Shown here: positions 1-64,000 of the stretch, in pieces
Layout of the letters: each line of letters begins with the position of its first letter
Numbering within the stretch: position 1 is the stretch's first letter
DNA from: Phycisphaerae bacterium
Lineage (GTDB): Bacteria; Planctomycetota; Phycisphaerae; Sedimentisphaerales; Anaerobacaceae
DNA: 64,000 nt
Direction: 5' to 3'
Assembly (NCBI GenBank): GCA_017993835.1
Contig: JAGOLX010000016.1
Coordinates: 1-64,000, forward strand
Program-made: the position numbers and the translations under genes
Notes under the pieces: generated by a model
What the model was told of the DNA's origin: nothing
Databases searched by the model: none
The model's input: the letters and a program-made list of their open reading frames with translations, nothing else

Positions 1-1
1 A

Positions 2-130
2 GAGAGCAACGGCGGACGATCTGTCGCACGGTCCCAAGGCCGCCTCCTCCCCGGAGTCGCACGACGTAAACGATCCGCCGGAAAGACAATCCCCACCCTC
101 TACAAACCGGAGTTCTTCAGCGGAATCTAA
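2..130 (+). other. Possible C-terminal tail of a gene cut by the window edge
   Basis: One frame is open from base 2 to a TAA at 128-130 (43 codons), and the translated end reads TLYKPEFFSGI. A strong GC hairpin follows 13 bases later at 144-164, as might follow a gene end. No domain is recognisable in so short a piece, and the Arg-rich composition could equally be chance in GC-rich DNA. The part left of the window would decide. Confidence 0.2.
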
Positions 131-587
131 GTAACAGAGGTGACCCCCCGGCTCTGCCGGGGGGCTCCCAGAGTTTGACAGATACAGGAGTCGTCTTTGA
201 GCCTGCCGAATTGGGAACCGGGTGAAGCCTCGCGTGATTTATCGTGCGTATTCGCTGGCTCACGTATGAGGGTACACTGTGGGCAGGATGCCCGGACGGT
301 GGGAAGGGCGAGCAGGTGCGGGAGAGTGCCTCTGGGTCTATGGGTGCGTCGTGGCCCCAGGGGAGGGGGCGGCGAGATCACGGCCGAAAAGGGAATCAAG
401 CGGATGCGAGAGGAAGGATTGCTGGCTGGACCAGAGGCGAGAGGCTGGCTGACCGCCGCCACAGGCGGCTCACAACAATCCGCTTTGAGTGGTTCACATT
501 TCAAGCCTCCACCTCTGGTGGAGGTATTGACTGGGGCGCTTTATGGGGCGCCAGAGAGCGGAAAACCACAGAATCCGGCGCAAACAG
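131..587. other. Intergenic stretch with two short hairpins
   Basis: No convincing gene is seen. Several overlapping open frames here lack a ribosome-binding site and a recognisable product. Two perfect hairpins stand out. Bases 144-151 pair with 157-164 (CCCCCCGG/CCGGGGGG, 5-base loop), and 506-513 pair with 517-524 (CCTCCACC/GGTGGAGG, 3-base loop). Neither is followed by a T run, so they may be intergenic palindromes and not terminators. Confidence 0.4.
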
Positions 588-619
588 AAACCGCGTTCTC
601 GGTATCGAAAACGCGGTTT
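588..619 (-). terminator. Terminator-like hairpin after tRNA-Asp
   Basis: Bases 588-597 and 610-619 form a perfect 10-bp stem (AAACCGCGTT/AACGCGGTTT) with a 12-base loop. It starts 4 bases past the 3' end of the minus-strand tRNA-Asp gene. The minus-strand tail is only moderately T-rich (TTTCTGTTTG). Confidence 0.6.
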
Positions 620-623
620 TGAA

Positions 624-697
624 CGAGGCCGAAGGGTCTCGAACCCTCAACCTTCGGATCGACAGTCCGATGCTCTAACCAATTGAGCTACGGCCCC
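624..697 (-). tRNA. trnD: tRNA-Asp (anticodon GTC)
   Basis: The minus strand folds as a full cloverleaf. The acceptor is GGGGCCG with CGGCCTC (one G-T pair) and the discriminator is G. The D arm lies around GCTCAATTGGTTAGAGC. The anticodon stem is TCGGA/TCCGA with loop CTGTCGA, giving anticodon GTC, and the T loop is TTCGAGA. The CCA end is not encoded. A near-consensus promoter lies directly upstream and a hairpin directly downstream, so it is probably transcribed alone. Confidence 0.95.
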
Positions 698-715
698 GAA
701 CGCTATAGAATCGCT

Positions 716-745
716 ACTATAGTGGGTCCTACCCCACCCTGTCAA
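716..745 (-). promoter_or_regulatory. Promoter of tRNA-Asp
   Basis: On the minus strand TTGACA (complement of 740-745) and TATAGT (complement of 716-721) are separated by 18 bases, and the tRNA begins about 18 bases further on. This is a strong housekeeping-type promoter. Confidence 0.8.
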
Positions 746-951
746 CCGTTTTTCGCAGAATTTCGGGAATCTCGCCGCGACTCCTGTGACGCGAGCTTCC
801 CAAGCTCCATCCTGTGGTCAAGAGTGTTGTCTGAGGGAGCATGAGGTCGAATCGCGCCGCTGCGAGAAAATGCCTGCCGCTCTAATTCGTTTTATGCCAG
901 AGACTTGCGTGCGTTTGTCTGCGATCGCCGTGGGAATCCGAAGAAAGCCTG

Positions 952-978
952 TTGACATCTTAAACATTTGTTTAAAAT
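952..978 (+). promoter_or_regulatory. Promoter with embedded palindromic operator, TetR-family gene
   Basis: TTGACA at 952-957 and TAAAAT at 973-978 form -35 and -10 boxes with a rather short 15-base spacer. Between and over them lies a perfect inverted repeat, TTAAACA-TT-TGTTTAA (960-975). A dimeric repressor bound there would block RNA polymerase. This is the usual layout of autoregulated TetR-family genes, so the protein encoded at 1013 is the likely binder. That last step is inference. Confidence 0.65.
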
Positions 979-1012
979 GGGTGTATGAAACGCTTGTTTG
1001 GAGATGGGTACC

Positions 1013-1681
1013 ATGGGATCTGAGCATCAGGACAGTCATGGTGACGGCGCCGGACGAGGAGTCCAGGACCGACTGATCGACGCCGCGGAGGATCTCTTCT
1101 GCTGGCGGGGATTCAATGAGACGAGCGTCCGTGATATCGCTGCTGCGGCCGATTGCAACGTGGCGTCCGTCAACTACTACTTCGGCGGCAAAGAGAACCT
1201 GTATGTGGAGATCTGGCGTCGTCGCCTGGCGCAGATACGGGACCTCCGGCTCGCCAGTATCGAGACGGTCATGTCCGCCGGCCAGCCGGGACTCGAAGAG
1301 CTGCTCAGAGCCCATGCGATCTCGTTCCTTGAACCCCTGATTGAAGGGGGCCGCCAGTGTCGATTCATCAAACTGATGGCCCGGGAGATGATCGACCCTC
1401 GGCTCCCGCGGAACCTGTTTCTGGCGGAGATGGTCATCCCGGTGGTGTCGGCGATGAGCAGGGCCCTGATGGAAATCTGCCCTGGGCTGAACGAAGCCGA
1501 CGCCAACGTACTGATCCTGCTGCTCGCTGGGCAGTTGGTACACACTGTGTGTGCCAAGGAGATGTTCGAGGAGAGCGGTCTTCCGGGGCTGTTCCAGGTG
1601 AATATCGAGGGCCTGGTGGATCACATTGTCCGGTTCTCCGCGGCCGGCATCCGCGCGTACGCGAGCGAGAATGGGGACTGA
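1013..1681 (+). CDS. TetR/AcrR-family transcriptional regulator (CecR-like)
   Basis: DNA-binding repressor of 222 residues. The N-terminal helix-turn-helix (about residues 17-65) has the TetR hallmarks: RLIDAAEDLF, TSVRDIAAAA, then VNYYFGGKENLY. The C-terminal half resembles the ligand domain of CecR/DUF1956-type regulators of drug efflux. ATG 1013 was chosen because GGAG at 1000-1003 sits 9 bases upstream; ATG 1004 and TTG 998 in the same frame are less well placed. A TolC-type gene follows after 35 bases, so the regulator probably controls that efflux gene together with itself through the palindrome at 960-975. The inducer cannot be told from sequence. Confidence 0.85.
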   Translation: MGSEHQDSHGDGAGRGVQDRLIDAAEDLFCWRGFNETSVRDIAAAADCNVASVNYYFGGKENLYVEIWRRRLAQIRDLRLASIETVMSAGQPGLEELLRAHAISFLEPLIEGGRQCRFIKLMAREMIDPRLPRNLFLAEMVIPVVSAMSRALMEICPGLNEADANVLILLLAGQLVHTVCAKEMFEESGLPGLFQVNIEGLVDHIVRFSAAGIRAYASENGD

Positions 1682-1716
1682 TAACTGGCTTTACACTGAC
1701 GGAAGGTAGGAATGCG

Positions 1717-3180
1717 ATGGGAGCGATGGTCCGTTGTCTCGTGGTTATCAGCATCGGATTGATGTTTCTGGCGGGCTGTGGGGACCGCAGGCAGATGGCT
1801 CGGGAGGTTCGACAGGCCAGGGCCGCCGCATACCGCCAGTGGGAGAGTCGCCAAACCGGCCAGGATGAGCAGCAGCCTCTCATCAGCGGCAAGCTGGGCC
1901 TCCTGGACAGCGTCAAGCTGACGCTGGCCAACAACAAGATGTTGCGCCAGGCGATGGAAGAGCGAGAGTCCGCACGCGGCGCCAACGTGGGGGCCCATTC
2001 GGCGTATCTCCCGAGCTTGTCGCTCTCTGCGGAATACCAGCGGCTCGACGAGGTGTCCTCCTTTGAAGTGGGCACGGAGACGCTGCATCTGGGCGACGTG
2101 GACAACTACTCCGTGGGCCTGACCGTTAGCCAGCCGATCTTCGCAGGCGGCGCGATCATCGCGCAGGTCCGTGTCGCGAAGCTGTTGTCCCTGCTGGCGG
2201 ACCAGACGATTCTCGCCGCGACCCAGGACGTGGTCTACGCGGCGCAGACGGCCTATTACAACCTGTTGCTCAGTCAGCACCTGGTCGAGATCAGTATGGA
2301 CGCGGTTCGTTCGTCGAAAGCCCACCTGGAGAATGTCGAGAAACGTCGGGCCGGCGGCGTCGCCTCCGATTTCGACGTCCTGCGGGCCCAGGTCGAGCTG
2401 TCGAATTTCGAGGCCGACCTGCTGCGGAGCAAGAACGCCATCATCATTTCGCGGGCCAACCTGATCAAGGTCATGGGGATTTCGCAGAACAGCGATTTCG
2501 TCCTCTCCGATGAGTTTGCCTTCGTGCCGATGAAGGTGTCGACGGAGCAGGCGGTCGAGACGGCGTTCACGCATCGTCCCGACCTGTACAGCCAGGAGAT
2601 CCAGATCCGCCAGCAGCGGGAACAACTGCGGATCGCCCGCAGCCGGTACCTGCCGACCGTTGGCGCCTACTTCACCAATACATGGGCCAAGCCCGATCCG
2701 AAGAGTTTCGCCAGTCCCACGATCGAATGGGGTGACACCTGGGTGGCGGGTGTGCAGGCCGCCTGGCCGCTCTTCGACGGGTTCCAGCGCGAGGGCCAGA
2801 TCATCCAGGAGAAGGCCAAGCTGCGACAGGCGGAGCTGGGCCTGGTGGATATCGAGGAAACCGCCCTGTACGAGCTGACACAGGCCTTGCTGAGCATGGA
2901 GAACGCGGAGGAATTCGTGCGGTCGCAACAGATGAACTTCAAGCGGGCAACCGAAGGCCTGCGTCTGGCCGAGGTGGGGTACGAACAGGGCATCAACACG
3001 CAGGTCGAGATGATCGATGCCCAAGCGGCGCTCACGACGGCTCGCGTGAACTACTATGAGGCCATCCACCGCCATGTGGCGGCCAAGCTGGCGGTGCAAC
3101 GGGCCATGGGCACCCTCGTCGGTCCAGGCCAGGCGGGTGGGGCGAGCGCCGAGGCGTCGGCCCAGGTCGAGCAGAAGTGA
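1717..3180 (+). CDS. TolC-family outer-membrane efflux lipoprotein
   Basis: Outer-membrane channel component of 487 residues, about the usual family length. It begins with a lipoprotein signal peptide ending in the lipobox LAGC, preceded by SD-like GGAAGG and AGG at 1701-1710. Two long helical OEP repeats follow, with typical stretches such as LRAQVELSNFEADLLRSKN and AEVGYEQGINTQVEMIDAQ. Proteins of this family form the duct that carries substrates from an inner-membrane pump across the outer membrane. No pump or adaptor gene is next to it, so the partner is elsewhere or the regulator-channel pair works with a shared pump. The next gene starts 3 bases after the stop. Confidence 0.88.
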   Translation: MGAMVRCLVVISIGLMFLAGCGDRRQMAREVRQARAAAYRQWESRQTGQDEQQPLISGKLGLLDSVKLTLANNKMLRQAMEERESARGANVGAHSAYLPSLSLSAEYQRLDEVSSFEVGTETLHLGDVDNYSVGLTVSQPIFAGGAIIAQVRVAKLLSLLADQTILAATQDVVYAAQTAYYNLLLSQHLVEISMDAVRSSKAHLENVEKRRAGGVASDFDVLRAQVELSNFEADLLRSKNAIIISRANLIKVMGISQNSDFVLSDEFAFVPMKVSTEQAVETAFTHRPDLYSQEIQIRQQREQLRIARSRYLPTVGAYFTNTWAKPDPKSFASPTIEWGDTWVAGVQAAWPLFDGFQREGQIIQEKAKLRQAELGLVDIEETALYELTQALLSMENAEEFVRSQQMNFKRATEGLRLAEVGYEQGINTQVEMIDAQAALTTARVNYYEAIHRHVAAKLAVQRAMGTLVGPGQAGGASAEASAQVEQK

Positions 3181-3183
3181 AAT

Positions 3184-3930
3184 ATGCGAGATTTGCAGCT
3201 TGAAATCGCCGCCGATGCGGAGGACCTCGCCCGACGGATGACGCAGTTGTTCCTCTCCGCAGCGGAGCAGGCGATCTCCTCTCGCGGCGTGTTCCGAACC
3301 GCTCTGTCCGGCGGGCGGACGCCGGAGGTGTTCCTCCGACAGTTGGCGAGCGAGCCGCGGGCACAGGCCCTTGCCTGGGACCCGATCCACGTGTTCTGGG
3401 TGGATGAACGCTATGTTCCGCCTGATTCGCCCGCCAGCAACTACCGGCTTGTCGCAGAAACCCTCCTGAGCCGAGTCAAGATCCCCGAGACGAACGTACA
3501 CCGGGTCCCCACCGAATACGGGGACCCCCGCGATGCCGCTGCCGCTTACGAGAGGACGATACGGGATGTCTTTGGCCTGCAAGAGGGCGAGATGCCTCAG
3601 TTCGATCTGATCGTGCTGGGCATGGGGCGCGACGGGCACACCGCCTCGCTGTTCCCGAATTCACGGGTGTGGCGCGGCGCAGACGGCCTGGCTGGTGTAG
3701 TGCGTGCCGGGGGCGACGTGAAGATCGACCGGATCACGCTGACACGGCTGGTCTTGCAGGCTGCCCGGCGACTGGTCGTCCTCGTTTCGGGGCAAGAGAA
3801 GGCGGAGACGCTGGAACGGGTCTTTGCCGCCCAGCCGGACGAGAGACGATACCCGATTCATGTGCTCTGGCCGGTTCTAGAGCGGGTCACCTGGCTGGTG
3901 GATCGGGATGCGGCGGGGCGGAACGCCTGA
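3184..3930 (+). CDS. pgl: 6-phosphogluconolactonase
   Basis: Cytosolic enzyme of the oxidative pentose-phosphate pathway that hydrolyses 6-phosphogluconolactone to 6-phosphogluconate. The 248 residues show the Pgl/NagB-fold signatures in order: ALSGGRTP near residue 38, FWVDERYVPP near 72, and LGMGRDGHTASLFP near 143. Length matches the family. The ATG lies 3 bases after the efflux gene's stop, with only a weak AGAAG ribosome site, so it is probably translationally coupled to that operon. A pentose-phosphate enzyme behind a TetR-TolC pair is an unusual pairing; no zwf or gnd is nearby. Confidence 0.93.
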   Translation: MRDLQLEIAADAEDLARRMTQLFLSAAEQAISSRGVFRTALSGGRTPEVFLRQLASEPRAQALAWDPIHVFWVDERYVPPDSPASNYRLVAETLLSRVKIPETNVHRVPTEYGDPRDAAAAYERTIRDVFGLQEGEMPQFDLIVLGMGRDGHTASLFPNSRVWRGADGLAGVVRAGGDVKIDRITLTRLVLQAARRLVVLVSGQEKAETLERVFAAQPDERRYPIHVLWPVLERVTWLVDRDAAGRNA

Positions 3931-3975
3931 TACTGCTTCGGAAGGGCGCCTATCTAGGTCGCCTTGTAGGTCGGA

Positions 3976-4497
3976 TCACTCCGGAATGACCAACTTGGTG
4001 CCCAACGCGATCCTGTTGGGGTCCTTGATGACCTTCTGATTGGCGGTGACGATCTTGTGCCACTTGTCCGGCGAGCCGTAGTACTGCCGGGCGACCGACG
4101 ATAGCGTCTCGCCCCTGCGGACGATATGGAACCGGGTCGTCTTGATGGGTTCGTTCATCTCGTGGATCGTCAAATCGGGCGAAACCGCCGGAGGGGTGGC
4201 CTCCGGCGGCTTCGTTTCCGCGAGTTGTTGTGCCTCCGGGCGTTCCTGGCGGTCAGGGGTCTCCTGAGGAACCGAAGGCCCTGAAGGACCGGCAATCACC
4301 GGCGGATCCGCCTCCGTGACGTCGGGGTTCTCCCATGGCAGAGGACCGTCGGACACTGTCCTGGCCCCCGATGGAGCCGCTCCGGCCGGAGCGATTCTTG
4401 CCCGGGGACTCAGGCTCGGACGCGTCGCCACCCAGATCAGGGCGACGACGGCCAGCACGACCCCCGTCATCAAACCCACTCTGAAGTCTTTGCCCAT
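3976..4497 (-). CDS. Membrane-anchored LysM-domain protein
   Basis: Protein of 173 residues. An N-terminal membrane anchor (about residues 8-24, VGLMTGVVLAVVALIWVA) is followed by a Pro/Glu-rich linker. A C-terminal LysM domain (about residues 120-172) has FHIVRRGETLSSVARQYYG at its start and GTKLVIPE at its end. LysM binds the glycan of peptidoglycan. It begins 24 bases after the secDF stop and is probably the last gene of the yajC-secDF unit. The partner or enzymatic role is unknown, since no hydrolase domain is present. Confidence 0.85.
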   Translation of the reverse strand: MGKDFRVGLMTGVVLAVVALIWVATRPSLSPRARIAPAGAAPSGARTVSDGPLPWENPDVTEADPPVIAGPSGPSVPQETPDRQERPEAQQLAETKPPEATPPAVSPDLTIHEMNEPIKTTRFHIVRRGETLSSVARQYYGSPDKWHKIVTANQKVIKDPNRIALGTKLVIPE

Positions 4498-4521
4498 CGT
4501 TCCCTGTCATCGGCCGACGAC

Positions 4522-7500
4522 TCACTTGGCCTTTACTTTTGGCTCGGTCGCGATGTTCTCGATCTTGGTCGCCCGCGTGGTCCTGTCCTGCTGTGCCGTC
4601 GGAAGATTGACCAGCAGCAGCGGCGCCGCGATGGCGATCGACGAATACGTTCCGACGACCAGGCCGAGGAAGATCACGAAGTTGAAGCCTCGCAGGCCGG
4701 GACCGCCGAAGATGTACATCACCAGCACGACCATCATCGTCGTGACGCCTGTGATCAGGGTTCGCGACATGGTCTGGTTGATGCTGTTCGTCACCGACTG
4801 GGGCGTCAACTGCACCTTGCGCCGGTTCTCGCGAATTCGGTCGAACACAACGATCGTGTCGTTCAGGGAGTAACCCAGCAGGGTCAGGACGGCCGCGATC
4901 ATGGTGCTGTTGATCCGGAAATCGCCGATCAGCAGGACGGAGCCGATCACGGTGGTCGCCAGGAAGGCCGAGGCGGCGATCGCGCCCAACGCGGTCGACA
5001 CGTCGTGGAACAGGGCGATGATGGCCGCCAACCCGAATCGCAGGTTGCCGAACCGGACCCAGATGTAGCCGACGATGGCAGCCAGCGACAGAACGATGGA
5101 GATGATGGCCCGCGTCTTGGCCTCGGAGCCGACGAACGGGTCGATCTGCGTCACGCGGGGCAGGGAGGTCTCACGCTGGGCGGCCAGGAGGACCCTGGAC
5201 TTCTCATTCTCGACGAAGAGCTGCCATTCGTCTTCGCTGAGCTCCCGCAGGCCGGCCTCGGGCTCGATGCTGACGAAGGTGAACGTGCTCACCACCTGGT
5301 TCGGCTCGACGGTCCTCAGGCCGGGACCGAACACCGCGTAGGGATACCAGACGAGGTCCTGCGTGTCCGGGCGGAACCGCAGGTCCTTGAGTCGCTGGTC
5401 GATCTCCGCCAGGGTCGCCGCGTTCTTGAGCGTCGTTTCGATCCGGATGCCGCCGATGTAGTCCGCCAGTTCGGGATACGTATCGACGATCTCCTCGTTG
5501 ACCTTGTCGGCGGCAGTAATCGCGGGCTGGAGGTTCTGCTGGACCTCCAACTGTCCCTCGAACGCCTGGCGGATCGCGTCCGTCACGACCGCCTGGACGA
5601 CCGGCTCGCTCACCTGCGCCTGGGGGAAGGCCTTGGTCAGGACGCTCTGGGTCATGCCGGGGTTGACGCGCGTGGTCGTGACGACATACGCGTTGTCCCC
5701 GTTGGCCGCCAGTTCGATCTTGCCCACCTCGCGATGCAGTTCCGTCTCGGCTTTGCGGATGTCGGCGGCGGCGGTTTCGACCGCGGGCCGTGGGCCCGGC
5801 TCGAACGTCACCGTCGTCTGCAGCTTGTTGACCGCGACCGTGGTGATCTCGTATTCATCGTAGATCTTGTCGCCGTTGGGCGCCTGGCCGATGGGGTCGC
5901 CGACGCTGTACACGGTGGCGGCCTTCAGGTCGTCATTGCCCGAGGTCTCCGCCACCTTCATAAGCTGGTCTTCCGCATTCTGGCGGGTGAGGGATGCGCC
6001 CTCTTTCAGATTGATCTGGACACTGGTACCGCCGGTGAACTCGATGTCGTATTTCGAGCTGCCGCGGGCGACGAAGAGAATCAGGCCGCCGAAGACGAGG
6101 ACGCTGGAGACTGTGTAGAAGATGTGGCGCATGCCCATCCAGTTGATGTTCGGCACCTTGATCAGACGCAGCATCGCCAGGCGGTCCTTGATGATCCGCT
6201 TCGAGACCAAGATGTCGAGGATGACGCGGGTCACGAAGATGGCGGTGAACAAGCTCGAACCGATACCGAGCATCAGGACGATGGCGAAGCCTTTCACGTC
6301 CTCAGATGCGACGTAGTAGAGAATGGCCGCCGTGAGGATCGTCGTCAGGTTCGAGTCGAGGATCGCGCTGAAGGCCCGCTGGTAACCGTTGCGAATGGCG
6401 GTTGCCAGGCCGGAACCCTTCTCCTGCTCCTCCCGAATCCTCTCGAAGATTAGCACGTTGGCGTCGACGCTCATGCCGATCGTCAGGATCAGACCGGCGA
6501 TGCCGGGCAGGGTGAACGTCGCCCGGATGGCGGCCATGATCGCGAGGGTGAACAGGATGTTCAGCAACAGGGCTACGTCGGCGATGGAGCCGCCGATGGC
6601 GTAGTAGACGATCATGAAGGCGACGACCAGCGCCAGGCCGATAATGCCCGAGCGAATACCCTTGGCGAGGTTGTCGGCGCCGACGGACGGGCCGATGACC
6701 TTCTCGGAGATCGGCTGCGGGATCAGTCGGGCGGGCAGCGAGCCGGCGTTCAGCTTGTTCACCATGTCGGTGATCTCGGTCGGGGTGAAGGTGCCCTGGA
6801 TGATGCCTCGCTGGCGGATGCCGCCTTCGGCGGTGATGTTCGGCGCCGAGATCGCGACGTCGTCGAGCAGAATGGCCAGCGGGCGGTTCGGGTTCTTGCT
6901 CGTGATGTTGTAGAAGAGGTCGCCGCCCCGGATGTTCAGGGTGAACCCGATGGCGCGACGGCCCATCGAGTCCTGGGTGGCATAGGAATCCTCCAGCTTC
7001 CACTCGCGGGTGGTTATGCTGTGGAGCATGGTCTCATCCTGCTGATTGCTGGCCAGGACGTACCATTTGTCGCCGAACTGGCCTTCGATGTCTTCGGAGG
7101 ACTTCCACTCTTCCTTGTTTTCGATCTGGATCCAGACGTACCGGTTGTCCGATGCGGCCTTGGGACCCTTCTCCCTGAGGTTCTCGATGTACCGCTCTCT
7201 CTCGGCGATGCTCGGTTCCCCTCGGTCGGTTGTCGGCAGAATACGGAACTCGAGGATGCCTGCGCCTTTGAGCATTCGCTTGAGGTCCGCGGGGTCGTCC
7301 AGTCGGCCGCGATAGGGCTCGTACTCCTTGTATGCTGCGACCACCTGATCGATTGCGTCCTTGCGGTCCGCAAACTTGGCCTTGAACTCCTCGATCCTCT
7401 CTTCCTTGTCGCGGCCTTTTATGTCCAGCATCGAAGTGACCTGCTCTTCGGACATGTTCAGGCGGTCCAACTGCCGCCGGGCCTGCTCGTATCGTTCATT

Positions 7501-8247
7501 GAGGCCACCTTGCTCCGTGAGCCTAGTGAAGGCCTCGGTCAGCTCGCGATAGGCTTTGACGTAGCTGGTCAACGGCTCCAACTGGGCCTCGGAGCCGAGG
7601 AAGTCGGTCAGTTCCTTGCGCAGCGTCTCGTCGCTGAGCTTGATCCACTGCGTGCGATTGGCCTGGACTCGTTCGAGGTCCACCTGCGCCGCATTGAGGG
7701 TCTGGCCGAGGGTTTCGAGTTCCTTGTTCAGCGTATCGCGTCTGGCCTGTAGTTGCTTGCGTTCGTCGTGAAGGGTGGTCAGGTTGCTGAGGGTTTCCAT
7801 GCGATTGGGATCGCCCTGGGCGAACTCAGCAATCTCCTGGGTCCGCTGCTCGGCCGGCAGTTGCAGGACGCGGAGGATGACTGCGGGGTTGATGTTCTTG
7901 TCGAGCAGGCGATCTAACGCGCCCTGGTACGCATCCTTCTTCTGCTGCGTCTCCTTGCTGGCCAGGGGCATCTGGATCTCGAATCGCGTGTTGCCCAGGG
8001 GACGCCAGACGAGGTTCTGGATGTTGGCGGGGTCGATTCGCCGCCGCAGGACGGTGATCACTCGCTGGGAAAGGCCCTTCTCTTCGGCGCCGCCCAAGCC
8101 TTCCGTATCGATGGCGTAGATGAGGCTGGTTCCGCCGGCCAGGTCGATGCCGGGCTTGAGGGTCTTGCTCGGCGGGTACAGGGCCAGAACGGCCACCGCC
8201 ACGAGAACGAGGATCAGAATGATCTTTGGCGTCAGATTCCTGCTCAT
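4522..8247 (-). CDS. secDF: SecD-SecF fusion protein-export subunit
   Basis: Inner-membrane motor that uses the proton gradient to help pull proteins through SecYEG. At 1241 residues it joins SecD and SecF in one chain. The SecD half starts with a membrane segment and LKPGIDLAGGTSLIYAI and carries the RND-like transmembrane set with TIGMSVDANVLIFERIREE. The SecF half begins near KYDIEFTGGTSVQI and ends with LGYSLNDTIVVFDRIRENRR. Unusually, about 210 residues (roughly 110-320), rich in Glu, Arg, Leu and Gln and predicted by eye to be coiled coil, interrupt the first periplasmic domain before KGAGILEFRILP. yajC lies upstream and lysM downstream. Confidence 0.96.
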   Translation of the reverse strand: MSRNLTPKIILILVLVAVAVLALYPPSKTLKPGIDLAGGTSLIYAIDTEGLGGAEEKGLSQRVITVLRRRIDPANIQNLVWRPLGNTRFEIQMPLASKETQQKKDAYQGALDRLLDKNINPAVILRVLQLPAEQRTQEIAEFAQGDPNRMETLSNLTTLHDERKQLQARRDTLNKELETLGQTLNAAQVDLERVQANRTQWIKLSDETLRKELTDFLGSEAQLEPLTSYVKAYRELTEAFTRLTEQGGLNERYEQARRQLDRLNMSEEQVTSMLDIKGRDKEERIEEFKAKFADRKDAIDQVVAAYKEYEPYRGRLDDPADLKRMLKGAGILEFRILPTTDRGEPSIAERERYIENLREKGPKAASDNRYVWIQIENKEEWKSSEDIEGQFGDKWYVLASNQQDETMLHSITTREWKLEDSYATQDSMGRRAIGFTLNIRGGDLFYNITSKNPNRPLAILLDDVAISAPNITAEGGIRQRGIIQGTFTPTEITDMVNKLNAGSLPARLIPQPISEKVIGPSVGADNLAKGIRSGIIGLALVVAFMIVYYAIGGSIADVALLLNILFTLAIMAAIRATFTLPGIAGLILTIGMSVDANVLIFERIREEQEKGSGLATAIRNGYQRAFSAILDSNLTTILTAAILYYVASEDVKGFAIVLMLGIGSSLFTAIFVTRVILDILVSKRIIKDRLAMLRLIKVPNINWMGMRHIFYTVSSVLVFGGLILFVARGSSKYDIEFTGGTSVQINLKEGASLTRQNAEDQLMKVAETSGNDDLKAATVYSVGDPIGQAPNGDKIYDEYEITTVAVNKLQTTVTFEPGPRPAVETAAADIRKAETELHREVGKIELAANGDNAYVVTTTRVNPGMTQSVLTKAFPQAQVSEPVVQAVVTDAIRQAFEGQLEVQQNLQPAITAADKVNEEIVDTYPELADYIGGIRIETTLKNAATLAEIDQRLKDLRFRPDTQDLVWYPYAVFGPGLRTVEPNQVVSTFTFVSIEPEAGLRELSEDEWQLFVENEKSRVLLAAQRETSLPRVTQIDPFVGSEAKTRAIISIVLSLAAIVGYIWVRFGNLRFGLAAIIALFHDVSTALGAIAASAFLATTVIGSVLLIGDFRINSTMIAAVLTLLGYSLNDTIVVFDRIRENRRKVQLTPQSVTNSINQTMSRTLITGVTTMMVVLVMYIFGGPGLRGFNFVIFLGLVVGTYSSIAIAAPLLLVNLPTAQQDRTTRATKIENIATEPKVKAK

Positions 8248-8388
8248 AAGGCTTTCCTATCGAAATAGCTGTTTGTCATCTGTGATTGACCGTAGACCGC
8301 CACATCCGGCATCTCCTTGTCACTGCCACTCCCATCGGCAGTGCAGACCGGCGGGCCAAATAGAAAATGGCCGACAGAAAACAGTTCG

Positions 8389-8817
8389 TCACGATTCCTT
8401 TCCGTCTTGCGAGAGAGTCTTGCCGATGGCCGAGGTGCTGACCCGGATCTTCGTGTTGTTCTGTTCGTCCACCTTGAGAATGACCTCGTCCCCGCGGATG
8501 TCCACGATGGTTCCGAAAATACCGCCGATGGTGCGGACGCGGTCGTTCTTCTTGAGGGACTGTACCATCTGCTTGTGCTGCTGCTGCTGCTTCCGCGGGC
8601 CACGGAACATCAGGAAGTACATGGCGACCACGACGACGATGAACGGCAGGAAGGTCAGCAGTGGCGACGACGGCTTGGGCGGGGCTCCCTCCGGCGCGCC
8701 GGCAGGGGAGTCCGGCACCGCGACGGTTGTCTCACCGCCGCTCTGCACCGGCTCCGACCCGATCCGCGAGGGGGCCTGCCCGGTTTCCGTCTGCGCCAAT
8801 ATCCACACATGATCCAT
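8389..8817 (-). CDS. yajC: Preprotein translocase subunit YajC
   Basis: Small inner-membrane partner of SecDF, 142 residues. An extended N-terminal stretch rich in Pro, Ala and Gly (residues 1-45) precedes a single transmembrane helix (LTFLPFIVVVVAMYFLMF). The cytoplasmic YajC core follows, with RKQQQQHKQMVQSLKKNDRV and the GGIFGTIVDI turn. The family is usually near 100 residues, so the N-terminal extension is longer than normal. It lies between tgt and secDF, the classic bacterial order tgt-yajC-secD-secF. Confidence 0.95.
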   Translation of the reverse strand: MDHVWILAQTETGQAPSRIGSEPVQSGGETTVAVPDSPAGAPEGAPPKPSSPLLTFLPFIVVVVAMYFLMFRGPRKQQQQHKQMVQSLKKNDRVRTIGGIFGTIVDIRGDEVILKVDEQNNTKIRVSTSAIGKTLSQDGKES

Positions 8818-8852
8818 TACGGGTTCCTTTCCAAAGTAAAGACAATCGTGAT

Positions 8853-8881
8853 AGCCTATATCAGAGGGCGGGAAATGTCAA
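8853..8881 (-). promoter_or_regulatory. Candidate promoter for yajC-secDF
   Basis: In the tgt-yajC gap the minus strand shows TTGACA (complement of 8876-8881), 17 bases, then TAGGCT (complement of 8853-8858). An overlapping TATAGG would give a 15-base spacer. An internal promoter for the export genes is therefore likely in addition to read-through from tgt. Confidence 0.5.
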
Positions 8882-8918
8882 ATTCAAATGCAGTTTGGGC
8901 GGTGAAAAGCAGGAAATC

Positions 8919-10106
8919 CTACTGGCCGGCCTCGATTTTGGCGTACTTGCCCATCTCACCGGCCGCCCAGGCGGCGAAATCGCCCCGCTCGATGTGCCCG
9001 CGGACGTCGGCCATGAGTCTCTGGTAGAACCGCAGATTGTGGATGGACAGGAGGATCGGACCGAGCATCTCGCCGCTGTTGAAGTAGTGTCGCAGGGCGC
9101 CCCGGCTGAAGTGCTGACAGCAGTAGCAGTCGCAGTCGGCCTCCAGGGGTTCGCGAGAGTCGATGTGCGCGCTGTTGCGAAGGCGCAGCGAGCCATGACG
9201 GGTGAACGCGAAGGCGTTGCGTCCGTTTCTCGTGGGCAGGACGCAGTCGAACATGTCCACCCCCGCCAGGACGGCCACCAGGATGTCGACAGGCATTCCG
9301 ACGCCCATCAGGTAGCGGGGGGCCTCGACCGGCAGACAGGGAGTCGTATGGCGGACGGTCTCGGCCATCTGCTCGTGGCCCTCCCCGACGCTCAGGCCGC
9401 CGATCGCGTACCCGTCGAATCCGATGTCCACGATTCGCTCGGCACAGAGGCGACGAAGCTGTGGATCGATTCCACCCTGTACGATTCCAAAAAGCAGGCT
9501 GGGGGTACGAGGATCTGTGCTTATAGGACCAAGCGGGCCCGCGGCATTTGCACCTACGTTGGGTTTCGCCAGCTTGGCGTGGGCGGTCTTGCACCGTTTC
9601 GCCCAGTCCAGGGTTCGGGCGACGGCTCGCCGGAGGTGCTCCTCTTCGACCGGGAACGGCGTACACTCGTCGAAGCACATGATGATGTCCGCCCCCAGGC
9701 GGAACTGGATCTGCGTGGCGATCTCCGCGTTCAGATGGATCGGGGCACCGTCGAGATGGCTGGCGAATCGCACCCCTTCGTCGTCGATCTTCGTCAATGC
9801 GTTCAGGGAAAAGACCTGGTATCCGCCGCTGTCCGTCAGGATGGGCCGGTTCCAGGCCATGAGTCCGTGGAGGCTGCCCAGCTTCTCGACGACCTCGACC
9901 CCGGGGCGCAGGAGCATGTGATAGGTGTTGGCCAGGAGGATTTGGGCGCCTGTGGCCTCCAACTGGTCGGGAGTCACCCCCTTGACGGCCCCGACGGTGC
10001 CCACCGGCATGAAAGCGGGGGTCTGGACCTGCCCGTGGGCGGTGGTCAGCACGCCGCGACGGGCACTGCAGTTCGGATCGGTGCTCAGTAGTTCGAAACA
10101 GGCCAT
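8919..10106 (-). CDS. tgt: Queuine/preQ1 tRNA-guanine transglycosylase
   Basis: Exchanges guanine-34 of GUN-anticodon tRNAs (including the tRNA-Asp GTC at 624) for the queuosine precursor. The 395 residues hold the TIM-barrel signatures LTDSGGYQVFSL, CFDECTPFP, FGIVQGG and the nucleophile segment DMFDCVLPTRNGRNAFAFT. The zinc site CDCYCCQHFSRGALRH lies near the C-terminus. ATG 10106 starts 2 bases after the stop of the SpoIID-like gene, which suggests translational coupling. The frame is open further upstream, but that part encodes the neighbour in another frame. Conserved context with yajC and secDF supports the call. Confidence 0.96.
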   Translation of the reverse strand: MACFELLSTDPNCSARRGVLTTAHGQVQTPAFMPVGTVGAVKGVTPDQLEATGAQILLANTYHMLLRPGVEVVEKLGSLHGLMAWNRPILTDSGGYQVFSLNALTKIDDEGVRFASHLDGAPIHLNAEIATQIQFRLGADIIMCFDECTPFPVEEEHLRRAVARTLDWAKRCKTAHAKLAKPNVGANAAGPLGPISTDPRTPSLLFGIVQGGIDPQLRRLCAERIVDIGFDGYAIGGLSVGEGHEQMAETVRHTTPCLPVEAPRYLMGVGMPVDILVAVLAGVDMFDCVLPTRNGRNAFAFTRHGSLRLRNSAHIDSREPLEADCDCYCCQHFSRGALRHYFNSGEMLGPILLSIHNLRFYQRLMADVRGHIERGDFAAWAAGEMGKYAKIEAGQ

Positions 10107-10108
10107 GG

Positions 10109-11383
10109 TCAGTAGACGCTCACGATCTTGGCGCCGGGGTAGTAGTGCTGAAGGATCTGCTCGGCGCTGTGGCCCTGTCGAGCCATTCCCTCGGCGCCGC
10201 ACTGGCACATGCCGACGCCGTGGCCCCAGCCTCGTCCGGAGAGAAAGGCCCAGCCATCGCCCCAGCGAACGATCTGGCAGATCGTGCTCTTGAGACGCCG
10301 GCCGCTCGAATCGATGGCCAGACGCAGGTCCTCGGCGCGGAGCGTCTCGGTCTGGCCGGTCGTGCCGACGAGGCGGATCTTCGTCAGTCGTGCGAACTGG
10401 CCGTAGTCGGTCTTGTCGGCAACGACGATCTCCTTGACTTCCCCGAGCGTCTTGAGTCTCGGGTAACGTGCGACCAGTTGCTCGGTCACCGTCTTGCGGC
10501 TGAACTGAGCCATGGGCCACAGGAACAGGTCCAGACGAGCGACGTCCTTGCAGTAGGGACAGGGGGCTCCCGCCAAGGGCCCGAACGAGTCGCCGAACAC
10601 GTCCTGGCTGTTGCTGGTATGGCCGCCGCAGACGGAGCTGAAGTACGCGGGGAACAGCCCTCTCGCCAACAGGGGGGAGGCGGAGTCCCGCCCGGCTCGG
10701 GTGCGATTCTCAACCAGGACCTTTCCGACCGTGCCGTTCACGGCCTTCCAGACCTGCGAGGACTCCGAGGCAACGCCGCCGTAGACCTGGCTGGCCTGGG
10801 TCCGGCTGACATCGTAGCTGCGATTGGGTCCGAAGCGGTTCTTGATGTACAGGCAGTACGTGCGTGCGGCGATCGCCTGGGCTCGGAGCGCCTGAGGTTC
10901 CCAGTAGTCGGGCATTTCTTCCCCGACCACGCCGGCCAGATAGGGCTCCAATGGCACCAGGTTCAGGACGTCGAACACCTGCCCATCGCCTTTGACGATC
11001 AACTTGAGACTGCCGCGGTAGTTTCGCCCGTTCAAGCCCAAGACAAAAGGGGACTCCGGCTGGATCACGACCTCGCGGTTCGGGATCGGTGTCGTGCCCA
11101 GCATGAGCTGGCCGCGAACCATGCTCAGTCGGGTCGGGCCGCCCAGCGGCTTCCTCGGAGGCGAGCCGGGTTTGATCCCCGGTCCCAGGTCGGCCTGTAC
11201 GATGTGAAAGGGGGAGGGAATCTCGACGGTACACTCGGATGCGTTGGCCAGGAGCAGCACACGAATCCAGAACTGCGAGTCGGCGTCCATCTGCGGTGTG
11301 GGTCTGATAATCTGGCGGTGCTCGCAGCCGAGAAGGAGAACCATCGGCAGACAGCAGAGGACCGGAACGAGTGCATTCGGCAT
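10109..11383 (-). CDS. SpoIID/LytB-domain lipoprotein
   Basis: Protein of 424 residues when started at the Met before PNALVPVLCC. This start yields a clean lipoprotein signal ending in the lipobox LLLGC, whereas upstream starts would give an Arg-rich prefix. The SpoIID-type core includes VPLEPYLAGVVGEEMP, LRAQAIAARTYCLYI, TQASQVYGG, and GRGWGHGVGMCQCGAEGMA with the terminal YYPGAKI. SpoIID enzymes are lytic transglycosylases acting on stem-peptide-free peptidoglycan during sporulation. In non-spore-formers such as planctomycetes the domain is presumably used in envelope remodelling (inference). It overlaps no gene but is tightly linked to tgt. Confidence 0.85.
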   Translation of the reverse strand: MPNALVPVLCCLPMVLLLGCEHRQIIRPTPQMDADSQFWIRVLLLANASECTVEIPSPFHIVQADLGPGIKPGSPPRKPLGGPTRLSMVRGQLMLGTTPIPNREVVIQPESPFVLGLNGRNYRGSLKLIVKGDGQVFDVLNLVPLEPYLAGVVGEEMPDYWEPQALRAQAIAARTYCLYIKNRFGPNRSYDVSRTQASQVYGGVASESSQVWKAVNGTVGKVLVENRTRAGRDSASPLLARGLFPAYFSSVCGGHTSNSQDVFGDSFGPLAGAPCPYCKDVARLDLFLWPMAQFSRKTVTEQLVARYPRLKTLGEVKEIVVADKTDYGQFARLTKIRLVGTTGQTETLRAEDLRLAIDSSGRRLKSTICQIVRWGDGWAFLSGRGWGHGVGMCQCGAEGMARQGHSAEQILQHYYPGAKIVSVY

Positions 11384-11507
11384 GCTCAGTCGGTGGCGCA
11401 CCGGCGCACAACGGTAACGAAGCGCGGCGTTCCCATGCCTCATCGCTTCATCGCTCCAACCGCTCTGCCTTTTCACTTTCCGCTTTTTCCTATCGCGGGC
11501 ACCGGGC

Positions 11508-12818
11508 CTAGTCGAGGTTCCGCAGCGACAGACCGAAACCGGCCAGCGCCTTCTTGATCTCGTTCAGGCTGGTGACACCGAAATTCTTGCAGCCCAGCAA
11601 CTCGGCATCCGTCGTGCGAGTCAGCTCGCCCAGTGTGCGGATGTTGAGCTTCTGCAGGCACTTGCGGGCCCGCACGGACAATTGGATGTCCTCGACGGTC
11701 TTGCTCATCAGACTCCTGTCGTCGGTCGCAGCCCGCTCGGGGGTGGTGTCCACCTGCAGTTGCTTGTCCTCCAGCGCCTGGCCGAGGCGGAGACCCTTCT
11801 GGTCGAGGATCGCTTTGATTTCCCGCAGCGAGGTTTCGCCGAAGTTCTTGTAGGAGAGCAGTTCCGCCTCGGTGATGTTGAGCAGATCGCCCAGCGTGCG
11901 GATATTCATCTTTCGCAGGCAGTTTCGACTGCGGACGGACAGTTCGAAGTCGGAGATCGGCGTCTCGAGGATCTGGTTCTTTCGGCTTCGCTTTTTCTCC
12001 CGCTCCTCGTCGTAGAGCATCGTCTTGGAGCTTTCCACGTCCTTTTGGAACAGCGATGCCCGGGGGTGATTGGGGTGCGATTCCAGGACCTTGTCGATGC
12101 AGGCGCTTGCCTTGTCGAAGTCCCCGATGTCCTCGTAGAGGACCGCCAGGTTCAGCAGAGCGCTGACATAGATCGGCGAGCCGGAAACCACTTGCTTATA
12201 ATGCTCGATCGCCTGGTCCTCGTAGCCGGACAGGTCATACCGATAGGCCAGATGAAACATCGCCCGATGGTGCGTCGGGGCCAGTTCCAGGGCTGTCTTG
12301 TAGTTGGCGACCGCATTGTCGTACAACCCTTGGGCCTCCTGAAGACGGGCCAACTGGTAGTGGTACTCCGCACTGACGTTCTGGAAGTTGGCGCAGGACT
12401 TGATCTCCTTGGCTGCTGCCTCCAGATTTCCGGCACTGCGGTAAGTGGCTGTCTTTTCAAGGCTTACGCGCAATGCCTCTGCGCCGTGGTCCTTTGCCCG
12501 CTGGAGGTTCTGGATCGCCTCGTCGTGCTTTCTGATCTGGCGGAGGGTGAAGGCCAGATACAGGTATTTCTCCTTGCAGTCCGACCCCTTCTGGAGCTTG
12601 GCGAGCGCCTCGCGGTTTCGGCCCAGGATGAACAGACCGATACCCGTCTGAAGCGAAGTCATCGCCGCGTTGCTGCTCACGTTCTGCTGGACCTGCTCGG
12701 CAAAGCGCATTCGGTTGGCTTCGCTGGCGTGTACGAGGTGCGACAGCACTCGCATCTCTTCCAACGACGGCAGTTGTTCCCGAAACAGGTTAATCTGCAA
12801 CTCGGCAGTCTGTTCCAT
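11508..12818 (-). CDS. TPR protein with two RNA-polymerase alpha-CTD domains
   Basis: Protein of 436 residues with no signal peptide, so cytosolic. Residues about 45-280 are TPR-like helical repeats (for example YDNAVANYKTALELAPTHHR). They are followed by two tandem copies of the alpha-subunit C-terminal domain. Copy 1 has FELSVRSRNCLRKMNIRTLG and YKNFGETSLREI; copy 2 has IQLSVRARKCLQKLNIRTLG and CKNFGVTSLNEI. The Arg equivalent to E. coli Arg265, central to UP-element binding, is kept in both. Asn268 is kept only in copy 1, and Lys298 is Thr in both. It may recruit TPR-bound partners to promoters or to polymerase. ATG 12818 follows a strong promoter; the frame stays open upstream without a start signal. 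Confidence 0.85.
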   Translation of the reverse strand: MEQTAELQINLFREQLPSLEEMRVLSHLVHASEANRMRFAEQVQQNVSSNAAMTSLQTGIGLFILGRNREALAKLQKGSDCKEKYLYLAFTLRQIRKHDEAIQNLQRAKDHGAEALRVSLEKTATYRSAGNLEAAAKEIKSCANFQNVSAEYHYQLARLQEAQGLYDNAVANYKTALELAPTHHRAMFHLAYRYDLSGYEDQAIEHYKQVVSGSPIYVSALLNLAVLYEDIGDFDKASACIDKVLESHPNHPRASLFQKDVESSKTMLYDEEREKKRSRKNQILETPISDFELSVRSRNCLRKMNIRTLGDLLNITEAELLSYKNFGETSLREIKAILDQKGLRLGQALEDKQLQVDTTPERAATDDRSLMSKTVEDIQLSVRARKCLQKLNIRTLGELTRTTDAELLGCKNFGVTSLNEIKKALAGFGLSLRNLD

Positions 12819-12888
12819 GGATATCGTCTCCAAAAGGCAACACTCATGTGGGGCATCGTAATGACCCGCGATTTTTTGACAATCGGGC

Positions 12889-12916
12889 ATTATAGGGGGT
12901 ACTGCGAGTTTTGCAA
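12889..12916 (-). promoter_or_regulatory. Promoter of the TPR/alpha-CTD gene
   Basis: On the minus strand TTGCAA (complement of 12911-12916) and a perfect TATAAT (complement of 12889-12894) are 16 bases apart, about 70 bases upstream of ATG 12818. This is one of the best promoters in the window. Confidence 0.8.
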
Positions 12917-12976
12917 GAGGCATTTTGCATCTCGTCTGTGCGACCGCGGCGCCATCGGCGTCCAGGCGAGATCCCG

Positions 12977-14836
12977 TCAAGGTGCTGCGGGCCTCTGTCG
13001 GGTCGTCGATGGAATCAGTTGCCTGGGCCTGACACGTTCCACCAGGGCGACCCAGTCCTTGTCGGTGTCCTCCAGCGGCTGGCCGATCTTGACCTTGCCC
13101 GGTCCGGTGACCGAGGCGACGGTTCCCATCTGGATGACACCGCCTTGCCGTGGATTGAACCATCGGATCTGGAAGGTCTCCGAGGTCTCGCCCAGATCGA
13201 GTTCCGGGGCGCCGCCCGACGGCAAATATACGGCGTAGACGTTCCCCGGATCGGCCAGACAGTAGTCGTCCTCGCCTGTGGTCAGCTCGTCGTTCGGATC
13301 CATGTTCGCGAATGGCAGCCAACTGTGGAAGAACTCAAGAGCATATCGCGTCTGCTCCCACATGTGGTCGCGGCTGCGCCAGTCCTCGCAATTGAGGTCG
13401 TTATGGGGATGGTTGTACCCGAAGTACCACTCGACGCCGGCGCCGCCGGCCATGAGGTTGCCCCAGAGGTGCTTCGTTCTGGGCTCATCGTGCCAGTAGT
13501 CGTCTTTGTCGAGCTTGACGCCGGTCTGCGAGGGACCGATCTCATCGAGGCAGACGAACCACCGTCTGGCGGCTGCCGCTGAACGCCGGACCCAGCGAAG
13601 AGTCTGCGCGTGCGTGTCGTTCGTCTGGAGCGAGCAGCCCTCGAACCACTCATATCCCAGCAGCGGCTCGTAGACCTGGTCGTACTGGCCCGGGTAGGTG
13701 TGGCACACCACGGGGTGATCGTACGGGTCCACGTCGTGGAAGTGCTTGGCGAAGGCCTTCCGCTGCTCGGGGGTGTTCGTGTTTTCTTCGCCCAGATTCC
13801 AGATCACCGCGGGGTGGTGTCCGAACCGGGCGATCAACTCGCGGTAGTAGAGCTTCCTCAGGGGGCCCAGGGCGCCTTTGTCGAGCCCCTGGTCGTTCTC
13901 CTGCTCCTGTGTGACGACGTGCATCGCGATGCCGAGCCGGTCCATGTGCGAGAAGACGATCTCCCACTGGTCCAGCTTGCTGCAATCGAACCGACGTCTC
14001 TCGCGAGGATGGGTCCACATCCAGACGTCCTTGCCGTCGCCGCCGTCGAGGTTGTAGGTGAGGAAGTAAACGCTGTTCATGCCGGTTGAGGCCAGATAGT
14101 TCAGCGCTCCGATGATGCCTTTTCCTTTGCCGTCCTTCCAGGTGGGGTCGCCGGGACGCCAGTCCTCGACGTGCGGCTGATACCTGTGGACGAACTTGCC
14201 GCCGGCGGCTTCGCCTTCCCGTTTGAGTTCGCCGGCGTCGAACGTGCCGTCGAAGTCCGCATAGGCCAGGAAGTTCTCCGGGCTGTCGGCCCCGCCTTTG
14301 AGGAAGAACGTCCCGGTCTGGGCGAACTGGAGATATCGCTGCCCGATGTAGCGGAGCTGTCCCTGGGCGCGGAAGTCCCGCCCGGTTTTGTCCGTTGGGA
14401 GGATGGAAAGGGTCCCTGTGGCCCCGTCGAAGAAGGCCGGCTGGCCCGCGGTCGCATTGGGATCGACCGCGATTCCCGGCGCATATCGGAAGGAAGCCGT
14501 GTATGTCCACACTCCCGCCTCCGGCGGCAAGAAGTGTACCCGCCACTTGTTCCCTTCAGCGGCGCCGGTCTGGCCGGCGTTGCCGTCCGCGGCGTAGTAC
14601 CCCGGCACGACGAACTGCCGGCTGCCCTTGGCGAACGTGACATTCAGCCGGCAATCGAAGAAGGGATTCGGCTCTGCGGTTTCGTTGAGCAGGGGCCCGT
14701 CGAATGTCAAGACCACGTTGTGCCATTGCCTCAGTTCGCCGGACACCGCCGCCTTGCCCCTGCGCGAGATCAACGTGCATCCGCTTGTCAAGACCAAGGC
14801 AACCAGGACCGCCACGATCGATCCACGCCACGCCAT
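12977..14836 (-). CDS. Secreted DUF5060 glycoside-hydrolase-like lipoprotein
   Basis: Lipoprotein of 619 residues; signal peptide with lipobox TSGC. The start has AAGGAG placed 7 bases upstream. An N-terminal Ig-like DUF5060 module (about 30-120, WHNVVLTFDGP and EAGVWTYTASF) is followed by a TIM-barrel-like catalytic region. That region holds LNYLASTGMNSVYFLTYN, WEIVFSHMDRLGIAMHVV, AVIWNLGEENTN (likely acid/base region) and RWFVCLDEIGP (second acidic residue). It ends with a C-terminal beta module of the putative collagen-binding-domain type, YAVYLPSGGAPELDLG. Related proteins act on plant or pectin side chains; the substrate here is not deducible. A promoter is seen at 14878-14906. Confidence 0.8.
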   Translation of the reverse strand: MAWRGSIVAVLVALVLTSGCTLISRRGKAAVSGELRQWHNVVLTFDGPLLNETAEPNPFFDCRLNVTFAKGSRQFVVPGYYAADGNAGQTGAAEGNKWRVHFLPPEAGVWTYTASFRYAPGIAVDPNATAGQPAFFDGATGTLSILPTDKTGRDFRAQGQLRYIGQRYLQFAQTGTFFLKGGADSPENFLAYADFDGTFDAGELKREGEAAGGKFVHRYQPHVEDWRPGDPTWKDGKGKGIIGALNYLASTGMNSVYFLTYNLDGGDGKDVWMWTHPRERRRFDCSKLDQWEIVFSHMDRLGIAMHVVTQEQENDQGLDKGALGPLRKLYYRELIARFGHHPAVIWNLGEENTNTPEQRKAFAKHFHDVDPYDHPVVCHTYPGQYDQVYEPLLGYEWFEGCSLQTNDTHAQTLRWVRRSAAAARRWFVCLDEIGPSQTGVKLDKDDYWHDEPRTKHLWGNLMAGGAGVEWYFGYNHPHNDLNCEDWRSRDHMWEQTRYALEFFHSWLPFANMDPNDELTTGEDDYCLADPGNVYAVYLPSGGAPELDLGETSETFQIRWFNPRQGGVIQMGTVASVTGPGKVKIGQPLEDTDKDWVALVERVRPRQLIPSTTRQRPAAP

Positions 14837-14877
14837 AGTGAAGCTCCTTACTGGAGACCCAGCTTGATTGTCCCCGT

Positions 14878-14906
14878 ATGGTAAAGGGCCACTGTGATTC
14901 TGACAA
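14878..14906 (-). promoter_or_regulatory. Promoter of the DUF5060 gene
   Basis: Minus-strand TTGTCA (complement of 14901-14906), 17 bases, TACCAT (complement of 14878-14883). The start codon is about 42 bases downstream of the -10, so the leader is short. Confidence 0.6.
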
Positions 14907-15299
14907 CACAATCTCGCCACCCGATGGAAGGACGCAACTGCGGATATGCACCCAGGCGCCCTCGGCCTGGAACGGCTCGTCGCGTTGCCCAGGTCGATCC
15001 CGCCAGTGCCTGTGCGGCTGCGATGGCTATGACAGGGTGGGACGCAACCGCCCATCTATTGGGCCATCGGCCTGCTGCACTCTCGCGGATCGCTGCCGAC
15101 ATTGCCTGGGGAATACCCCAGGACCAGTCGGGTGTTTTTGAGTCAAGTATTTTCCCTCAGATGACGATGCAGCCAGAGAGGCCCGGAACATAGCGGTGGA
15201 TTCCTCGAGCGGACCAACTTAAGGTGTCACTTCGGCCAGCTTCCCCGGTGTGGGAATGGACTGTTCTGGCACACCATGATCGTCAAGAAGGAGACCATG
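14907..15299. other. Intergenic region between divergent genes
   Basis: No gene is supported. A perfect palindrome CCTGGGG-AATA-CCCCAGG lies at 15105-15122, and a T5 run follows 12 bases later. It could be an operator or a weak terminator. The segment GGTGGGACGCAAC near 15037 resembles part of a c-di-GMP-I riboswitch, but the other half is absent. Confidence 0.4.
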
Positions 15300-15959
15300 A
15301 TGAGCGAGTCAGAGCCGACCGTGTTCGTCGTTGACGGCGACAAGGAGGTACAGGAGAGGCTACGGCGACTCGGGCAATCCATCCGATTGGGTGTGGAAGC
15401 CTGCTCCGATGCACAGACGTTCATCGAGGGACATGACCCCGCCCGTCCAGGCTGTCTGGTCCTGGAGGTTCGCCTGCGGGGGATGAGCGGAGTCGAGTTG
15501 TTCCGCTGGGTACGAGATCGGGGGAATCGGATTCCGGCGATCTTTCTGACGGAATACGGTGACATTCCGATTGCTGTGCAGGCCATCCGCGAAGGCGCCT
15601 TTCATTTTCTCCAGAAGCCGGGCAACGATCAGTACCTCCTGGACCAGATTCAGGCGGCCGTGGCATGGGACCTGGAGAGCCGTCGGACACAGGAGGAACG
15701 GCGGGCCCTGGCCTGTCGTTTCGAGAACCTCAGCGTCCGGGAGCAGGAAGTGCTGGCCCGAATTGTCGCCGGGACGACGAACAAAGCGATCGCGCATCAA
15801 TTCGGAGTCGGGATCAAGACGGTGGAATTCCATCGGGCCAACATCATGCGGAAGGTCGGTGCGGAGAATGTCGCCGACCTCATCGGCCTGCTGTTCCGCA
15901 GCGGATGGGAAGAGCAAGGTCGCAAAGACTGCGACCCACGAGACGTGCCAACACTGTGA
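15300..15959 (+). CDS. FixJ-like response regulator with altered phosphoacceptor
   Basis: Two-domain regulator of 219 residues: receiver domain (about 5-120) and LuxR-type helix-turn-helix (about 150-210, LSVREQEVLARIVAG and IKTVEFHRANIMRKVG). Against FixJ, Thr (FLTEYGD) and Lys (FLQKP) of the switch are kept. The phosphoacceptor Asp is Glu (LVLEVRLRGMSG where FixJ has a Leu-Asp-aligned VTDLRMPDMSG), and the acidic pair is reduced to VVDGD. Such a receiver is probably not phosphorylated and may be locked or regulated otherwise. ATG 15300 is 6 bases after AAGGAG; an ATG directly before it is too close. The following genes encode CheW and a chemoreceptor. Confidence 0.88.
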   Translation: MSESEPTVFVVDGDKEVQERLRRLGQSIRLGVEACSDAQTFIEGHDPARPGCLVLEVRLRGMSGVELFRWVRDRGNRIPAIFLTEYGDIPIAVQAIREGAFHFLQKPGNDQYLLDQIQAAVAWDLESRRTQEERRALACRFENLSVREQEVLARIVAGTTNKAIAHQFGVGIKTVEFHRANIMRKVGAENVADLIGLLFRSGWEEQGRKDCDPRDVPTL

Positions 15960-16159
15960 CTTACCCTAGTGTGTACATGGGAATTCATAGTGAAGAGGGT
16001 CCTGCCGCCGGTCGATGGCAGGGATGTTCTTCCACGCGTGGGTGTGCGGAGGTCGTGGCCCCATCGGATTCTCGTGATTGCGGCGTCGTGCGCCGCTTCG
16101 CGGCGCCGTCGGGCGCGGATGCGTGGGAATCCATCTGAAGCAGAGTAAGGAGAGAAACT

Positions 16160-16681
16160 ATGGCGGAAACAGCGGAATCCCGGTGCGGTCGGACGATGGA
16201 TCAGTTCAAGAACGACAACAAGTACCTGACATTCGCCCTGGGGGCGGAGGAATACGGGCTGGAGATTCTCAAGGTCCGGGAGATCATCGGCTACATGGAC
16301 ATCACCGCCGTGCCGCAGACCCCGGCGCATGTCAAGGGGGTCATCAACCTCCGCGGCCAGGTGATCCCGGTGACGGACCTGCGGGCCAAGTTCGGGATGC
16401 CAACCGCCCAGATTACCGACCAAACGTGCATTATCGTGGTCGAAATCGCCCAGGCGGGCCGCCAGTTCAATACCGGGATCATCGTGGATCGTGTCCAGGA
16501 AGTCCACGACATCGCCGGCGAGCAAATCGAGGAAGCGCCGCAGTTCGGGGCGGGTGTGAACACCGAGTTCATCCTGGGCATGGGCAAGATCGGCGAGTCG
16601 GTCAAGATCCTGCTGGACATCGATAAAGTCCTCGGAGCGGAGGAGGACCTCGATGGCCTGAGCTCTTCACGGAGCGAGTGA
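16160..16681 (+). CDS. cheW: Chemotaxis coupling protein CheW
   Basis: Cytosolic adaptor of 173 residues that links chemoreceptors to CheA. It shows the CheW pattern YLTFALGAEEYGLEILKVRE, then VPQTPAHVKGVINLRGQVIP, VTDLRAKFGM and GIIVDRVQEV. AAGGAG stands 7 bases before the ATG. A receptor gene follows 57 bases after its stop. No cheA, cheY, cheB or cheR is in the window, so the pair must use a kinase encoded elsewhere. Confidence 0.95.
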   Translation: MAETAESRCGRTMDQFKNDNKYLTFALGAEEYGLEILKVREIIGYMDITAVPQTPAHVKGVINLRGQVIPVTDLRAKFGMPTAQITDQTCIIVVEIAQAGRQFNTGIIVDRVQEVHDIAGEQIEEAPQFGAGVNTEFILGMGKIGESVKILLDIDKVLGAEEDLDGLSSSRSE

Positions 16682-16738
16682 CATCCTGGCAAAGCGGATG
16701 CGAAGCAACGAATGATGCGAGCGGGAAAGGATACAGAG

Positions 16739-18781
16739 ATGTTCAAGCGTATGAGCCTCAGCGCCAAGTTGATTTCCGGGTTTCTTACCGTGGCCGCCAT
16801 TGCCGTGGTCATCGGGACGGTCGGCTCCCTGGGTTTGCGGTTCGCCAAGGCCGAGATTCGGGCCGTGGGCGAGAAACAACTGCCCTCCGTGCAGCATGTC
16901 CTGACCATCTCGAACTGTCTGGTGAGGATTCAGATGGCCATGAGAACCGTAATGAACCCCAATCTGGGCAAAGAGGACCGCGCCAAGGAATACGAGGCGA
17001 TGGCCCAGGCGCGAGAGGTGTATGCTCGGGAGGTAGCCGCCTACGAGGGATTGGCTCTGACCCCCGAGGAAAGGCAGCAATGGGAACAGTTCAAACAGTC
17101 CCTGGTGACGGCCAAGACGGAAAACGTCGCGTTCACGAATCTCGTGCAGCAAATGGAAGCGATGGACATCGTGAATCCGCCGGCCCTGGGGATGGCGATC
17201 AACGGTTTTGTGGCCGACTACTACGCCCTGAACGAACGCGTGGGGGCCCTCGTGCAGAGACAGCAGGCCTTCGAAGGCGGAGACGATCCGGCCCTTTCGG
17301 CCTTCGGCGCGTGGTCCGCCGGGTTCCACACGAACAATCAGGCCATTGACGGCGTCCTCAAGACCATGGCGGAACCGCATCGGCAGGTGCACGCCCTGGT
17401 CAAGCAGATCAAGACCCTCGTCCAGAGCGGCAACGTGGAGGAGGCCGCCAAGGTCCATGCACAGATGCAGACGCCCCTCGGCGCGATGCGAGAGGGGTTT
17501 GACCGTCTGCTGACCGAGGTCGCCAAGGCGTCCAAGGTGTCTGAGCAGGCCATCGTTCAGGCCTTCGGCCCCTGTGCCCAGCAGCAGAGCATATGTAACG
17601 GAACACTCGCTCAGATCGCGGACAACACCCAGAAGAACGTGGCCCAGGTCATCGAGGCGGCTGGCGCGTCCGCCACGCGGAACAGCGCGATCATGCTGAT
17701 CAGCCTGGTCATCGGCGTGGTCGTGTCGGTCGTCCTCGGGATCTTCCTGTCCTTGGGAATCACGCGACCGGTGAACCGGATCATCGCGGGCCTGACCGCG
17801 GGCGCCGAGCAGGTTGCCGCCGCCTCCGGGCAGGTGTCCGCCGCGTCTCAGGCCCTGGCTCAGGGCGCGACGGAACAGGCCGCCGGGCTGGAGGAGACCT
17901 CGGCCAGTCTCGAAGAGATGGCCTCACAGACCCGTCAGAATGCGGACAATGCCCAGCAGGCGAATGTCCTGGCCGGCGACGCCAAGAAGGTCACGGTCAC
18001 CGGCGTCGAATCGATGCGCCGCATGAATATCGCCATCCAGGAAATTCAGAAGAGTTCCGACGAGACCGCCAAGATCATCAAGGTGATCGATGAGATCGCG
18101 TTTCAGACCAACCTGTTGGCCCTGAACGCTGCAGTTGAAGCCGCTCGCGCCGGTGAGGCGGGCAAGGGATTCGCCGTCGTTGCGGAGGAAGTCCGCAACT
18201 TGGCGATGCGATCCGCGGAGGCCGCCAAGAACACCGCCGGTATGATCGAGGAGTCGGTGAAGAACTCCAAGAATGGTGTCGACATTGCCAACGACGTGGC
18301 CAAGGCGCTGGAGGAGATCGTCCAGAACACGGGCAAAGTCACGGACCTGGTCGGCGAGATTGCCGCCGCCAGTCAGGAGCAGGCACAGGGGATCGATCAG
18401 GTCAACACCGCGGTTTCCCAGATGGACAAGGTCACCCAGCAGAACGCCGCCAACGCGGAGGAATCGGCCAGCGCCTCGGAAGAGCTCAGCGCCCAGGCCG
18501 AGTCGATGACGGAGATCGTTGGGGAACTGGTGGCCATGGTTGGCGGCGTCAAGAGCCGAGCCGCCCGGTCCCAAGACGCCGGGACCGAGCGTCATCCCAT
18601 CGCTCGGAAGCTCGAACACGCAGTGCCTTCGACCGCCAAAGCGAAGACACACGCCTTCGGCAAGTCGGATGAACTGCTCCACGAGATCGCGAATCGTCCT
18701 GCGACATCGCGACCTGCGGCGGCGGCCAAGTTGATTCCGCTGAGCGACTCGGAAGAGAATCTCCACGACTTCAACGCCTGA
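16739..18781 (+). CDS. Methyl-accepting chemotaxis protein
   Basis: Transmembrane receptor of 680 residues. The first membrane helix is [20 protein letters not shown]. An alpha-helical, probably periplasmic sensor region (about 45-310) follows, then the second membrane helix [20 protein letters not shown] and a HAMP-like [11 protein letters not shown]. The cytoplasmic coiled-coil signalling domain carries the highly conserved tip [20 protein letters not shown]. No C-terminal receptor pentapeptide is present. ATG 16739 was chosen for the AAAGGA about 8 bases upstream. It lies directly after cheW and ends in a strong hairpin, so cheW-mcp form one unit. The ligand is unknown. Confidence 0.95.
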
Positions 18782-18801
18782 TTCAACAGCCCTTTCACCG
18801 A

Positions 18802-18843
18802 ACTCTCCTGGGCGTCTTCTCTCTCTCTGGCGCCCAGGAGAGT
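18802..18843 (+). terminator. Terminator after the chemoreceptor gene
   Basis: A perfect 13-bp stem (18802-18814 with 18831-18843, arms ACTCTCCTGGGCG/CGCCCAGGAGAGT) with a pyrimidine-rich 16-base loop is followed by CTTCTCATT. It stands 21 bases past the stop codon. Confidence 0.75.
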
Positions 18844-18887
18844 CTTCTCATTCGTGGCTCTGCCCGGCTTTTGTCGTTTCCGATCTC

Positions 18888-18916
18888 TTGACAAGGTCCT
18901 ACGATTGCGCTTACCG
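18888..18916 (+). promoter_or_regulatory. Promoter of the DPP-IV-like peptidase gene
   Basis: TTGACA at 18888-18893, 17 bases, TTACCG at 18911-18916. The start codon at 18964 is 47 bases past the -10. Confidence 0.55.
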
Positions 18917-18963
18917 TTTGCTGTCTTGTGAACCGTCGAGACCCGATGCAGAGGAGTCCGGGC

Positions 18964-21639
18964 ATGAATGGATCGGTGAGAAGTGCGTGTCTTTCGTTCG
19001 GTCGCCTGAGCCTGGCGATGGCGTTCCTGTGTACGCTCGGCGTCTGTGCCGTGGGAAGGTCGCTCGCGGCCGAGCGGTCGGGCGACCGCTCCGCTGGGCA
19101 TGAGCCGTATGCCTATCTGTTCCCCTCGTCGCTGCGCGGTCTGACCGAGCGCCTGCAACGCAAGGGAATCGAGGTCCACGAACTCCGCGAAGACGTGGAT
19201 CTGGATGTCACGCTGTGGACCATCGAGCGAGTCGTCCGGGACGGAGAGGCCATCCGTCTGGAGGCTCGATCCGAGCGGCAGGTTCGACGCTTCGATGCCG
19301 GGACAGTCCTCGTGAAGACCGGCCAGAAACTCGACGCGGAGATTCGCAGACTGCTCGGCGCGAAGGCGAGGAAGAGACCTCGCGTCTGGGAACTCCTGGA
19401 CCAACCCGCGGAAGGGGACATCTTCCCGGTCTGCCGACTTGACTCCTACACACCCCTGACTCACGGCCTCGCCAGGCCGCGGCCTCAGACGCGGGAGTGC
19501 GGCAAGCCGATCACCTTCGAGACCGTGTACGGACCCGAGAACCGCGTGAACTTCGGCGGCTCGCCCGTCGGCGGGCTGACCTGGCTCGACGACGGCGAGC
19601 ACTACCTCCAGACGCGCGACGGCCGTCTGTACAAGGTCCATGCGACGAGCGGACGCTCCGCCTTGTTCCTCGATCCCAATGCCTTGGCCGCGGGGTTGCG
19701 CCGTCTACCTGCGATGCGTCCCAAGGACGCGGAGGCGATCTCCCGGCGGACGTGGCTCCACATGACTCGCGACCACAGTGCGGTCCTGATCGACTACGAG
19801 AACGATCTGTACTACCTCACGACGGACGGGCAGACCGCGGTCCGCCTGACGAGCACGCCCCAGGCGGAGCAGCACGCGGAGTTCGACCCGCGCGGCAAGT
19901 TCGTTGCCTTCGTGCGAGAGGGCGACCTGTACGTTGTGGATGTCGCGACGCAGACGGAACGGGCGCTGACCGAAGACGGCGGCGGCCTGATCCTCAACGG
20001 CCAGGCGGACTGGGTGTACTTCGAGGAGATCCTCAATCGCCAGTGGCGGATGTTCTGGTGGAGCCCGGATTCCTCTGCCATCGCCTTCCTGCGAACGGAC
20101 GACACGCCCGTGCCGGAATATGCCGTGGTCAACGACGCGTCGTCCCCGCGGGAGGTCGAGCCGACGCGGTACCCGCGGGCGGGCGAGCCGAATCCGACGG
20201 TGAAACTGGGGATCGTCTCCGTCGCTGGCGGGGCCGTCCGGTGGGTCGATCTCTCGGGGTACACGGAGGGCGACTATCTGATCCCCGGCGCGGGCTGGAC
20301 GCCGAACAGCGAGTGGGTCTATTTCTTCGTGCAGGATCGAGCCCAGACCTGGCTCGACATCAGCACGGCGTCGAGATGGGGCGGACATCCCAAACGCTTG
20401 TTCCGCGAGACGACCGAGGCCTGGGTGGAGCCGCCGAGCGAGATGAGGTTCCTGGCCAATGGGTCGCTTCTGCTCACCAGCGAGCGGACCGGCTGGAAAC
20501 ACCTGTACCTCTGTGACAAGGACGGCCAACTGAAGCAGTCTATTACAGACGGGCAGTGGGAAGTGCGGGGTGTCCAGCACGTGGATGAAGAGGGGGGCTG
20601 GGTCTACTTCACCGGCACCCGCGACAGTCCAATCGCGGAGCATCTCTACCGTGTTTCGCTGGAGGGAGGCGAGGTCCGGCGGCTCACCGAGGCCGTGGGC
20701 CAGCATAACGGGAACATCAGCCCGAACGGGAAGTACTTCATCGATTCGTGGAGCGATGCGAACACACCGACTCGGGTGGCCCTGCGTGCGACCGACGGTG
20801 CGACGCTCCGTACGCTCGACACGAATCCCGTGTACGAACGCGAGGAATACGCGTTCGGCGACTACGAGCAGTTCCAGATCGAGATGTCCGACGGCTTCCA
20901 GGTCGAAGCGAGCATGGTGAAGCCCCCCGACTTCGATGCCGGCAGGAAGTACCCGGTCTGGTTCACCACATACGCCGGTCCGCATGCGCCGAGCATCTCC
21001 GACGCGTGGCAGGGGGGCCGGACCTGGGACCAGATGCTGGCGCAGATGGGCGCGATCGTGTTCCACTGCGACCCGCGTCCCGCCAGCGGCAAGGGGGCGT
21101 GCTCCGCCTGGACCGCCTACCGCCAATTGGGCGTGCAGGAACTCAAGGACATCGAGGAAGCGATCCGCTGGCTGGCGGCCCAACCCTACGTGGACGCCGA
21201 GCGGATCGGCATGAGCGGCTACAGTTACGGCGGCTTCATGACCGCCTACGCCCTGACGCACAGCAAGCTCTTTGCGGGCGGGATCGCCGGCGCGCCGCCC
21301 ACGGACTGGCGATTCTACGATTCGATCTACACCGAGCGGTTCATGGACACGCCGCAGAACAACCCCGACGGCTACGAGCAAACCTCGGTGGTGAAGGCCG
21401 CCAAGAACCTCCACGGGCAACTGCTCCTCGTCCACGGCGCGATCGACGACAACGTCCACATCCAGAACACCTTCACGCTCGTGGACGCGTTGCAGCGAGC
21501 GGACAAGCCGTTCCAACTCATGGTCTACCCGCAATCACGTCACGGCGTCGGCGCCATGCACTACAACCGTCTGACGGTCGACTTCATACGGACCGTGCTC
21601 AGGCTGCCCGAACCAGCATCACAGCCGAAAGGGCAGTGA
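18964..21639 (+). CDS. Exported S9B dipeptidyl-peptidase-IV-like peptidase
   Basis: Exported serine peptidase of 891 residues that should remove dipeptides from peptide N-termini. A signal peptide precedes an Ala-rich junction (VGRSLAAERS). Residues about 40-160 carry an extra module (FDAGTVLVKTGQKL and later FPVCRL) that looks like the C-terminal part of M14 carboxypeptidases. The DPP-IV beta-propeller (about 180-620) and the alpha/beta-hydrolase domain follow. The nucleophile is in GMSGYSYGGFMTAYAL, the Asp in VHGAIDDNVH and the His in PQSRHGVGAMHY. GAGGAG 8 bases upstream favours ATG 18964 over the in-frame GTG 18928 and ATG 18946. It converges on the next gene with a 13-base gap. Confidence 0.88.
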   Translation: MNGSVRSACLSFGRLSLAMAFLCTLGVCAVGRSLAAERSGDRSAGHEPYAYLFPSSLRGLTERLQRKGIEVHELREDVDLDVTLWTIERVVRDGEAIRLEARSERQVRRFDAGTVLVKTGQKLDAEIRRLLGAKARKRPRVWELLDQPAEGDIFPVCRLDSYTPLTHGLARPRPQTRECGKPITFETVYGPENRVNFGGSPVGGLTWLDDGEHYLQTRDGRLYKVHATSGRSALFLDPNALAAGLRRLPAMRPKDAEAISRRTWLHMTRDHSAVLIDYENDLYYLTTDGQTAVRLTSTPQAEQHAEFDPRGKFVAFVREGDLYVVDVATQTERALTEDGGGLILNGQADWVYFEEILNRQWRMFWWSPDSSAIAFLRTDDTPVPEYAVVNDASSPREVEPTRYPRAGEPNPTVKLGIVSVAGGAVRWVDLSGYTEGDYLIPGAGWTPNSEWVYFFVQDRAQTWLDISTASRWGGHPKRLFRETTEAWVEPPSEMRFLANGSLLLTSERTGWKHLYLCDKDGQLKQSITDGQWEVRGVQHVDEEGGWVYFTGTRDSPIAEHLYRVSLEGGEVRRLTEAVGQHNGNISPNGKYFIDSWSDANTPTRVALRATDGATLRTLDTNPVYEREEYAFGDYEQFQIEMSDGFQVEASMVKPPDFDAGRKYPVWFTTYAGPHAPSISDAWQGGRTWDQMLAQMGAIVFHCDPRPASGKGACSAWTAYRQLGVQELKDIEEAIRWLAAQPYVDAERIGMSGYSYGGFMTAYALTHSKLFAGGIAGAPPTDWRFYDSIYTERFMDTPQNNPDGYEQTSVVKAAKNLHGQLLLVHGAIDDNVHIQNTFTLVDALQRADKPFQLMVYPQSRHGVGAMHYNRLTVDFIRTVLRLPEPASQPKGQ

Positions 21640-21652
21640 GCCGGCGGAGTCG

Positions 21653-22402
21653 CTATCGCTTGTGAGGGACCAGCAGGTGTCGCCGCGGCATCCCGCCATT
21701 CTCTGGGAATGCCTGCATGAAGACTTGGGTGCCGTCGCTACTCTCACCATACGCCTCGTCTTCCGCCCAGTAGTCCCTGTAGCCCTTCCGCGTGAGGTAG
21801 TCCACGATCATCTCCATCGTGGCATCGAAATCCCTGTTGCCTTCACCCACCTCGTCCCCATTCGCCCAGGTTGTCCACTTGGAGTAGAATTTCAATGTGT
21901 ACTTGACTGTCTCCAGGTACCGCCAGTCCCCACCGCCTCCCCAGTCCTCCAGGCCATAGCCGGTTAGTGTAGCAGCCACCTCGGAATTGATTCCCGTTCC
22001 GATGTTCCTCGCCCGCGCCAGACCAGTCACCATCAGGAAGCTGGTGTCTTCCCCATCGTCCCAGTCATAATCATACTTCTCCGTGACTACCCACCCAGTC
22101 CTGCTTCCATCCTGAATGCGCGTCACCTCGAAATCCCACATGGACTCTCCGTACCACTTGCTGCCTGCCTCCACCAGATACTCCAACGTCCTCGCTTGGA
22201 GGATGCTCCCGTCGTCATAGTCGACGTCCATCACGGCGTAGGCCCGATGGGTGAATTTGTCCGCCCACCAGTCCCCCTCATACAGGTCGTATCCGTATTC
22301 GGTGGTCGTCCAGGTCATCTTATACACGAGGATTTCGGCGCCGCTGGGCAGGCACAATCCCACTACAGTCAATAAGAACACGACCTTTCCCGGAGTTCCC
22401 AT
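21653..22402 (-). CDS. Secreted protein of unknown function
   Basis: 249 residues. The N-terminus is a signal peptide (VVFLLTVVGLCLPSGAEI), so it is exported. The mature part is rich in aromatic and acidic residues (YEGDWWADKF, EDWGGGGDWRYLETVKYTLKF) and looks like a beta-rich globular domain. I do not recognise a family. AAGGA lies 7 bases upstream of the ATG. A decayed copy of its C-terminal segment lies just upstream at 22469-22558, which shows that the gene was once duplicated in tandem. Confidence 0.7.
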   Translation of the reverse strand: MGTPGKVVFLLTVVGLCLPSGAEILVYKMTWTTTEYGYDLYEGDWWADKFTHRAYAVMDVDYDDGSILQARTLEYLVEAGSKWYGESMWDFEVTRIQDGSRTGWVVTEKYDYDWDDGEDTSFLMVTGLARARNIGTGINSEVAATLTGYGLEDWGGGGDWRYLETVKYTLKFYSKWTTWANGDEVGEGNRDFDATMEMIVDYLTRKGYRDYWAEDEAYGESSDGTQVFMQAFPENGGMPRRHLLVPHKR

Positions 22403-22468
22403 CTCTGCTTCCTTTCAATAGGAGTACTTGTGAGAGTCTGTGGACGATCTGTCTTCCTCTGGGTGCTT

Positions 22469-22558
22469 CTTCCCGGTGAGACAGGCTACGATCATCCACA
22501 CAGTGGCTTCGAGATCCTGGCACCCCTTGTCCTCCTCGTCGCCATTCGCGTTGCATGT
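22469..22558 (-). pseudogene. Remnant of a second copy of the neighbouring secreted protein
   Basis: The minus-strand translation here (ANGDEEDKGCQDLEATVWMI, then VACLTGKK) matches the intact protein's ANGDEVGEGNRDFDATMEMI and VDYLTRKG at about half the positions. The nucleotides also align without gaps. No start codon, signal peptide or remaining body is present in frame. Flanking similarity fades by about 22430 and 22565. It is a degraded tandem duplicate. Confidence 0.65.
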
Positions 22559-22632
22559 CTCGAATGGATGCAGGACCATCATTGACGCATTCGTTCGATT
22601 GCCTTTGCCAATCACATATCTGTGCCTGACAC

Positions 22633-22661
22633 TTGACAAACCGGTGTGTGTCATCTTATCT
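22633..22661 (+). promoter_or_regulatory. Promoter of the HEAT-repeat lipoprotein gene
   Basis: TTGACA at 22633-22638, 17 bases, TTATCT at 22656-22661. The GTG start is 84 bases past the -10. Confidence 0.6.
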
Positions 22662-22745
22662 GAACGCGCTCCGTTGTCAACGGCCAATACGAGGTTCTTC
22701 GCGGATATGGACCGCAACAGAACAGAGCACATAAGGAGTGGATGC

Positions 22746-23867
22746 GTGAGAACCACAAACAGGCGCTCCATCCGTCGCCTTCTGGCCTGGCAGAGTGTCG
22801 TGATTCTGGGCCTGGTATGCTGTGGGTGTTCCCGCAGAGACAAGACGGATGAAGAAGGAGCGTCACCGTCTGCGATGGTCGCCGAAGAACAGATGGCGTC
22901 TGCGGAAGAACTGCAAGTGCTCCGGCAGGAAAACGACCATTTGAAGAAGGCGATGGCCCAGGCCACCCTCGTCCTGGATGAGGTCAAGATGCTGAGGCAG
23001 AACAACGAAGACCTCAGACAAGCGGTTTCTGGGGTTCCTTCCCTCCAGTTGGAAGTAGAGAGGCTCCGACGCGAGAATGAAACCCTCCAGAGCACGCGGA
23101 ACGCGGCCAACACAGCCGACGAACTGGTGAACAACGCTGCCGCCGACATCCCGGCCCGACAACAGGCCGCAGAGGAGAGTTACCGCAGGTATCTGAACTC
23201 TTGTCGGCAGAGAGCCGCGTCGCTCCTCGCCCGGTACGACTCGGCAGGCAGCGTCAAGGTGAAGCTCGAGTTCATGGAGTCGTTGGCCGATTCGGCCTCA
23301 CGACAGGACCCGGCAGTCGTCGGGGTCATCCGCAAGGCCCTCGCCGACCCCGATTCCACCGTGGTGCGAGCGGCAGCCGACCTGTTGGCGGAATACGAGA
23401 CCCGCGAGATCCTCCCCGCCGTCGAGCAGGCGCTCATGCTCGCGGATGAGCAAGTCCGAATCGCCGCAGTGAACCCGCTGTCGGCCATCGACGACCTGCA
23501 GGTCATCCGATTGCTCATGGGGGCGTTGGATGATACGTCGGTGGAGGTCAGGAGAACTGCTCTCGGAGAGGTGGACGAGCACGCCAGTGATCCGATCAAG
23601 CTGAGCGTCATGGAAGCGGCCATCGCCAGTCCCTACGATGACGTGAAGCGCGGGGTCCTGTCGATGCTCGAGAGCAGAAGCGACCACATCGCAGTGGAGC
23701 TTCTCATGGAGGGCTTGAAGGACCCGGATCCCGGATTCCGCACCGAGACCGGCGAATGCCTGAGCTTCCTGATCGACCAGGAGTTCAAGACCTACGAGGA
23801 GGCACGTGCCTGGTGGACGAGCAACAAAGACCGATACGACGCCGAGTTGGTCAGGATAGACGAGTGA
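22746..23867 (+). CDS. HEAT-repeat lipoprotein with coiled coil
   Basis: Lipoprotein of 373 residues. The GTG start at 22746 is chosen because AAGGAG lies 8 bases upstream, while an in-frame ATG at 22707 has no such site. A basic N-region, a hydrophobic helix and the lipobox-like LVCCGC lead into a coiled coil (about 45-115, LQVLRQENDHLKKAMAQ and LEVERLRRENETLQ). PBS-lyase-type HEAT repeats (about 165-350, IRKALADPDSTVVRAAADLL) follow. Proteins of this type act as scaffolds; no catalytic motif is seen. It is monocistronic, bounded by a promoter and a hairpin. Confidence 0.82.
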   Translation: MRTTNRRSIRRLLAWQSVVILGLVCCGCSRRDKTDEEGASPSAMVAEEQMASAEELQVLRQENDHLKKAMAQATLVLDEVKMLRQNNEDLRQAVSGVPSLQLEVERLRRENETLQSTRNAANTADELVNNAAADIPARQQAAEESYRRYLNSCRQRAASLLARYDSAGSVKVKLEFMESLADSASRQDPAVVGVIRKALADPDSTVVRAAADLLAEYETREILPAVEQALMLADEQVRIAAVNPLSAIDDLQVIRLLMGALDDTSVEVRRTALGEVDEHASDPIKLSVMEAAIASPYDDVKRGVLSMLESRSDHIAVELLMEGLKDPDPGFRTETGECLSFLIDQEFKTYEEARAWWTSNKDRYDAELVRIDE

Positions 23868-23985
23868 CCATGAGGGTTCCCCCGTGACGGCGCCCAGCCT
23901 GATGGGGCGACGTGGAGGGTCGCCAACACGGTGCTGGTCGGTGAAGCGAACTTGTTTCCATTGAGATCCGGGCGCCTATTATGAG

Positions 23986-24026
23986 ACTTCGAGGCTCCGC
24001 CCACAGGAGCGGCAGAACCTCGAAGT
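23986..24026. terminator. Bidirectional hairpin between convergent genes
   Basis: ACTTCGAGG (23986-23994) pairs with CCTCGAAGT (24018-24026), and an inner GCTCC/GGAGC stem extends the structure. It lies between the ends of two convergent genes. No long T run is present on either side. Confidence 0.5.
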
Positions 24027-24068
24027 CCCGGCGGGGCCATCCGAGCGTGACCCGAATCGGAAGTTGGG

Positions 24069-24569
24069 TCAGAAACCGTAGACGACCCGGAGCTGTTCAT
24101 TGGTGGGCATTTCGGCGTAGTACTCGCCTCGCGGGCCCACGTACCAGGCGCCTTGGCGAGTCAGGCGGACGGTGGTCTGCGAACCGTTGGAATTGGTGAT
24201 CCAGACGGTGATCGCGATCTCCTCGACGACCGGCACGGCCGGTCGGACTACGACCGTCGGTGCGGGCTGGATGACGACAGGTCTGACCACGGGGTACGGG
24301 ACCGGCGGATGAACGACGACCGGTCCGATTCGCCGAGGACCCATATGGACGGGCTGGTGTCGCCACGGGCCGTGGACTGGGCCGTGCCGAGGGGCCGGCG
24401 GATAACATCTCGGCGCCGGCATCGGCGAACCGATCCCCACGCCCACGCCGATTCCAAAACCGCCGTGCGTGTGCGAAATGACAAGCTTGGTGTCCGCATG
24501 AAGGGCCGCGGTGAGCGACAGAACCACAACCACCGCACACATCGCTTTGGTCATTGTGTATCGTGCCAT
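24069..24569 (-). CDS. Secreted proline/valine-rich protein
   Basis: 166 residues. A signal peptide (MCAVVVVLSLTAALHA) is followed by a Gly-rich stretch (GGFGIGVGVGIGSP) and a Pro/Val/His-rich, low-complexity middle (about 50-115). A compact C-terminal segment has IAITVWITNSNGSQTTVRLT and GPRGEYYAEMPTNEQLRVVYG-like endings. The C-terminal part looks like the conserved core, possibly a small beta domain. The function is not recognisable; an envelope or matrix role is a guess from composition. It is separated from its neighbours by hairpins and is probably transcribed alone. Confidence 0.65.
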   Translation of the reverse strand: MARYTMTKAMCAVVVVLSLTAALHADTKLVISHTHGGFGIGVGVGIGSPMPAPRCYPPAPRHGPVHGPWRHQPVHMGPRRIGPVVVHPPVPYPVVRPVVIQPAPTVVVRPAVPVVEEIAITVWITNSNGSQTTVRLTRQGAWYVGPRGEYYAEMPTNEQLRVVYGF

Positions 24570-24746
24570 GGTCGTATCCTTTCTCTAACTGACGTTCCTG
24601 CCTCGTCGGAGACCCGCGCCAACCGGGGTTGACCGGCCACCCGACCGATTCTTTCCTTCTACCTAGTAAAGGCAGTTGGAGGGCCGGTGGTAACGATCTG
24701 CCGGGGACGTGCAGGCCCCGCGAGGGGGATCGAACCTGGGGAAAAG

Positions 24747-24780
24747 TACGGGGTCCACGTCGGGAGACGCAGACCCCGTA
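24747..24780 (-). terminator. Terminator of the PA14 surface-protein gene
   Basis: A 9-bp perfect stem (TACGGGGTC 24747-24755 with GACCCCGTA 24772-24780) begins 33 bases after the minus-strand stop. On that strand it is followed by CTTTTCC. Confidence 0.65.
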
Positions 24781-24813
24781 GTTACGCATGGCACAAGAGG
24801 GATTTTCGGACTA

Positions 24814-26451
24814 CTACATCCCTTTGGTCAGACAGATGTCGTCGATGAAGATCATGCCGGCGCCGCCCGCCGCGGGGTTGGCCTTGTCGCCGAGAGTGAT
24901 GGAGATCTTCTTGATCTTCGCGGGATTCACGGTGGCGAACTCGGTCAGCGGGATCCTCCAGGCGTTCCACAACAACGTCTGCGCAATTGCAGCATTCGCG
25001 TGCTGGATCGTGGCGGTGTGCGAGGAGGAATCCTGGAGCGTGACGTACAACGGCGTGATGGGATTCGTCACCTTGCCGCGGACGAACAGAACGAGGGTGT
25101 TGACGTCGTCAACCGTCCAGTCCTGCGGGGATGTGTATTCCCGCTCGATCTCTGAGTAGTAAGGCGAGTCCACGTTGTTGAAATCGAAGGGCATGGACTG
25201 CCAGCCGCTGTGGACGATGGTGATCTCGCAGAACGTGCCGCCGCTGGCGTCCTCGTAGCCGACGAGCGAGCCGGTGTTGTTGGTCCACCCGTCGATCCAG
25301 GTATTGAAGACCGCCTCGCCGGCGTCCTGGTTGTCCGTGTAACTCTCGAAGTCATCGATCGGCAGGCATGTGGTGAAGCTCCAGACGTCGCCGGTCCGGA
25401 CGGCTCCGCCGGCCAGGATCTCGTCCACGCGCCAGTAGTAGGTCGTCACGGTCTCCAGGCCTTCCGGGGCGAAATTGGCGTCCGCCAGTGCTCGGATGCC
25501 CTTGTCCGCCGCGGCGGTTCCCTGGGTGACCGCGTCGAGATCTTCGCTGAAATACACCTGGTGCTGGAGGGCTCCCGTGCCGGGCAGCCACGTCAAATCC
25601 GCGTTGACCGAGGCATCCACAGCCCCATCGGCCGGCGCGGGATTGTAGGCCGTCGGCGCCTGCACCAGGAAACTCCACACCTTGCCGACGTGAGTCGTGA
25701 CGCGGTCTTTCTCGACCTCGTCCACTCGCCAGTAATACCGGGTTCCCGGCGTGATCCCGAACGGATGAAAGTACATCGTGATGGCCAGTTTCTGCAGGGT
25801 GCTCACCCGGTCGGCCTCCGTCAGGTCGGGAGTCGTGCCGAAGTAGACATTGTGGAACATGGCCGTGTCGCCGGCGGTCCATTGGATCAGGGGGACCTCC
25901 GGATTGAAGTCCAGGGTGCCGTCGGCCGGGATGGGCTTGCGAGCCCGGAGGTTCTGCACGGTGGTCGGCGAAAGGACGATGGCCGGCACGATCTCCTGCT
26001 CAAAGCCAGGGCCGGCCCAGTAGAACTGGCAGACGGCGTCGCCGCCGTTCTCATAGAACTCCAACTGGATCGAGACGGCCTCGCCGGCGTCAAGATGGAC
26101 GGGCATGCCCGTGTTCAGCGTCGAGGAGTGATCTCCCCAGTTGTAGATGACGCTGTCGCCGCCCACCCACAGGCGGACTCCGTCGTCGGATCTGGTGGCG
26201 AACGTGTACTCGCCCGTCTCCGGCGGCATCAGGCTGCCGGTCCATCGCACGGAGAACAGGTCGGTGCCGAGGGGATCGCCCGGGGAGTTGCCGCCCCAGT
26301 TGAAATCCACGTTCTCCGTCCGGGTCAGTACCGGCGATCCGGACAGCGTCATATTGCTGAAATACTCCCCCTTCAACCCCTGGCCGCAGACCACTGTGCA
26401 GGATACCAGGAGCAACGCGGTGATGACAAGAAATCTGGATTTGGTTGACAT
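24814..26451 (-). CDS. Secreted PA14-domain modular surface protein
   Basis: 545 residues, exported by a signal peptide ending near VVCGQ. The ATG has a textbook AAGGAGG site; longer in-frame starts give an Arg-rich prefix. The order is: PA14 domain (about 25-160, MPPETGEYTFATRSDDGVRL), which usually binds sugars; two fibronectin-III-like repeats (about 175-265 and 270-362), each with the YYWRVDE strand and VWSF ending; and a C-terminal beta domain (about 366-541, from DDFESY to IFIDDI). That last domain is continuous here, but in the paralogues at 29032 and 41876 it carries inserts after the VRG/FRG at about residue 459. Probably a glycan-binding cell-surface or biomass-binding protein. Confidence 0.85.
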   Translation of the reverse strand: MSTKSRFLVITALLLVSCTVVCGQGLKGEYFSNMTLSGSPVLTRTENVDFNWGGNSPGDPLGTDLFSVRWTGSLMPPETGEYTFATRSDDGVRLWVGGDSVIYNWGDHSSTLNTGMPVHLDAGEAVSIQLEFYENGGDAVCQFYWAGPGFEQEIVPAIVLSPTTVQNLRARKPIPADGTLDFNPEVPLIQWTAGDTAMFHNVYFGTTPDLTEADRVSTLQKLAITMYFHPFGITPGTRYYWRVDEVEKDRVTTHVGKVWSFLVQAPTAYNPAPADGAVDASVNADLTWLPGTGALQHQVYFSEDLDAVTQGTAAADKGIRALADANFAPEGLETVTTYYWRVDEILAGGAVRTGDVWSFTTCLPIDDFESYTDNQDAGEAVFNTWIDGWTNNTGSLVGYEDASGGTFCEITIVHSGWQSMPFDFNNVDSPYYSEIEREYTSPQDWTVDDVNTLVLFVRGKVTNPITPLYVTLQDSSSHTATIQHANAAIAQTLLWNAWRIPLTEFATVNPAKIKKISITLGDKANPAAGGAGMIFIDDICLTKGM

Positions 26452-26744
26452 TGTGATCCTCCTTCTACGCCTTGCGAGTTTGTTGCTTGCGATCCGTGTT
26501 CTGACAACTTTGTGGCGTGGATCCAACGTGGATGACAATCAGGCCGAAGTGTTTTTTCGGAGCGGGCATCACCTCCTTCCTCGAACGCGGCATGATTTCG
26601 CACGCGACGGGATTGAGCCGTCACTGTTCGTCTCGAACACACATTGCAGGATTCTCCGTTCCCGCACGGCGCAAACATACCATCGAGCCTCTGCGGGCAC
26701 TCTGCACACCGACCACAACGGGCAAATCGTGAAATACCGGACCA
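26452..26744 (-). promoter_or_regulatory. Long 5' leader of the PA14 gene
   Basis: About 290 bases separate the predicted transcript start from the ATG at 26451. On the minus strand it holds a possible CCCGCA/TGCGGG stem (26692-26697 with 26661-26666), a GTTCG/CGAAC hairpin followed by GACGGCTC, and then GGAAGGAGGTG (complement of 26570-26580). The last element is a perfect anti-16S match 119 bases before the start and separate from the gene's own ribosome site. Leaders of the genes ending at 29032 and 58831 have a similar plan. A structured regulatory RNA is possible. Confidence 0.45.
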
Positions 26745-26750
26745 GACTCC

Positions 26751-26779
26751 TGTATAACATATCGTCGTTTCGGCGTCAA
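26751..26779 (-). promoter_or_regulatory. Promoter of the PA14 gene
   Basis: Minus-strand TTGACG (complement of 26774-26779), 17 bases, TATACA (complement of 26751-26756). The -10 is preceded by CGATATGT. The promoter at 32481-32509 has the same boxes, the same spacing and CGATATGG at the same place. Confidence 0.75.
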
Positions 26780-27033
26780 GACTCAAACGACGATTCTCCA
26801 GTCCGAGAAGAAAGAGGGTGGATCCAATCCGCGTGGCGGTCTCGTCCCGTGGCCGGCGGGGGGCCTGATCCGGTGATTGTGGAGAGATTTGGCCTTGCAC
26901 GAGGGTGTCCGGGGTGGTATGCTGAGGTCGGATGCCGGATTTTGTGGGACGGATGATTTCAGTCATAGGGTCTCCTGTGGCCAGATCGAAGCGACACACA
27001 AGACGCAGGCAGGAATCGGGAGCGGAGTGGCCG

Positions 27034-28884
27034 ATGTCCAGGGGCGGTCCGAAGGTTTCGGATCACGGTCGCGGTCTGGGCAGGTTGACCGGGCGGCGGC
27101 TGTGGATTGTGCGACTTGTGGTGGTATTCGCCTCACCGGTGGTGTTCCTCCTGCTCCTGGAGGGCGTTTTGACCCTGCTGGCCGTGGGGTATCCGACCTC
27201 GTTCTTCGTCCGGAGCGAACGGTCCGGCTACCTGACGACGAACAGCCATTTCGGTTGGCACTACCAGCAGGAAACGCTCTCTGAACCCCAGCCGTGCCTG
27301 ATCCCCATCGAGAAGCCCCCGGGCGGCATCCGCGTCTTCGTTCTGGGGGAATCCGCCGCGATGGGTACGCCGGACCCGTCCTTTGGCTTCGCCCGAATCC
27401 TGGAGGTCATGCTGCGCCATTGTGTCCCCGACCGTTCCATTGAGGTCGTCAACGCCGCGATGCGAGGCATCAACTCACACGTCATTGCAGGAATTTCCGG
27501 GGATTGCGCCGCCCTCGACCCCGACCTGTTTGTTGTATACGTCGGGAACAACGAATTCAACGGGCTCTACGGCCCCAAGACTTCGCTGAGCTTCCTGGGT
27601 AAATACCCGACTTGGATTCCAGTGTTTCATTTCGCCAAACAAACTCGCACGGGTCAGCTCCTCCGCAAGCTGTTTGGCGCCAATCCGGAGGCTCGCCAGG
27701 CCCGGCGAGGGCATCGGGATCGGGAGTACTTCGAGGATCGTCGCACCGCGTTCGACGATCCGCAGCGGGCGTACGTGTACCGCAACTTCTCTGCGAATCT
27801 GGATCGGATTGTTCGCAGCGGGCTCCAGGCCGGGGCCGGTGTGATTGTCTCGACGGTGGCGGTCAATCTGCGGGACTGCCCTCCGCTGGGTTCCCTGCAC
27901 CGCGGGGACTGGACCCCGTCCCGGCAGGAACAGTGGGATCGGCTGTACCGGGAGGGCGTGCGTCTCGAGACCGCCGGCGACAGGGAGCAGGCCGCGTGTC
28001 GCTATCGGGAGGCGATGGAGATCGACGACCACCATGCGGAACTCCACTTCCGCATGGCTCGCTGCCAGCTCGCGCTCGGCGAGCGGGGGGCGGCCGAGCG
28101 GGAGTTCGCCCTCGCGAGGGACTGGGACGCCATGCAATTCCGCGCGGACGGCCGGATCAACGAGATCATCCGTCAGGTTGCCACCGGGACGGCCCGACTG
28201 GTGGAAACGGACAAGGCCATGGCCGAAAGCGGTCTGTGTCGGGATGGAATCCCCGGCGGCGAGTTCTTCTATGAGCACGTACACCTGCGTTTTCCGGGGG
28301 ACTACGAGGTGGCTCGCGCGATGCTGCCGACGATCTTCGAATGCCTGCGTCAGCGGGGTGTGTCGCAGGCCGGATCGGGGGAGATTCCCACCAGCGGGCA
28401 GTGCGCCAAAGAGCTGGCCTTCACGCCGTGGGACGAGGTGAACACCGCCGCGGCCATGGCGAAGTTCACGGCGAATCCGCCTTTCACTGGGCAGCTCGAC
28501 CACGCCGAGCGGCAGGCACAGGCCGAGAAGGACATCGCGGCCGTCATGGCTCGCGTCGATGAACGATTTGTCGAGGAGGTGATTCAGGCCTATCAGCAGG
28601 CCATTGCCGCCAGGCCCGAGGACTGGGTCTTGCAGTACAATCTCGGCACGTTTCTGCACCAGCTCCAGCGGTTCCAGGCGGCTGCGGTCTGCTTTGATCT
28701 GGTCGTGCAGACCCTTCCCGATTTCGCCCCGTTCCACGTCCTGCTGGGCCAGGCGCTGGGTCAGGCCGGCCTGCAGGATCGGGCGGCCACCCGGTTCCGC
28801 GAGGCCCTCAAACGCGATCCAGGCTGCAAGCCGGCTCGCGAGGGGCTGGCCTGGGCAGGGGGACGCCAAAGAAGGGGTCGCTGA
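27034..28884 (+). CDS. Membrane SGNH-hydrolase-like protein with TPR repeats
   Basis: 616 residues. GGAG 8 bases upstream supports ATG 27034 over two earlier in-frame ATGs. A basic N-terminus and one membrane helix (VVVFASPVVFLLLLEGVLTL) anchor it. An SGNH/GDSL-like domain follows: VFVLGESAAMGTP holds the block I Ser (GES in place of GDS), and YVGNNEFNG gives block III. EFFYEHVHLRFPGDY (about 443) supplies the DxxH-like His region, with Glu at the Asp position. TPR helices are seen near residues 317-360 and again at the C-terminus (about 525-610). Such fused proteins may act on surface polysaccharide acyl groups; the substrate is unknown. Confidence 0.75.
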   Translation: MSRGGPKVSDHGRGLGRLTGRRLWIVRLVVVFASPVVFLLLLEGVLTLLAVGYPTSFFVRSERSGYLTTNSHFGWHYQQETLSEPQPCLIPIEKPPGGIRVFVLGESAAMGTPDPSFGFARILEVMLRHCVPDRSIEVVNAAMRGINSHVIAGISGDCAALDPDLFVVYVGNNEFNGLYGPKTSLSFLGKYPTWIPVFHFAKQTRTGQLLRKLFGANPEARQARRGHRDREYFEDRRTAFDDPQRAYVYRNFSANLDRIVRSGLQAGAGVIVSTVAVNLRDCPPLGSLHRGDWTPSRQEQWDRLYREGVRLETAGDREQAACRYREAMEIDDHHAELHFRMARCQLALGERGAAEREFALARDWDAMQFRADGRINEIIRQVATGTARLVETDKAMAESGLCRDGIPGGEFFYEHVHLRFPGDYEVARAMLPTIFECLRQRGVSQAGSGEIPTSGQCAKELAFTPWDEVNTAAAMAKFTANPPFTGQLDHAERQAQAEKDIAAVMARVDERFVEEVIQAYQQAIAARPEDWVLQYNLGTFLHQLQRFQAAAVCFDLVVQTLPDFAPFHVLLGQALGQAGLQDRAATRFREALKRDPGCKPAREGLAWAGGRQRRGR

Positions 28885-28944
28885 GAAGTCGGCCTGCACC
28901 AAGGGGAGACCGGGCGCCTCGCCGGCTTGATTCGGCAAAAGAAC

Positions 28945-28976
28945 CGGGGCCTGCATCCCGTTGGATACAGGCCCCG
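28945..28976. terminator. Terminator hairpin between convergent genes
   Basis: CGGGGCCTG (28945-28953) pairs with CAGGCCCCG (28968-28976) across a 14-base loop, between the SGNH/TPR gene (plus) and the large surface-protein gene (minus). It could serve both. Confidence 0.6.
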
Positions 28977-29031
28977 AGTTCATTCCGCGATGTGCTGCGA
29001 ATCGCGAGTCATCGCTGTACGCCGCAGCGTT

Positions 29032-32000
29032 TTACGGCTTGATGACGCGGATATCGTCGAAGTACACCGTGCCCGTTCCGCCCGCGGTTGGGCTGGGCCG
29101 ATTGCCGATTCCGATCGCGAGCGACTTGATCGCGGTGACCTTCACCCCGCCTGCGGTGATGTCGCTCAGCGGGATCAGCCACTGCTGCCACTCGCACCGT
29201 CCGGTCGCCATGAGGTCCGGGCACAACAGCGTCACGCTCTTGGAGTTGTCCTTGGCGGTCAGGTAGATGCGTTCGACCGAGTTGCCTTCCACCTGAGTGC
29301 TGCTGATGTCCATAGTCGTCCAGGCGCCGGTGACGTTGCCGGTCGTGGTGATATCGGAGAACGAGGCGCCGGTCACGATGGCCGCGTCATGGCTGGTCAC
29401 GGCCAAACCGATCAGAACGGGATCGGTCATAGTAATCGTCTGGGCTGTGCCCAACTGGGTCCAGGTGGTCCCGTCCGGTGAAATGTACCCGGAGAAGCTG
29501 TTGCCGATCCGCTCGACCTTCACCCAGTAGGGGAACGTCGCGGTCATACCGACACTAGCGGCATCCGCATTACTGGATGCGGCTGCGGCCGTAGGTCGCC
29601 ACTGGAAGCTGGCGCCGTTGCCGTCCAAGGCGCTCTTGGCCATCATGGCATTCACCGCACTGACCGCGGTGCTCTGGCGGATCATGACGCCGGCCTTGGC
29701 CCACGTGTTGCTCTGATACAGGCTGTTGACGCGTGCCACGATCGAACCGTTGCCGTTGAGCGTCTTGTAGGCGAAGCGGAAGGCGTCGGAGACGTCCCAG
29801 ATGTCGGCGCCGATGCCGTTCATGAGGATCTCGCCGTCGGTGCTCTGGGCGAAAGACGGCGCGATGCCGCGGAAGAACACCGAGATGGTGTTGGCCTCAT
29901 GTGCGGATAGGTCCTGGGCGGAGGCGAAGGACATCGTGGCTTCCGAATAGTAGGGCGAGCCCGTGTTGTTATACAAGAGGGGCATCGACTGTTTGCCGCC
30001 ATGAATGATGGTGGTCTCGCCGAACGTCCCGTAGGCGGAGTCGATGTAGCCGACCTGCGAACCGCTGCTCTTGTCCAGATAGCCGTCGAGCCAGGCGTCG
30101 TAGATCCGGTTGTCGTCGTCGTTGTAGCTCTCGAAGCCATCGATGAGGAGGAAGTTGGCCGTAGTGAACGACCAGACGTTGCCCTTCCAGGTCTCCGAGG
30201 CGCCGACTTCATCGACACGCCAGTAGTAGGTCTTGTTCCAGTCCAGATTGCCGGCGTCGAACGTGGTTCCGGACTGCTTGCCCATGAACAACGGGCTGGA
30301 GGTGTCGGCGGTGGCCACCGCGTTAGCGTCCTCGCCGAAGTAGACCTCGTGTTGCTCGGCCTGCTCGCCGGCCTCCCAGCTCAGCGCTCCGTCCTGCACG
30401 ACATCGACGACGCCGTTCGCAGGAGTCGGGCCGAAGGACTGCAAGGGCTTGAGGGCGAACATGTCCACGTAGTCGCTCGTGATGATCTCGCGAGCGTCGA
30501 TTCCCGGGCCCTGCCAGGCGGCCGACGTGCTGTCGCCGCCGTCGCCTTCCTTGCCGATGACCATGAAGAAGTACTTCTCACCGGCAGTCAGCGCGATCTC
30601 GCTGGACTTCTGCGCTGCGGTGGCGTTGCCGCCTGTGTTGTCGAAGTCACGCGCGGCGGTGTAGCCGATGACGCTGGCCACCACGGTGGCGTTCGCGGGG
30701 TTGGCATCGGTGCTCAGCCAGAACTCCTGGTAGTCATCGCCGGCCACCCAGAACGTGTAGTTTCCGGTCTCCGGCGGCTTGAGCCATCCCCAGTACCGCT
30801 GGCCGTAGTAGTTGGCCCAGTCCACCGCGCTGTCGACCGAGTCGACGTACTCCGCATGGTCCGGGCTGTTCGGATAGCGGGCATTGCCGGTCAGGGCGCT
30901 GATCGCGGTGCCGCTGATGTTCAGCCAGTACTCATACATGATCTTGTTGGCGGGGCCGGCGTCACATGTGGTGAAACTCCAGACGTTGCCGGGCAGCACC
31001 GCGGCGCCTGTCGACGTGTCCACACGCCAGTAGTAGGTGGTGGAGGCGCGAAGGGCGCCCGTGTTGAATTCCGAGTCTTTGACGGCGCCCTGATCCACCG
31101 AGGCGGCTCCTTCGGCCACCGCGTCGGCATCCATCCCGAAGTACATGTGCTCGCTGACAAAGTCCTTGCCCGGCACCCAGGTGAGGATCAGGCCGGGCAT
31201 CTGGTTCGTGGCGCCGTTGGCCGGGGTGGGCGCGAAGGCGATGAGCGCCTGTGCCGTGAAGCTCCAGACCTCGCCGGGGCGGACGGTGCCGTCGGCCTCG
31301 ATCTCGTCGACCTTCCAGTAGTAGGTCTGGCCCGGCTCGAAGGCGCCCGCGGCATAGTAGTAGAAGGCCGCTGTCTGACGACCGATCAAGGGCGGATTCG
31401 GATCGGTCCCGAAGTAGAAGTCATGCCACACAGCCGTGGCGCCCTTGGTCCACTGTATCACGGGCATGACCACGTTGATCGCGCCATCGGCCGGACTGGG
31501 GTTCTTGGCGCCGAGCATGGGCTCCGGATCCCGCAGCCAGGGGGCCAGGTACTTGCCTGCGACGACGACTGGGCCGGCGCCGATGCCGGGGCCGCCCCAG
31601 GCGACGCTGATGGTGCCGCCGCCGGTGCCGTCGTTCATGATGGTTTCGACGTAGTACCGTTTGCCGGCCGTCAGGGGGATCGCCGCCGACTTGAATCGGG
31701 TGCCCGGCGAGCCCGTCGTGCCTGCGAAGTTCTGGTAGTCCATCCAGCCGTCGACGGCACAGATTTCCACCATGTTGGCGGGGGATTCATCGGTGCTCAG
31801 CCAGACGATGCTGTAGTCGTCGCTGGCAACCCAGAACGTGTAGTCGCCTGTCTGCGGCGGGTAGATGTATCCGCGACTGCGGCAGCCCCAGTAGTCCTCG
31901 CCGCCGTCCGGGCGGTCCCACGCGGTCGCCCAGTAGCTCTTGTGCGGGTTGTCCGGGTAATCCGCGAACGACTGCAACGTGGCGATAGACGTGATGGAAC

Positions 32001-32115
32001 TGTCGAACCATTCTTCGAACAGGATGTTGCCTTTGCCGATGTCGGCAGCGGCCGCAAGGCCCGCCGACCCTGCGACCACGAGGGCCACGATGAGATAAAA
32101 CGATCTTTTGCCCAT
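29032..32115 (-). CDS. Large secreted modular surface protein (two PA14-like, three FN3-like, LamG-like insert)
   Basis: 1027 residues with a signal peptide ending near AGLAAAADI; AGGAGG precedes the ATG. The order is: PA14-like domain (about 27-195); two FN3-like repeats with YYWKVDE and YYWRVDT (205-290, 295-385); a second PA14-like domain (390-555, KPPETGNYTFWVAGDDYQEF); and a third FN3-like repeat (560-652). The shared C-terminal beta domain (657-757 and 945-1027) is interrupted at about 758-943. The insert is a concanavalin/LamG-like domain resembling DUF1349 (AFRFAYKTLNGNGSIVARVN, YWVKVERIGNSFSGYISPDG). Probably extracellular and carbohydrate-binding. Its module set is shared with the genes ending at 24814, 43681 and 58831. 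Confidence 0.85.
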   Translation of the reverse strand: MGKRSFYLIVALVVAGSAGLAAAADIGKGNILFEEWFDSSITSIATLQSFADYPDNPHKSYWATAWDRPDGGEDYWGCRSRGYIYPPQTGDYTFWVASDDYSIVWLSTDESPANMVEICAVDGWMDYQNFAGTTGSPGTRFKSAAIPLTAGKRYYVETIMNDGTGGGTISVAWGGPGIGAGPVVVAGKYLAPWLRDPEPMLGAKNPSPADGAINVVMPVIQWTKGATAVWHDFYFGTDPNPPLIGRQTAAFYYYAAGAFEPGQTYYWKVDEIEADGTVRPGEVWSFTAQALIAFAPTPANGATNQMPGLILTWVPGKDFVSEHMYFGMDADAVAEGAASVDQGAVKDSEFNTGALRASTTYYWRVDTSTGAAVLPGNVWSFTTCDAGPANKIMYEYWLNISGTAISALTGNARYPNSPDHAEYVDSVDSAVDWANYYGQRYWGWLKPPETGNYTFWVAGDDYQEFWLSTDANPANATVVASVIGYTAARDFDNTGGNATAAQKSSEIALTAGEKYFFMVIGKEGDGGDSTSAAWQGPGIDAREIITSDYVDMFALKPLQSFGPTPANGVVDVVQDGALSWEAGEQAEQHEVYFGEDANAVATADTSSPLFMGKQSGTTFDAGNLDWNKTYYWRVDEVGASETWKGNVWSFTTANFLLIDGFESYNDDDNRIYDAWLDGYLDKSSGSQVGYIDSAYGTFGETTIIHGGKQSMPLLYNNTGSPYYSEATMSFASAQDLSAHEANTISVFFRGIAPSFAQSTDGEILMNGIGADIWDVSDAFRFAYKTLNGNGSIVARVNSLYQSNTWAKAGVMIRQSTAVSAVNAMMAKSALDGNGASFQWRPTAAAASSNADAASVGMTATFPYWVKVERIGNSFSGYISPDGTTWTQLGTAQTITMTDPVLIGLAVTSHDAAIVTGASFSDITTTGNVTGAWTTMDISSTQVEGNSVERIYLTAKDNSKSVTLLCPDLMATGRCEWQQWLIPLSDITAGGVKVTAIKSLAIGIGNRPSPTAGGTGTVYFDDIRVIKP

Positions 32116-32474
32116 GATGCTCCTCCTTCTGAGGAAGTGGAAATGTACGTGCCGGCCACACACCAGACACACGAGGTTCTCGCCCGCAACCCACGGATCT
32201 GAGGGTTGCGCCCGGCGAGTTGCATCGTCACGCGATTGTCGCAGAGGATGCCACAGGTCCCCTCGGGACCCCAATTGTGGGAGATATCCGGAGCGTGCCA
32301 CCTCCTTTCTGCAAACACCGCTCACTCTGGTCCCATGCAGAATGGCCGAGCCGTTTCTGTTGGTGTGGAACGCCCACACAGGGAACCCTTCTCCCTATCC
32401 GAAAGCTCCACCGATCGTTCGAACCGGGCCCAGATCGTCCCCGGTCAGAGACCATCCTTCCATCACGTCGGCCA
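32116..32474 (-). promoter_or_regulatory. Long structured 5' leader of the large surface-protein gene
   Basis: About 360 bases lie between the predicted transcript start and the ATG. On the minus strand a GTGTGG/CCACAC hairpin is followed by AACGGCTC, then GAAAGGAGGTG (complement of 32299-32309), 184 bases before the start codon. A very stable stem-loop follows (complement of 32179-32219: CTCGCC and CGCAACCC arms, 10-base loop). The gene's own ribosome site lies further on. Compare the leaders at 26452 and 60814. Confidence 0.45.
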
Positions 32475-32480
32475 TCCCAG

Positions 32481-32509
32481 TGTATACCATATCGGCAGTC
32501 CAGCGTCAA
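32481..32509 (-). promoter_or_regulatory. Promoter of the large surface-protein gene
   Basis: Minus-strand TTGACG (complement of 32504-32509), 17 bases, TATACA (complement of 32481-32486). It is nearly identical to the promoter at 26751-26779. Confidence 0.75.
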
Positions 32510-32583
32510 GGCTTTGGCGGTTATTTCGGACCTCGGCGGCGTCGCCCGGGCGGACAGAATCGGCTCGGGATGCCGGTCGCAGG

Positions 32584-32612
32584 TTGCACAGGAGCCGGTT
32601 CTCGCGGATAAT
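32584..32612 (+). promoter_or_regulatory. Promoter of the PIG-L deacetylase gene
   Basis: TTGCAC at 32584-32589, 17 bases, GATAAT at 32607-32612. The start codon lies 83 bases past the -10. Confidence 0.55.
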
Positions 32613-32694
32613 ATCCCCTCTGCCACGACGGGCATTGCGTTTTTTTGCGGAACGAGGAATCCACGGGATTCCGCAGTAGTGAAGGAGACCGACG

Positions 32695-33645
32695 ATGAGA
32701 TCTTCCAGAGGCAGGGCCGACACATCAACGATCCGGCTGATCATGGTTGTCGGGGTGCTGGTTTCTCTGAGCTTGGCCGGGCGTTGTCCCGCCGCGGACG
32801 GCCCCCAGGACGGCAAGCTGCGCATCATCGTGTTCGGGGCGCACCCGGACGACTGCGAACTGAAGGCCGCGGGGACCGCCGCACTGTGGGCGGCCCAGGG
32901 GCACCATGTGAAGTTCGTCTCGGTGACGAATGGGGACATCGGGCACGCTGAAATGGCCGGCGGCGAGCTGGCCCAGCGTCGCACGGCCGAGGTCCGCGAG
33001 GCCGCCAGGATACTCGGGATCGAGACGGAGGTTCTCGATATCCATGACGGCGAGCTGCTGCCCACCCTGGAGAATCGCAAGCAGTTCGTTCGTCTGATCC
33101 GCCAGTGGAAGGCGGATATCGTGATGGGCCATCGTCCCAACGACTACCACCCGGACCACCGATACGTGGGGGTCCTGATGCAGGACGCCGCCTACATGGT
33201 GACGGTGCGCTTCTTCTGTCCCGATGTGCCCCAGTTGGCGAAGAATCCCGTGTTCCTGTATCTGGCGGACAACTTCCAGAAACCGAATCCCTTCGTGCCG
33301 GACGTGGTGGTGGCCACTGACGCGGTGATCTCGAAGAAGCTGGACGCCATCTGGAAGCTGGAATCGCAGATCGAGTCGACGTGGGCGACCGGCAACTTCG
33401 AGAGCATCGTCCCGATCCCGCAGGACCCGCAGGGGCGCGAGGAACGCCGCAAGCAGGTCAACGAGCGAATCGCTCAGCGGGACAAGAACATCGCCCAGAA
33501 GTGTCGCGGCAAGCTGATCGAGATCTACGGCGACGAGAAGGGCAAGCAGGTTCAGCACGCCGAAGCGTTCGAGCTCTGCGAGTACGGCCGTCGGCCCTCG
33601 CCGGAGGAATTGAGGAAGCTGTTCCCGATCGCAGTCGAGAAGTAG
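32695..33645 (+). CDS. Exported PIG-L-family deacetylase
   Basis: Zinc-dependent N-deacetylase of 316 residues. AAGGAG lies 8 bases before the ATG. A signal peptide (LIMVVGVLVSLSLAGRCPA) indicates export. The LmbE/PIG-L zinc motifs are AHPDDCE (near residue 49) and HPDH (near 145), and RPNDYHPDHRYVG is typical. Family members remove acetyl groups from N-acetylglucosamine-type sugars; an exported one beside carbohydrate-binding surface proteins fits glycan breakdown. The C-terminal part (about 230-316) is charged and helical. It is convergent with the TerB gene 27 bases away. Confidence 0.9.
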   Translation: MRSSRGRADTSTIRLIMVVGVLVSLSLAGRCPAADGPQDGKLRIIVFGAHPDDCELKAAGTAALWAAQGHHVKFVSVTNGDIGHAEMAGGELAQRRTAEVREAARILGIETEVLDIHDGELLPTLENRKQFVRLIRQWKADIVMGHRPNDYHPDHRYVGVLMQDAAYMVTVRFFCPDVPQLAKNPVFLYLADNFQKPNPFVPDVVVATDAVISKKLDAIWKLESQIESTWATGNFESIVPIPQDPQGREERRKQVNERIAQRDKNIAQKCRGKLIEIYGDEKGKQVQHAEAFELCEYGRRPSPEELRKLFPIAVEK

Positions 33646-33672
33646 CGTGGGGTGGGCGAGCCCGCCGCGGGG

Positions 33673-34944
33673 CTACCCGCGTGTCTTGACGCCGACGTAT
33701 TGCGTCCGGGCTTCGCCGAGGAGCTTGAGCATCTGATCGGCCTGGCGGCGGATCGATGGGTCCGTGCTGATGACCCGCGAGCTCCACTTGGCGTACTCGC
33801 GGTTCAACTGCACGCGGGCCTCGTCCTGGCTCATCGTCTCGGTCACGCCGAGGATCATCTCAGCGTCGTGGCCCTGGTGCATCTCGACGGGCAGGATCTT
33901 CTCCGCCATGACTCGAAGCCTGGCGCGGTCGATCTGGAACCAGTCGGAGAGCTGCTTGAGCAGTTGGAACTCCGCGGAGGACACCTGTCCTTTGGCGGCT
34001 GCGACGCGCAGGCACAAGTCGAGAATTTCGATCCGCCCGATGAGCGGGGCGATCTCGACGATCTCGCTGCAGATCGGCTCTACATTGAGAGTCCCGCCGT
34101 GGCGGAAGAAGTTCGCGGTCTTCTGCAGGGCGCGTTCCAGTTCCAGCCTGGCGCCGGCCGAGGCGTCCGCGGACCCGAAGTTGGTCTTGGCCCAGGCGCA
34201 GATCACGTTGACCTCCGGATCGAGCAGGTGCCCGTTGGCCGCGCCAACGCTGAAGGCCAGCCCGACCGCGAGGGTCTTGGCCCGCTGGATGTTGTCCTCG
34301 ACGTCGAGGTATCCGGTTTCCGTGTTCTCATAGGTGACGAGGCAGTCGGACTCGGCGAGGCACTCGCCGGTCTGACGGGAGGCGACCGCTACGGCGCATC
34401 GGAGTTGTCGCTGGCCCCCGCGAGGCAGAACGAACCAGTCCGGCGAGATCTGACCCACCGCCGTCCAGTCTTCGAGCACCGTCGTCTGGCGGCACAGCCT
34501 CCCCATGTCGCACCGGTGGCGGAAATGGGAGGAGGGATTCAGCGGGCCGTGCTTGGGACGGTTCAGGATCGGCAGGGATTCGGTCTCGTTGTCGGTCACG
34601 TCCTGGATTGTCACGTGCAGCTCGACCTCGTGTGCGTCGGCCGGGGCCTGGATGGTGCCGCAGGTATCGATCACGATGACCGACTTCCAGGACTCTCCGT
34701 CCGGCTGGCGGCCGATTCTCGCGCGGCAGTTGAACGCGTTGAGGTCCACGGGCCGACACAGTTCAGGGGGCACCTGGGATGCGCCGCGACCGGCTGCGAG
34801 CTTGCTGACCTGGTCCCAGGCCTTGCCGATTCGGGCGCCGGCGGCCGCCGGCAACTGCGGGGCCTTGCTCGAACGCAGACGCTTCAGAGCGCTGCGGTAC
34901 GCGTTCTTGACCGTCCGAATGATCTTGCTCAGTGCTGCCTGCAT
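33673..34944 (-). CDS. TerB-domain protein with degenerate J-like C-terminus
   Basis: 423 residues, no signal peptide. After a basic, Ala-rich N-terminus (1-60), residues about 68-205 look like an all-beta domain with many Cys. Residues about 215-350 form a TerB-like helical domain (LAVGLAFSVGAANGHLLDPE, LCLRVAAAKGQVSSAEFQLL). The end (360-416) follows the J-domain plan of DjlA-type proteins: ILGV, then DEARVQLNREYAKW, then QMLKLLGEAR. The HPD tripeptide that triggers Hsp70 ATPase is missing (SSRV stands there). It lies 28 bases after the Hsp70 gene, so it probably acts as that protein's co-chaperone. TerB and the J-like end are recognised by eye only. Confidence 0.65.
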   Translation of the reverse strand: MQAALSKIIRTVKNAYRSALKRLRSSKAPQLPAAAGARIGKAWDQVSKLAAGRGASQVPPELCRPVDLNAFNCRARIGRQPDGESWKSVIVIDTCGTIQAPADAHEVELHVTIQDVTDNETESLPILNRPKHGPLNPSSHFRHRCDMGRLCRQTTVLEDWTAVGQISPDWFVLPRGGQRQLRCAVAVASRQTGECLAESDCLVTYENTETGYLDVEDNIQRAKTLAVGLAFSVGAANGHLLDPEVNVICAWAKTNFGSADASAGARLELERALQKTANFFRHGGTLNVEPICSEIVEIAPLIGRIEILDLCLRVAAAKGQVSSAEFQLLKQLSDWFQIDRARLRVMAEKILPVEMHQGHDAEMILGVTETMSQDEARVQLNREYAKWSSRVISTDPSIRRQADQMLKLLGEARTQYVGVKTRG

Positions 34945-34972
34945 AGGTCCAGCCTGTTTCCTGGGGACAGAC

Positions 34973-36517
34973 TCATTGCACCTTGAACGGCTCCAATTGT
35001 GCGGTTGCCTTCTCGTTGGCGCCGTTCGCGTCGTCTTCGTCTATCGAGAAGTCCAGCTCCAACTGCCGACCGGACTCGACATCCCGGAATGCGCAGTGCA
35101 TTCGCTGGTTCAAGTCGTAGCTGTACGTCACCTGGATCGGGCGTTCCGCCGGACGGTCCGGCGGCAGTTCCAGGCTGTGTGTGGCGATCCGATTGACGTA
35201 GGCGGGGTCGGCGTCCTCGCCCTGCGTGATGGTGACCTCCACGCGCTTCTGGCCCTCGGAGACTGTGTAGAACGTCTGCGAGATCTCGCACGGCAGCGGC
35301 GTGTTCTTCTTCAGAATGATCCGGTTCTGCACGACCCGTCGCCCGGTCTCTTTGTCGATCGGGGCGCAGATCGTGCCGTAGCTGTGGTTGCACACGTCGG
35401 TCAGGCTGATGTCCTTGAGGCCCTCGCGGATTCCGGTCGCCACGTCGTCGGGATTCTGGCGGAGCTTCGTGATGCCTGCGTGCAGCGCGGCGCCGAGAGC
35501 GACGCACTCGTCCACGTTGATCGAGCACTCCGGCGGGAAGCCGAAGATCCCTTCGAGATGCGTGCGAATCAGGGGTATCCGCGTGCTGCCGCCGACCAGC
35601 AGGACGGTGGTCACGTCGGACGGTTTGATCCCTGCCTCGTCCAGGACTACTTCCACGAGCATGTCGGCCCGGGACACCAGGGGGGTGATTCCCTGCTCGA
35701 ACGCCTCGCGGCTGACCTCCCCTCGCATGCTGCCGGCGGGTCCGTACAGCATCGTCTTGGCCACTGGCCGGCGGGAGAGCGTCTTCTTGATGTCTTCCGC
35801 TTCATCCTCGTACTTGGCCCGATCCTCTTCCGTCGCGATCAAATCCGCGTTGAACTTGTCGCGGTACATCTTCTGCAGGAGTTCGAGCACGGTCCTGTCG
35901 AAGTCGATGCCGCCCAGGGCGTGGTCGCCCTGGGAACAGAGGATCTCCATGTCCAGACCCTTGACGTTCATGAGCGTGACGTCGAAGGTGCCGCCGCCCA
36001 GGTCATAGACCAGGACCCGCCCGGCGACGTTTTTGGTCGTCGCGTAGCACAGGGCCGCCGCGACCGGCTCGTTCACGATGCCGATCACGTTGAAGCCCGC
36101 GGCGGTGCCGGCGTCCATCGTCGCCTTGCGCCGAATCTCGTCGAAGTGCGCGGGCACCGAAATCACCGCATCGTGCATCTCACCGGCCTGGGCGGCGCCG
36201 TCCTGTCGGAGCTTCCTGAGGATCAGCGCGGACAGTTCCGTCGCGGTCCAGTTCTTGCCGTCGATGGACACCTTGAAGTCGGGATCGCCCATGTGACGCT
36301 TGACCCAGCGGACCGAACGCGATGCGTTGAGGTGTCGCGAGTTGAGGGCCTCCACGCCCACGCGGATGACGCCTCCGTCGTCCTCGTCGAAGAAGATCGC
36401 CGACGGCGTCAGCCGATCCCCGTCCGCATTCGGAACGATTTCCGGCTTGCCAATCGCGTTGAGCATGGCCAGGGACGAAAACGTGGTCCCGAGATCTATG
36501 CCGACGATGTTGCTCAT
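34973..36517 (-). CDS. Divergent lidless Hsp70 (DnaK-like) protein
   Basis: 514 residues against about 610-640 for DnaK. The ATPase domain (1-370) is well kept: GIDLGTTFSSLA, NEPVAAALCYA, VYDLGGGTFDV and LLVGGSTRIPLI. The conserved interdomain linker (DVLLLD in DnaK) is replaced by ISLTDV. A substrate-binding beta domain follows (about 378-492, NTPLPCEISQTFYTVSEGQ), but the alpha-helical lid is absent; the chain ends in a short acidic tail. Lidless Hsp70s bind and release clients fast or bind folded partners (family knowledge). Flanked by a GrpE-like membrane protein and a TerB/J-like protein in one minus-strand unit. This is unlikely to be the housekeeping dnaK. Confidence 0.9.
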   Translation of the reverse strand: MSNIVGIDLGTTFSSLAMLNAIGKPEIVPNADGDRLTPSAIFFDEDDGGVIRVGVEALNSRHLNASRSVRWVKRHMGDPDFKVSIDGKNWTATELSALILRKLRQDGAAQAGEMHDAVISVPAHFDEIRRKATMDAGTAAGFNVIGIVNEPVAAALCYATTKNVAGRVLVYDLGGGTFDVTLMNVKGLDMEILCSQGDHALGGIDFDRTVLELLQKMYRDKFNADLIATEEDRAKYEDEAEDIKKTLSRRPVAKTMLYGPAGSMRGEVSREAFEQGITPLVSRADMLVEVVLDEAGIKPSDVTTVLLVGGSTRIPLIRTHLEGIFGFPPECSINVDECVALGAALHAGITKLRQNPDDVATGIREGLKDISLTDVCNHSYGTICAPIDKETGRRVVQNRIILKKNTPLPCEISQTFYTVSEGQKRVEVTITQGEDADPAYVNRIATHSLELPPDRPAERPIQVTYSYDLNQRMHCAFRDVESGRQLELDFSIDEDDANGANEKATAQLEPFKVQ

Positions 36518-36574
36518 GTTATTCTCCTGTGTACAGCCAAGCCGTGCAGCGTCCCCTGGCGTGGATGCGACGCA

Positions 36575-38089
36575 TCACCCGAAAAGCCGGACCTGCGCGG
36601 TTCGAACCACCTTATAGTTCTCGTCGTCAATCATGTACCGATACCCCGGTCGAAGGACCTGGGCAATCCTGCCGGCCTCTTCGGGCTTGTGGGCAGGCTG
36701 TTTCTCCCTCACCGCTTCCGCGAGCTTCTCCTGCCCGCGGTACTCGCTGTTGAGTTCGGGTTTGAACTGCTCGATCCCGCTGGATTCCATCGCGAATAGC
36801 AGTTCGTCGCGGACCTCCTCCAGGTAGATCAGATCGTCGCAGTCCTTGGGCGGATTGTCGATCCGACTCTCGATGTTGTCGATGCAGCGGATGACCCGCA
36901 GGCCGAACGTCCGGATAATGCCCCAGTCGTAGCCGTCCTGGAGTTTCTCCACGCGGTCCTGTTGGCAGGCTGCGTACTCGCGAATGGCCGACACCTGCTG
37001 GGCCAGTTCTTTGAGCGTGTTGCTCAGAGGTTCCGATCGCTCCCGTGTGGCCTGCTGGACGCTCTGTGCGACCTCCTTGAACTCGGCGATCTGTTTCTGC
37101 AGACCCTCCGCCTGCTCCTTCAGGGTGTTCTCCACCGCGGCCTCGTTCGCGTGGGTGGGAGCTGCCGTTGTCTTCACTCGGGGCGTCAACTGCGGCTCCC
37201 GCGGGACGGCGACGATCGAGGGTTCGGCCTGCCCCTGGACCGACCATTGCGCCTCGGCCGACCACTCCGTCTCCTGCGAGGGTTCGTCCGCCAGCAGGAC
37301 AGCGACGCCGGTCTCCTCCTCGACAGTCTGGACCGCCGTCGAGGTGCGTCCCATTCTCGCACGGGCCGCCACGAGGGGCGAAAGAAACTCCTCGCCCGCC
37401 AGGGGGTGTGGCGGCGACGAGTCGCCGCCTTGGTAGGCTGCGGCCGATTCCGACAGGGCCAGTCGTCTGCGTCCCTGCCGGGGCCGTTCCTCCGGCGGGG
37501 GAAGCTCCTCGACGGGTTCTTCGGGCTCGATGTCCATTAGTTCGGGTTGCGGCGAGGGTTCGGGGTCGCTTCGAGGAACTCGCCGTCGCAGCCTCCGGAC
37601 GGTCCTGACGAACGTCCGAAGCGTCCAGAAGACGGCGCACAGGACGAAGAGGACGCCGCCGATGGACAGGCACACGGCGGAGATGATCTGCACGATCTCC
37701 ACCTGTTCCTTCTGCTTCTTATACTGCTCGACCTCGTTCTGCCAACCGGGGCCGTAGAGGATGTCCGCGATGTCGCCGGGGTCCATCTGTCCTGCAGCCA
37801 GCTTCTCCAGGTCCGCTCGAAGTCGGGCCTGCTGCTCGCTGGCGAGCTGCTCCGCTGTCTTGTCCTGGCGGTCCTTGTCCAGCTCCAGGACGAGCTGATT
37901 CTGCTGCTCCGGACTGAGCTGGTACCACCGCCCGTACTTCTCGAGGTACTCCTCGGGGCCCAGCGATCTCTTGACTCCCGGGGCGGGGGCCTGTGCCTCT
38001 TCCGTCTGCGCCTCGCGGTAGACCCACGCCGTGGCGAGACCGCCAACGAGCAGCAGAGCCAATCCCAGGATCACACACTTCTGGAGCAT
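36575..38089 (-). CDS. Membrane-anchored GrpE-like protein
   Basis: 504 residues from ATG 38089 (an in-frame TTG at 38107 is the alternative). Two membrane segments (about 4-22, CVILGLALLLVGGLATAW; about 132-152, IISAVCLSIGGVLFVLCAVF) enclose a Gln/Glu-rich helical, probably periplasmic loop. A long acidic, Pro-rich cytoplasmic linker leads to a coiled coil (about 310-365). A C-terminal region follows the GrpE pattern: DWGIIRTFGLRVIRCIDNIE, LLFAMESSGIEQFKPELNSE, then GRIAQVLRPGYRY and a final RTAQVRLFG. GrpE is the nucleotide-exchange factor of DnaK. It stands 57 bases upstream of the lidless Hsp70 gene, so it probably ties that chaperone to the membrane. Confidence 0.7.
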   Translation of the reverse strand: MLQKCVILGLALLLVGGLATAWVYREAQTEEAQAPAPGVKRSLGPEEYLEKYGRWYQLSPEQQNQLVLELDKDRQDKTAEQLASEQQARLRADLEKLAAGQMDPGDIADILYGPGWQNEVEQYKKQKEQVEIVQIISAVCLSIGGVLFVLCAVFWTLRTFVRTVRRLRRRVPRSDPEPSPQPELMDIEPEEPVEELPPPEERPRQGRRRLALSESAAAYQGGDSSPPHPLAGEEFLSPLVAARARMGRTSTAVQTVEEETGVAVLLADEPSQETEWSAEAQWSVQGQAEPSIVAVPREPQLTPRVKTTAAPTHANEAAVENTLKEQAEGLQKQIAEFKEVAQSVQQATRERSEPLSNTLKELAQQVSAIREYAACQQDRVEKLQDGYDWGIIRTFGLRVIRCIDNIESRIDNPPKDCDDLIYLEEVRDELLFAMESSGIEQFKPELNSEYRGQEKLAEAVREKQPAHKPEEAGRIAQVLRPGYRYMIDDENYKVVRTAQVRLFG

Positions 38090-38439
38090 GGTTACGTCAG
38101 TTCCCAAATTCTATTGAAGCCAATCTGCCTATTCAATCGGCTCTCCCGACGAGCCAATTGAGCAGGTCCTGTCGTGGATGCCGGGTCCCGGACACGAGGT
38201 TTCGTGCCCTGGCACGGTTCCTGTGCCGATAACCCGGCCGTCCTGTGACAAGAAGGCTTTGCGACGGGGCGGTCTCCGCCCACAGTCACGTAAAATATAA
38301 GAAACGCGGTTTCCCCGCCAAACGGGGTCGAACGAGCGGACGAATGCGGGAAAAATTGCGAGAGCGGGCCATCGTCCTATAACGGACGGAATCTGCAGCG
38401 TTGCGCAGAAAGTGTCGTCGAATCTTGCACAAAAACCCC
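38090..38439. other. Intergenic stretch upstream of tRNA-Lys
   Basis: No gene is supported. Apart from a short GGCAC/GTGCC hairpin (about 38212-38228) and an AT-rich patch around 38290-38310, I see no structure. The promoter of the chaperone unit should lie here, but no convincing boxes were found on the minus strand. Confidence 0.4.
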
Positions 38440-38468
38440 TTGCAATCCCCCCGACGAGGTGGTACACT
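38440..38468 (+). promoter_or_regulatory. Promoter of tRNA-Lys
   Basis: TTGCAA at 38440-38445, 17 bases, TACACT at 38463-38468; the tRNA starts 57 bases past the -10. Confidence 0.7.
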
Positions 38469-38524
38469 TCCCGTTCTGGTGCCAAGGGCGCACCGAGATC
38501 CTCCGGCCTCGGCCGGCGGATTCC

Positions 38525-38597
38525 GGGTGATTAGCTCAATCGGTAGAGCAGCTGACTCTTAATCAGCAGGTCGAAGGTTCGACTCCTTCATCACCCA
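38525..38597 (+). tRNA. trnK: tRNA-Lys (anticodon CTT)
   Basis: Cloverleaf of 73 bases: acceptor GGGTGAT with ATCACCC, discriminator A, D arm around GCTCAATCGGTAGAGC, anticodon stem GCTGA/TCAGC with loop CTCTTAA (anticodon CTT), T loop TTCGACT. CCA is not encoded. Confidence 0.95.
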
Positions 38598-38840
38598 CTC
38601 CTGCGTGAGGAAGGGCGGGTTCCTGTGCTAAGACATGTTTTGTCTTGGGCTTATGATGCCCTTTCCGGCCCCCGGTGGGAGGAGATACAGCGCGACGGGA
38701 GGGCGGTTCGTTTCCGGACTTAGGTCTTTACAACGGGCCCGCATTTCGTAAGATAAATGTTTTTGCCGCCGGTCGGTCGAGCGATGGACGTACCTGTGAG
38801 CCACGCCCCCGGCGACGTGAACCAGGAGTTGGGACGCAGT

Positions 38841-40406
38841 ATGACAAGAGTTGCGCTGTACGATACGACGTTACGCGACGGCATGCAGGCCGAAGGGGTC
38901 AGTTTCTCTCTGGAGGACAAGCTGGCCATCGCGAAATGGCTGGACGGCCTGGGTCTGGACTACGTCGAGGGGGGCTACGCCGCCTCCAACCCCAAGGAGA
39001 TGCAGTTCTTCCAGGAAGTGGCCAAACTCGGGCTGAAGAACTCGAGGATCGCCGCCTTCGGCAGCACGCGCCGGGCCGATTGCGGCGTGGGCGACGATCT
39101 GTCGCTCAATTCCATCGTCGCTTGTCAGTCGCCGGCGGCCACGATCGTCGGCAAGACCTGGGACCTGCACGTCCAGCACGTGCTCAACTGCTCCCTCGAC
39201 GAGAACCTGACGATTTGCTCCGAGTCCGTGCGATATCTCAAGCAGAAGGGGATCGAGGCGATTTTCGACGCGGAGCACTTCTTCGACGGCTACAAGGAGA
39301 ACCCCGAGTACACCATGAAGGTGCTCCAGGCGGCTGCGGAAGGGGGCGCCGACGCGCTGGTTTTGTGCGATACGAACGGCGGATCGCTGCCGGAGCAGAT
39401 CTTCGAGATTACCCAGCAGGTCTGTCAGGCTTTTGGCTCGCTGGTCGTCGGCATCCACACGCACAACGACTCCGATTGTGCCACCGCCAATTCGCTGGCC
39501 GCGGTCCGCGCGGGCGCCCGCCAGGTCCAGGGCACGATCAACGGGATGGGCGAGCGGTGCGGCAACGCGGACCTGTGCTCGGTGATTCCCGGCCTGACCC
39601 TCAAGATGGGCTTTGAGGCCCTGAGCCCGGAGAAGATGCGGATGTTGACGGAGACCTCGCGGTTCATCTACGAGATCGGCAACGTCGCGCCGGTGACGAA
39701 CCTGCCCTACGTGGGCGACAGCGCCTTCGCCCACAAGGCGGGTCTGCACGTTGACGCCCTCCGCAAGAGCAAGCGGACCTACGAGCATATCGATCCGCAA
39801 CTGGTCGGCAACGAGCGGCGGTTCCTGATCTCGGAACTCAGCGGCAAGTCGAACGTCCTGGCGGAGATGGAGAAGGCCCAACTGGCCCAGGACCCGAAGC
39901 TCGCTCGCAAGATTCTCTCTCGCGTGCAGGATCTGGAGAACCAGGGCTACCAGTTCGAAGCGGCCAACGCCAGCTTCGACCTGTTGACCAAGAAGGTGAT
40001 CGGCACGTACAAGCCCTCCTTCGAGCTGATCGAGTATCACGTGGAGGTGGAGAAGCGAAAGAATGGTGAGATCCTCACGGAGTCCACCGTCAAGCTCAGG
40101 GTGGGCGACAAGGTCGAGCACGTGGTGGCGGAGGGTGATGGTCCGGTCAACGCCCTGGACGCCGCGTTGCGCAAGTCGCTGGAGAACTCCTATCCCTGCA
40201 TCCGCGAGGTGCGTCTGATCGACTACAAGGTCCGCGTGGTCAACGGCAAGGCCGGGACCGCCGCGAGGGTTCGCGTCGTGATTGAGTCCCGAGACAAGCA
40301 GTCCCTCTGGGGCACGGTGGGGGTCTCCGAGAATATCATCGAGGCAAGCTGGCTGGCGCTCGTGGACAGCGTCGAGTACAAGATCCACCGGGCGGCGGCA
40401 CAGTAG
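38841..40406 (+). CDS. cimA: (R)-citramalate synthase
   Basis: Condenses pyruvate with acetyl-CoA to citramalate, the threonine-independent entry to isoleucine. 521 residues. It starts with VALYDTTLRDGMQAEGVSFS (catalytic Arg-Asp of the HMGL-like TIM barrel), then GIHTHNDSDCATANSLAAV (metal-binding His-x-His) and QGTINGMGERCGNADLCSV. The C-terminal LeuA-type regulatory domain (about 400-515) carries AALRKSLE and VESRDK-like endings. Length and the NGMGER/HTHND set fit CimA and related 2-isopropylmalate synthases; the long insert-free N-terminus favours CimA. ATG 38841 is preferred to an in-frame start 84 bases upstream, because homology begins there. Confidence 0.9.
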   Translation: MTRVALYDTTLRDGMQAEGVSFSLEDKLAIAKWLDGLGLDYVEGGYAASNPKEMQFFQEVAKLGLKNSRIAAFGSTRRADCGVGDDLSLNSIVACQSPAATIVGKTWDLHVQHVLNCSLDENLTICSESVRYLKQKGIEAIFDAEHFFDGYKENPEYTMKVLQAAAEGGADALVLCDTNGGSLPEQIFEITQQVCQAFGSLVVGIHTHNDSDCATANSLAAVRAGARQVQGTINGMGERCGNADLCSVIPGLTLKMGFEALSPEKMRMLTETSRFIYEIGNVAPVTNLPYVGDSAFAHKAGLHVDALRKSKRTYEHIDPQLVGNERRFLISELSGKSNVLAEMEKAQLAQDPKLARKILSRVQDLENQGYQFEAANASFDLLTKKVIGTYKPSFELIEYHVEVEKRKNGEILTESTVKLRVGDKVEHVVAEGDGPVNALDAALRKSLENSYPCIREVRLIDYKVRVVNGKAGTAARVRVVIESRDKQSLWGTVGVSENIIEASWLALVDSVEYKIHRAAAQ

Positions 40407-40430
40407 TCCGGCTGTTCGTTTCAAAAGGAC

Positions 40431-40468
40431 ACAGGTCCCGGAGGGTTGCGCGACCCTGAGGGACCTGT
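40431..40468 (+). terminator. Terminator of cimA
   Basis: ACAGGTCCC (40431-40439) pairs with GGGACCTGT (40460-40468), with an inner AGGGT/ACCCT stem. TTGGCTTTTCG follows. It begins 25 bases after the stop codon. Confidence 0.75.
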
Positions 40469-40501
40469 TGGCTTTTCGCACGTCGCTTTGGAGTCCTGGT
40501 C

Positions 40502-41227
40502 CTACTCCGTGTGGACGACTTCCTGGACCGCGGTCTGCTGTCTCCGCTTGCGGCGGTTGACTGTTCTGCGGTCCGGACCCGGCACCGGCTGCTCATCGGC
40601 GGCCACCTGAAGCACCTCTGCTGCGGTAGCGGCGAATCCATCGGCACCAATCTCTTCCCACAGGCCCTCGGCTCGGTTGAATAGTCCGCCGGAAACGACG
40701 ATCCGCATGTCCGGCCAGGCATTGACGGATCGCACCCGGTCGATCAGCCGACGGATATCGGGCGCCTGTTTCGGCGTCGTCCCGTAGACCAGCAGCACGT
40801 CCGGGGCGTACTCGTTGATGTACTCGAAGATATCGTCGTTGGACAGCCCGCCGCCCAGGAATCGCACCTGCCAGCCGTCGCTCTCGAACAGATCCGCAAT
40901 CATCTGCGCGCCCAGCTCCTGCAGCTCCTCGCGGGAGCAGCAGACCGCGGCCTTCTTGTGTTTTGCGGGCCGGCGGGGCAGCTTGTTCTGCAGTTGATCG
41001 ACGATCGTGCGGTTGATTCGCGTCGCCAGGTGCTCCTGCACGGACGTGATCCGATCCGCGCGAGACAGACGCTCGATCTCGCTCATCACCGGCCAGATCA
41101 GGTGCAGGTAAACCGAGTTGGCGGGCACGCCTCGCTGCATCGTCTCCTCAATGATGGAGCGGCAGGAGGCGCGATCCCCATGGAGCAGGGCTTCGAGATA
41201 GCGGGCAAGTACTTCATCCTTAACCAT
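40502..41227 (-). CDS. B12-binding-domain protein lacking the cobalamin-ligating His
   Basis: 241 residues; ATG 41227 has AAGGAG 7 bases upstream, better than the in-frame ATG at 41245. Residues about 1-85 are a helical cap of the B12-binding_2 type (SVQEHLATRINRTIVDQL). Residues about 95-210 are the Rossmann-like cobalamin domain (GWQVRFLGGGLSNDDIF, DVLLVYGTTP, MRIVVSGGLF). The motif DxHxxG reads ELQELG, so Gln replaces the lower-ligand His. The last 30 residues are basic (DRRTVNRRKRRQQ). CarH-like regulators use this fold as a light or B12 sensor, but no MerR helix-turn-helix is fused here. A B12-independent or signalling role is inferred. Confidence 0.78.
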   Translation of the reverse strand: MVKDEVLARYLEALLHGDRASCRSIIEETMQRGVPANSVYLHLIWPVMSEIERLSRADRITSVQEHLATRINRTIVDQLQNKLPRRPAKHKKAAVCCSREELQELGAQMIADLFESDGWQVRFLGGGLSNDDIFEYINEYAPDVLLVYGTTPKQAPDIRRLIDRVRSVNAWPDMRIVVSGGLFNRAEGLWEEIGADGFAATAAEVLQVAADEQPVPGPDRRTVNRRKRRQQTAVQEVVHTE

Positions 41228-41577
41228 TCGATTCTCCTTTGTCATCCTTTACAGTTTCACGCCGGGCGTTCGGAAATATGCGTAATGCTGAACCTCTGTT
41301 GTGTGTGAATCTGGGTAATATAAACTTGTCTGGAGTGGTATCGGAGAGCGCCATCAGAAAACTTGAGTGAAACTAGGAAAGCTTGGGTAAATGGATTGCT
41401 CGTGTTGCTCCAGCGGCCGTCTGTCGAAATCCCGCAAGTTCTGATCGGCGGGCCGGTCCCGGCGGCGTCTGCCGAGGTCTTGACGACTAGTCCGAAAATA
41501 AGACTGTTCGTTTCATCTCCGCAAGCGGGACTGGCCGTCGTGAACCGGCCGCAGCATGGATGAAGGCGCGATTTCCC
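41228..41577. other. AT-richer intergenic stretch
   Basis: No gene is supported. The first 150 bases are clearly less GC-rich than the surroundings (AATATAAACTTG near 41318). They should contain the promoter of the minus-strand B12-domain gene, though no clean boxes could be fixed. Confidence 0.4.
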
Positions 41578-41875
41578 TTGTAATCCCCTCCAGGCGGGGG
41601 TATAAGAGACTATATGGTGTTGAGGCTGAAGCCGTTCTCAGACGGTGCAGTGGTAGTGCAGAGGCACGCGCGGGGGAATCACATGGGGAGGCCCGCTGTT
41701 CGAAGTCCGTGATGGTGTTTGTACCGGCGCCTGCGCAAGGGCGGATCTTGCCGCGTCGCAGGGTGCTTGTAGGACCATATCTCTTGACAGTGAGCTGACG
41801 CGCGAACGGGATTCCTGGCGTGTGGCCGGGGCGATCCTTCGTGCATCATCGTCGAGGACTTGAAGGAGGACACGC
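41578..41875 (+). promoter_or_regulatory. Promoter and long leader of the CBM9 surface-protein gene
   Basis: TTGTAA at 41578-41583, 17 bases, TATAAG at 41601-41606 make a strong promoter. The predicted start near 41613 leaves a leader of about 260 bases. It contains a D-arm-like and a T-arm-like segment (TGCAGTGGTAGTGCA near 41645; GTTCGAAGTCCG near 41697) that do not close into a tRNA. It lacks the AAGGAGGTG element seen in the other three surface-protein leaders. Confidence 0.5.
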
Positions 41876-43681
41876 ATGGACACGAGAGCATGGCATCCGA
41901 TTGTGGCGATCCTGGCAATGGCTCTGTGCATCCCGGCGTGGGGGCAGAAGGCCAGCAACCCCACCCCTGCGGACGGAGACGTGTATGTGGAAGCGCCCTG
42001 GTTTCAGTGGACTGCCGGGCTGGGAGCGGCGACGCACAATCTCTATATCGGAACGGATCCCGACCTGGGCCCGGAGGACCTTGTCATGTCCGGTTTGACC
42101 GCCGCGGCGTGGTGGCATTTCCCCGGCATCACAGCCGGCACTACCTACTACTGGCGCGTGGACGAGGTGGAGGGCGATGGTGTGACGATCCATACAGGCG
42201 ACGTCTGGACCTTCCTGGCATGGCCGCGGACCGCGTTCCTGCCCGATCCCGCAGACAGGAGCAACATCGCCGCCCTGACGCCGGACCTGACGTGGCTGGA
42301 AGGCCAGGTGGCCCAGGAGCACCACGTGTACTTCGGCTCGACGCGAGCTGCCGTGGCCGCGGGCGATCCGGAGACGGACAAGGGCGTCTTCGACGATCCC
42401 AACTACGCGCCGGGCGAACTGGAGTCCCTGACCACCTACTTCTGGCGGGTGGACGAGATCCTACCCATGGATGAGATCGTGACCGGCGAGGTCTGGAGCT
42501 TCACGACGGTCCTGCCGGTGGACGACTTCGAGAGCTACACGGAAGTCGAGGGCAATCGGCTCTACGAGTTCTGGATCGACGGCGTCACGAACGGCACGGG
42601 CTCCTATGTCGGCTATGAGAACGCCAGCAACGGGACGTTCGGGGAGACCGTCATCGTCCACACGGGGTTCCAGTCGATGCCGCTGACGTACGACAACACC
42701 AAGACGCCGTACTACAGCGAGGTCGAGTATCCCTTCGACGGATCTCAGGATTGGACGGTCGACGATGTGAACGAGATAGTTGTTTACGTCCGCGGCAACG
42801 GTGAAAGCATTGCGGATTTCAAAATCAACTACGTGAGCGCACCGCCGCTGATCGACGGACAGGTCGATGAGGTCTGGGCATCGGTTGCAGCGTATCCGAT
42901 CACAACCCTCATTGATGGCGCCGAGATCGACTCGCCAGCCGATGCCTCGGGGCAGTTCCGTGTCCTTTGCGACAACGACTATCTCTATGCCTTGGTCGAC
43001 ATCAACGATGCGACACTGAAGAATGATTCCGCTTCCGCCTACCTCGACGATAGCGTTGAGTTCTACGTCGATGGTGACAACACAAAGAAAGAACCGGGGC
43101 TGAGCGGGAACAACCGCCAGTACACCTTCGGGTGGACGGCCACCGACATCCAGGGCACCAACACGAACACCACTGACGTCGCGCACGCGCAGGTCAATAC
43201 ACCCGGCGGCTGGAGGATCGAGCTGAAGTTTCCCTGGCAGTCGCTTATGGGCACCAGCGCCCCCGCGGGCAAGCTCATCGGGGTCGATTGCTTCTACAAC
43301 GACGACGACGACGGTGCCGATACTCGTGAGTCACAGATTGCCTGGCATTCGACGGTGGGAAATGACTGGCAGACGCCTGCGAGTTGGGGCACGGCCTTCG
43401 TGGCGCCGTCGACCGCGACCACCGAAGCAGATCAGCTCTATGTTGTGGTCCGCGATGCCTCCAATCATACGGCCACCGTAGTGAGTGCGGACCCCGAGAT
43501 CATCAAGACAGGCGATTGGGTTCCGTGGCGGATTCCGCTCACGGATTTCGCAGGGGTGAATTTGGCGACGGTTCGTAAACTGTACATCGGCGTCGGCGAT
43601 CGCGACAACCCCGTGCCGGGCGGCAAGAGCACCATCTACTTCGATGATGTCTTCCTGACTCGGCCCGCGTCCGAGGAGTAG
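41876..43681 (+). CDS. Secreted modular surface protein with inserted CBM9-like domain
   Basis: 601 residues; AAGGAGG lies 6 bases before the ATG and the signal peptide ends near IPAWGQ. Two FN3-like repeats (about 26-115 and 118-212, YYWRVDE and YFWRVDE) lead to the shared C-terminal beta domain (214-308 and 515-592). Between VVYVRGNGES and ADQLYVVVRD sits a CBM9-like domain (about 312-512; PLIDGQVDEVWAS, DDSVEFYVDGDN, NNRQYTFGW, DCFYNDDDDGADTRE). Similar CBM9 domains bind sugar ends in xylanases. The same CBM9 type occurs in the protein ending at 58831. Its place inside the host domain matches the insert site of the protein ending at 29032. Confidence 0.85.
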   Translation: MDTRAWHPIVAILAMALCIPAWGQKASNPTPADGDVYVEAPWFQWTAGLGAATHNLYIGTDPDLGPEDLVMSGLTAAAWWHFPGITAGTTYYWRVDEVEGDGVTIHTGDVWTFLAWPRTAFLPDPADRSNIAALTPDLTWLEGQVAQEHHVYFGSTRAAVAAGDPETDKGVFDDPNYAPGELESLTTYFWRVDEILPMDEIVTGEVWSFTTVLPVDDFESYTEVEGNRLYEFWIDGVTNGTGSYVGYENASNGTFGETVIVHTGFQSMPLTYDNTKTPYYSEVEYPFDGSQDWTVDDVNEIVVYVRGNGESIADFKINYVSAPPLIDGQVDEVWASVAAYPITTLIDGAEIDSPADASGQFRVLCDNDYLYALVDINDATLKNDSASAYLDDSVEFYVDGDNTKKEPGLSGNNRQYTFGWTATDIQGTNTNTTDVAHAQVNTPGGWRIELKFPWQSLMGTSAPAGKLIGVDCFYNDDDDGADTRESQIAWHSTVGNDWQTPASWGTAFVAPSTATTEADQLYVVVRDASNHTATVVSADPEIIKTGDWVPWRIPLTDFAGVNLATVRKLYIGVGDRDNPVPGGKSTIYFDDVFLTRPASEE

Positions 43682-43695
43682 ACGAGAGGAGTATC

Positions 43696-43733
43696 ACGGG
43701 GCCCGTTTCCATGTGCGACGGGCCCCGTTTTTC
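43696..43733 (+). terminator. Terminator of the CBM9 surface-protein gene
   Basis: A perfect 11-bp stem (ACGGGGCCCGT 43696-43706 with ACGGGCCCCGT 43718-43728) runs directly into a T run. Classic intrinsic terminator. Confidence 0.9.
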
Positions 43734-43869
43734 ATGTTCTCACTCTGCAGCGGGCGCCATCCATCCCCATCGTCGCCAGGTTCCCATTGTTTTGGGCCGG
43801 GGATGGAGGTATCGTAGGGGGTGTCCCGCAGGTGCGGATGGTTCGCTTATGTGACGGAGTGAGAATCGA

Positions 43870-44679
43870 ATGGTTCGAATCGCCTTGGTCGTCGGATTGC
43901 TGCTGGCTCTGGAGCCGGTTCCGCAGAATGACGTCAAGCCCTTGCTCGGGGCCCATGCCCACAACGACTACCAGCACAACCCCCCGTTGTTGAAGGCCCT
44001 TGGGCAGGGCTTCACCAGCGTGGAGGCGGACATCTTCCTCGTGGGCGACAAGCTCTGCGTCGCCCACGAATCGAAGGGAATTGCGCCCGACAGGACGCTG
44101 CAGTCGCTCTATTTGCAGCCCCTCTGCGAGCGGGTGAAAAGGAACGGGGGACGGGTTTACCGGGACGGGCCTCGCTTCACGCTCCTGATCGATCTCAAGA
44201 CCGCAGCCGAGCCGACGTATCGAAAACTCCACGAAATCCTCGGAGAGTATCGGGACATGCTCACGACGTTTGGCCCGAACGGTCGCAAGGAGGGGGCTAT
44301 CCTCGTGGTCCTGTCGGGGAACAGCCCGCTGGAGCAGATGCGATCGCAGGAGGTCCGCTACGCAGGTTGCGACGGTCGCCTGACCGATCTGGACTCCGAC
44401 GTCCCGGCCGATCTGCTGCCCATGATCAGCGACCACTGGGGCAGGCACTTCACCTGGCGGGGCGACGGACCGATGCCGCCGGAGGAACGAACGAAGCTCG
44501 ACGAGATCGTCCGCAAATCGCATGCGAAGGGCCGCGTGGTGCGGTTCTGGGCCACGCCGGACGCGCCGTCGCCGGCCCGGGAGGCCCTGTGGAAGGAACT
44601 GCTCTCGGCCGGCGTCGATCTGATCAACACGGACGATCTCGAAGGCCTGCGGAGGTTTCTCCTTGAGCAAGGACGATGA
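43870..44679 (+). CDS. Exported PI-PLC/GDPD-superfamily phosphodiesterase-like protein
   Basis: 269 residues with a short signal peptide (IALVVGLLLALEP). The barrel begins with LLGAHAHNDYQHNPPLLKAL, and GFTSVEADIFLV and CVAHESKG follow. This is the first His and the acidic residues of the uncharacterised PI-PLC/GDPD branch related to yeast Aim6. The end, GVDLINTDDLEGLRRFL, is the usual last strand of GDPD barrels. It should hydrolyse a phosphodiester outside the cytoplasm; the substrate is unknown. Its last 17 bases overlap the following ABC ATPase gene, so the two are co-transcribed. Confidence 0.78.
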   Translation: MVRIALVVGLLLALEPVPQNDVKPLLGAHAHNDYQHNPPLLKALGQGFTSVEADIFLVGDKLCVAHESKGIAPDRTLQSLYLQPLCERVKRNGGRVYRDGPRFTLLIDLKTAAEPTYRKLHEILGEYRDMLTTFGPNGRKEGAILVVLSGNSPLEQMRSQEVRYAGCDGRLTDLDSDVPADLLPMISDHWGRHFTWRGDGPMPPEERTKLDEIVRKSHAKGRVVRFWATPDAPSPAREALWKELLSAGVDLINTDDLEGLRRFLLEQGR

Positions 44680-45376
44680 AGCTTTCATCGAGACGACGGG
44701 ACTGAGCAAGGTCTATACCTTTGGCGAGGTCCAGGTGGCGGCGCTCCGCGACGTGACCCTGTCGGTCGCTCAGGGCCGGCTCGTCGGCATCACCGGCGCC
44801 TCGGGCTCGGGCAAGTCCACCCTGATGAACCTTCTGGGCGGCCTGGACACCCCGTCGTCCGGCACGATTCGCGTCGGCGGCAAGCTGATCTCCGACCTGA
44901 GCAAGAGAGAACTCGCCCTGTACCGGCGCAATACGGTCGGCATGATCTTTCAATCGTTCAACCTGGTGAACGCCTACACCGCTCTGGAGAACGTGGCGTT
45001 TCCGCTGCTGTTTGCGGGGGCGACGAAGAGACAGCGGCGTGAGCGGGCCGCGGAGTTTCTCCATGCGGTGGGTCTTGATGCCCGCAAGGAGCATCGGCCG
45101 ACCGAGCTTTCCGGCGGGGAGCAGCAGCGGGTCGCGATCGCCCGCGCCCTGGTCAACGAGCCGCAGATCCTGCTGGCCGACGAGCCGACGGGCAACCTGG
45201 ACAGCAAGACCTCGCGTCAGATCGTGGAGATCCTCGCGGACCTGAACCGTCGCCGCGGCCTGACCATCATCATGATCTCCCACGAGCAAACCCTGCTCCG
45301 CGAATTTGCTCACGAGGTGATCGGATTACAGGACGGCACGGTGGTTGCTCGCGAAACGACCGCGAAGGTCAACTGA
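44663..45376 (+). CDS. MacB/LolD-type ABC transporter ATP-binding protein
   Basis: 237 residues with all ABC motifs: Walker [11 protein letters not shown]-loop FQSFNLV, signature [15 protein letters not shown], Walker [14 protein letters not shown] and the H-loop ISHEQ. It powers the permease encoded 15 bases downstream. The start is TTG at 44663, inside the end of the previous gene, with GGAGG placed 7 bases upstream; no in-frame ATG is available before the domain begins. MacB-type systems move substrates out of the inner membrane or release lipoproteins. Confidence 0.92.
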
Positions 45377-45391
45377 CTGATTTGGAACTCT

Positions 45392-46771
45392 ATGCGGATT
45401 TCGGATTACATCGAGCAGGCCGGCGCCAATTTGTGGCGCAAGAAGCTGCGGACGATTCTCACCACCACCGGCGTGGTGATCGGGATCGGCGCCCTGGTCT
45501 GCATGTTCGCGTTTGGCCAGGGCATCCAGCGGAATATCACCGACCAGTTCAACAAGCTGGACCTGTTCAACTACGTCAACGTGGTCGCACGCAACGGCGG
45601 CGGGTCGCCCTCCCACGATCCGGACGATCCCGGCGCTGGAATGGACGACGCGGATCTGCCCCCGAGAGGGGCGAAGCAGGACGGGCCCACGCTCGACGCC
45701 AAGTTCCTGGAGGATGTGACCGCGATCAAGGGCGTCGTCGCGGCGTTTCCGGAGATGCGGTTCCCAGCCCAAATCCGCCTGGGCGACAGAGAAGAGTTCA
45801 CCTTGGCCCAGGTCCTGCCGGCAACGGTGTCGCAATCGGGCCTCGTGCAATTGTGTGCGGGCAGCGCATACGCGTTGGATGAGCCGAACGAGCTGATTGT
45901 CAGCGATTCCTTCCTGCGTCGCCTGGGCGAGAAAGACCCGAACGCCGCGGTTGGTCGCGAGATCGAGGTGTCCACGCTCACGCTGGATTTCAGTCTGGGC
46001 CGGCTGTTTCGGATGGCCTTCCCCACGGGCGATCAGACGCTGCCCTTTGCCCGCGAGAGCCACCGGTTCAAGGTCGTGGGGGTCGCCCAGCGGATGGGTT
46101 TCGGCGGATCGATGCCCGTTCGCAGCGACGTGTATGTCCCGCCGGGGGCCGCCGCCAAGATGCACAAGCTGGCGCTGACCAGCATCTGGGACTTCTTCAA
46201 ACCCACCGGTCAGGAGAACAACTACTCCATGGTCAGCGTCAAGGTCACGTCGCCGAAGGACGTGACGCCGGTTAAGAAGGAGCTCGAATCGCGCGGCTAC
46301 CGCACCTTCGCCTTGATGGACCAGTTGGACCAGATGCGAATCGGCTTTCTCATCATGGACATGTTCCTGATCGCAGTCGGCATGATCGGCATCACCGTCG
46401 CGTCACTCGGGATCGTCAACACGATGGTGATGTCCATCCTGGAGCGGTACCGCGAGATCGGCATCATGAAGGCGGTGGGGGCCACGGACGGCGATGTGCA
46501 GCGGATCTTCTTTTTCGAGTCCGGCGCCATCGGTCTGCTCGGCGGCACGTTCGGCCTGTTCCTCGCAGGGGCGACGAGCTTCGTTATCAACGGAGTCATC
46601 AACGCCATCATGGCCCGCCAAGGCGCCCCCCGCATGGCGTACTTCAGTTTCCCCTGGTGGCTGTGCCTGGGCGCGATCCTCTTCTCGATCCTCATCAGCC
46701 TCCTCGCGGGGATCTACCCCACGCGTCGCGCCGCCCGAGTCGATCCGGTCGTCGCCCTGCGGCACGACTGA
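45392..46771 (+). CDS. MacB/FtsX-type ABC transporter permease
   Basis: 459 residues. Membrane helix 1 (about 20-45, LRTILTTTGVVIGIGALVCM) is followed by the periplasmic MacB-PCD domain (about 50-310). The FtsX domain has three more helices (IMDMFLIAVGMIGITVASLG, an IFFFESGAIGLLGGTFGLFL region, and WLCLGAILFSILISLLAGIY). The MSILERYREIGIMKAVGA coupling segment and the final YPTRRAARVDPVVALR are typical. It pairs with the ATPase just upstream. No adaptor (MacA-like) is adjacent. A tandem AGACGCAG run follows the gene at about 46798-46817. Confidence 0.92.
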   Translation: MRISDYIEQAGANLWRKKLRTILTTTGVVIGIGALVCMFAFGQGIQRNITDQFNKLDLFNYVNVVARNGGGSPSHDPDDPGAGMDDADLPPRGAKQDGPTLDAKFLEDVTAIKGVVAAFPEMRFPAQIRLGDREEFTLAQVLPATVSQSGLVQLCAGSAYALDEPNELIVSDSFLRRLGEKDPNAAVGREIEVSTLTLDFSLGRLFRMAFPTGDQTLPFARESHRFKVVGVAQRMGFGGSMPVRSDVYVPPGAAAKMHKLALTSIWDFFKPTGQENNYSMVSVKVTSPKDVTPVKKELESRGYRTFALMDQLDQMRIGFLIMDMFLIAVGMIGITVASLGIVNTMVMSILERYREIGIMKAVGATDGDVQRIFFFESGAIGLLGGTFGLFLAGATSFVINGVINAIMARQGAPRMAYFSFPWWLCLGAILFSILISLLAGIYPTRRAARVDPVVALRHD

Positions 46772-46940
46772 CGTGTTCGATGCGAATCTACTCGCGCGGA
46801 GACGCAGAGACGCAGAGACGAGTAGTCGCCGATGGACGCCGGCAACTGGCAACTGTTTCTCGCTTCTTGCCTTCTTCTTGGCGAGGCTCTATAATGTGAC
46901 ATGTGCAGGTGAGAACCCGAATTGTCCTGAGGACGACCTG

Positions 46941-47342
46941 ATGTACTACTACTGGATACCGATAGCGATTCTCTTGCTGGTTGCCTTATTCACCGACAGC
47001 AATACATGGTCACCGTTCCAGTCGGATCAGGTGAAAGAAATCTGCTCGCACATGACCCGAGCGGAACGTCGAGCAGCGATCAGAAGAGGCGCCGTGTGGG
47101 GCCTTCTGATCGGTGCGGTTCCAGGAATGGTTGGGCTCATTCTGGGTGTGGTGGTCTTCCGGTCTCCCCTGGTTGTCGTAACCGTCTGCTTTCTTGCGTT
47201 CTTTCTCATCGCTCTGGTGCTGCACGGGAAGTGGATGCCCAGTGTGGTCAAGTCGCAGCAGAATCTCCTTGCGTCTACAGAGTGGGCAAGAAGCCAAGGC
47301 ATCAAAGCAGGGGATATCCGCCTGTATTGTTGGCAACGATGA
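46941..47342 (+). CDS. Small three-helix membrane protein of unknown function
   Basis: 133 residues. GAGGA lies 7 bases before the ATG. Three hydrophobic helices (WIPIAILLLVALF; VWGLLIGAVPGMVGLILGVVVF; VVVTVCFLAFFLIALVLHG) surround a cytoplasmic loop with MTRAERRAAIRRGA. The C-terminus, LASTEWARSQGIKAGDIRLY, looks like a conserved cap motif. I do not know the family. It stands alone between the ABC pair and an ABC ATPase remnant. Confidence 0.6.
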   Translation: MYYYWIPIAILLLVALFTDSNTWSPFQSDQVKEICSHMTRAERRAAIRRGAVWGLLIGAVPGMVGLILGVVVFRSPLVVVTVCFLAFFLIALVLHGKWMPSVVKSQQNLLASTEWARSQGIKAGDIRLYCWQR

Positions 47343-47413
47343 TCCTGCACGACAGAGCCTGTGGGCGTCCGCACACCTCTCAGAGGAGCACCGTCTGAGC
47401 AGGCGATAGAGCG

Positions 47414-47635
47414 TGTCCGCCTCAGCGCCCGGTTCTGTCTGATGTGACGTTCCGCGTTCGGCCGGGGGAGAAGATCGCCCTCGTCGGGCCCAGCGGGTCG
47501 GGCAAGACCACCCTGGTCAGTCTGATCCCGCGATTCTACGATGTCGAGTCTGGCACGCACCAGGAATTACTCGCCCGCGGCGGGCTCTACTGCGAGTACC
47601 ACCGCAAGCAGTTCGCCTCCGCTGAAGCCGGCTGA
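47414..47635 (+). pseudogene. Internally deleted ABC exporter ATPase remnant
   Basis: In one open frame the start of an MsbA-type nucleotide-binding domain ([14 protein letters not shown], Walker [21 protein letters not shown], then VESG) is joined directly to the extreme C-terminus of such a protein ([20 protein letters not shown]). The Q-loop, signature, Walker B and H-loop, about 150 codons, are missing, as are all membrane segments. The sequence at the joint is clean and in frame. The last 69 bases overlap the 3' end of the minus-strand gene at 47567. Confidence 0.8.
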
Positions 47636-48610
47636 AGAGGTTCTTCTCGGTCGCAAGCCCGATCTTCCTCGCGCCTGCATTTGACTCAGGTAGTGCTTGT
47701 AGAGGGCGGCGACCTCGTCATCCGAGATGGTCTTCGTGATGACAAGACGGACGCGGGCTGTCGCGGTCTCGCCTGCCTTGATGTCCCGGCCGAAGAGGGA
47801 TGCGTAGAGCGAGTAGTGAGCCTCGCCTTCATACGGCGTGGCGATGGCGAAGCAGTCGGTCGCAGGGGCCATGACGATGGCGGTCAGGCCGTGGGTCGTG
47901 TCCCGCCGCAGACCGATGGGGGCCGCGAGACGCGGGCGGATCGCCCAGTCCACGGGATTGGGTTCGATTGTCCATCGCCCGTCGCGGATGATGGGCAGCA
48001 CCTGCGGTTCTCTCGGGAACATCTGCCAGTTGCCTTCGGATTTCCTTGCCGCCAGGAAGCCCAGCTTGCCCTGGTTGTCGGGAGTCTCCGCGGCGCAGAC
48101 GAAAGGCGATGGGAACGCCTTGTCGAAATACGATGCGAAGAACGACTCGAAGCGGCTCAGGTCCGCCCGGGTGCTGACCGTCGTTTCGATGTCGAGGGTC
48201 TGCGGGTCCGCCCATCGGTACAGGGCGGTCATGTCGAAAGGACGGTCCTGGCCGGCCGGCCAGGTGGTCCGCACACTTCCGTCGGGTCGCAACTCGGCCG
48301 TGCTGGGCCAATCCCAGGCCGCGGTTCCATAGCGTTTGTTCGTGGTGAAGACGCGATAGTGGCCTGCGATCCCGACGCTGCCGTCCAGTCTGGCGCCGGA
48401 GGGAACGTGCACGACCGACGACAGACCTCGCGATTTGCCGTCCTGGCGCAGCGCCCCTCGGAGGACGCCGGTGTCGAATGTGTACTCGCCTTGGCTGCCC
48501 GCGAGGAAGGCGAGCTGCTGGGTTGTCTCGTCGCCGGCTGTGACACCGGCGACGAGGGATACTGCTGCTATGATACGAACACCCCAATACCGTGCGGAAA
48601 TGCCGAACAT
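47567..48610 (-). CDS. Secreted protein of unknown function, C-terminus run into a remnant
   Basis: 347 residues with a signal peptide ([16 protein letters not shown]). The body (about 25-320) reads as a beta-sandwich protein with conserved-looking segments ([44 protein letters not shown]). I do not recognise a family; a sugar-related function is only suggested by the neighbours. The last 25 or so residues are low-complexity and are encoded by DNA antisense to the ABC remnant at 47414-47635. The native C-terminus may therefore have been lost in that rearrangement. The next gene upstream on the same strand ends 15 bases before its ATG, so the two form a unit. Confidence 0.65.
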
Positions 48611-48624
48611 GGGCGTCACTCCGG

Positions 48625-49590
48625 TCACTTGCTTTTCGGGACCTCGCACGCGACGCGGAAGCCGATGCAGTCGATCTGGGGCAGCCACCACTTGCTCTTG
48701 GGGATCTGCGGGTCGTTCATCCGCCACCAGTCCTCCTCGAATCCGCGGGCGGCGCATCGGAGCTCGCCGGCAGGACTGTCGTAGTAGCCGCCGCGTGCGA
48801 CGTGTATTTTCCCTTCCTTCGGGCCGGCGGGATTATCCTTGATATCCAGCGTGTACCCGGTCGGGTTGTAGAAGTCCTGGACCCACTCGCGGACGTTGCC
48901 CTGCATATCGTAGAGGCCCCAGGCGTTGGGCTTCTTCGTCGCGACCGCGTGGGGCTCCATGTCCGAGTTATCGGTGTACCAGGCGTAGTCCTTCAGGCCC
49001 TCCGCGGATTCGGCCACACCGAAGGGGGTGCTCGTGCCGGCCCGGGCTGCGTACTCCCACTCCGCCTCCGTGGGCAGGCGGTACTGTTTGCCGGTCTTCT
49101 GCGAGAGCCACTGACAGAAGGTCATCGCGTTGTGCCATGTCCCGCCGATGGTCGGGTGCTTCTTGCTGTAGCCCATGGTCATGTCGCCGTAGACGGGGGT
49201 CGGGCCGGTGATGGCGTTGACGCCGTCCTTGGGCTTCTCCTCTTTCTGGGCGGTCTCAGTCTCGACGAAGTCCTTCTTCGCGGTCCCGGTTTCCTGGTAG
49301 TAGGCCAGGAACAGGTCAATGGTGGTTTCTGTGGTGCACAGATAGAAGGGGGCCACCTGCACCTGTCGTTGCGGGCCCTCGTTCTCGGCTCGCTCGGCCT
49401 CGCCGGCGGGGCTGCCCATCGTGAACGATCCGCCGGGGATGAGGACCATGTCGAGGGACAACTTTGACCCGTCCTTGGCGGTGATGGTCTCGGTGAACTT
49501 CTTCGGGGCCTCGTTCCCCGCGGCCGAGGCAATTCCGACCGCGATCAGGGCCAACAGGGCAACACACGACAACAGAACGATTCTCTTCAC
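48625..49590 (-). CDS. Exported SUMF1/FGE-fold protein without catalytic Cys pair
   Basis: 321 residues; signal peptide VLLSCVALLALIAVGIASA. The formylglycine-enzyme fold is clear: MVLIPGGSFTMGSP, TTETTIDLFLAYY, GTWHNAMTFCQWLSQKTGK, YRLPTEAEWEYAARAG, GLYDMQGNVREWVQDFY, and VARGGYYDSPAGELRCAARG with the final DCIGFRVA. True sulfatase activators carry two active-site Cys in the RGGS..C.....C region. Here the first is absent (RGGYYDSPAGELRC), so this is probably a binding or other SUMF1-fold protein. It lies just upstream of the secreted protein encoded at 47567. Confidence 0.88.
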   Translation of the reverse strand: MKRIVLLSCVALLALIAVGIASAAGNEAPKKFTETITAKDGSKLSLDMVLIPGGSFTMGSPAGEAERAENEGPQRQVQVAPFYLCTTETTIDLFLAYYQETGTAKKDFVETETAQKEEKPKDGVNAITGPTPVYGDMTMGYSKKHPTIGGTWHNAMTFCQWLSQKTGKQYRLPTEAEWEYAARAGTSTPFGVAESAEGLKDYAWYTDNSDMEPHAVATKKPNAWGLYDMQGNVREWVQDFYNPTGYTLDIKDNPAGPKEGKIHVARGGYYDSPAGELRCAARGFEEDWWRMNDPQIPKSKWWLPQIDCIGFRVACEVPKSK

Positions 49591-49662
49591 TTGGCAATCT
49601 CCTCAAAACAGCACGGGTTTCCGGCCCGTGGCTCCAGATGCATAGGCTGAACGCCCATGCCA

Positions 49663-50973
49663 CTATATCATCTTGGTCCGGCCGGGCAGGGGCACGGGAT
49701 AGCTGCCATTCGGCCCCGGCGCGGCCGGCGGGGTCATCTCATCGTAACAGTCCTCGGGTTTCGGTGCGTAGAAGTACTCGGAGGCGTTGATCTGCTCCCA
49801 GGTTACTTCCTGGCCTGTGTAGCAGGAGATCTGGCCCATCAGGCCGATCGTCGTGCTCGGGACCATGTAGTCGCCATTGTTGACGGGCTTGCCGTCGCGG
49901 ATCGCCCTGAACAGGACGTCGTGCTCCCGCTGGTAGGGATCGCACCTTCCATTCCATCGCCAGTTCGTCTCGCCCGAGATCCGGCAGCCCATGATGTCGG
50001 CCTTGCCCTTGCTGCCGAACACGAGGCTCGAGTATTCGTCGTAGCATCCGGTCGTGGTCCGGCAGAAGGCGTAGATCCGCACCCCGTTGGCGAATTCGTA
50101 GACGACGCTGTGGTGGTCGAACACGTCGCCATAGATCGGCTCAGTCATGGAGGACCGCCCGCCCAGGCCGTGACACTTGACCGGGACCTGATTGTGCAGC
50201 ACCCAACTGGCCCGGTCCAGGTTGTGGACCAGCGACTGAATGACGTCGTCGCCCGAGAGCCAGCGGAAGTGGTACTGCGTGCTGCACTGCCACTGCACCT
50301 CCGTCAGGCCGGGCTTGCGGTCGATCACGCCGTAGGGGCCTCGCAGGAAGTTCTCCTCGATGGAGATCACGTCGCCGATCTGACCGTCGTGGATTCGCTG
50401 CACCGTCTCCGCGTAGCCCGTGTGGTAGCGGCTGTGCAGACCCGAGACCAGGCACAGTCCTTTCTGCTTCGCGAGGTCGGCGGCCTTCTTCATGACCTTC
50501 ATCCCGAGCGGGTCGATCCCGTGGGGCTTCTCGACGAATACGTGCTTGCCCGCCTGGATGGCGGTCAGTGCGTGGAACGGATGGAACTTGGCTGCGTTGG
50601 CGATCACGACCACGTCCGAAGACTCGATCACTTTCTTGTAGCCGTCGAAGCCGGCGAAGCAGTGGTCGTCGTCGGCGATGACCTGCTCCGGCTTGCCCTT
50701 CTTGAGGATCTCGCGAACTGCCTTGACGCGGTCCATGAAGATGTCGCACATGGCGACCAGACGGACCCCCTTGTCGGCGGTGAGGGCCTGGTCCGCGGCG
50801 CCGGTGTTGCGACCGCCGCAGCCGATCATGCCCAGGCGGATGATGTCGCCTGCCCCGGCGTATGCGCCGACGTTCAGCACGCCCAGCGTGGTAGCCGAAG
50901 CCACTGTCGTGGAGGCCTTCAGGAAGTCACGCCGTGTTGTTGCGACTCTGCTCGATGCATTTGACCGTGCCAT
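49663..50973 (-). CDS. TAT-exported Gfo/Idh/MocA-family oxidoreductase
   Basis: 436 residues. GGGAGG precedes the ATG. The N-terminus has the twin-arginine motif TTRRDFLKAS, so it is exported folded with cofactor. The NAD(P)-binding Rossmann domain starts IIRLGMIGCGGRNTG. The family signature EKPHGIDPLGM follows, and a C-terminal alpha/beta domain (about 230-400) contains DHHSVVYEFANGVRI. Family members oxidise or reduce sugars. Planctomycetes typically carry many TAT-exported copies (background knowledge). It ends in a Pro/Gly-rich tail. Confidence 0.92.
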   Translation of the reverse strand: MARSNASSRVATTRRDFLKASTTVASATTLGVLNVGAYAGAGDIIRLGMIGCGGRNTGAADQALTADKGVRLVAMCDIFMDRVKAVREILKKGKPEQVIADDDHCFAGFDGYKKVIESSDVVVIANAAKFHPFHALTAIQAGKHVFVEKPHGIDPLGMKVMKKAADLAKQKGLCLVSGLHSRYHTGYAETVQRIHDGQIGDVISIEENFLRGPYGVIDRKPGLTEVQWQCSTQYHFRWLSGDDVIQSLVHNLDRASWVLHNQVPVKCHGLGGRSSMTEPIYGDVFDHHSVVYEFANGVRIYAFCRTTTGCYDEYSSLVFGSKGKADIMGCRISGETNWRWNGRCDPYQREHDVLFRAIRDGKPVNNGDYMVPSTTIGLMGQISCYTGQEVTWEQINASEYFYAPKPEDCYDEMTPPAAPGPNGSYPVPLPGRTKMI

Positions 50974-51176
50974 CTTGCCTCCCTTTCGTAAGCCCTTGTC
51001 CAATCCGGTTCCTGGTCGGCGAGCGTCCCCGCGCGCCGGTCCCCCATAGTACCCCCTGGGCCGGCCGAATTCAAGTCGCACCTGAGGAATCAGACGGCCC
51101 GCGGCCCTTTGAAATTGCACGAAACCGTGGTATCGTGGGAGGCTGGATCAAGGAGCCGATCACGAGATATGCGAGT

Positions 51177-51540
51177 ATGGTTCTGTTGGGTCTGACGACG
51201 ACCCTGCACGCGGCCGGGCCGAACTTGATTATCCACAACGCCAGGATCGTGACGGTCGATCCCGCCTTCTCGGTCCAGCAGGCGATGGCGGTCGAGGGCA
51301 ACCGGATTGTCGCCGTCGGGCAGGATGACGACGTGCTGCGCCTCCAGACCGAGGACACGGAACTACTCGACCTCGACGGCAAGATGGTCCTGCCCGGCCT
51401 GATAGACTCCCACGTGCATCCCTGCGACGCCGCGATGACCGAATTCGACCATCCGATCCCCGAAATGGAGTCCGTGCAGGATGTGCTCGACTACTTCCAG
51501 GCCCGGGCCAGACTGCTCGACGACGGCCAGTGGATCGTGC
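51177..51540 (+). pseudogene. Amidohydrolase, truncated after 121 codons
   Basis: A short hydrophobic N-terminus precedes LIIHNARIVTVDPAFSVQQA, MVLPGLIDSHVHPCDAAM (metal-binding His-x-His) and DDGQWIVL. This is the start of a YtcJ-like metal-dependent hydrolase that is normally 500 or more residues long. After WIVL the similarity stops abruptly and another frame continues as the tail of a transposase. The original frame runs on without meaning. The gene was broken by a mobile element or a deletion next to one. Confidence 0.8.
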
Positions 51541-51828
51541 TCCAGCGGCAAGTTCGCCACCAACGTGTTGCGGCTGTGCGACCATGTGGCATTGTTGGAA
51601 GACCGGCGTCTGCCGCCGAACGAGAAGATGCCGCTGAGCCGGCCGGTCACCCGCCGTCGCCTGCGGAGCGTGATCCAGGATCTGATGTACTTGGCGGCCC
51701 GCCTGACCCGCCACGCCCGGCGATGGGACCTGGGGCTCTGGAAAGAAAATCCGTGGCGATTCGTGTGGCAACGTTTGTACCATCGATTCACCCAACCAAC
51801 AGCCGGCGGAACAGACTGCTCACCATAG
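51541..51828 (+). mobile_element. C-terminal fragment of a DDE transposase (IS1380/IS4-like)
   Basis: The frame reads GKFATNVLRLCDHVALLEDR, MPLSRPVTRRRLRSVIQDLM, YLAARLTRHARRW and NPWRFVWQRLYHRF. I recognise this as the C-terminus of a DDE transposase of the IS1380/IS4 type. The catalytic part is missing and there is no start codon of its own. The terminal inverted repeats were not identified. It abuts the truncated amidohydrolase at about 51540. Confidence 0.6.
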
Positions 51829-51960
51829 AAAGCAAGGCCGATTCATCACGGATTCAGGTCAATCATAGAACAGCTGTTCCTACTGTCTCTCGATCCTCAT
51901 GGGGCAGGGGCCTGCGGCACCGTGAGGCGGGATGCGTGACGCGTCGTGCGTCGGAAGAGT

Positions 51961-52015
51961 GGATTCCCGCGTTCCCCCCGATCGGGTCGAGGGCAGGCTT
52001 TGCGCGGGAATGACA
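51961..52015. repeat. Dispersed repeat with GGATTCCCGCG / CGCGGGAATGACA ends
   Basis: GGATTCCCGCG (51961-51971) and CGCGGGAATGACA (52003-52015) are inverted relative to each other. Related ends occur at 57032-57057, 61256-61283 and 61317-61448. Such elements (core TGTCATTCCCGCG...CGGGAATCC) are common intergenic repeats in many environmental bacteria. Confidence 0.6.
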
Positions 52016-52156
52016 GAATGGGGCTGCACCGGGCATTCGCCGGGGAGTTGGGAGATGACGTTGTTGATGCGATTGACCTTGTTGTCGCCAGGAACTCTGT
52101 TGACAGGCCGGGAGGGGACGAGGGACAATGGGTGGGATCGCCCGGCGAGGAAGGCG

Positions 52157-52215
52157 GCGGCGTTGGAGGCCTTGAGGAAGTCGCTGCTGCATCAGGCGTT
52201 CGCTGGGGCGTTGTG
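52157..52215 (+). pseudogene. C-terminal remnant of a type I restriction specificity subunit (HsdS)
   Basis: The frame reads ALEALRKSLLHQAFAGAL, the typical last helix of HsdS target-recognition subunits. Nothing HsdS-like is readable upstream, where the dispersed repeat lies. A four-helix-suffix protein of the kind often found in type I restriction loci follows 45 bases later, which supports the reading. hsdM and hsdR are absent. Confidence 0.6.
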
Positions 52216-52260
52216 GGATGACTTCGTTGAGACGCGGGCTGGGGAAGGAGCGGAGAAGAC

Positions 52261-53043
52261 ATGGTTGAACTGTTCGACAAGCATGGGGGATTCCGAAGGC
52301 TGCACTCTTTCACGCTGGCGACGATCATCCAGATCGAGACGCTGCGGTTCTGCCGGCGGTTTCTCACGCATGACGCCCGGGAGGCGGGCGAGAAGTTCTA
52401 CGACCCCAAGGGCCGCCAGTATGACCAGATGACGCAGGCGGCCCGCAGCGGAAGGCAGAACATCATCGAAGGGTCCGAGCGGGCCGCGACGAGCAAGAAC
52501 ACCGAGATGAAGCTCACCGACGTCGCACGCGCCAGTCTGAGCGAGCTGCGAGGCGACTACGAGATCGTGATCCTCGACCGGGGCCGGGTCCCCTGGTCGG
52601 TGCACGAGCCCCAGGCGAAGGCGGTGAACGCGGTCTCGCTGGACCCCGCGCGGTTCGAGGACGACATGGTGCACGAGTCGGCCAGGCAGGCGTTGGAGCA
52701 GCGGAAGAAGTACGCCGGGTGGCTGGACAGCGACGATGCGACCGTCGTCGCCAACGCCATGCTCCTGATCATCGGGCGGGCGTTGAACATGCTCAGGAGC
52801 CAGATCGAATCGCAGGGCAAGGCCTTCGAAGAGACCGGCGGATTCAGCGAGCGGCTGACCGCGAAGCGGATCGAAGCGAGGGACAAGGGCAAGGTGCCGG
52901 CGCCCGAGTGCCCGCTGTGCGGCAAGTCGATGCGTCGGCGCAGCTCCGCGAAGGGGCCGTTCTGGGGCTGTTCCGCGTTCCCGGAGTGCAAAGGATCCAG
53001 GCCGATGGGAAAAGAGCCAAGATCGGGATCGGGACCTCATTGA
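52261..53043 (+). CDS. Four-helix-bundle suffix protein with C4 zinc finger
   Basis: 260 residues. The first part resembles the small four-helix proteins (S23/avd type), with RFCRRFLTHDAREAGEKFYD and MTQAARSGRQNIIEGSERAA. The middle is the four-helix suffix domain (about 75-190), and the end is a topoisomerase-type C4 zinc ribbon (CPLCGK at about 217, then CSAFPECKG). The function is unknown; such genes sit inside type I restriction-modification loci. The gene appears intact with GGAG upstream and a hairpin after it, although the rest of the restriction locus has gone. Confidence 0.75.
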   Translation: MVELFDKHGGFRRLHSFTLATIIQIETLRFCRRFLTHDAREAGEKFYDPKGRQYDQMTQAARSGRQNIIEGSERAATSKNTEMKLTDVARASLSELRGDYEIVILDRGRVPWSVHEPQAKAVNAVSLDPARFEDDMVHESARQALEQRKKYAGWLDSDDATVVANAMLLIIGRALNMLRSQIESQGKAFEETGGFSERLTAKRIEARDKGKVPAPECPLCGKSMRRRSSAKGPFWGCSAFPECKGSRPMGKEPRSGSGPH

Positions 53044-53047
53044 CCGG

Positions 53048-53092
53048 ATTGACCCCATTGTCAACGAGGTCAGCAGTGTCATTGGGGTCAAT
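53048..53092 (+). terminator. Hairpin after the four-helix gene
   Basis: ATTGACCCCA (53048-53057) pairs perfectly with TGGGGTCAAT (53083-53092). The loop is 25 bases and no strong T run follows, so the terminator role is tentative. Confidence 0.45.
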
Positions 53093-53114
53093 AGGGTCCT
53101 TTCCAAGAGGGGTC

Positions 53115-53501
53115 TCAACGCCATGAACGAAACGCTATCCGAACGCTTCCACGCTTCCACTTCCCGACTTCCGGCCCGGGCGGGACGGCGTCCGGGAAGT
53201 TCAGGTACGTGAACTCGCCTCGCAGCTCTTTGGCCTTGGCGTCCCATACCCTGGCGGCTTCGACCTCGTCGTCGAAGTAGCCGAGGAAATGCTCGTGGCC
53301 CTGGTGCGTGATCTTGGCCTTCCAGCGGTCGCCCGAGCGGGTCACGCCCAGATACTGCGAGGACTTGGGCTTGCCCTTGCGGCCGTGGGGTCGGGTGTTG
53401 CCGCGGTTCCGGGCGGGCGTCACGAAGCGGAGGTTCTCCCGCTCGCTGTTCAGGCGGTCGTTGTCCTTGTGGTCCACCCATAGGCCGGGAGGCGGGTTCA
53501 C
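53115..53501 (-). pseudogene. 5'-truncated HNH endonuclease with AP2 domain
   Basis: 128 readable residues. NPPPGLWVDHKDNDRLNSER and LRFVTPARNRGNTRPHGRKG are the central and distal part of an HNH nuclease. An AP2-like DNA-binding domain follows (SSQYLGVTRSGDRWKAKITH, FDDEVEAARVWDAKAKELRG). In intact homologues about 40 further residues, including the first HNH His, precede this. Here a TGA stands in frame 11 codons upstream of the remaining start. It looks like the relic of a homing-type mobile gene. Confidence 0.72.
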
Positions 53502-53725
53502 GATGAGCCAAAGGAAGACCCTGACCCATCACCGGCCGCCCGGTGCGGGGGTTGCAGGACGCAAGACCCCGGACGCACGTCGAACCACCCGCCGCAGATG
53601 GGCATGGGCACGGACTGATCGCAGCCGCCGGGCTCAAGCGGCGGGGCCGGATATGCCGATGAAAGAATGGTCGGTTCGAGTGCGCGCGATGGGTACGGAC
53701 AATCTCTTTGAATGTGGAGGCAACC

Positions 53726-54544
53726 ATGAACGCGAAGGCCGTCTTCCTGATGATCCTGTGGGCGTCGTCGATCTGCCAGGCGTACGATCCGAACTATTGT
53801 CCTTTCAACACGGGCCAGCGTCCCGCTACGGCGGCGACCCTGTGCGAGCCGGCGTACGAGCAGCAGTCGGCGGACGGGAGGGCCTCCCTGTTCGCCATCG
53901 CTCCCGGCTTAATCATGGTGGTCCAAGAGGCCGACGCGAAGGGCGGTCTGACCGCCAGTCTGCTCGAAAAGGGAAAGGTCGTCGCGGGTCCGACCGCCGT
54001 GGCCGGCGGTTCTCGCGTGGGCCTGAGCGTCTGGGCCGCCAACCTGACCTCCAAGACCGGCACAGCCAAAGACGTCATCATCGCTACGCCAAGCGGCGGC
54101 AACGGACTTGCGGCCTGTGTGGACTGCGTCTGCTTCTTCCTGCGGTCCAAGACCGGCTACACAACCGTCAGCGGCGAAACGTACCACCTCGATGCCAACG
54201 ACTTCGTCGATCTGAACAAGGACGGCCAAGCCGAGTGGATTCAGACGGAGTTCATTCGCGGCTGTCCCGGCCGGGATGGGAAGGCCCACAACTACTGGGT
54301 CTTGAACCTGATCCAATTCCGCGACGGCCGCCCGACCCTGGCCAACGGGATCGACAAGCGATTCCCTTCGTGGATCTGGTTCACCCACAAACCCAATCAC
54401 AAGAACACGGTCCAACTGACCGACGCACAGAAGCAGAGGCTCTTCCGCGAGCAGGCCCAGGGTCTGGAGATCTACTCGTCAAGCCGCGTGGCCGCAGCGA
54501 AAGCGACCCCCGCGGCTCAGGCCGACGCCCCCAAGACGCGATAG
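53726..54544 (+). CDS. Secreted protein of unknown function
   Basis: 272 residues; GGAGG is 5 bases before ATG 53726. The signal peptide (VFLMILWASSICQA) indicates export. The mature protein is a single globular domain with a Cys pair (CVDCVCFFLRSKTGY), an EF-hand-like acidic stretch (DANDFVDLNKDGQAEWIQTE) and a DWF-like end, WIWFTHKPNHKN. The segment DLNKDGQAEW resembles the calcium loops of VCBS/FG-GAP proteins. The last 30 residues are Ala-rich and probably disordered. I do not recognise the family. Confidence 0.68.
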   Translation: MNAKAVFLMILWASSICQAYDPNYCPFNTGQRPATAATLCEPAYEQQSADGRASLFAIAPGLIMVVQEADAKGGLTASLLEKGKVVAGPTAVAGGSRVGLSVWAANLTSKTGTAKDVIIATPSGGNGLAACVDCVCFFLRSKTGYTTVSGETYHLDANDFVDLNKDGQAEWIQTEFIRGCPGRDGKAHNYWVLNLIQFRDGRPTLANGIDKRFPSWIWFTHKPNHKNTVQLTDAQKQRLFREQAQGLEIYSSSRVAAAKATPAAQADAPKTR

Positions 54545-54609
54545 CCGGGCGTCGCAGGGACACGGAGCCCCGGTCTTTCTTCGGCCCGCTTGCCGGCGGG
54601 ATCGATGCC

Positions 54610-56910
54610 TCAGTCTTCCGGGATGACAGACGGCGAGCGGGACTGCTCATCCGACGCGAATTCATAGATGGCGGCGCCTGCGGCAGTGAGGGTGTCCGTG
54701 ATGGTTGCCTGTCCGTTCTCGAACGGGTGCAGCTCGGTGCGACTTTCGGGGAGCCGTTTGTACACGCGTCCCCGGTCGGGCAAGCCCTCCTGTTCGCGAC
54801 TGAGGGCAAAACGCAGCTCTTGATTCGAGTCGGCGAGGTTTGCGACCGCCACCGCGATGCCGCCGTCCTCGGTCCGCCAGGCGCCCATCAAGTACTGGGG
54901 CACTCGCTTGCGGTGCTCCCGGACCGCCCCTTGTTGCCCGGCATAGATGGACAGACGTGACATGTCGATTTCCATGTCTGGAATATCCACTCGCGGGGGA
55001 CGCAGGAACGTGCCGTGCAGCAGATAGGGCAGCGCCGCCTGGCGGAGCTGGACCAGTTGTCGGATATAGGCCAGGTCGGCTCTGCGTTCCACCAGGTGTT
55101 CCGGTCGGAAGTTCGACAGGCAGGGCTGCTGCCCCCAGACGAAGGTGCGTGCCTGTTCCAGGCGGAACTGATACCGGAACTTCTTGTCGAGCAATTGAAG
55201 TGGGCGTTCCGGCGCGGAGTCCTTGGGCCAGAGCGGGTCGTATGGCGGCCGCGTCAGGGACGCGTAATTCCCGTAGAGAACCGTGTAGCCGTGATAGACC
55301 GCGTGGAAGAACGGGATGGGTTCCCACTGGCCGGGGGCCTCGTACCGTTCCTGGCTGACTTGCAGGCTCAACATCAAGTCGAGATGGGGCAGCCATGCTT
55401 CGCCGCAACCCTCTCCCGCCAATGCGACGCCGGGACATCGCTCGCGGATATCAGATTCCAGAGCGCGGAATCCCTCCATCCAGTACGTGCCGCCTCCCGG
55501 CGGGTGGCCATGTCCTGCGTCGTAGCAGACCAGACTCGAGCAGGCTTGATCCATGTAGATGCCGCTGACGCCCAGATCGTTGTACACGGCCTCCGACAGG
55601 CCTGCGTAGGTGTCGCGCCAGAAGGCGGTGCCCATGCACATCGACGCCATGGGCGAGCGGGTGAAGGTGTTGTACACCTCTGGCTGCACCGTCCCGTCCG
55701 GTTTCTTGACGGCGTAGCGCTGGGCGTCTTTGGAGACCCAACTCCCTGCGGTCATGCCCCAGAGCCGCTGGTTCATGTAGACGATCGGATTCAAACCCTG
55801 CTGACGGGCCTCTCGCACCGCTTTGTGAAAGGCCTCCGCGCCCTCTCGCGGCGGCAGGTACTCCGGGAAGTTGACGTCGTAGGCGCAGCCGTGCCACCAG
55901 TGCCAGAACACGCTGACCGGCACGCCGAGGTAGTTCTGCATGGCCGCGGCCGGGGGCAATACGCCGTCCGAAGAGCCGCGGTTCCAGATCCAGAATCCCG
56001 TGTCCCTGACCCAGGCCGGCGTGCGGCCCTGTTTCAGGCGGCTGTCCTTTGCCCAGGGTTGCTGCAGTGCCCAGTCGCGATACCGCGACGCCACCGTGAT
56101 CCAGTCGCCTTGAAACAGGCCGATGAGGACATCGTAGCCTGGCTGGTACGCCGCCGCTATGGCTGTGTCGGCGCCCGGGAAGTGACAGACCTCCAGGCCG
56201 ACATTGCCCTGGCCGTCGCCAAAGGCGACGAAGCTCTTGCTGCGCGCCTTGACGTCATCGGCGGCAAGGTACAGGCCCGGGCCATCTTCTCGGTAGAACG
56301 CGATGCACTGCATCGACAGCATGCCGGGATAGGAGAATTCGCGCCGGCCGGCTTGTCCCGGCGCCGGGGACAGGAGTTGTCTCGCCTGGGTCGTCTTCTC
56401 GCCCATCCAATAGGGCACGGCCAACACTTCCGATTCCTGTCGTGCGATCGCACAGACGCGCGGAAACCGCAGCACCGAGGGAACGACACCATCCAAACCC
56501 TGCACCACGATGGAAAAACGAGCTGCCTGGACCGTCGGGTCAAAACGGACATGGACGGACACGGACAGATTGGGCATCGCCTCCCGTCCGAATCCGCTCC
56601 ACGCCAGGTGCAACCGTTGCGGGTCGCTGCCGTCGTGGTGACATTCGAAGCTCCGGGCGTGTTCGGGGAGCAGCGTGCCTCCCGCCTGTCGGGGCAACTC
56701 CAACCCCCAGAGACTCCCGATCGCGTCCTTGGCAATGTGGTCATGACCTGCCCGCTTGTCGAGCAGGGAGACGAGGTGTCCGTGTTCTTCGTCGAAACGC
56801 AACGTGATGTCCGAAGCGCCCACGGACCCAGCCGATGCGCCGGCGCCAAGGACCAGCACCGCGAGCAGAACGATCCACCGTCGAGCGGGCATGACCATCC
56901 GTGTTTCCAT
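54610..56910 (-). CDS. Secreted DUF6259-type glycosidase-like protein
   Basis: 766 residues. Start at the Met with AAAGGGA 7 bases upstream; the signal peptide is IVLLAVLVLGAGASAGSVGA. An N-terminal beta-sandwich (about 33-260) precedes a TIM-barrel-like region with VSVFWHWWHGCAYDVNFPEY, NPIVYMNQRLWG, GVSGIYMDQACSS (probable catalytic Asp) and GVALAGEGCGEAW (second acidic residue). A C-terminal beta domain follows (about 640-750, GGIAVAVANLADSNQELRF). The layout matches DUF6259 proteins related to GH36-like alpha-glycosidases. It probably degrades extracellular polysaccharide; the substrate is unknown. It converges on the preceding secreted-protein gene. Confidence 0.75.
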   Translation of the reverse strand: METRMVMPARRWIVLLAVLVLGAGASAGSVGASDITLRFDEEHGHLVSLLDKRAGHDHIAKDAIGSLWGLELPRQAGGTLLPEHARSFECHHDGSDPQRLHLAWSGFGREAMPNLSVSVHVRFDPTVQAARFSIVVQGLDGVVPSVLRFPRVCAIARQESEVLAVPYWMGEKTTQARQLLSPAPGQAGRREFSYPGMLSMQCIAFYREDGPGLYLAADDVKARSKSFVAFGDGQGNVGLEVCHFPGADTAIAAAYQPGYDVLIGLFQGDWITVASRYRDWALQQPWAKDSRLKQGRTPAWVRDTGFWIWNRGSSDGVLPPAAAMQNYLGVPVSVFWHWWHGCAYDVNFPEYLPPREGAEAFHKAVREARQQGLNPIVYMNQRLWGMTAGSWVSKDAQRYAVKKPDGTVQPEVYNTFTRSPMASMCMGTAFWRDTYAGLSEAVYNDLGVSGIYMDQACSSLVCYDAGHGHPPGGGTYWMEGFRALESDIRERCPGVALAGEGCGEAWLPHLDLMLSLQVSQERYEAPGQWEPIPFFHAVYHGYTVLYGNYASLTRPPYDPLWPKDSAPERPLQLLDKKFRYQFRLEQARTFVWGQQPCLSNFRPEHLVERRADLAYIRQLVQLRQAALPYLLHGTFLRPPRVDIPDMEIDMSRLSIYAGQQGAVREHRKRVPQYLMGAWRTEDGGIAVAVANLADSNQELRFALSREQEGLPDRGRVYKRLPESRTELHPFENGQATITDTLTAAGAAIYEFASDEQSRSPSVIPED

Positions 56911-57033
56911 CAGGCGATCCCTTTCGAAAGCAATACCATACACGGACTCCGAGCCTCCAGACAATCCGCATTGTGGTCATCGCCCTGCGAGTAAAGACAA
57001 GCGAGGACTCCTCAGCCGCAGAGTTCCGATGTG

Positions 57034-57549
57034 TCATTCTCGCGGACGCGGGAATCCATTCTCCTGGAACTCAGGGGACGCCAAGGTCTGCGGAGTCGGA
57101 AGAGGAACACAGGCGTCGGGGGCAGCGGTGGGGCGGCTTCTGCCACCATCCTTCTGCGGAGTCCGGATGCCAAGCAGGTTGGGCGTCGGGTCCTTGCACA
57201 ATGCGATGGCCTTGCCCAGTTCCCCCTGGCACAGATCTCTGGCGTGGTCGCAGGGTTTGCCCGTGAGGTGGTTTTCGAGGACCGGCAACGCGCGGGGATC
57301 TCTCGCCTGCCCGAGCGCCCAGACGGCATAGTTGCGCTCGCGGAGGGAGTGAGCCTCGGACTGCACGTAGGCGAGCAGTGCCGCGACGTCGTCGCTCGGG
57401 TGAGGATGGGCGGCCTGTGCTGTCGTGCACCATCGGTCCAAACCCGACTGGATCTGATGACGCAGAACCCCCAGTGCGCTCGCGCACAGGAGAAGACCAA
57501 CCAACAGAATGACGGCTATCCGCTTGCTGCTCAGTGTCCACAGAGGCAT
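57034..57549 (-). CDS. Small membrane-anchored HEAT-like protein
   Basis: 171 residues; AGGAGG lies 7 bases before ATG 57549. One N-terminal membrane helix (IAVILLVGLLLCASALGVL) is followed by a region with one or two HEAT-like units (RNYAVWALGQARDPRALPVL). The last 45 residues are Pro/Thr-rich. The final codons and stop fall in a copy of the dispersed repeat (57032-57057), so the native C-terminus may have been replaced by the repeat. The function is unknown. Confidence 0.6.
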   Translation of the reverse strand: MPLWTLSSKRIAVILLVGLLLCASALGVLRHQIQSGLDRWCTTAQAAHPHPSDDVAALLAYVQSEAHSLRERNYAVWALGQARDPRALPVLENHLTGKPCDHARDLCQGELGKAIALCKDPTPNLLGIRTPQKDGGRSRPTAAPDACVPLPTPQTLASPEFQENGFPRPRE

Positions 57550-57755
57550 GTTCGCACCTCCTGTCTGTGACTCTCGGCCCGTGCGATTCTGGTCCGGCGG
57601 CGAAGGCATGCATCGCCGCTTCCGCCAGGCTGCTTCATGCTTTGTGCTCCAGGATATCCCGAAAGGAACCCGACGTCAAGATCTACTCGAACTCAGGGAA
57701 GGCACGAAATTGTGGATGTGGGGGCGTAGCTCCTTCCGTCGAGATCTCCCTCCCA

Positions 57756-58484
57756 TCATTCTTCTGGAGCTCTGCCTGGTACGTTGACATCGGAGACTAT
57801 TGCCCGTGTAGCGTGCTCCAAATGCAGGTGATCCCATCTCTGCGGTTCGATATAGGAGATGTATGCCGTATTGGGGTCTCTCATGCAGGCCAAGTATACA
57901 TTGCGACGTGTTTTCTTTGGGCCGTTCTGCTCCCAAATCGGAATCAGGTCACGGAGGTCCTCGCCGAAATAGCCCACATCGAGTACGATCCGCCTGAGAA
58001 CGACCGGGTCGGTGGGAAAGCCCACCGCGCGTAGTGTATGGCTGCGCACCGGAAGCGGCTCGATAACCGCATCGGAACGCGATTCTCCGGGGTGCAGGCG
58101 ACAGTACACGGCGAAGATCTGTAGAGAATCGACGAGGCCCGCTTGCTCCAGGTCACCCCGACGCCTGACCTCCAGAGTCCCGCCGCAGATTTCAGCATCT
58201 ATGCTGGACCTCGACTCCTGGCCTGCGCGGTGGTTCGTGCTCACACACACCCAGATGTCATGCGGGAAGATGTTGGTCACACGGTAGTCCAGTCTCAAGT
58301 TCCCCTCCGCCAGGGAGAACCGCTCGACCGCGAGCAGTCCGGGGGCTGCCTTCTCTGTGGCATCCGGCGAGGCCAGATGCCTGTCACGGGACGAACAACC
58401 ATGTGCAACCATCACGAGGGAGAGAATGGCCATCAAGTCAGCAAAGCGCCTGGGATTCGAATGCATCCATACATTTGTGTTCAT
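57756..58484 (-). CDS. Lipoprotein of unknown function
   Basis: 242 residues from ATG 58484 (AGAGGG 8 bases upstream; later in-frame ATGs are possible). The hydrophobic stretch LMAILSLVMVAHGC gives a lipobox-like AHGC. The body (about 45-230) looks like one beta-rich domain, with LRLDYRVTNIFPHDIWVCVS resembling an immunoglobulin-like strand pair and YISYIEPQRWDHLHLEH near the end. No family is recognised. It is bounded by a terminator hairpin at 58639-58669 on its upstream side. Confidence 0.62.
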   Translation of the reverse strand: MNTNVWMHSNPRRFADLMAILSLVMVAHGCSSRDRHLASPDATEKAAPGLLAVERFSLAEGNLRLDYRVTNIFPHDIWVCVSTNHRAGQESRSSIDAEICGGTLEVRRRGDLEQAGLVDSLQIFAVYCRLHPGESRSDAVIEPLPVRSHTLRAVGFPTDPVVLRRIVLDVGYFGEDLRDLIPIWEQNGPKKTRRNVYLACMRDPNTAYISYIEPQRWDHLHLEHATRAIVSDVNVPGRAPEE

Positions 58485-58830
58485 CCGTGTGTCCCTCTCA
58501 TCCGGTGCCCGAGGCCGAAGTCCATGCCGCATTACATTCACTTCTGGCTCGATTATGGAAGGGGAAGATGGAAGAGTCAAGAACGAGTCGTCATCTTCTT
58601 CCTGGGCGATCCCGGCCTTTCGTGTCCGCATAGAGAAAGGGCCCGTACCGAGGGGATCAGCACGGGCCCGACAATGTACAGAAACACTCTATGAGCCCGG
58701 CCCAAGCTCGTCAGAAACCTGCGCCGGTCCAAACCACTTCTCATGCCTCGCCGTCATACTTGCCGTTGGCCAAGGTCGGATCGATCAGTGCCAGTTCCCT
58801 GACCTCGTTCCGGCGGCAATACCCGGCGTG
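58485..58830. other. Intergenic stretch between the lipoprotein and LamG-CBM9 genes
   Basis: It holds the terminator at 58639-58669. A 28-codon minus-strand tail follows the LamG-CBM9 stop and ends ELALIDPTLANGKYDGEA; it reads like coding sequence but has no start or recognisable domain. Nothing else is supported. Confidence 0.35.
58639..58669 (-). terminator. Terminator of the LamG-CBM9 gene
   Basis: GGGCCCGT (58639-58646) pairs with ACGGGCCC (58662-58669). On the minus strand CTTTCTC follows. It lies about 160 bases after the stop of the LamG-CBM9-LamG gene. Confidence 0.55.
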
Positions 58831-60813
58831 TCACTCCTCAGCCGGCTGATAACCGGAAAGGAAGAGAATCTCGGCCGGCGACAGAGCCCGGTTGTAGACC
58901 TCGACCTCGTCGATCGCGCCGACCCAGTCACTTCTCCAGCCATCCGAGCCGATCAGCAGGGAAGAGACGCTGGGGGCAATGCCGACCATGGGGGCCGAAT
59001 CCCGCTCGACGCCGTCCAGGTAGCACTTCACTGTCGTGCCGTCATAGGCTCCGACGACGTGGTACCACTCGCCGATCGCCATTTCCTGGTTGACGTACAC
59101 CCACGCTCTGCTGCCATCCGACACGTTGAACTGGAATCCCATGATCGTGGGTTTCGCGGTGAACCAGCCGTAGCGGAGCTGCCAGCTCCATCCGCCGGTG
59201 GCATCCGCCTTGCTCAGCGGCGCGGTCTCGATGGTGCCGTCCGTGCCCGGCCTCATCCAGATCGAGACCGACAGGGGGCCCGTGATGTCCAGGGCGGGGT
59301 CCTTGCCGCAATCAACGTAGGACTCGCCGTCGAATTCCATCGCGGTGCCGAGGCCGGCCAGACCTTCGACAAAGGTCGGGGCTCCGACGATCACCCCGTT
59401 GAACCCGTTGCCCGAGCTGTCGTTCACGTCGTTCTCGAAGGAGTAGCGAGCCACCAGGCCGTTCATGTTCGGATCGACCGATTCCGGAGCGGGCTCCAGG
59501 ATGGCCGTACCCCACTGCGAGGCGTCGTTCCAGGCGTTGCCGTCGGTGGCAAACGTGAAGATCTGGCCTTCGCGAGAGTCGCCGCCGTCGTCGTCGTCGT
59601 TGTAGAAGCAGTCGATGCCAACGAAGTCATAACCTTGCGGTGTGAAGCCCTGCAAAGATGCCCACGGGAGCTTGATCTCGACGCGCCAGCCGGTGGCGGT
59701 GTCCACCTGCGCCTGCTCGACGCCTTCGATGTTCATATTGGTTCCCTGGATCTCGTCCGTTCCGTACCCGAAGGTGTACTGGCGATTGTCGCCGGACAGC
59801 GCGGTGTTCTCCTTGGAATTGCCGCCGTCGAAGTAGATCTCCACGCTGTCGTCCTGCCACGAGCCGGCCGAATCGTTCTGCAGGCTGTCATCGGTGATCT
59901 CGACGACGATGTAGAGGTTCTCCGAATCGTACAACGCCTGCCAACTGCCAGAGGCGTTGTTCACATCCACCGGGACGAGGTACTGCGTGGAGGCTTTCGC
60001 CCAGATCGCATCGACTTGCCCGTCGATGACCGGGGCCCGCGTGGCGAAGCCGACTTCCATATCGAGCGCGTCCATGCTGAACATGGCCGCCAGGACTTCG
60101 ACTTTTGTGATCGCCCTGTTGTAGATGCGTGCGTCGCTGAGAGATCCCTGCCAATTCTCGCCCTCGGCAGCCTCGTTGTTGCCGCCCATGAATAAGGGCT
60201 GCGGGAAGCTCAAGGCTTGGGTGATCGTTCGGGAGCCGCCCCAGACGCCGTCACGGTAGTACGTCAACTGGGCGCCGGTTTTCACGACCGCATGGTAGAG
60301 CCACAGGTCGGCGGGAATGTCGGCATAGTCCAGGTTGTCGTCGCCGTTGCCGTTCATGTGCCACTCGAACTTCGTCGGGGTGAACTTGATGAACTGACGC
60401 GGCACAAAATCGACGGCATTCTCGTCCTTTCGGTTGCCGAAGATGATATCGTTTTGCGTTGTGTTGCCGGCGTCCTGCTTGGCCCAGAAGGCCCAGGTGA
60501 AGTCGTTGGTCAGTGTCATCAGGGGGATGCTGCCGGCGCGAATATACGCGCCGCTCGGCGTGCCGTTGAAACTGACGACTGTGCCGCGATCCGCGTCCTG
60601 CACCCAGACGGAGCCGGCGTCTCCCAGTCCCCCAGCGGGGTTGTTGATCGTGCCCGTCGTGCCACTGGCCGACAGGTCGGTGACCGTAGTTCCGGAGCCC
60701 TCGTTCAAGGGCCACCACCCAATCAGATTGGGATCAGCAGCCTTTGCCCCGCCGGCAAAGGCCAGGCCGATCACCACGATAGATGAAGCCAAACAAATCC
60801 ATCTCTTACACAT
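58831..60813 (-). CDS. Secreted LamG-CBM9-LamG surface protein
   Basis: 660 residues; GGGAGG lies 9 bases before the ATG and the signal peptide ends near AGGAKAADP. A first LamG/concanavalin-like domain (about 27-245; LIGWWPLNEGSGTTVTDLS, FTWAFWAKQDAG, ARIYNRAITKVEVLAAM) is followed by a CBM9-like domain (about 255-450; VIDGQVDAIWAKAS, DDSVEIYFDGGNSKEN, DCFYNDDDDGGDSREG). A second LamG domain follows (about 455-650; LVARYSFENDVNDSSGNGF, LSVSIWMRPG, VEVYNRALSPAEI). There is no anchor, so it is either secreted or held by another factor. It shares the CBM9 type with the 41876 gene and the leader plan with the genes ending at 24814 and 29032. Confidence 0.87.
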   Translation of the reverse strand: MCKRWICLASSIVVIGLAFAGGAKAADPNLIGWWPLNEGSGTTVTDLSASGTTGTINNPAGGLGDAGSVWVQDADRGTVVSFNGTPSGAYIRAGSIPLMTLTNDFTWAFWAKQDAGNTTQNDIIFGNRKDENAVDFVPRQFIKFTPTKFEWHMNGNGDDNLDYADIPADLWLYHAVVKTGAQLTYYRDGVWGGSRTITQALSFPQPLFMGGNNEAAEGENWQGSLSDARIYNRAITKVEVLAAMFSMDALDMEVGFATRAPVIDGQVDAIWAKASTQYLVPVDVNNASGSWQALYDSENLYIVVEITDDSLQNDSAGSWQDDSVEIYFDGGNSKENTALSGDNRQYTFGYGTDEIQGTNMNIEGVEQAQVDTATGWRVEIKLPWASLQGFTPQGYDFVGIDCFYNDDDDGGDSREGQIFTFATDGNAWNDASQWGTAILEPAPESVDPNMNGLVARYSFENDVNDSSGNGFNGVIVGAPTFVEGLAGLGTAMEFDGESYVDCGKDPALDITGPLSVSIWMRPGTDGTIETAPLSKADATGGWSWQLRYGWFTAKPTIMGFQFNVSDGSRAWVYVNQEMAIGEWYHVVGAYDGTTVKCYLDGVERDSAPMVGIAPSVSSLLIGSDGWRSDWVGAIDEVEVYNRALSPAEILFLSGYQPAEE

Positions 60814-61137
60814 GACAGTCCGCCTCCCAAGAAACTACCTCAGTTCGTGCCCTGGCCACACGCCAAGGCAGCCGATCATGAATGTGACGCTTGCTCCGCC
60901 ATCTGTACCCGATGTACCGGTGTGCGAGTCGACAACACCTCCTTCCTACCCCCGAACAAACTGAGCCATGAGCCGAAATGTGCGAACATGAGCTGTGGGG
61001 GCAAGGAATTACTGCACGAGACTCCCTGCCTCCTCGAACATACGCAGGACCCTCCTCAATGGAAGAACTCAAAGAGTTGTGCCAGCCGGATGAGCCTGGA
61101 TCCCAAACGCCCAACCCTGCAGGCACGAGCTTCACTG
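60814..61137 (-). promoter_or_regulatory. Long 5' leader of the LamG-CBM9 gene
   Basis: About 320 bases from the predicted start to the ATG. On the minus strand a GGCAGGGA/TTCCTTGCC stem, a small TGT/ACA hairpin and TTTCGGCTC precede GGAAGGAGGTG (complement of 60936-60946), 123 bases before the start codon. The order hairpin - CGGCTC - AAGGAGGTG is the same as in the leaders at 26452 and 32116. Confidence 0.45.
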
Positions 61138-61143
61138 TTGTGA

Positions 61144-61172
61144 TATGTACCGCATTGCTCCCCGCCTGTCAA
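61144..61172 (-). promoter_or_regulatory. Promoter of the LamG-CBM9 gene
   Basis: Minus-strand TTGACA (complement of 61167-61172), 17 bases, TACATA (complement of 61144-61149). Confidence 0.7.
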
Positions 61173-61255
61173 GGTAAAAAAGAGGCAGGACGGCGCTCGG
61201 GGTGCATGACCGTAGCTGCGACCTCCCGCAGAGTGACGAGACGTTGGTGCGACTC

Positions 61256-61283
61256 TGTCATTCCTGCGTCAAGCAGGAATCCA
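61256..61283. repeat. Dispersed repeat copy
   Basis: TGTCATTCCTGCG followed by GCAGGAATCCA forms a short hairpin element of the same family as 51961-52015 and 57032-57057. Confidence 0.6.
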
Positions 61284-61316
61284 GGAATCGTAGGATGAGC
61301 CACGTCCCAGGAAGTG

Positions 61317-61448
61317 GATTCCCGCTCCTCTGAAAAATGCGGCATCGACACGTAGGGTGGGGCAAGCCCCACCCTACAAACGTCCCAAGGCGGCTTTCAT
61401 CCCCTTCGGGTGGGCCAAAGGACCATGAACGGCTTCGCGGGAATGACA
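61317..61448. repeat. Dispersed repeat copy with nested palindrome
   Basis: GGATTCCCGC (61317-61326) and CGCGGGAATGACA (61436-61448) bound this copy. Inside, GTAGGGTGGGGC (61352-61363) and GCCCCACCCTAC (61366-61377) form a perfect 12-bp palindrome with a 2-base loop. That is itself a widespread bacterial intergenic element. From 61173 to the next gene no coding sequence is supported. Confidence 0.65.
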
Positions 61449-61635
61449 TTCCGGGGTTTTCATGAACTCCTACTGCACGCGAGCAACTACGGTCCTGCAC
61501 CCCATCGCTCGTCATGACCACGCGACAGCCAAGTCCTCTTCACAGACACTAGCTGCGCAAGGCAGTCGCGGTTCGATTCGCCCGGCGCCGACGCATGGGG
61601 GCGCGAAAGCCCCTGTCACGGGCCCCCGGTCAGGG

Positions 61636-62862
61636 CTAGTGGTTGCCCAGCGGAAGCGTCCGTTTGCAGCGGGGGCACTGGACCGCGTCGCCCGGGAAGT
61701 TCGGCGGGATTTTGAGCTTCAGGCCGCAGGGGCACGTCAGGAACGCGAAGCCGTTGACTCGTCGCATGATGTCCCCGATCTGATGGACCTGTGCCTGTGC
61801 CTTCTGCGGCGGGACGGCCCCGGCCTGTCCCTGGCGGACGGCCACCTCCTCCTCGCGGAGCGCGGAAGCCGGGACGACGCCCTTGGAGTGGGTGACCGCC
61901 GCGTACGCCTGGGCGTAGTCGCGGTACGACGCGCCGTGCGCCATGCTCCGCAGGATGCGGATTCGTTCCGAGATGGGCGGGTGCGTGCTGGTCAGGTCGG
62001 AGAGCGTCCTGCGCCCTCGCTTCTTGAACGGATTGGCGAAGTACATGGGAGCGGTGATCTCGTTGGCGGTCGCCAGTTGCGGCGACGGGTCGCCGGCGAT
62101 CTTCTCCAGGGCGCTGGCGAGCCCCTCGGGGTAGCGGGTCAGGCGGGCGCCGCCGGCGTCGGCCATGTACTCGCGCCGTCGCGACAGGGCGAAATACAGC
62201 AGTTGCGCCAGGATCGGCGCCAGAACCGCCGCAAGGATGGTGACCACGAAGAGAATGAGCTGGGCCTGTCCGCCGCCGTGACTCTCGGACGAGTACCGGC
62301 GCCGGGAACCCATGGATTGATAGAACATCCCGCGCATGAAGACCTGGGACAACAGGGCGATGGAGCCGAGCATGATCCCGGCCAGCGTCACGTAGAGGAT
62401 GTCCCGATGCAGGATGTGGCTCATCTCGTGGGCGACGACGCCCTGCAGCTCGTCGCGGTTGAGTCGGGCCAGGAGGCCCGCGGTGACCGCGATGGAGGCC
62501 GATTGCGGACTCCGCCCGGTCGCGAAGGCGTTCGGAGCGGGGTCGTTGATGATGTAGACCTTGGGCATGGCCGGCAGGCCCGCCGCGATTTTCATCTCCT
62601 CGACGATGTTGAAGAGCTGGGGATGGACGTCGTGCGTGACCTGTTTGGCGCCGCTGGCCGCCAGCAGGATCTGGTCGCCCGAGGCGAAGCTGACCAAGGC
62701 CAGAACCAGCCAGATCCCTGCGGCGATGGCGACGCCGAACAGGCCGCCGTCCGGGCCGACCGCCAGGCTCCCGATGAGGAATCCCAACGCCAGCAGTACG
62801 GTCGCCATCAGCGTCATCAGGAGGATGGAGTTGCGTTGATTGGCTCGAATCAGTTCCCACAT
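61636..62862 (-). CDS. HtpX-like M48 metalloprotease with C-terminal zinc ribbon
   Basis: 408 residues. Two N-terminal membrane helices precede the protease domain: PNAFATGRSPQSASIAV, zinc-binding HEMSH (HExxH) in GVVAHEMSHILHRD, and the third ligand region RRREYMADAGGARLT. Two more membrane helices flank the active-site helix. Unlike E. coli HtpX (about 290 residues) it has a long C-terminal extension ending in a zinc-ribbon motif, CPCG and CPRC. HtpX degrades misfolded membrane proteins. A lemA gene lies about 100 bases upstream on the same strand, a frequent pairing. Confidence 0.92.
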   Translation of the reverse strand: MWELIRANQRNSILLMTLMATVLLALGFLIGSLAVGPDGGLFGVAIAAGIWLVLALVSFASGDQILLAASGAKQVTHDVHPQLFNIVEEMKIAAGLPAMPKVYIINDPAPNAFATGRSPQSASIAVTAGLLARLNRDELQGVVAHEMSHILHRDILYVTLAGIMLGSIALLSQVFMRGMFYQSMGSRRRYSSESHGGGQAQLILFVVTILAAVLAPILAQLLYFALSRRREYMADAGGARLTRYPEGLASALEKIAGDPSPQLATANEITAPMYFANPFKKRGRRTLSDLTSTHPPISERIRILRSMAHGASYRDYAQAYAAVTHSKGVVPASALREEEVAVRQGQAGAVPPQKAQAQVHQIGDIMRRVNGFAFLTCPCGLKLKIPPNFPGDAVQCPRCKRTLPLGNH

Positions 62863-62966
62863 GCGACTTGTCGTCCCTCAGCCCGACGGCGCGGGCATGA
62901 CCGTGTCCAGAACGGGCCCGAGCGCGATGCCTGGGCCGCGACAAACCATCCGACGCGGATCGCCGC

Positions 62967-63533
62967 TCAGGAGAAGGTGACCTTCGGGACCTCGCGTTCC
63001 TGGGCGCTCTCGACCTGGAAGAAGTCCCGTTTCGTGAAGGCGAACATGCCTGCGACGATGTTCGACGGGAACATCTGGATCCGGTTGTTGTAGAACAGGA
63101 CTTGGTCGTTGTAGTTCTGTCGGGAGAAGGCGATCTTGTTCTCCGTGCTGGTCAGCTCTTCCTGAAGAGCCAGGAAGTTCTGGTTCGCCTTCAGCTCGGG
63201 GTAGTTCTCCACGACGAGCATGAACTTGCTCAGTGCGTCTGCGAGCTGGCCTTCCGCCTTGGCGGTTTCGGCGACGGACTTGGCGCCCATCGCGGCGCTG
63301 CGGGCCTTCGTGATCGATTCGAAGGTCTCCCGCTCGTGCTTCATGTAGCCTTTGGCGGTCTCCACGAGGTTCGGAATCAGGTCGTGGCGTCGCTTCAACT
63401 GGACGTCGATCTGCGCCCAGGCGTTGTCCACCTGGTTCCGCGAGCCAACCAGGGAGTTGTAGATGCCGATCAAGACGAGCACCACGAGGCCGAGAATGGC
63501 CAACACCACGATCAACGCGACTAATCCTGGCAT
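62967..63533 (-). CDS. lemA: LemA-family membrane protein
   Basis: 188 residues. An N-terminal membrane helix (VALIVVLAILGLVVLVLIGI) is followed by the LemA helical domain, with NQVDNAWAQIDVQLKRRHDL, IPNLVETAKGYMKHERETFE and ARSAAM. The conserved end reads YNNRIQMFPSNIVAGMF. The role is still unclear in general; it is often beside HtpX-like proteases, as here, and may help in their control or localisation. Confidence 0.94.
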   Translation of the reverse strand: MPGLVALIVVLAILGLVVLVLIGIYNSLVGSRNQVDNAWAQIDVQLKRRHDLIPNLVETAKGYMKHERETFESITKARSAAMGAKSVAETAKAEGQLADALSKFMLVVENYPELKANQNFLALQEELTSTENKIAFSRQNYNDQVLFYNNRIQMFPSNIVAGMFAFTKRDFFQVESAQEREVPKVTFS

Positions 63534-63622
63534 GTTGTATCCCTTCTATAGGACAGATTGTGAATCCGGACGGTTCTTACCCGGTGCATCATACGACAAA
63601 AGACTCTGTTGTTCCATTACTC

Positions 63623-64000
63623 TCAATTCCTGTCGGCCAGGCCGTCGCAGGTGAAGCGGACCAGGACGATCCGCTCGTAGGGGCTGGCCCGTCCGGCCTC
63701 GAAGAGGCAGGCGGCGCCGCGGTCGGGCAAGGCGGCCAGGCAGGAGTAGGCGGACGGTCCCGCCCACAAGAGCCGGCTCGCCGGCCAGGTCTTGCCCTCG
63801 TCCTCGCTCATCCGGACGGTCATATCGACTCGTTTGCCCGTGTGGGCGGGATTGGAGAAGAGGAGGCGGACGCTGCCGCCCGGCGTCGTGCATCGGATCA
63901 GACTCGCCTGGCAGATCGGCTCGATGAGCGTCGGATCGTGTCGGACCGCAGACCAGGTCATCCCGCCGTCGGTGCTCGTGGCGACCGCCCGGCTGGTCTG
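63623..64000 (-). CDS. Sialidase-family protein, C-terminal part (cut by window edge)
   Basis: The last 125 residues of a beta-propeller protein run off the window end on their N-terminal side. Two Asp-box motifs are present, STDGGMTW (at the window edge) and SEDEGKTW, as in exo-alpha-sialidases. The strand [20 protein letters not shown] and the ending [13 protein letters not shown] are typical of the last blades. The catalytic Arg triad cannot be checked because most of the gene is outside. It would fit the glycan-degradation theme of the window. Confidence 0.8.

Follow-up and report, generated by a model that had tools for sequence, protein, structure and literature searches.

A conserved gene triad in Sedimentisphaerales encoding a membrane-anchored GrpE-like protein, a lidless Hsp70 and a TerB protein with a J-like end

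Three adjacent genes in the stretch of planctomycete DNA analysed here (64,000 nucleotides, referred to below as the window) encode the same kinds of component as the DnaK-DnaJ-GrpE system, namely an Hsp70, an exchange factor and a J-like helper. Compared with that system, however, each is altered: the exchange factor is membrane-anchored, the Hsp70 is without the lid, the GrpE-signature loop and the arginine corresponding to DnaK Arg167, and the helper lacks the HPD motif. We think it fairly probable that the triad constitutes a dedicated Hsp70 machine held to the inner membrane of Sedimentisphaerales on its cytoplasmic side. The GrpE half of this module can be regarded as firm and the J half as moderate; that the three products function jointly is something we infer.

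Gene order and distribution

The genes are arranged head to tail on the minus strand, which carries all the features of the triad described below. The first (36575..38089) encodes the GrpE-like membrane protein (P0001, 504 residues), an open reading frame matching the GrpE Pfam entry with 22.8-26.0 bits. The second (34973..36517) encodes the lidless Hsp70 (P0002, 514 residues), which matches the Pfam HSP70 entry with 325.6 bits and, when mapped on Escherichia coli DnaK, comprises a nucleotide-binding domain (NBD), an altered linker, the β-domain for substrate binding (SBD-β) and a short tail. The third (33673..34944) is the open reading frame of the TerB/J-like protein (P0003, 423 residues; hereafter TerB-J), with a TerB Pfam match of 20.7 bits. 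All three reading frames had been picked out in an earlier note on this DNA and were found where it had placed them. A gap of 57 nt separates the GrpE-like stop (36575) from the Hsp70 start (36517), and one of 28 nt the Hsp70 stop (34973) from the TerB start (34944); the three genes probably form a single operon. Their host is a 6.37 Mb draft genome, and the named relatives of the window are Phycisphaerae, many of them labelled Sedimentisphaerales. Upstream of the operon and on the opposite strand lies a tRNA-Lys (CTT) gene (window 38525-38598, plus strand). The triad is also flanked by genes for large, secreted-looking proteins at window 29032-32379 (minus strand) and 41876-43681 (plus strand), which have a similar stretch in common, GTFGET.I.H.G.QSMPL.Y.N...PYYSE.

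Conservation of the linkage was assessed in two ways. A survey anchored on the GrpE-like protein, comprising 62 fetched loci and the window, yielded 58 complete triads. In these the order GrpE-like, Hsp70, TerB-J on one strand is invariant and the intergenic gaps are mostly below 70 nt. Loci without a complete triad are truncated by contig ends, with the exception of L098, where the TerB gene was not detected beside the genes for the GrpE-like protein and Hsp70. A pattern scan for TerB-J in the collection of species genomes gave 75 loci, and those with enough upstream sequence contain both the Hsp70 and the GrpE-like gene, L172 excepted. At the latter (positions 6055-6873, genome CP070715) a second copy of TerB-J, shortened at its N-terminus, stands without Hsp70 and GrpE-like genes. 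Nearly all relatives whose sequence is complete enough thus retain the triad in unchanged order, and such conserved linkage excludes a chance association of the three genes. No further gene conserved around the triad across families was seen in the surveyed loci, whose flanks differ.

As far as is known, the triad is confined to part of one planctomycete order: the GrpE-like protein was matched in 97 of the 161 genomes of Sedimentisphaerales, and no full-length match outside the order appeared among 150 genomes sampled from the class. The linkage anticipated in the earlier note is therefore conserved, in the 58 complete loci, but not across Planctomycetota. A triad spanning that phylum was rejected, since outside the order only a few looser relatives were seen. 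In two of these, from the same class (G523) and from another class (G013), a GrpE-like gene lies upstream and its product shows no evident membrane segments; an Hsp70, a TerB-J carrying a membrane segment at its N-terminus and an M48 peptidase are also encoded there. An M48-type metallopeptidase gene directly follows TerB-J in two distant relatives (L206, 7791-8918; L026, 6785-7924). The upstream protein of G523 scores 25.7 bits against the GrpE Pfam entry; that of G013 has no Pfam match, so that its identity as GrpE comes from position and alignment. In a third relative, G071, the gene for a short Hsp70 adjoins that for a soluble GrpE (62 bits). A membrane tether on the GrpE side seems to be specific to this order.

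The triad is additional to, rather than a replacement for, the general chaperone system, because the same genome holds a complete housekeeping set. Its DnaK, of 643 residues, has the lid and an arginine at the HPD contact, and its GrpE (149 bits) and DnaJ (106 bits) are encoded close together on contig C67. This bears out the previous suggestion that the locus is distinct from housekeeping DnaK.

The GrpE-like membrane protein

Bacterial GrpE is known as a general factor and is usually a soluble protein of the cytosol; the protein of the triad departs from it in having two membrane segments. Hydropathy places these at residues 3-31 and 135-167 of the 510-residue form that starts at TTG; numbering of the 504-residue form starting at ATG is lower by about six. 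In terms of the shorter form, a first membrane helix at about residues 2-29 (38003..38087; hydropathy and a predicted helix 2-33) is followed by a putative extracytoplasmic helical domain at about residues 30-128 (37706..38002), with predicted helices at 45-57, 60-75, 79-99 and 105-112. The alignment shows this outer domain to have a conserved W116 and conserved QxxRL and LYG motifs. The second membrane helix, at about residues 129-161 (37607..37705; hydropathy and helix 116-170), leads into an Arg-rich stretch. Two membrane segments are present in 104 of 122 GrpE-like entries, although here, as for the Hsp70 entries below, some loci were fetched twice and entries do not equal independent genomes. 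The positive charges before the first segment and after the second suggest a topology with both termini inside the cell.

Beyond the membrane region, residues 171-315 (37145..37579) form a variable linker, unconserved in the alignment and predicted to be disordered, pLDDT values being mostly below 50 between residues 180 and 315. The C-terminal domain (residues 316-504, 36578..37144), by contrast with the linker, is predicted with high confidence. At E ≤ 0.001 Foldseek matched its model to four PDB chains, all of them GrpE (two of human GrpEL1, one from Thermus and one from E. coli), and with a second aligner, VIA, residues 309-504 gave Z scores of 12.5 to 9.4 for six GrpE chains, exceeding those of unrelated structures. 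The window protein scores 22.8 bits against Pfam PF01025 when searched alone, the cut-off being 25.8, and 26.0 bits in a search of the genome, and the family is matched at E ≤ 0.01 in 44 of 54 GrpE-like members. A C-terminal GY...R.A.V motif, in which G482, Y483, R496, A498 and V500 are invariant, aligns with E. coli GrpE, and a conserved YRGQEKxAEAV takes the place of the DPxxHEA of ordinary GrpE. When solved structures were searched with profiles from the alignments of the GrpE-like protein and of TerB-J, no GrpE or J match was retrieved, only channel/receptor and designed proteins. We regard the predicted GrpE fold of the C-terminus, composed of a long helix, a helix bundle and a β-domain at the C-terminal end, as firm. 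Two membrane helices, a long linker and a GrpE-type end, as first read from the sequence, are hence borne out by hydropathy, by the relatives and by the structural model.

The lidless Hsp70 and the TerB protein

Phosphate motifs are intact in every aligned triad Hsp70 and the peptide-binding SBD-β is kept. Mapped on E. coli DnaK, the protein lacks region 76-101, the GrpE-signature loop 290-295 and the whole of the lid, and has an insertion ahead of the linker. The earlier note was accordingly right that the ATPase motifs are retained and the lid lost, but the linker, which it thought lost in its normal form, is instead altered: ISLTD (residues 370-374, 35396..35410) aligns with VLLLD of DnaK and is close to VILTD of E. 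coli HscC. The deletion of the GrpE-signature loop, located at residues 257-264 (35726..35749), removes six residues in all aligned triad Hsp70s. DnaK Arg167, the contact of the HPD aspartate (PMC8215388), is replaced by Gly146 (36080..36082), and among 120 readable triad Hsp70 entries, again not independent genomes, the position holds Gly in 100 and Ala in 20. Arginine occupies it in the host's own DnaK and in E. coli DnaK, HscA and HscC. A strict pairing of HPD loss with Arg167 loss was considered and rejected: the Hsp70s of G523 and G013 keep Arg or Lys here, and the J-like ends of these relatives read KWRSR or KWRAR.

Against the NCBIfam DnaK model the triad Hsp70 scores 320 bits, the cut-off being 648. 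Triad Hsp70s form one clade (100/99) adjoining those of the looser relatives G013 and G071, and their grouping with HscC in the tree is weak (93/54). Other unusual Hsp70 loci were encountered in genome G000. On contig C88 (L027, 6696-9061) a divergent Hsp70-like gene (547 residues) adjoins a small GrpE-like gene among formylglycine-enzyme-like genes. On contig C20 (L028, 7083-10092) a short Hsp70 (504 residues), whose phosphate motif is changed to DAGN, has a coiled-coil-like protein on one side and a von Willebrand A-like protein on the other.

The AlphaFold model of TerB-J has a mean pLDDT of 90 and contains three parts. Predicted strands delimit a β-sandwich domain at residues 72-207 (34324..34731), for which a structural search gave only common β-sandwich arrangements, with Z up to 8.0; as the results of this whole-protein search were filled by the β-sandwich, they say nothing on the J-like part. 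A helical TerB domain follows at residues 212-350 (33895..34311), supported by predicted helices and by a Pfam match over 227-343. The window copy scores 20.7 bits against PF05099, below the cut-off of 24.4, and the family is matched at E ≤ 0.01 in 43 of 56 TerB-J members, the best at 7.7e-14. The same β-sandwich/TerB-like module forms the C-terminus of a PAS sensor kinase-like protein of 1514 residues in a Pontiellaceae metagenome-assembled genome (G646; L273, 1-4542, minus strand).

The third part is a predicted J-like hairpin at residues 361-416 (33697..33864; helices 361-365, 373-392 and 396-416). No Pfam J match was obtained for this end of the window copy. Comparison with the J-domain profile by hhalign gave P = 5e-4 and a probability of 31%, other parts of the protein giving P of 0.23 to 0.53. 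The alignment extends ungapped from ILGV through helix III and is the best register in the protein (z 3.3), although column-shuffled J profiles reach the same score in 141 of 2000 trials. At the HPD place this ungapped register puts Ser388-Ser389-Arg390 (33775..33783), and all 56 aligned members read [NS][AS]R at the corresponding positions, with an invariant Arg. There is no HPD string anywhere in the hairpin of the window copy. A literal HPD does occur five residues beyond the aligned site in 26 of 138 entries, so that an alternative J register is possible, but we take these downstream strings as chance or as a feature of the loop. Since HPD is missing in every aligned member in the best register, TerB-J is not a J-domain protein by definition. 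Thus, of the J-like end without HPD originally proposed, the absence of HPD stands (in the best register) and a three-helix J-like arrangement is indeed predicted, with a modest profile match; we consider a J-like, HPD-less end plausible, with weak to moderate support.

Could a protein set with so many losses be a decayed or non-chaperone remnant, in which the GrpE and J domains are mere scaffolds? The lid, HPD, Arg167 and the GrpE-signature loop are all missing, yet the phosphate-binding motifs are intact in every aligned triad member, the GrpE domain remains about 45-80% identical across genera and gene order is kept. These observations indicate that the triad is under selection rather than decaying, and make a remnant very improbable.

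Possible functions and relation to known systems

In the machine that we propose, the GrpE-like protein would cross the membrane twice, exposing a small helical domain outside and carrying a GrpE domain, presumably dimeric, inside the cell on a long flexible linker. It could thereby hold the soluble Hsp70 near the membrane and drive the exchange of its ADP for ATP. Lacking a lid and having an altered linker, the Hsp70 may bind clients only weakly and briefly through its β-domain. TerB-J, which has a membrane segment in most relatives, might recruit Hsp70 or clients by means of its β-sandwich and TerB domain, its HPD-less hairpin serving as a docking or restraining element like Pam16 rather than triggering the ATPase in the classical way. 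That the proteins interact physically and that exchange takes place, like the topology and any regulatory role, is presumed here from the domains and their conservation. Several points count against the proposal. The Hsp70 is without the GrpE-signature loop, which is likewise missing from HscA and HscC, two proteins believed to work without GrpE (PMC8215388); support for the J assignment is modest; and the ATPase neighbours described below are limited to one family.

The succession of membrane segment, helical domain, membrane segment, coiled segment and output resembles the architecture of sensor proteins, and the triad may instead be mainly a transmembrane signalling device, its outer domain sensing a cue and changing the GrpE dimer, with exchange as the output and TerB-J reading the state of Hsp70. 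The fusion of the β-TerB module to the Pontiellaceae sensor kinase-like protein would fit such a role, as would the ECF sigma and zinc-finger anti-sigma-like genes adjoining the triad in several genomes, and the missing lid and HPD argue against bulk folding. A plain membrane anchor would show the same architecture, however; the outer domain, searched within the whole protein, has no informative PDB match, and a disordered linker of 145 residues would transmit a conformational signal poorly. Overall we judge this unlikely. The related notion that, through the transmembrane GrpE, a signal from outside sets the exchange rate on a dedicated Hsp70, whose cycle would be a switch restrained by the HPD-less J-like element, appears to us similarly doubtful.

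Neighbouring genes provide a lead on function. Among the 42 loci belonging to the window's family, 25 have a T2SSE-type (pilus/secretion) ATPase in their flanks, neighbours within one family not being independent; at the density of the window genome about one would be expected by chance over all 62 loci. In 14 substantial cases the ATPase gene is co-directional with the GrpE-like gene and no more than 129 nt from it, and several loci have T2SSF, ECF sigma and zinc-finger genes close to the triad. In a Pontiellaceae genome the β-TerB-J gene precedes a T2SSE-secretin-T2SSE-T2SSF cluster; no partner Hsp70 or GrpE was seen there on the fetched short contigs, which end at that point. The triad could accordingly serve a pilus or secretion machine as an assembly or extraction motor comparable to that of mitochondrial import, one that pulls or remodels pilins or subunits in the inner membrane, and the Hsp70-like StkA of Myxococcus is known to act between type IV pili and exopolysaccharide control (PMC4319316). 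Against this, such a neighbour is absent from all 20 loci of other families and from the vicinity of the window's copy, the closest ATPase relative in the window genome (67%) lying on another contig. A motor of this kind is therefore a possibility of rather low probability. That the triad helps to assemble a type IV pilus or type II secretion-like machine, or signals from one, is likewise less likely than not, a guess from gene neighbours and a lead rather than a result. An anti-phage role is not supported, as a search of a defence-system library gave only weak coiled-coil matches.

The preferred reading, a dedicated membrane-associated Hsp70 machine, has partial parallels elsewhere. HscC of E. 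coli, with its partners DjlB and DjlC, has in common with the triad Hsp70 the two NBD deletions (76-101 and 290-295) and an LTD-type linker, but it keeps the lid that the latter lacks and has no known GrpE partner. HscC and its specialised partners DjlB and DjlC are believed to have membrane proteins as their targets (PMC8215388). E. coli DjlA, like most TerB-J relatives, combines an N-terminal membrane segment, a TerB-like part and a C-terminal J-like part. TerB-J differs in its extra β-sandwich, its lack of HPD and its linkage to an Hsp70 and GrpE of its own; an N-terminal membrane segment is present in 79 of 116 TerB-J entries but not in the window copy, which consequently does not show the set of membrane segment, TerB domain and HPD-bearing J domain that defines DjlA. 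By analogy, the Pam18/Pam16/mtHsp70/Mge1 import motor may offer another example of membrane-tethered Hsp70 control with an HPD-less J-like partner, although its Mge1, unlike the GrpE-like protein here, is a soluble GrpE. Pam16 is an HPD-less, J-like regulatory partner (PMC12953747), but it pairs with the HPD-bearing Pam18 and the triad holds no such partner. Finally, the GAP1-N2 GTPase conflict systems include HSP70, GrpE and DnaJ (PMC7159879) and so resemble the triad as dedicated sets outside housekeeping; they differ from it in that the triad has no further gene conserved around it across families.

We found no previous account of a membrane-anchored GrpE in the literature searched, which covered few subscription papers and is not proof of absence. 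Related kinds of component are known separately, in HscC, DjlA and Pam16, but their combination with a GrpE built into the membrane was not found described there. If our reading is true, the exchange factor offers a means of localising the Hsp70 cycle to the membrane and perhaps of controlling it there. This reading also raises the testable question of how an Hsp70 cycle runs without HPD, Arg167, the lid or the GrpE-signature loop.
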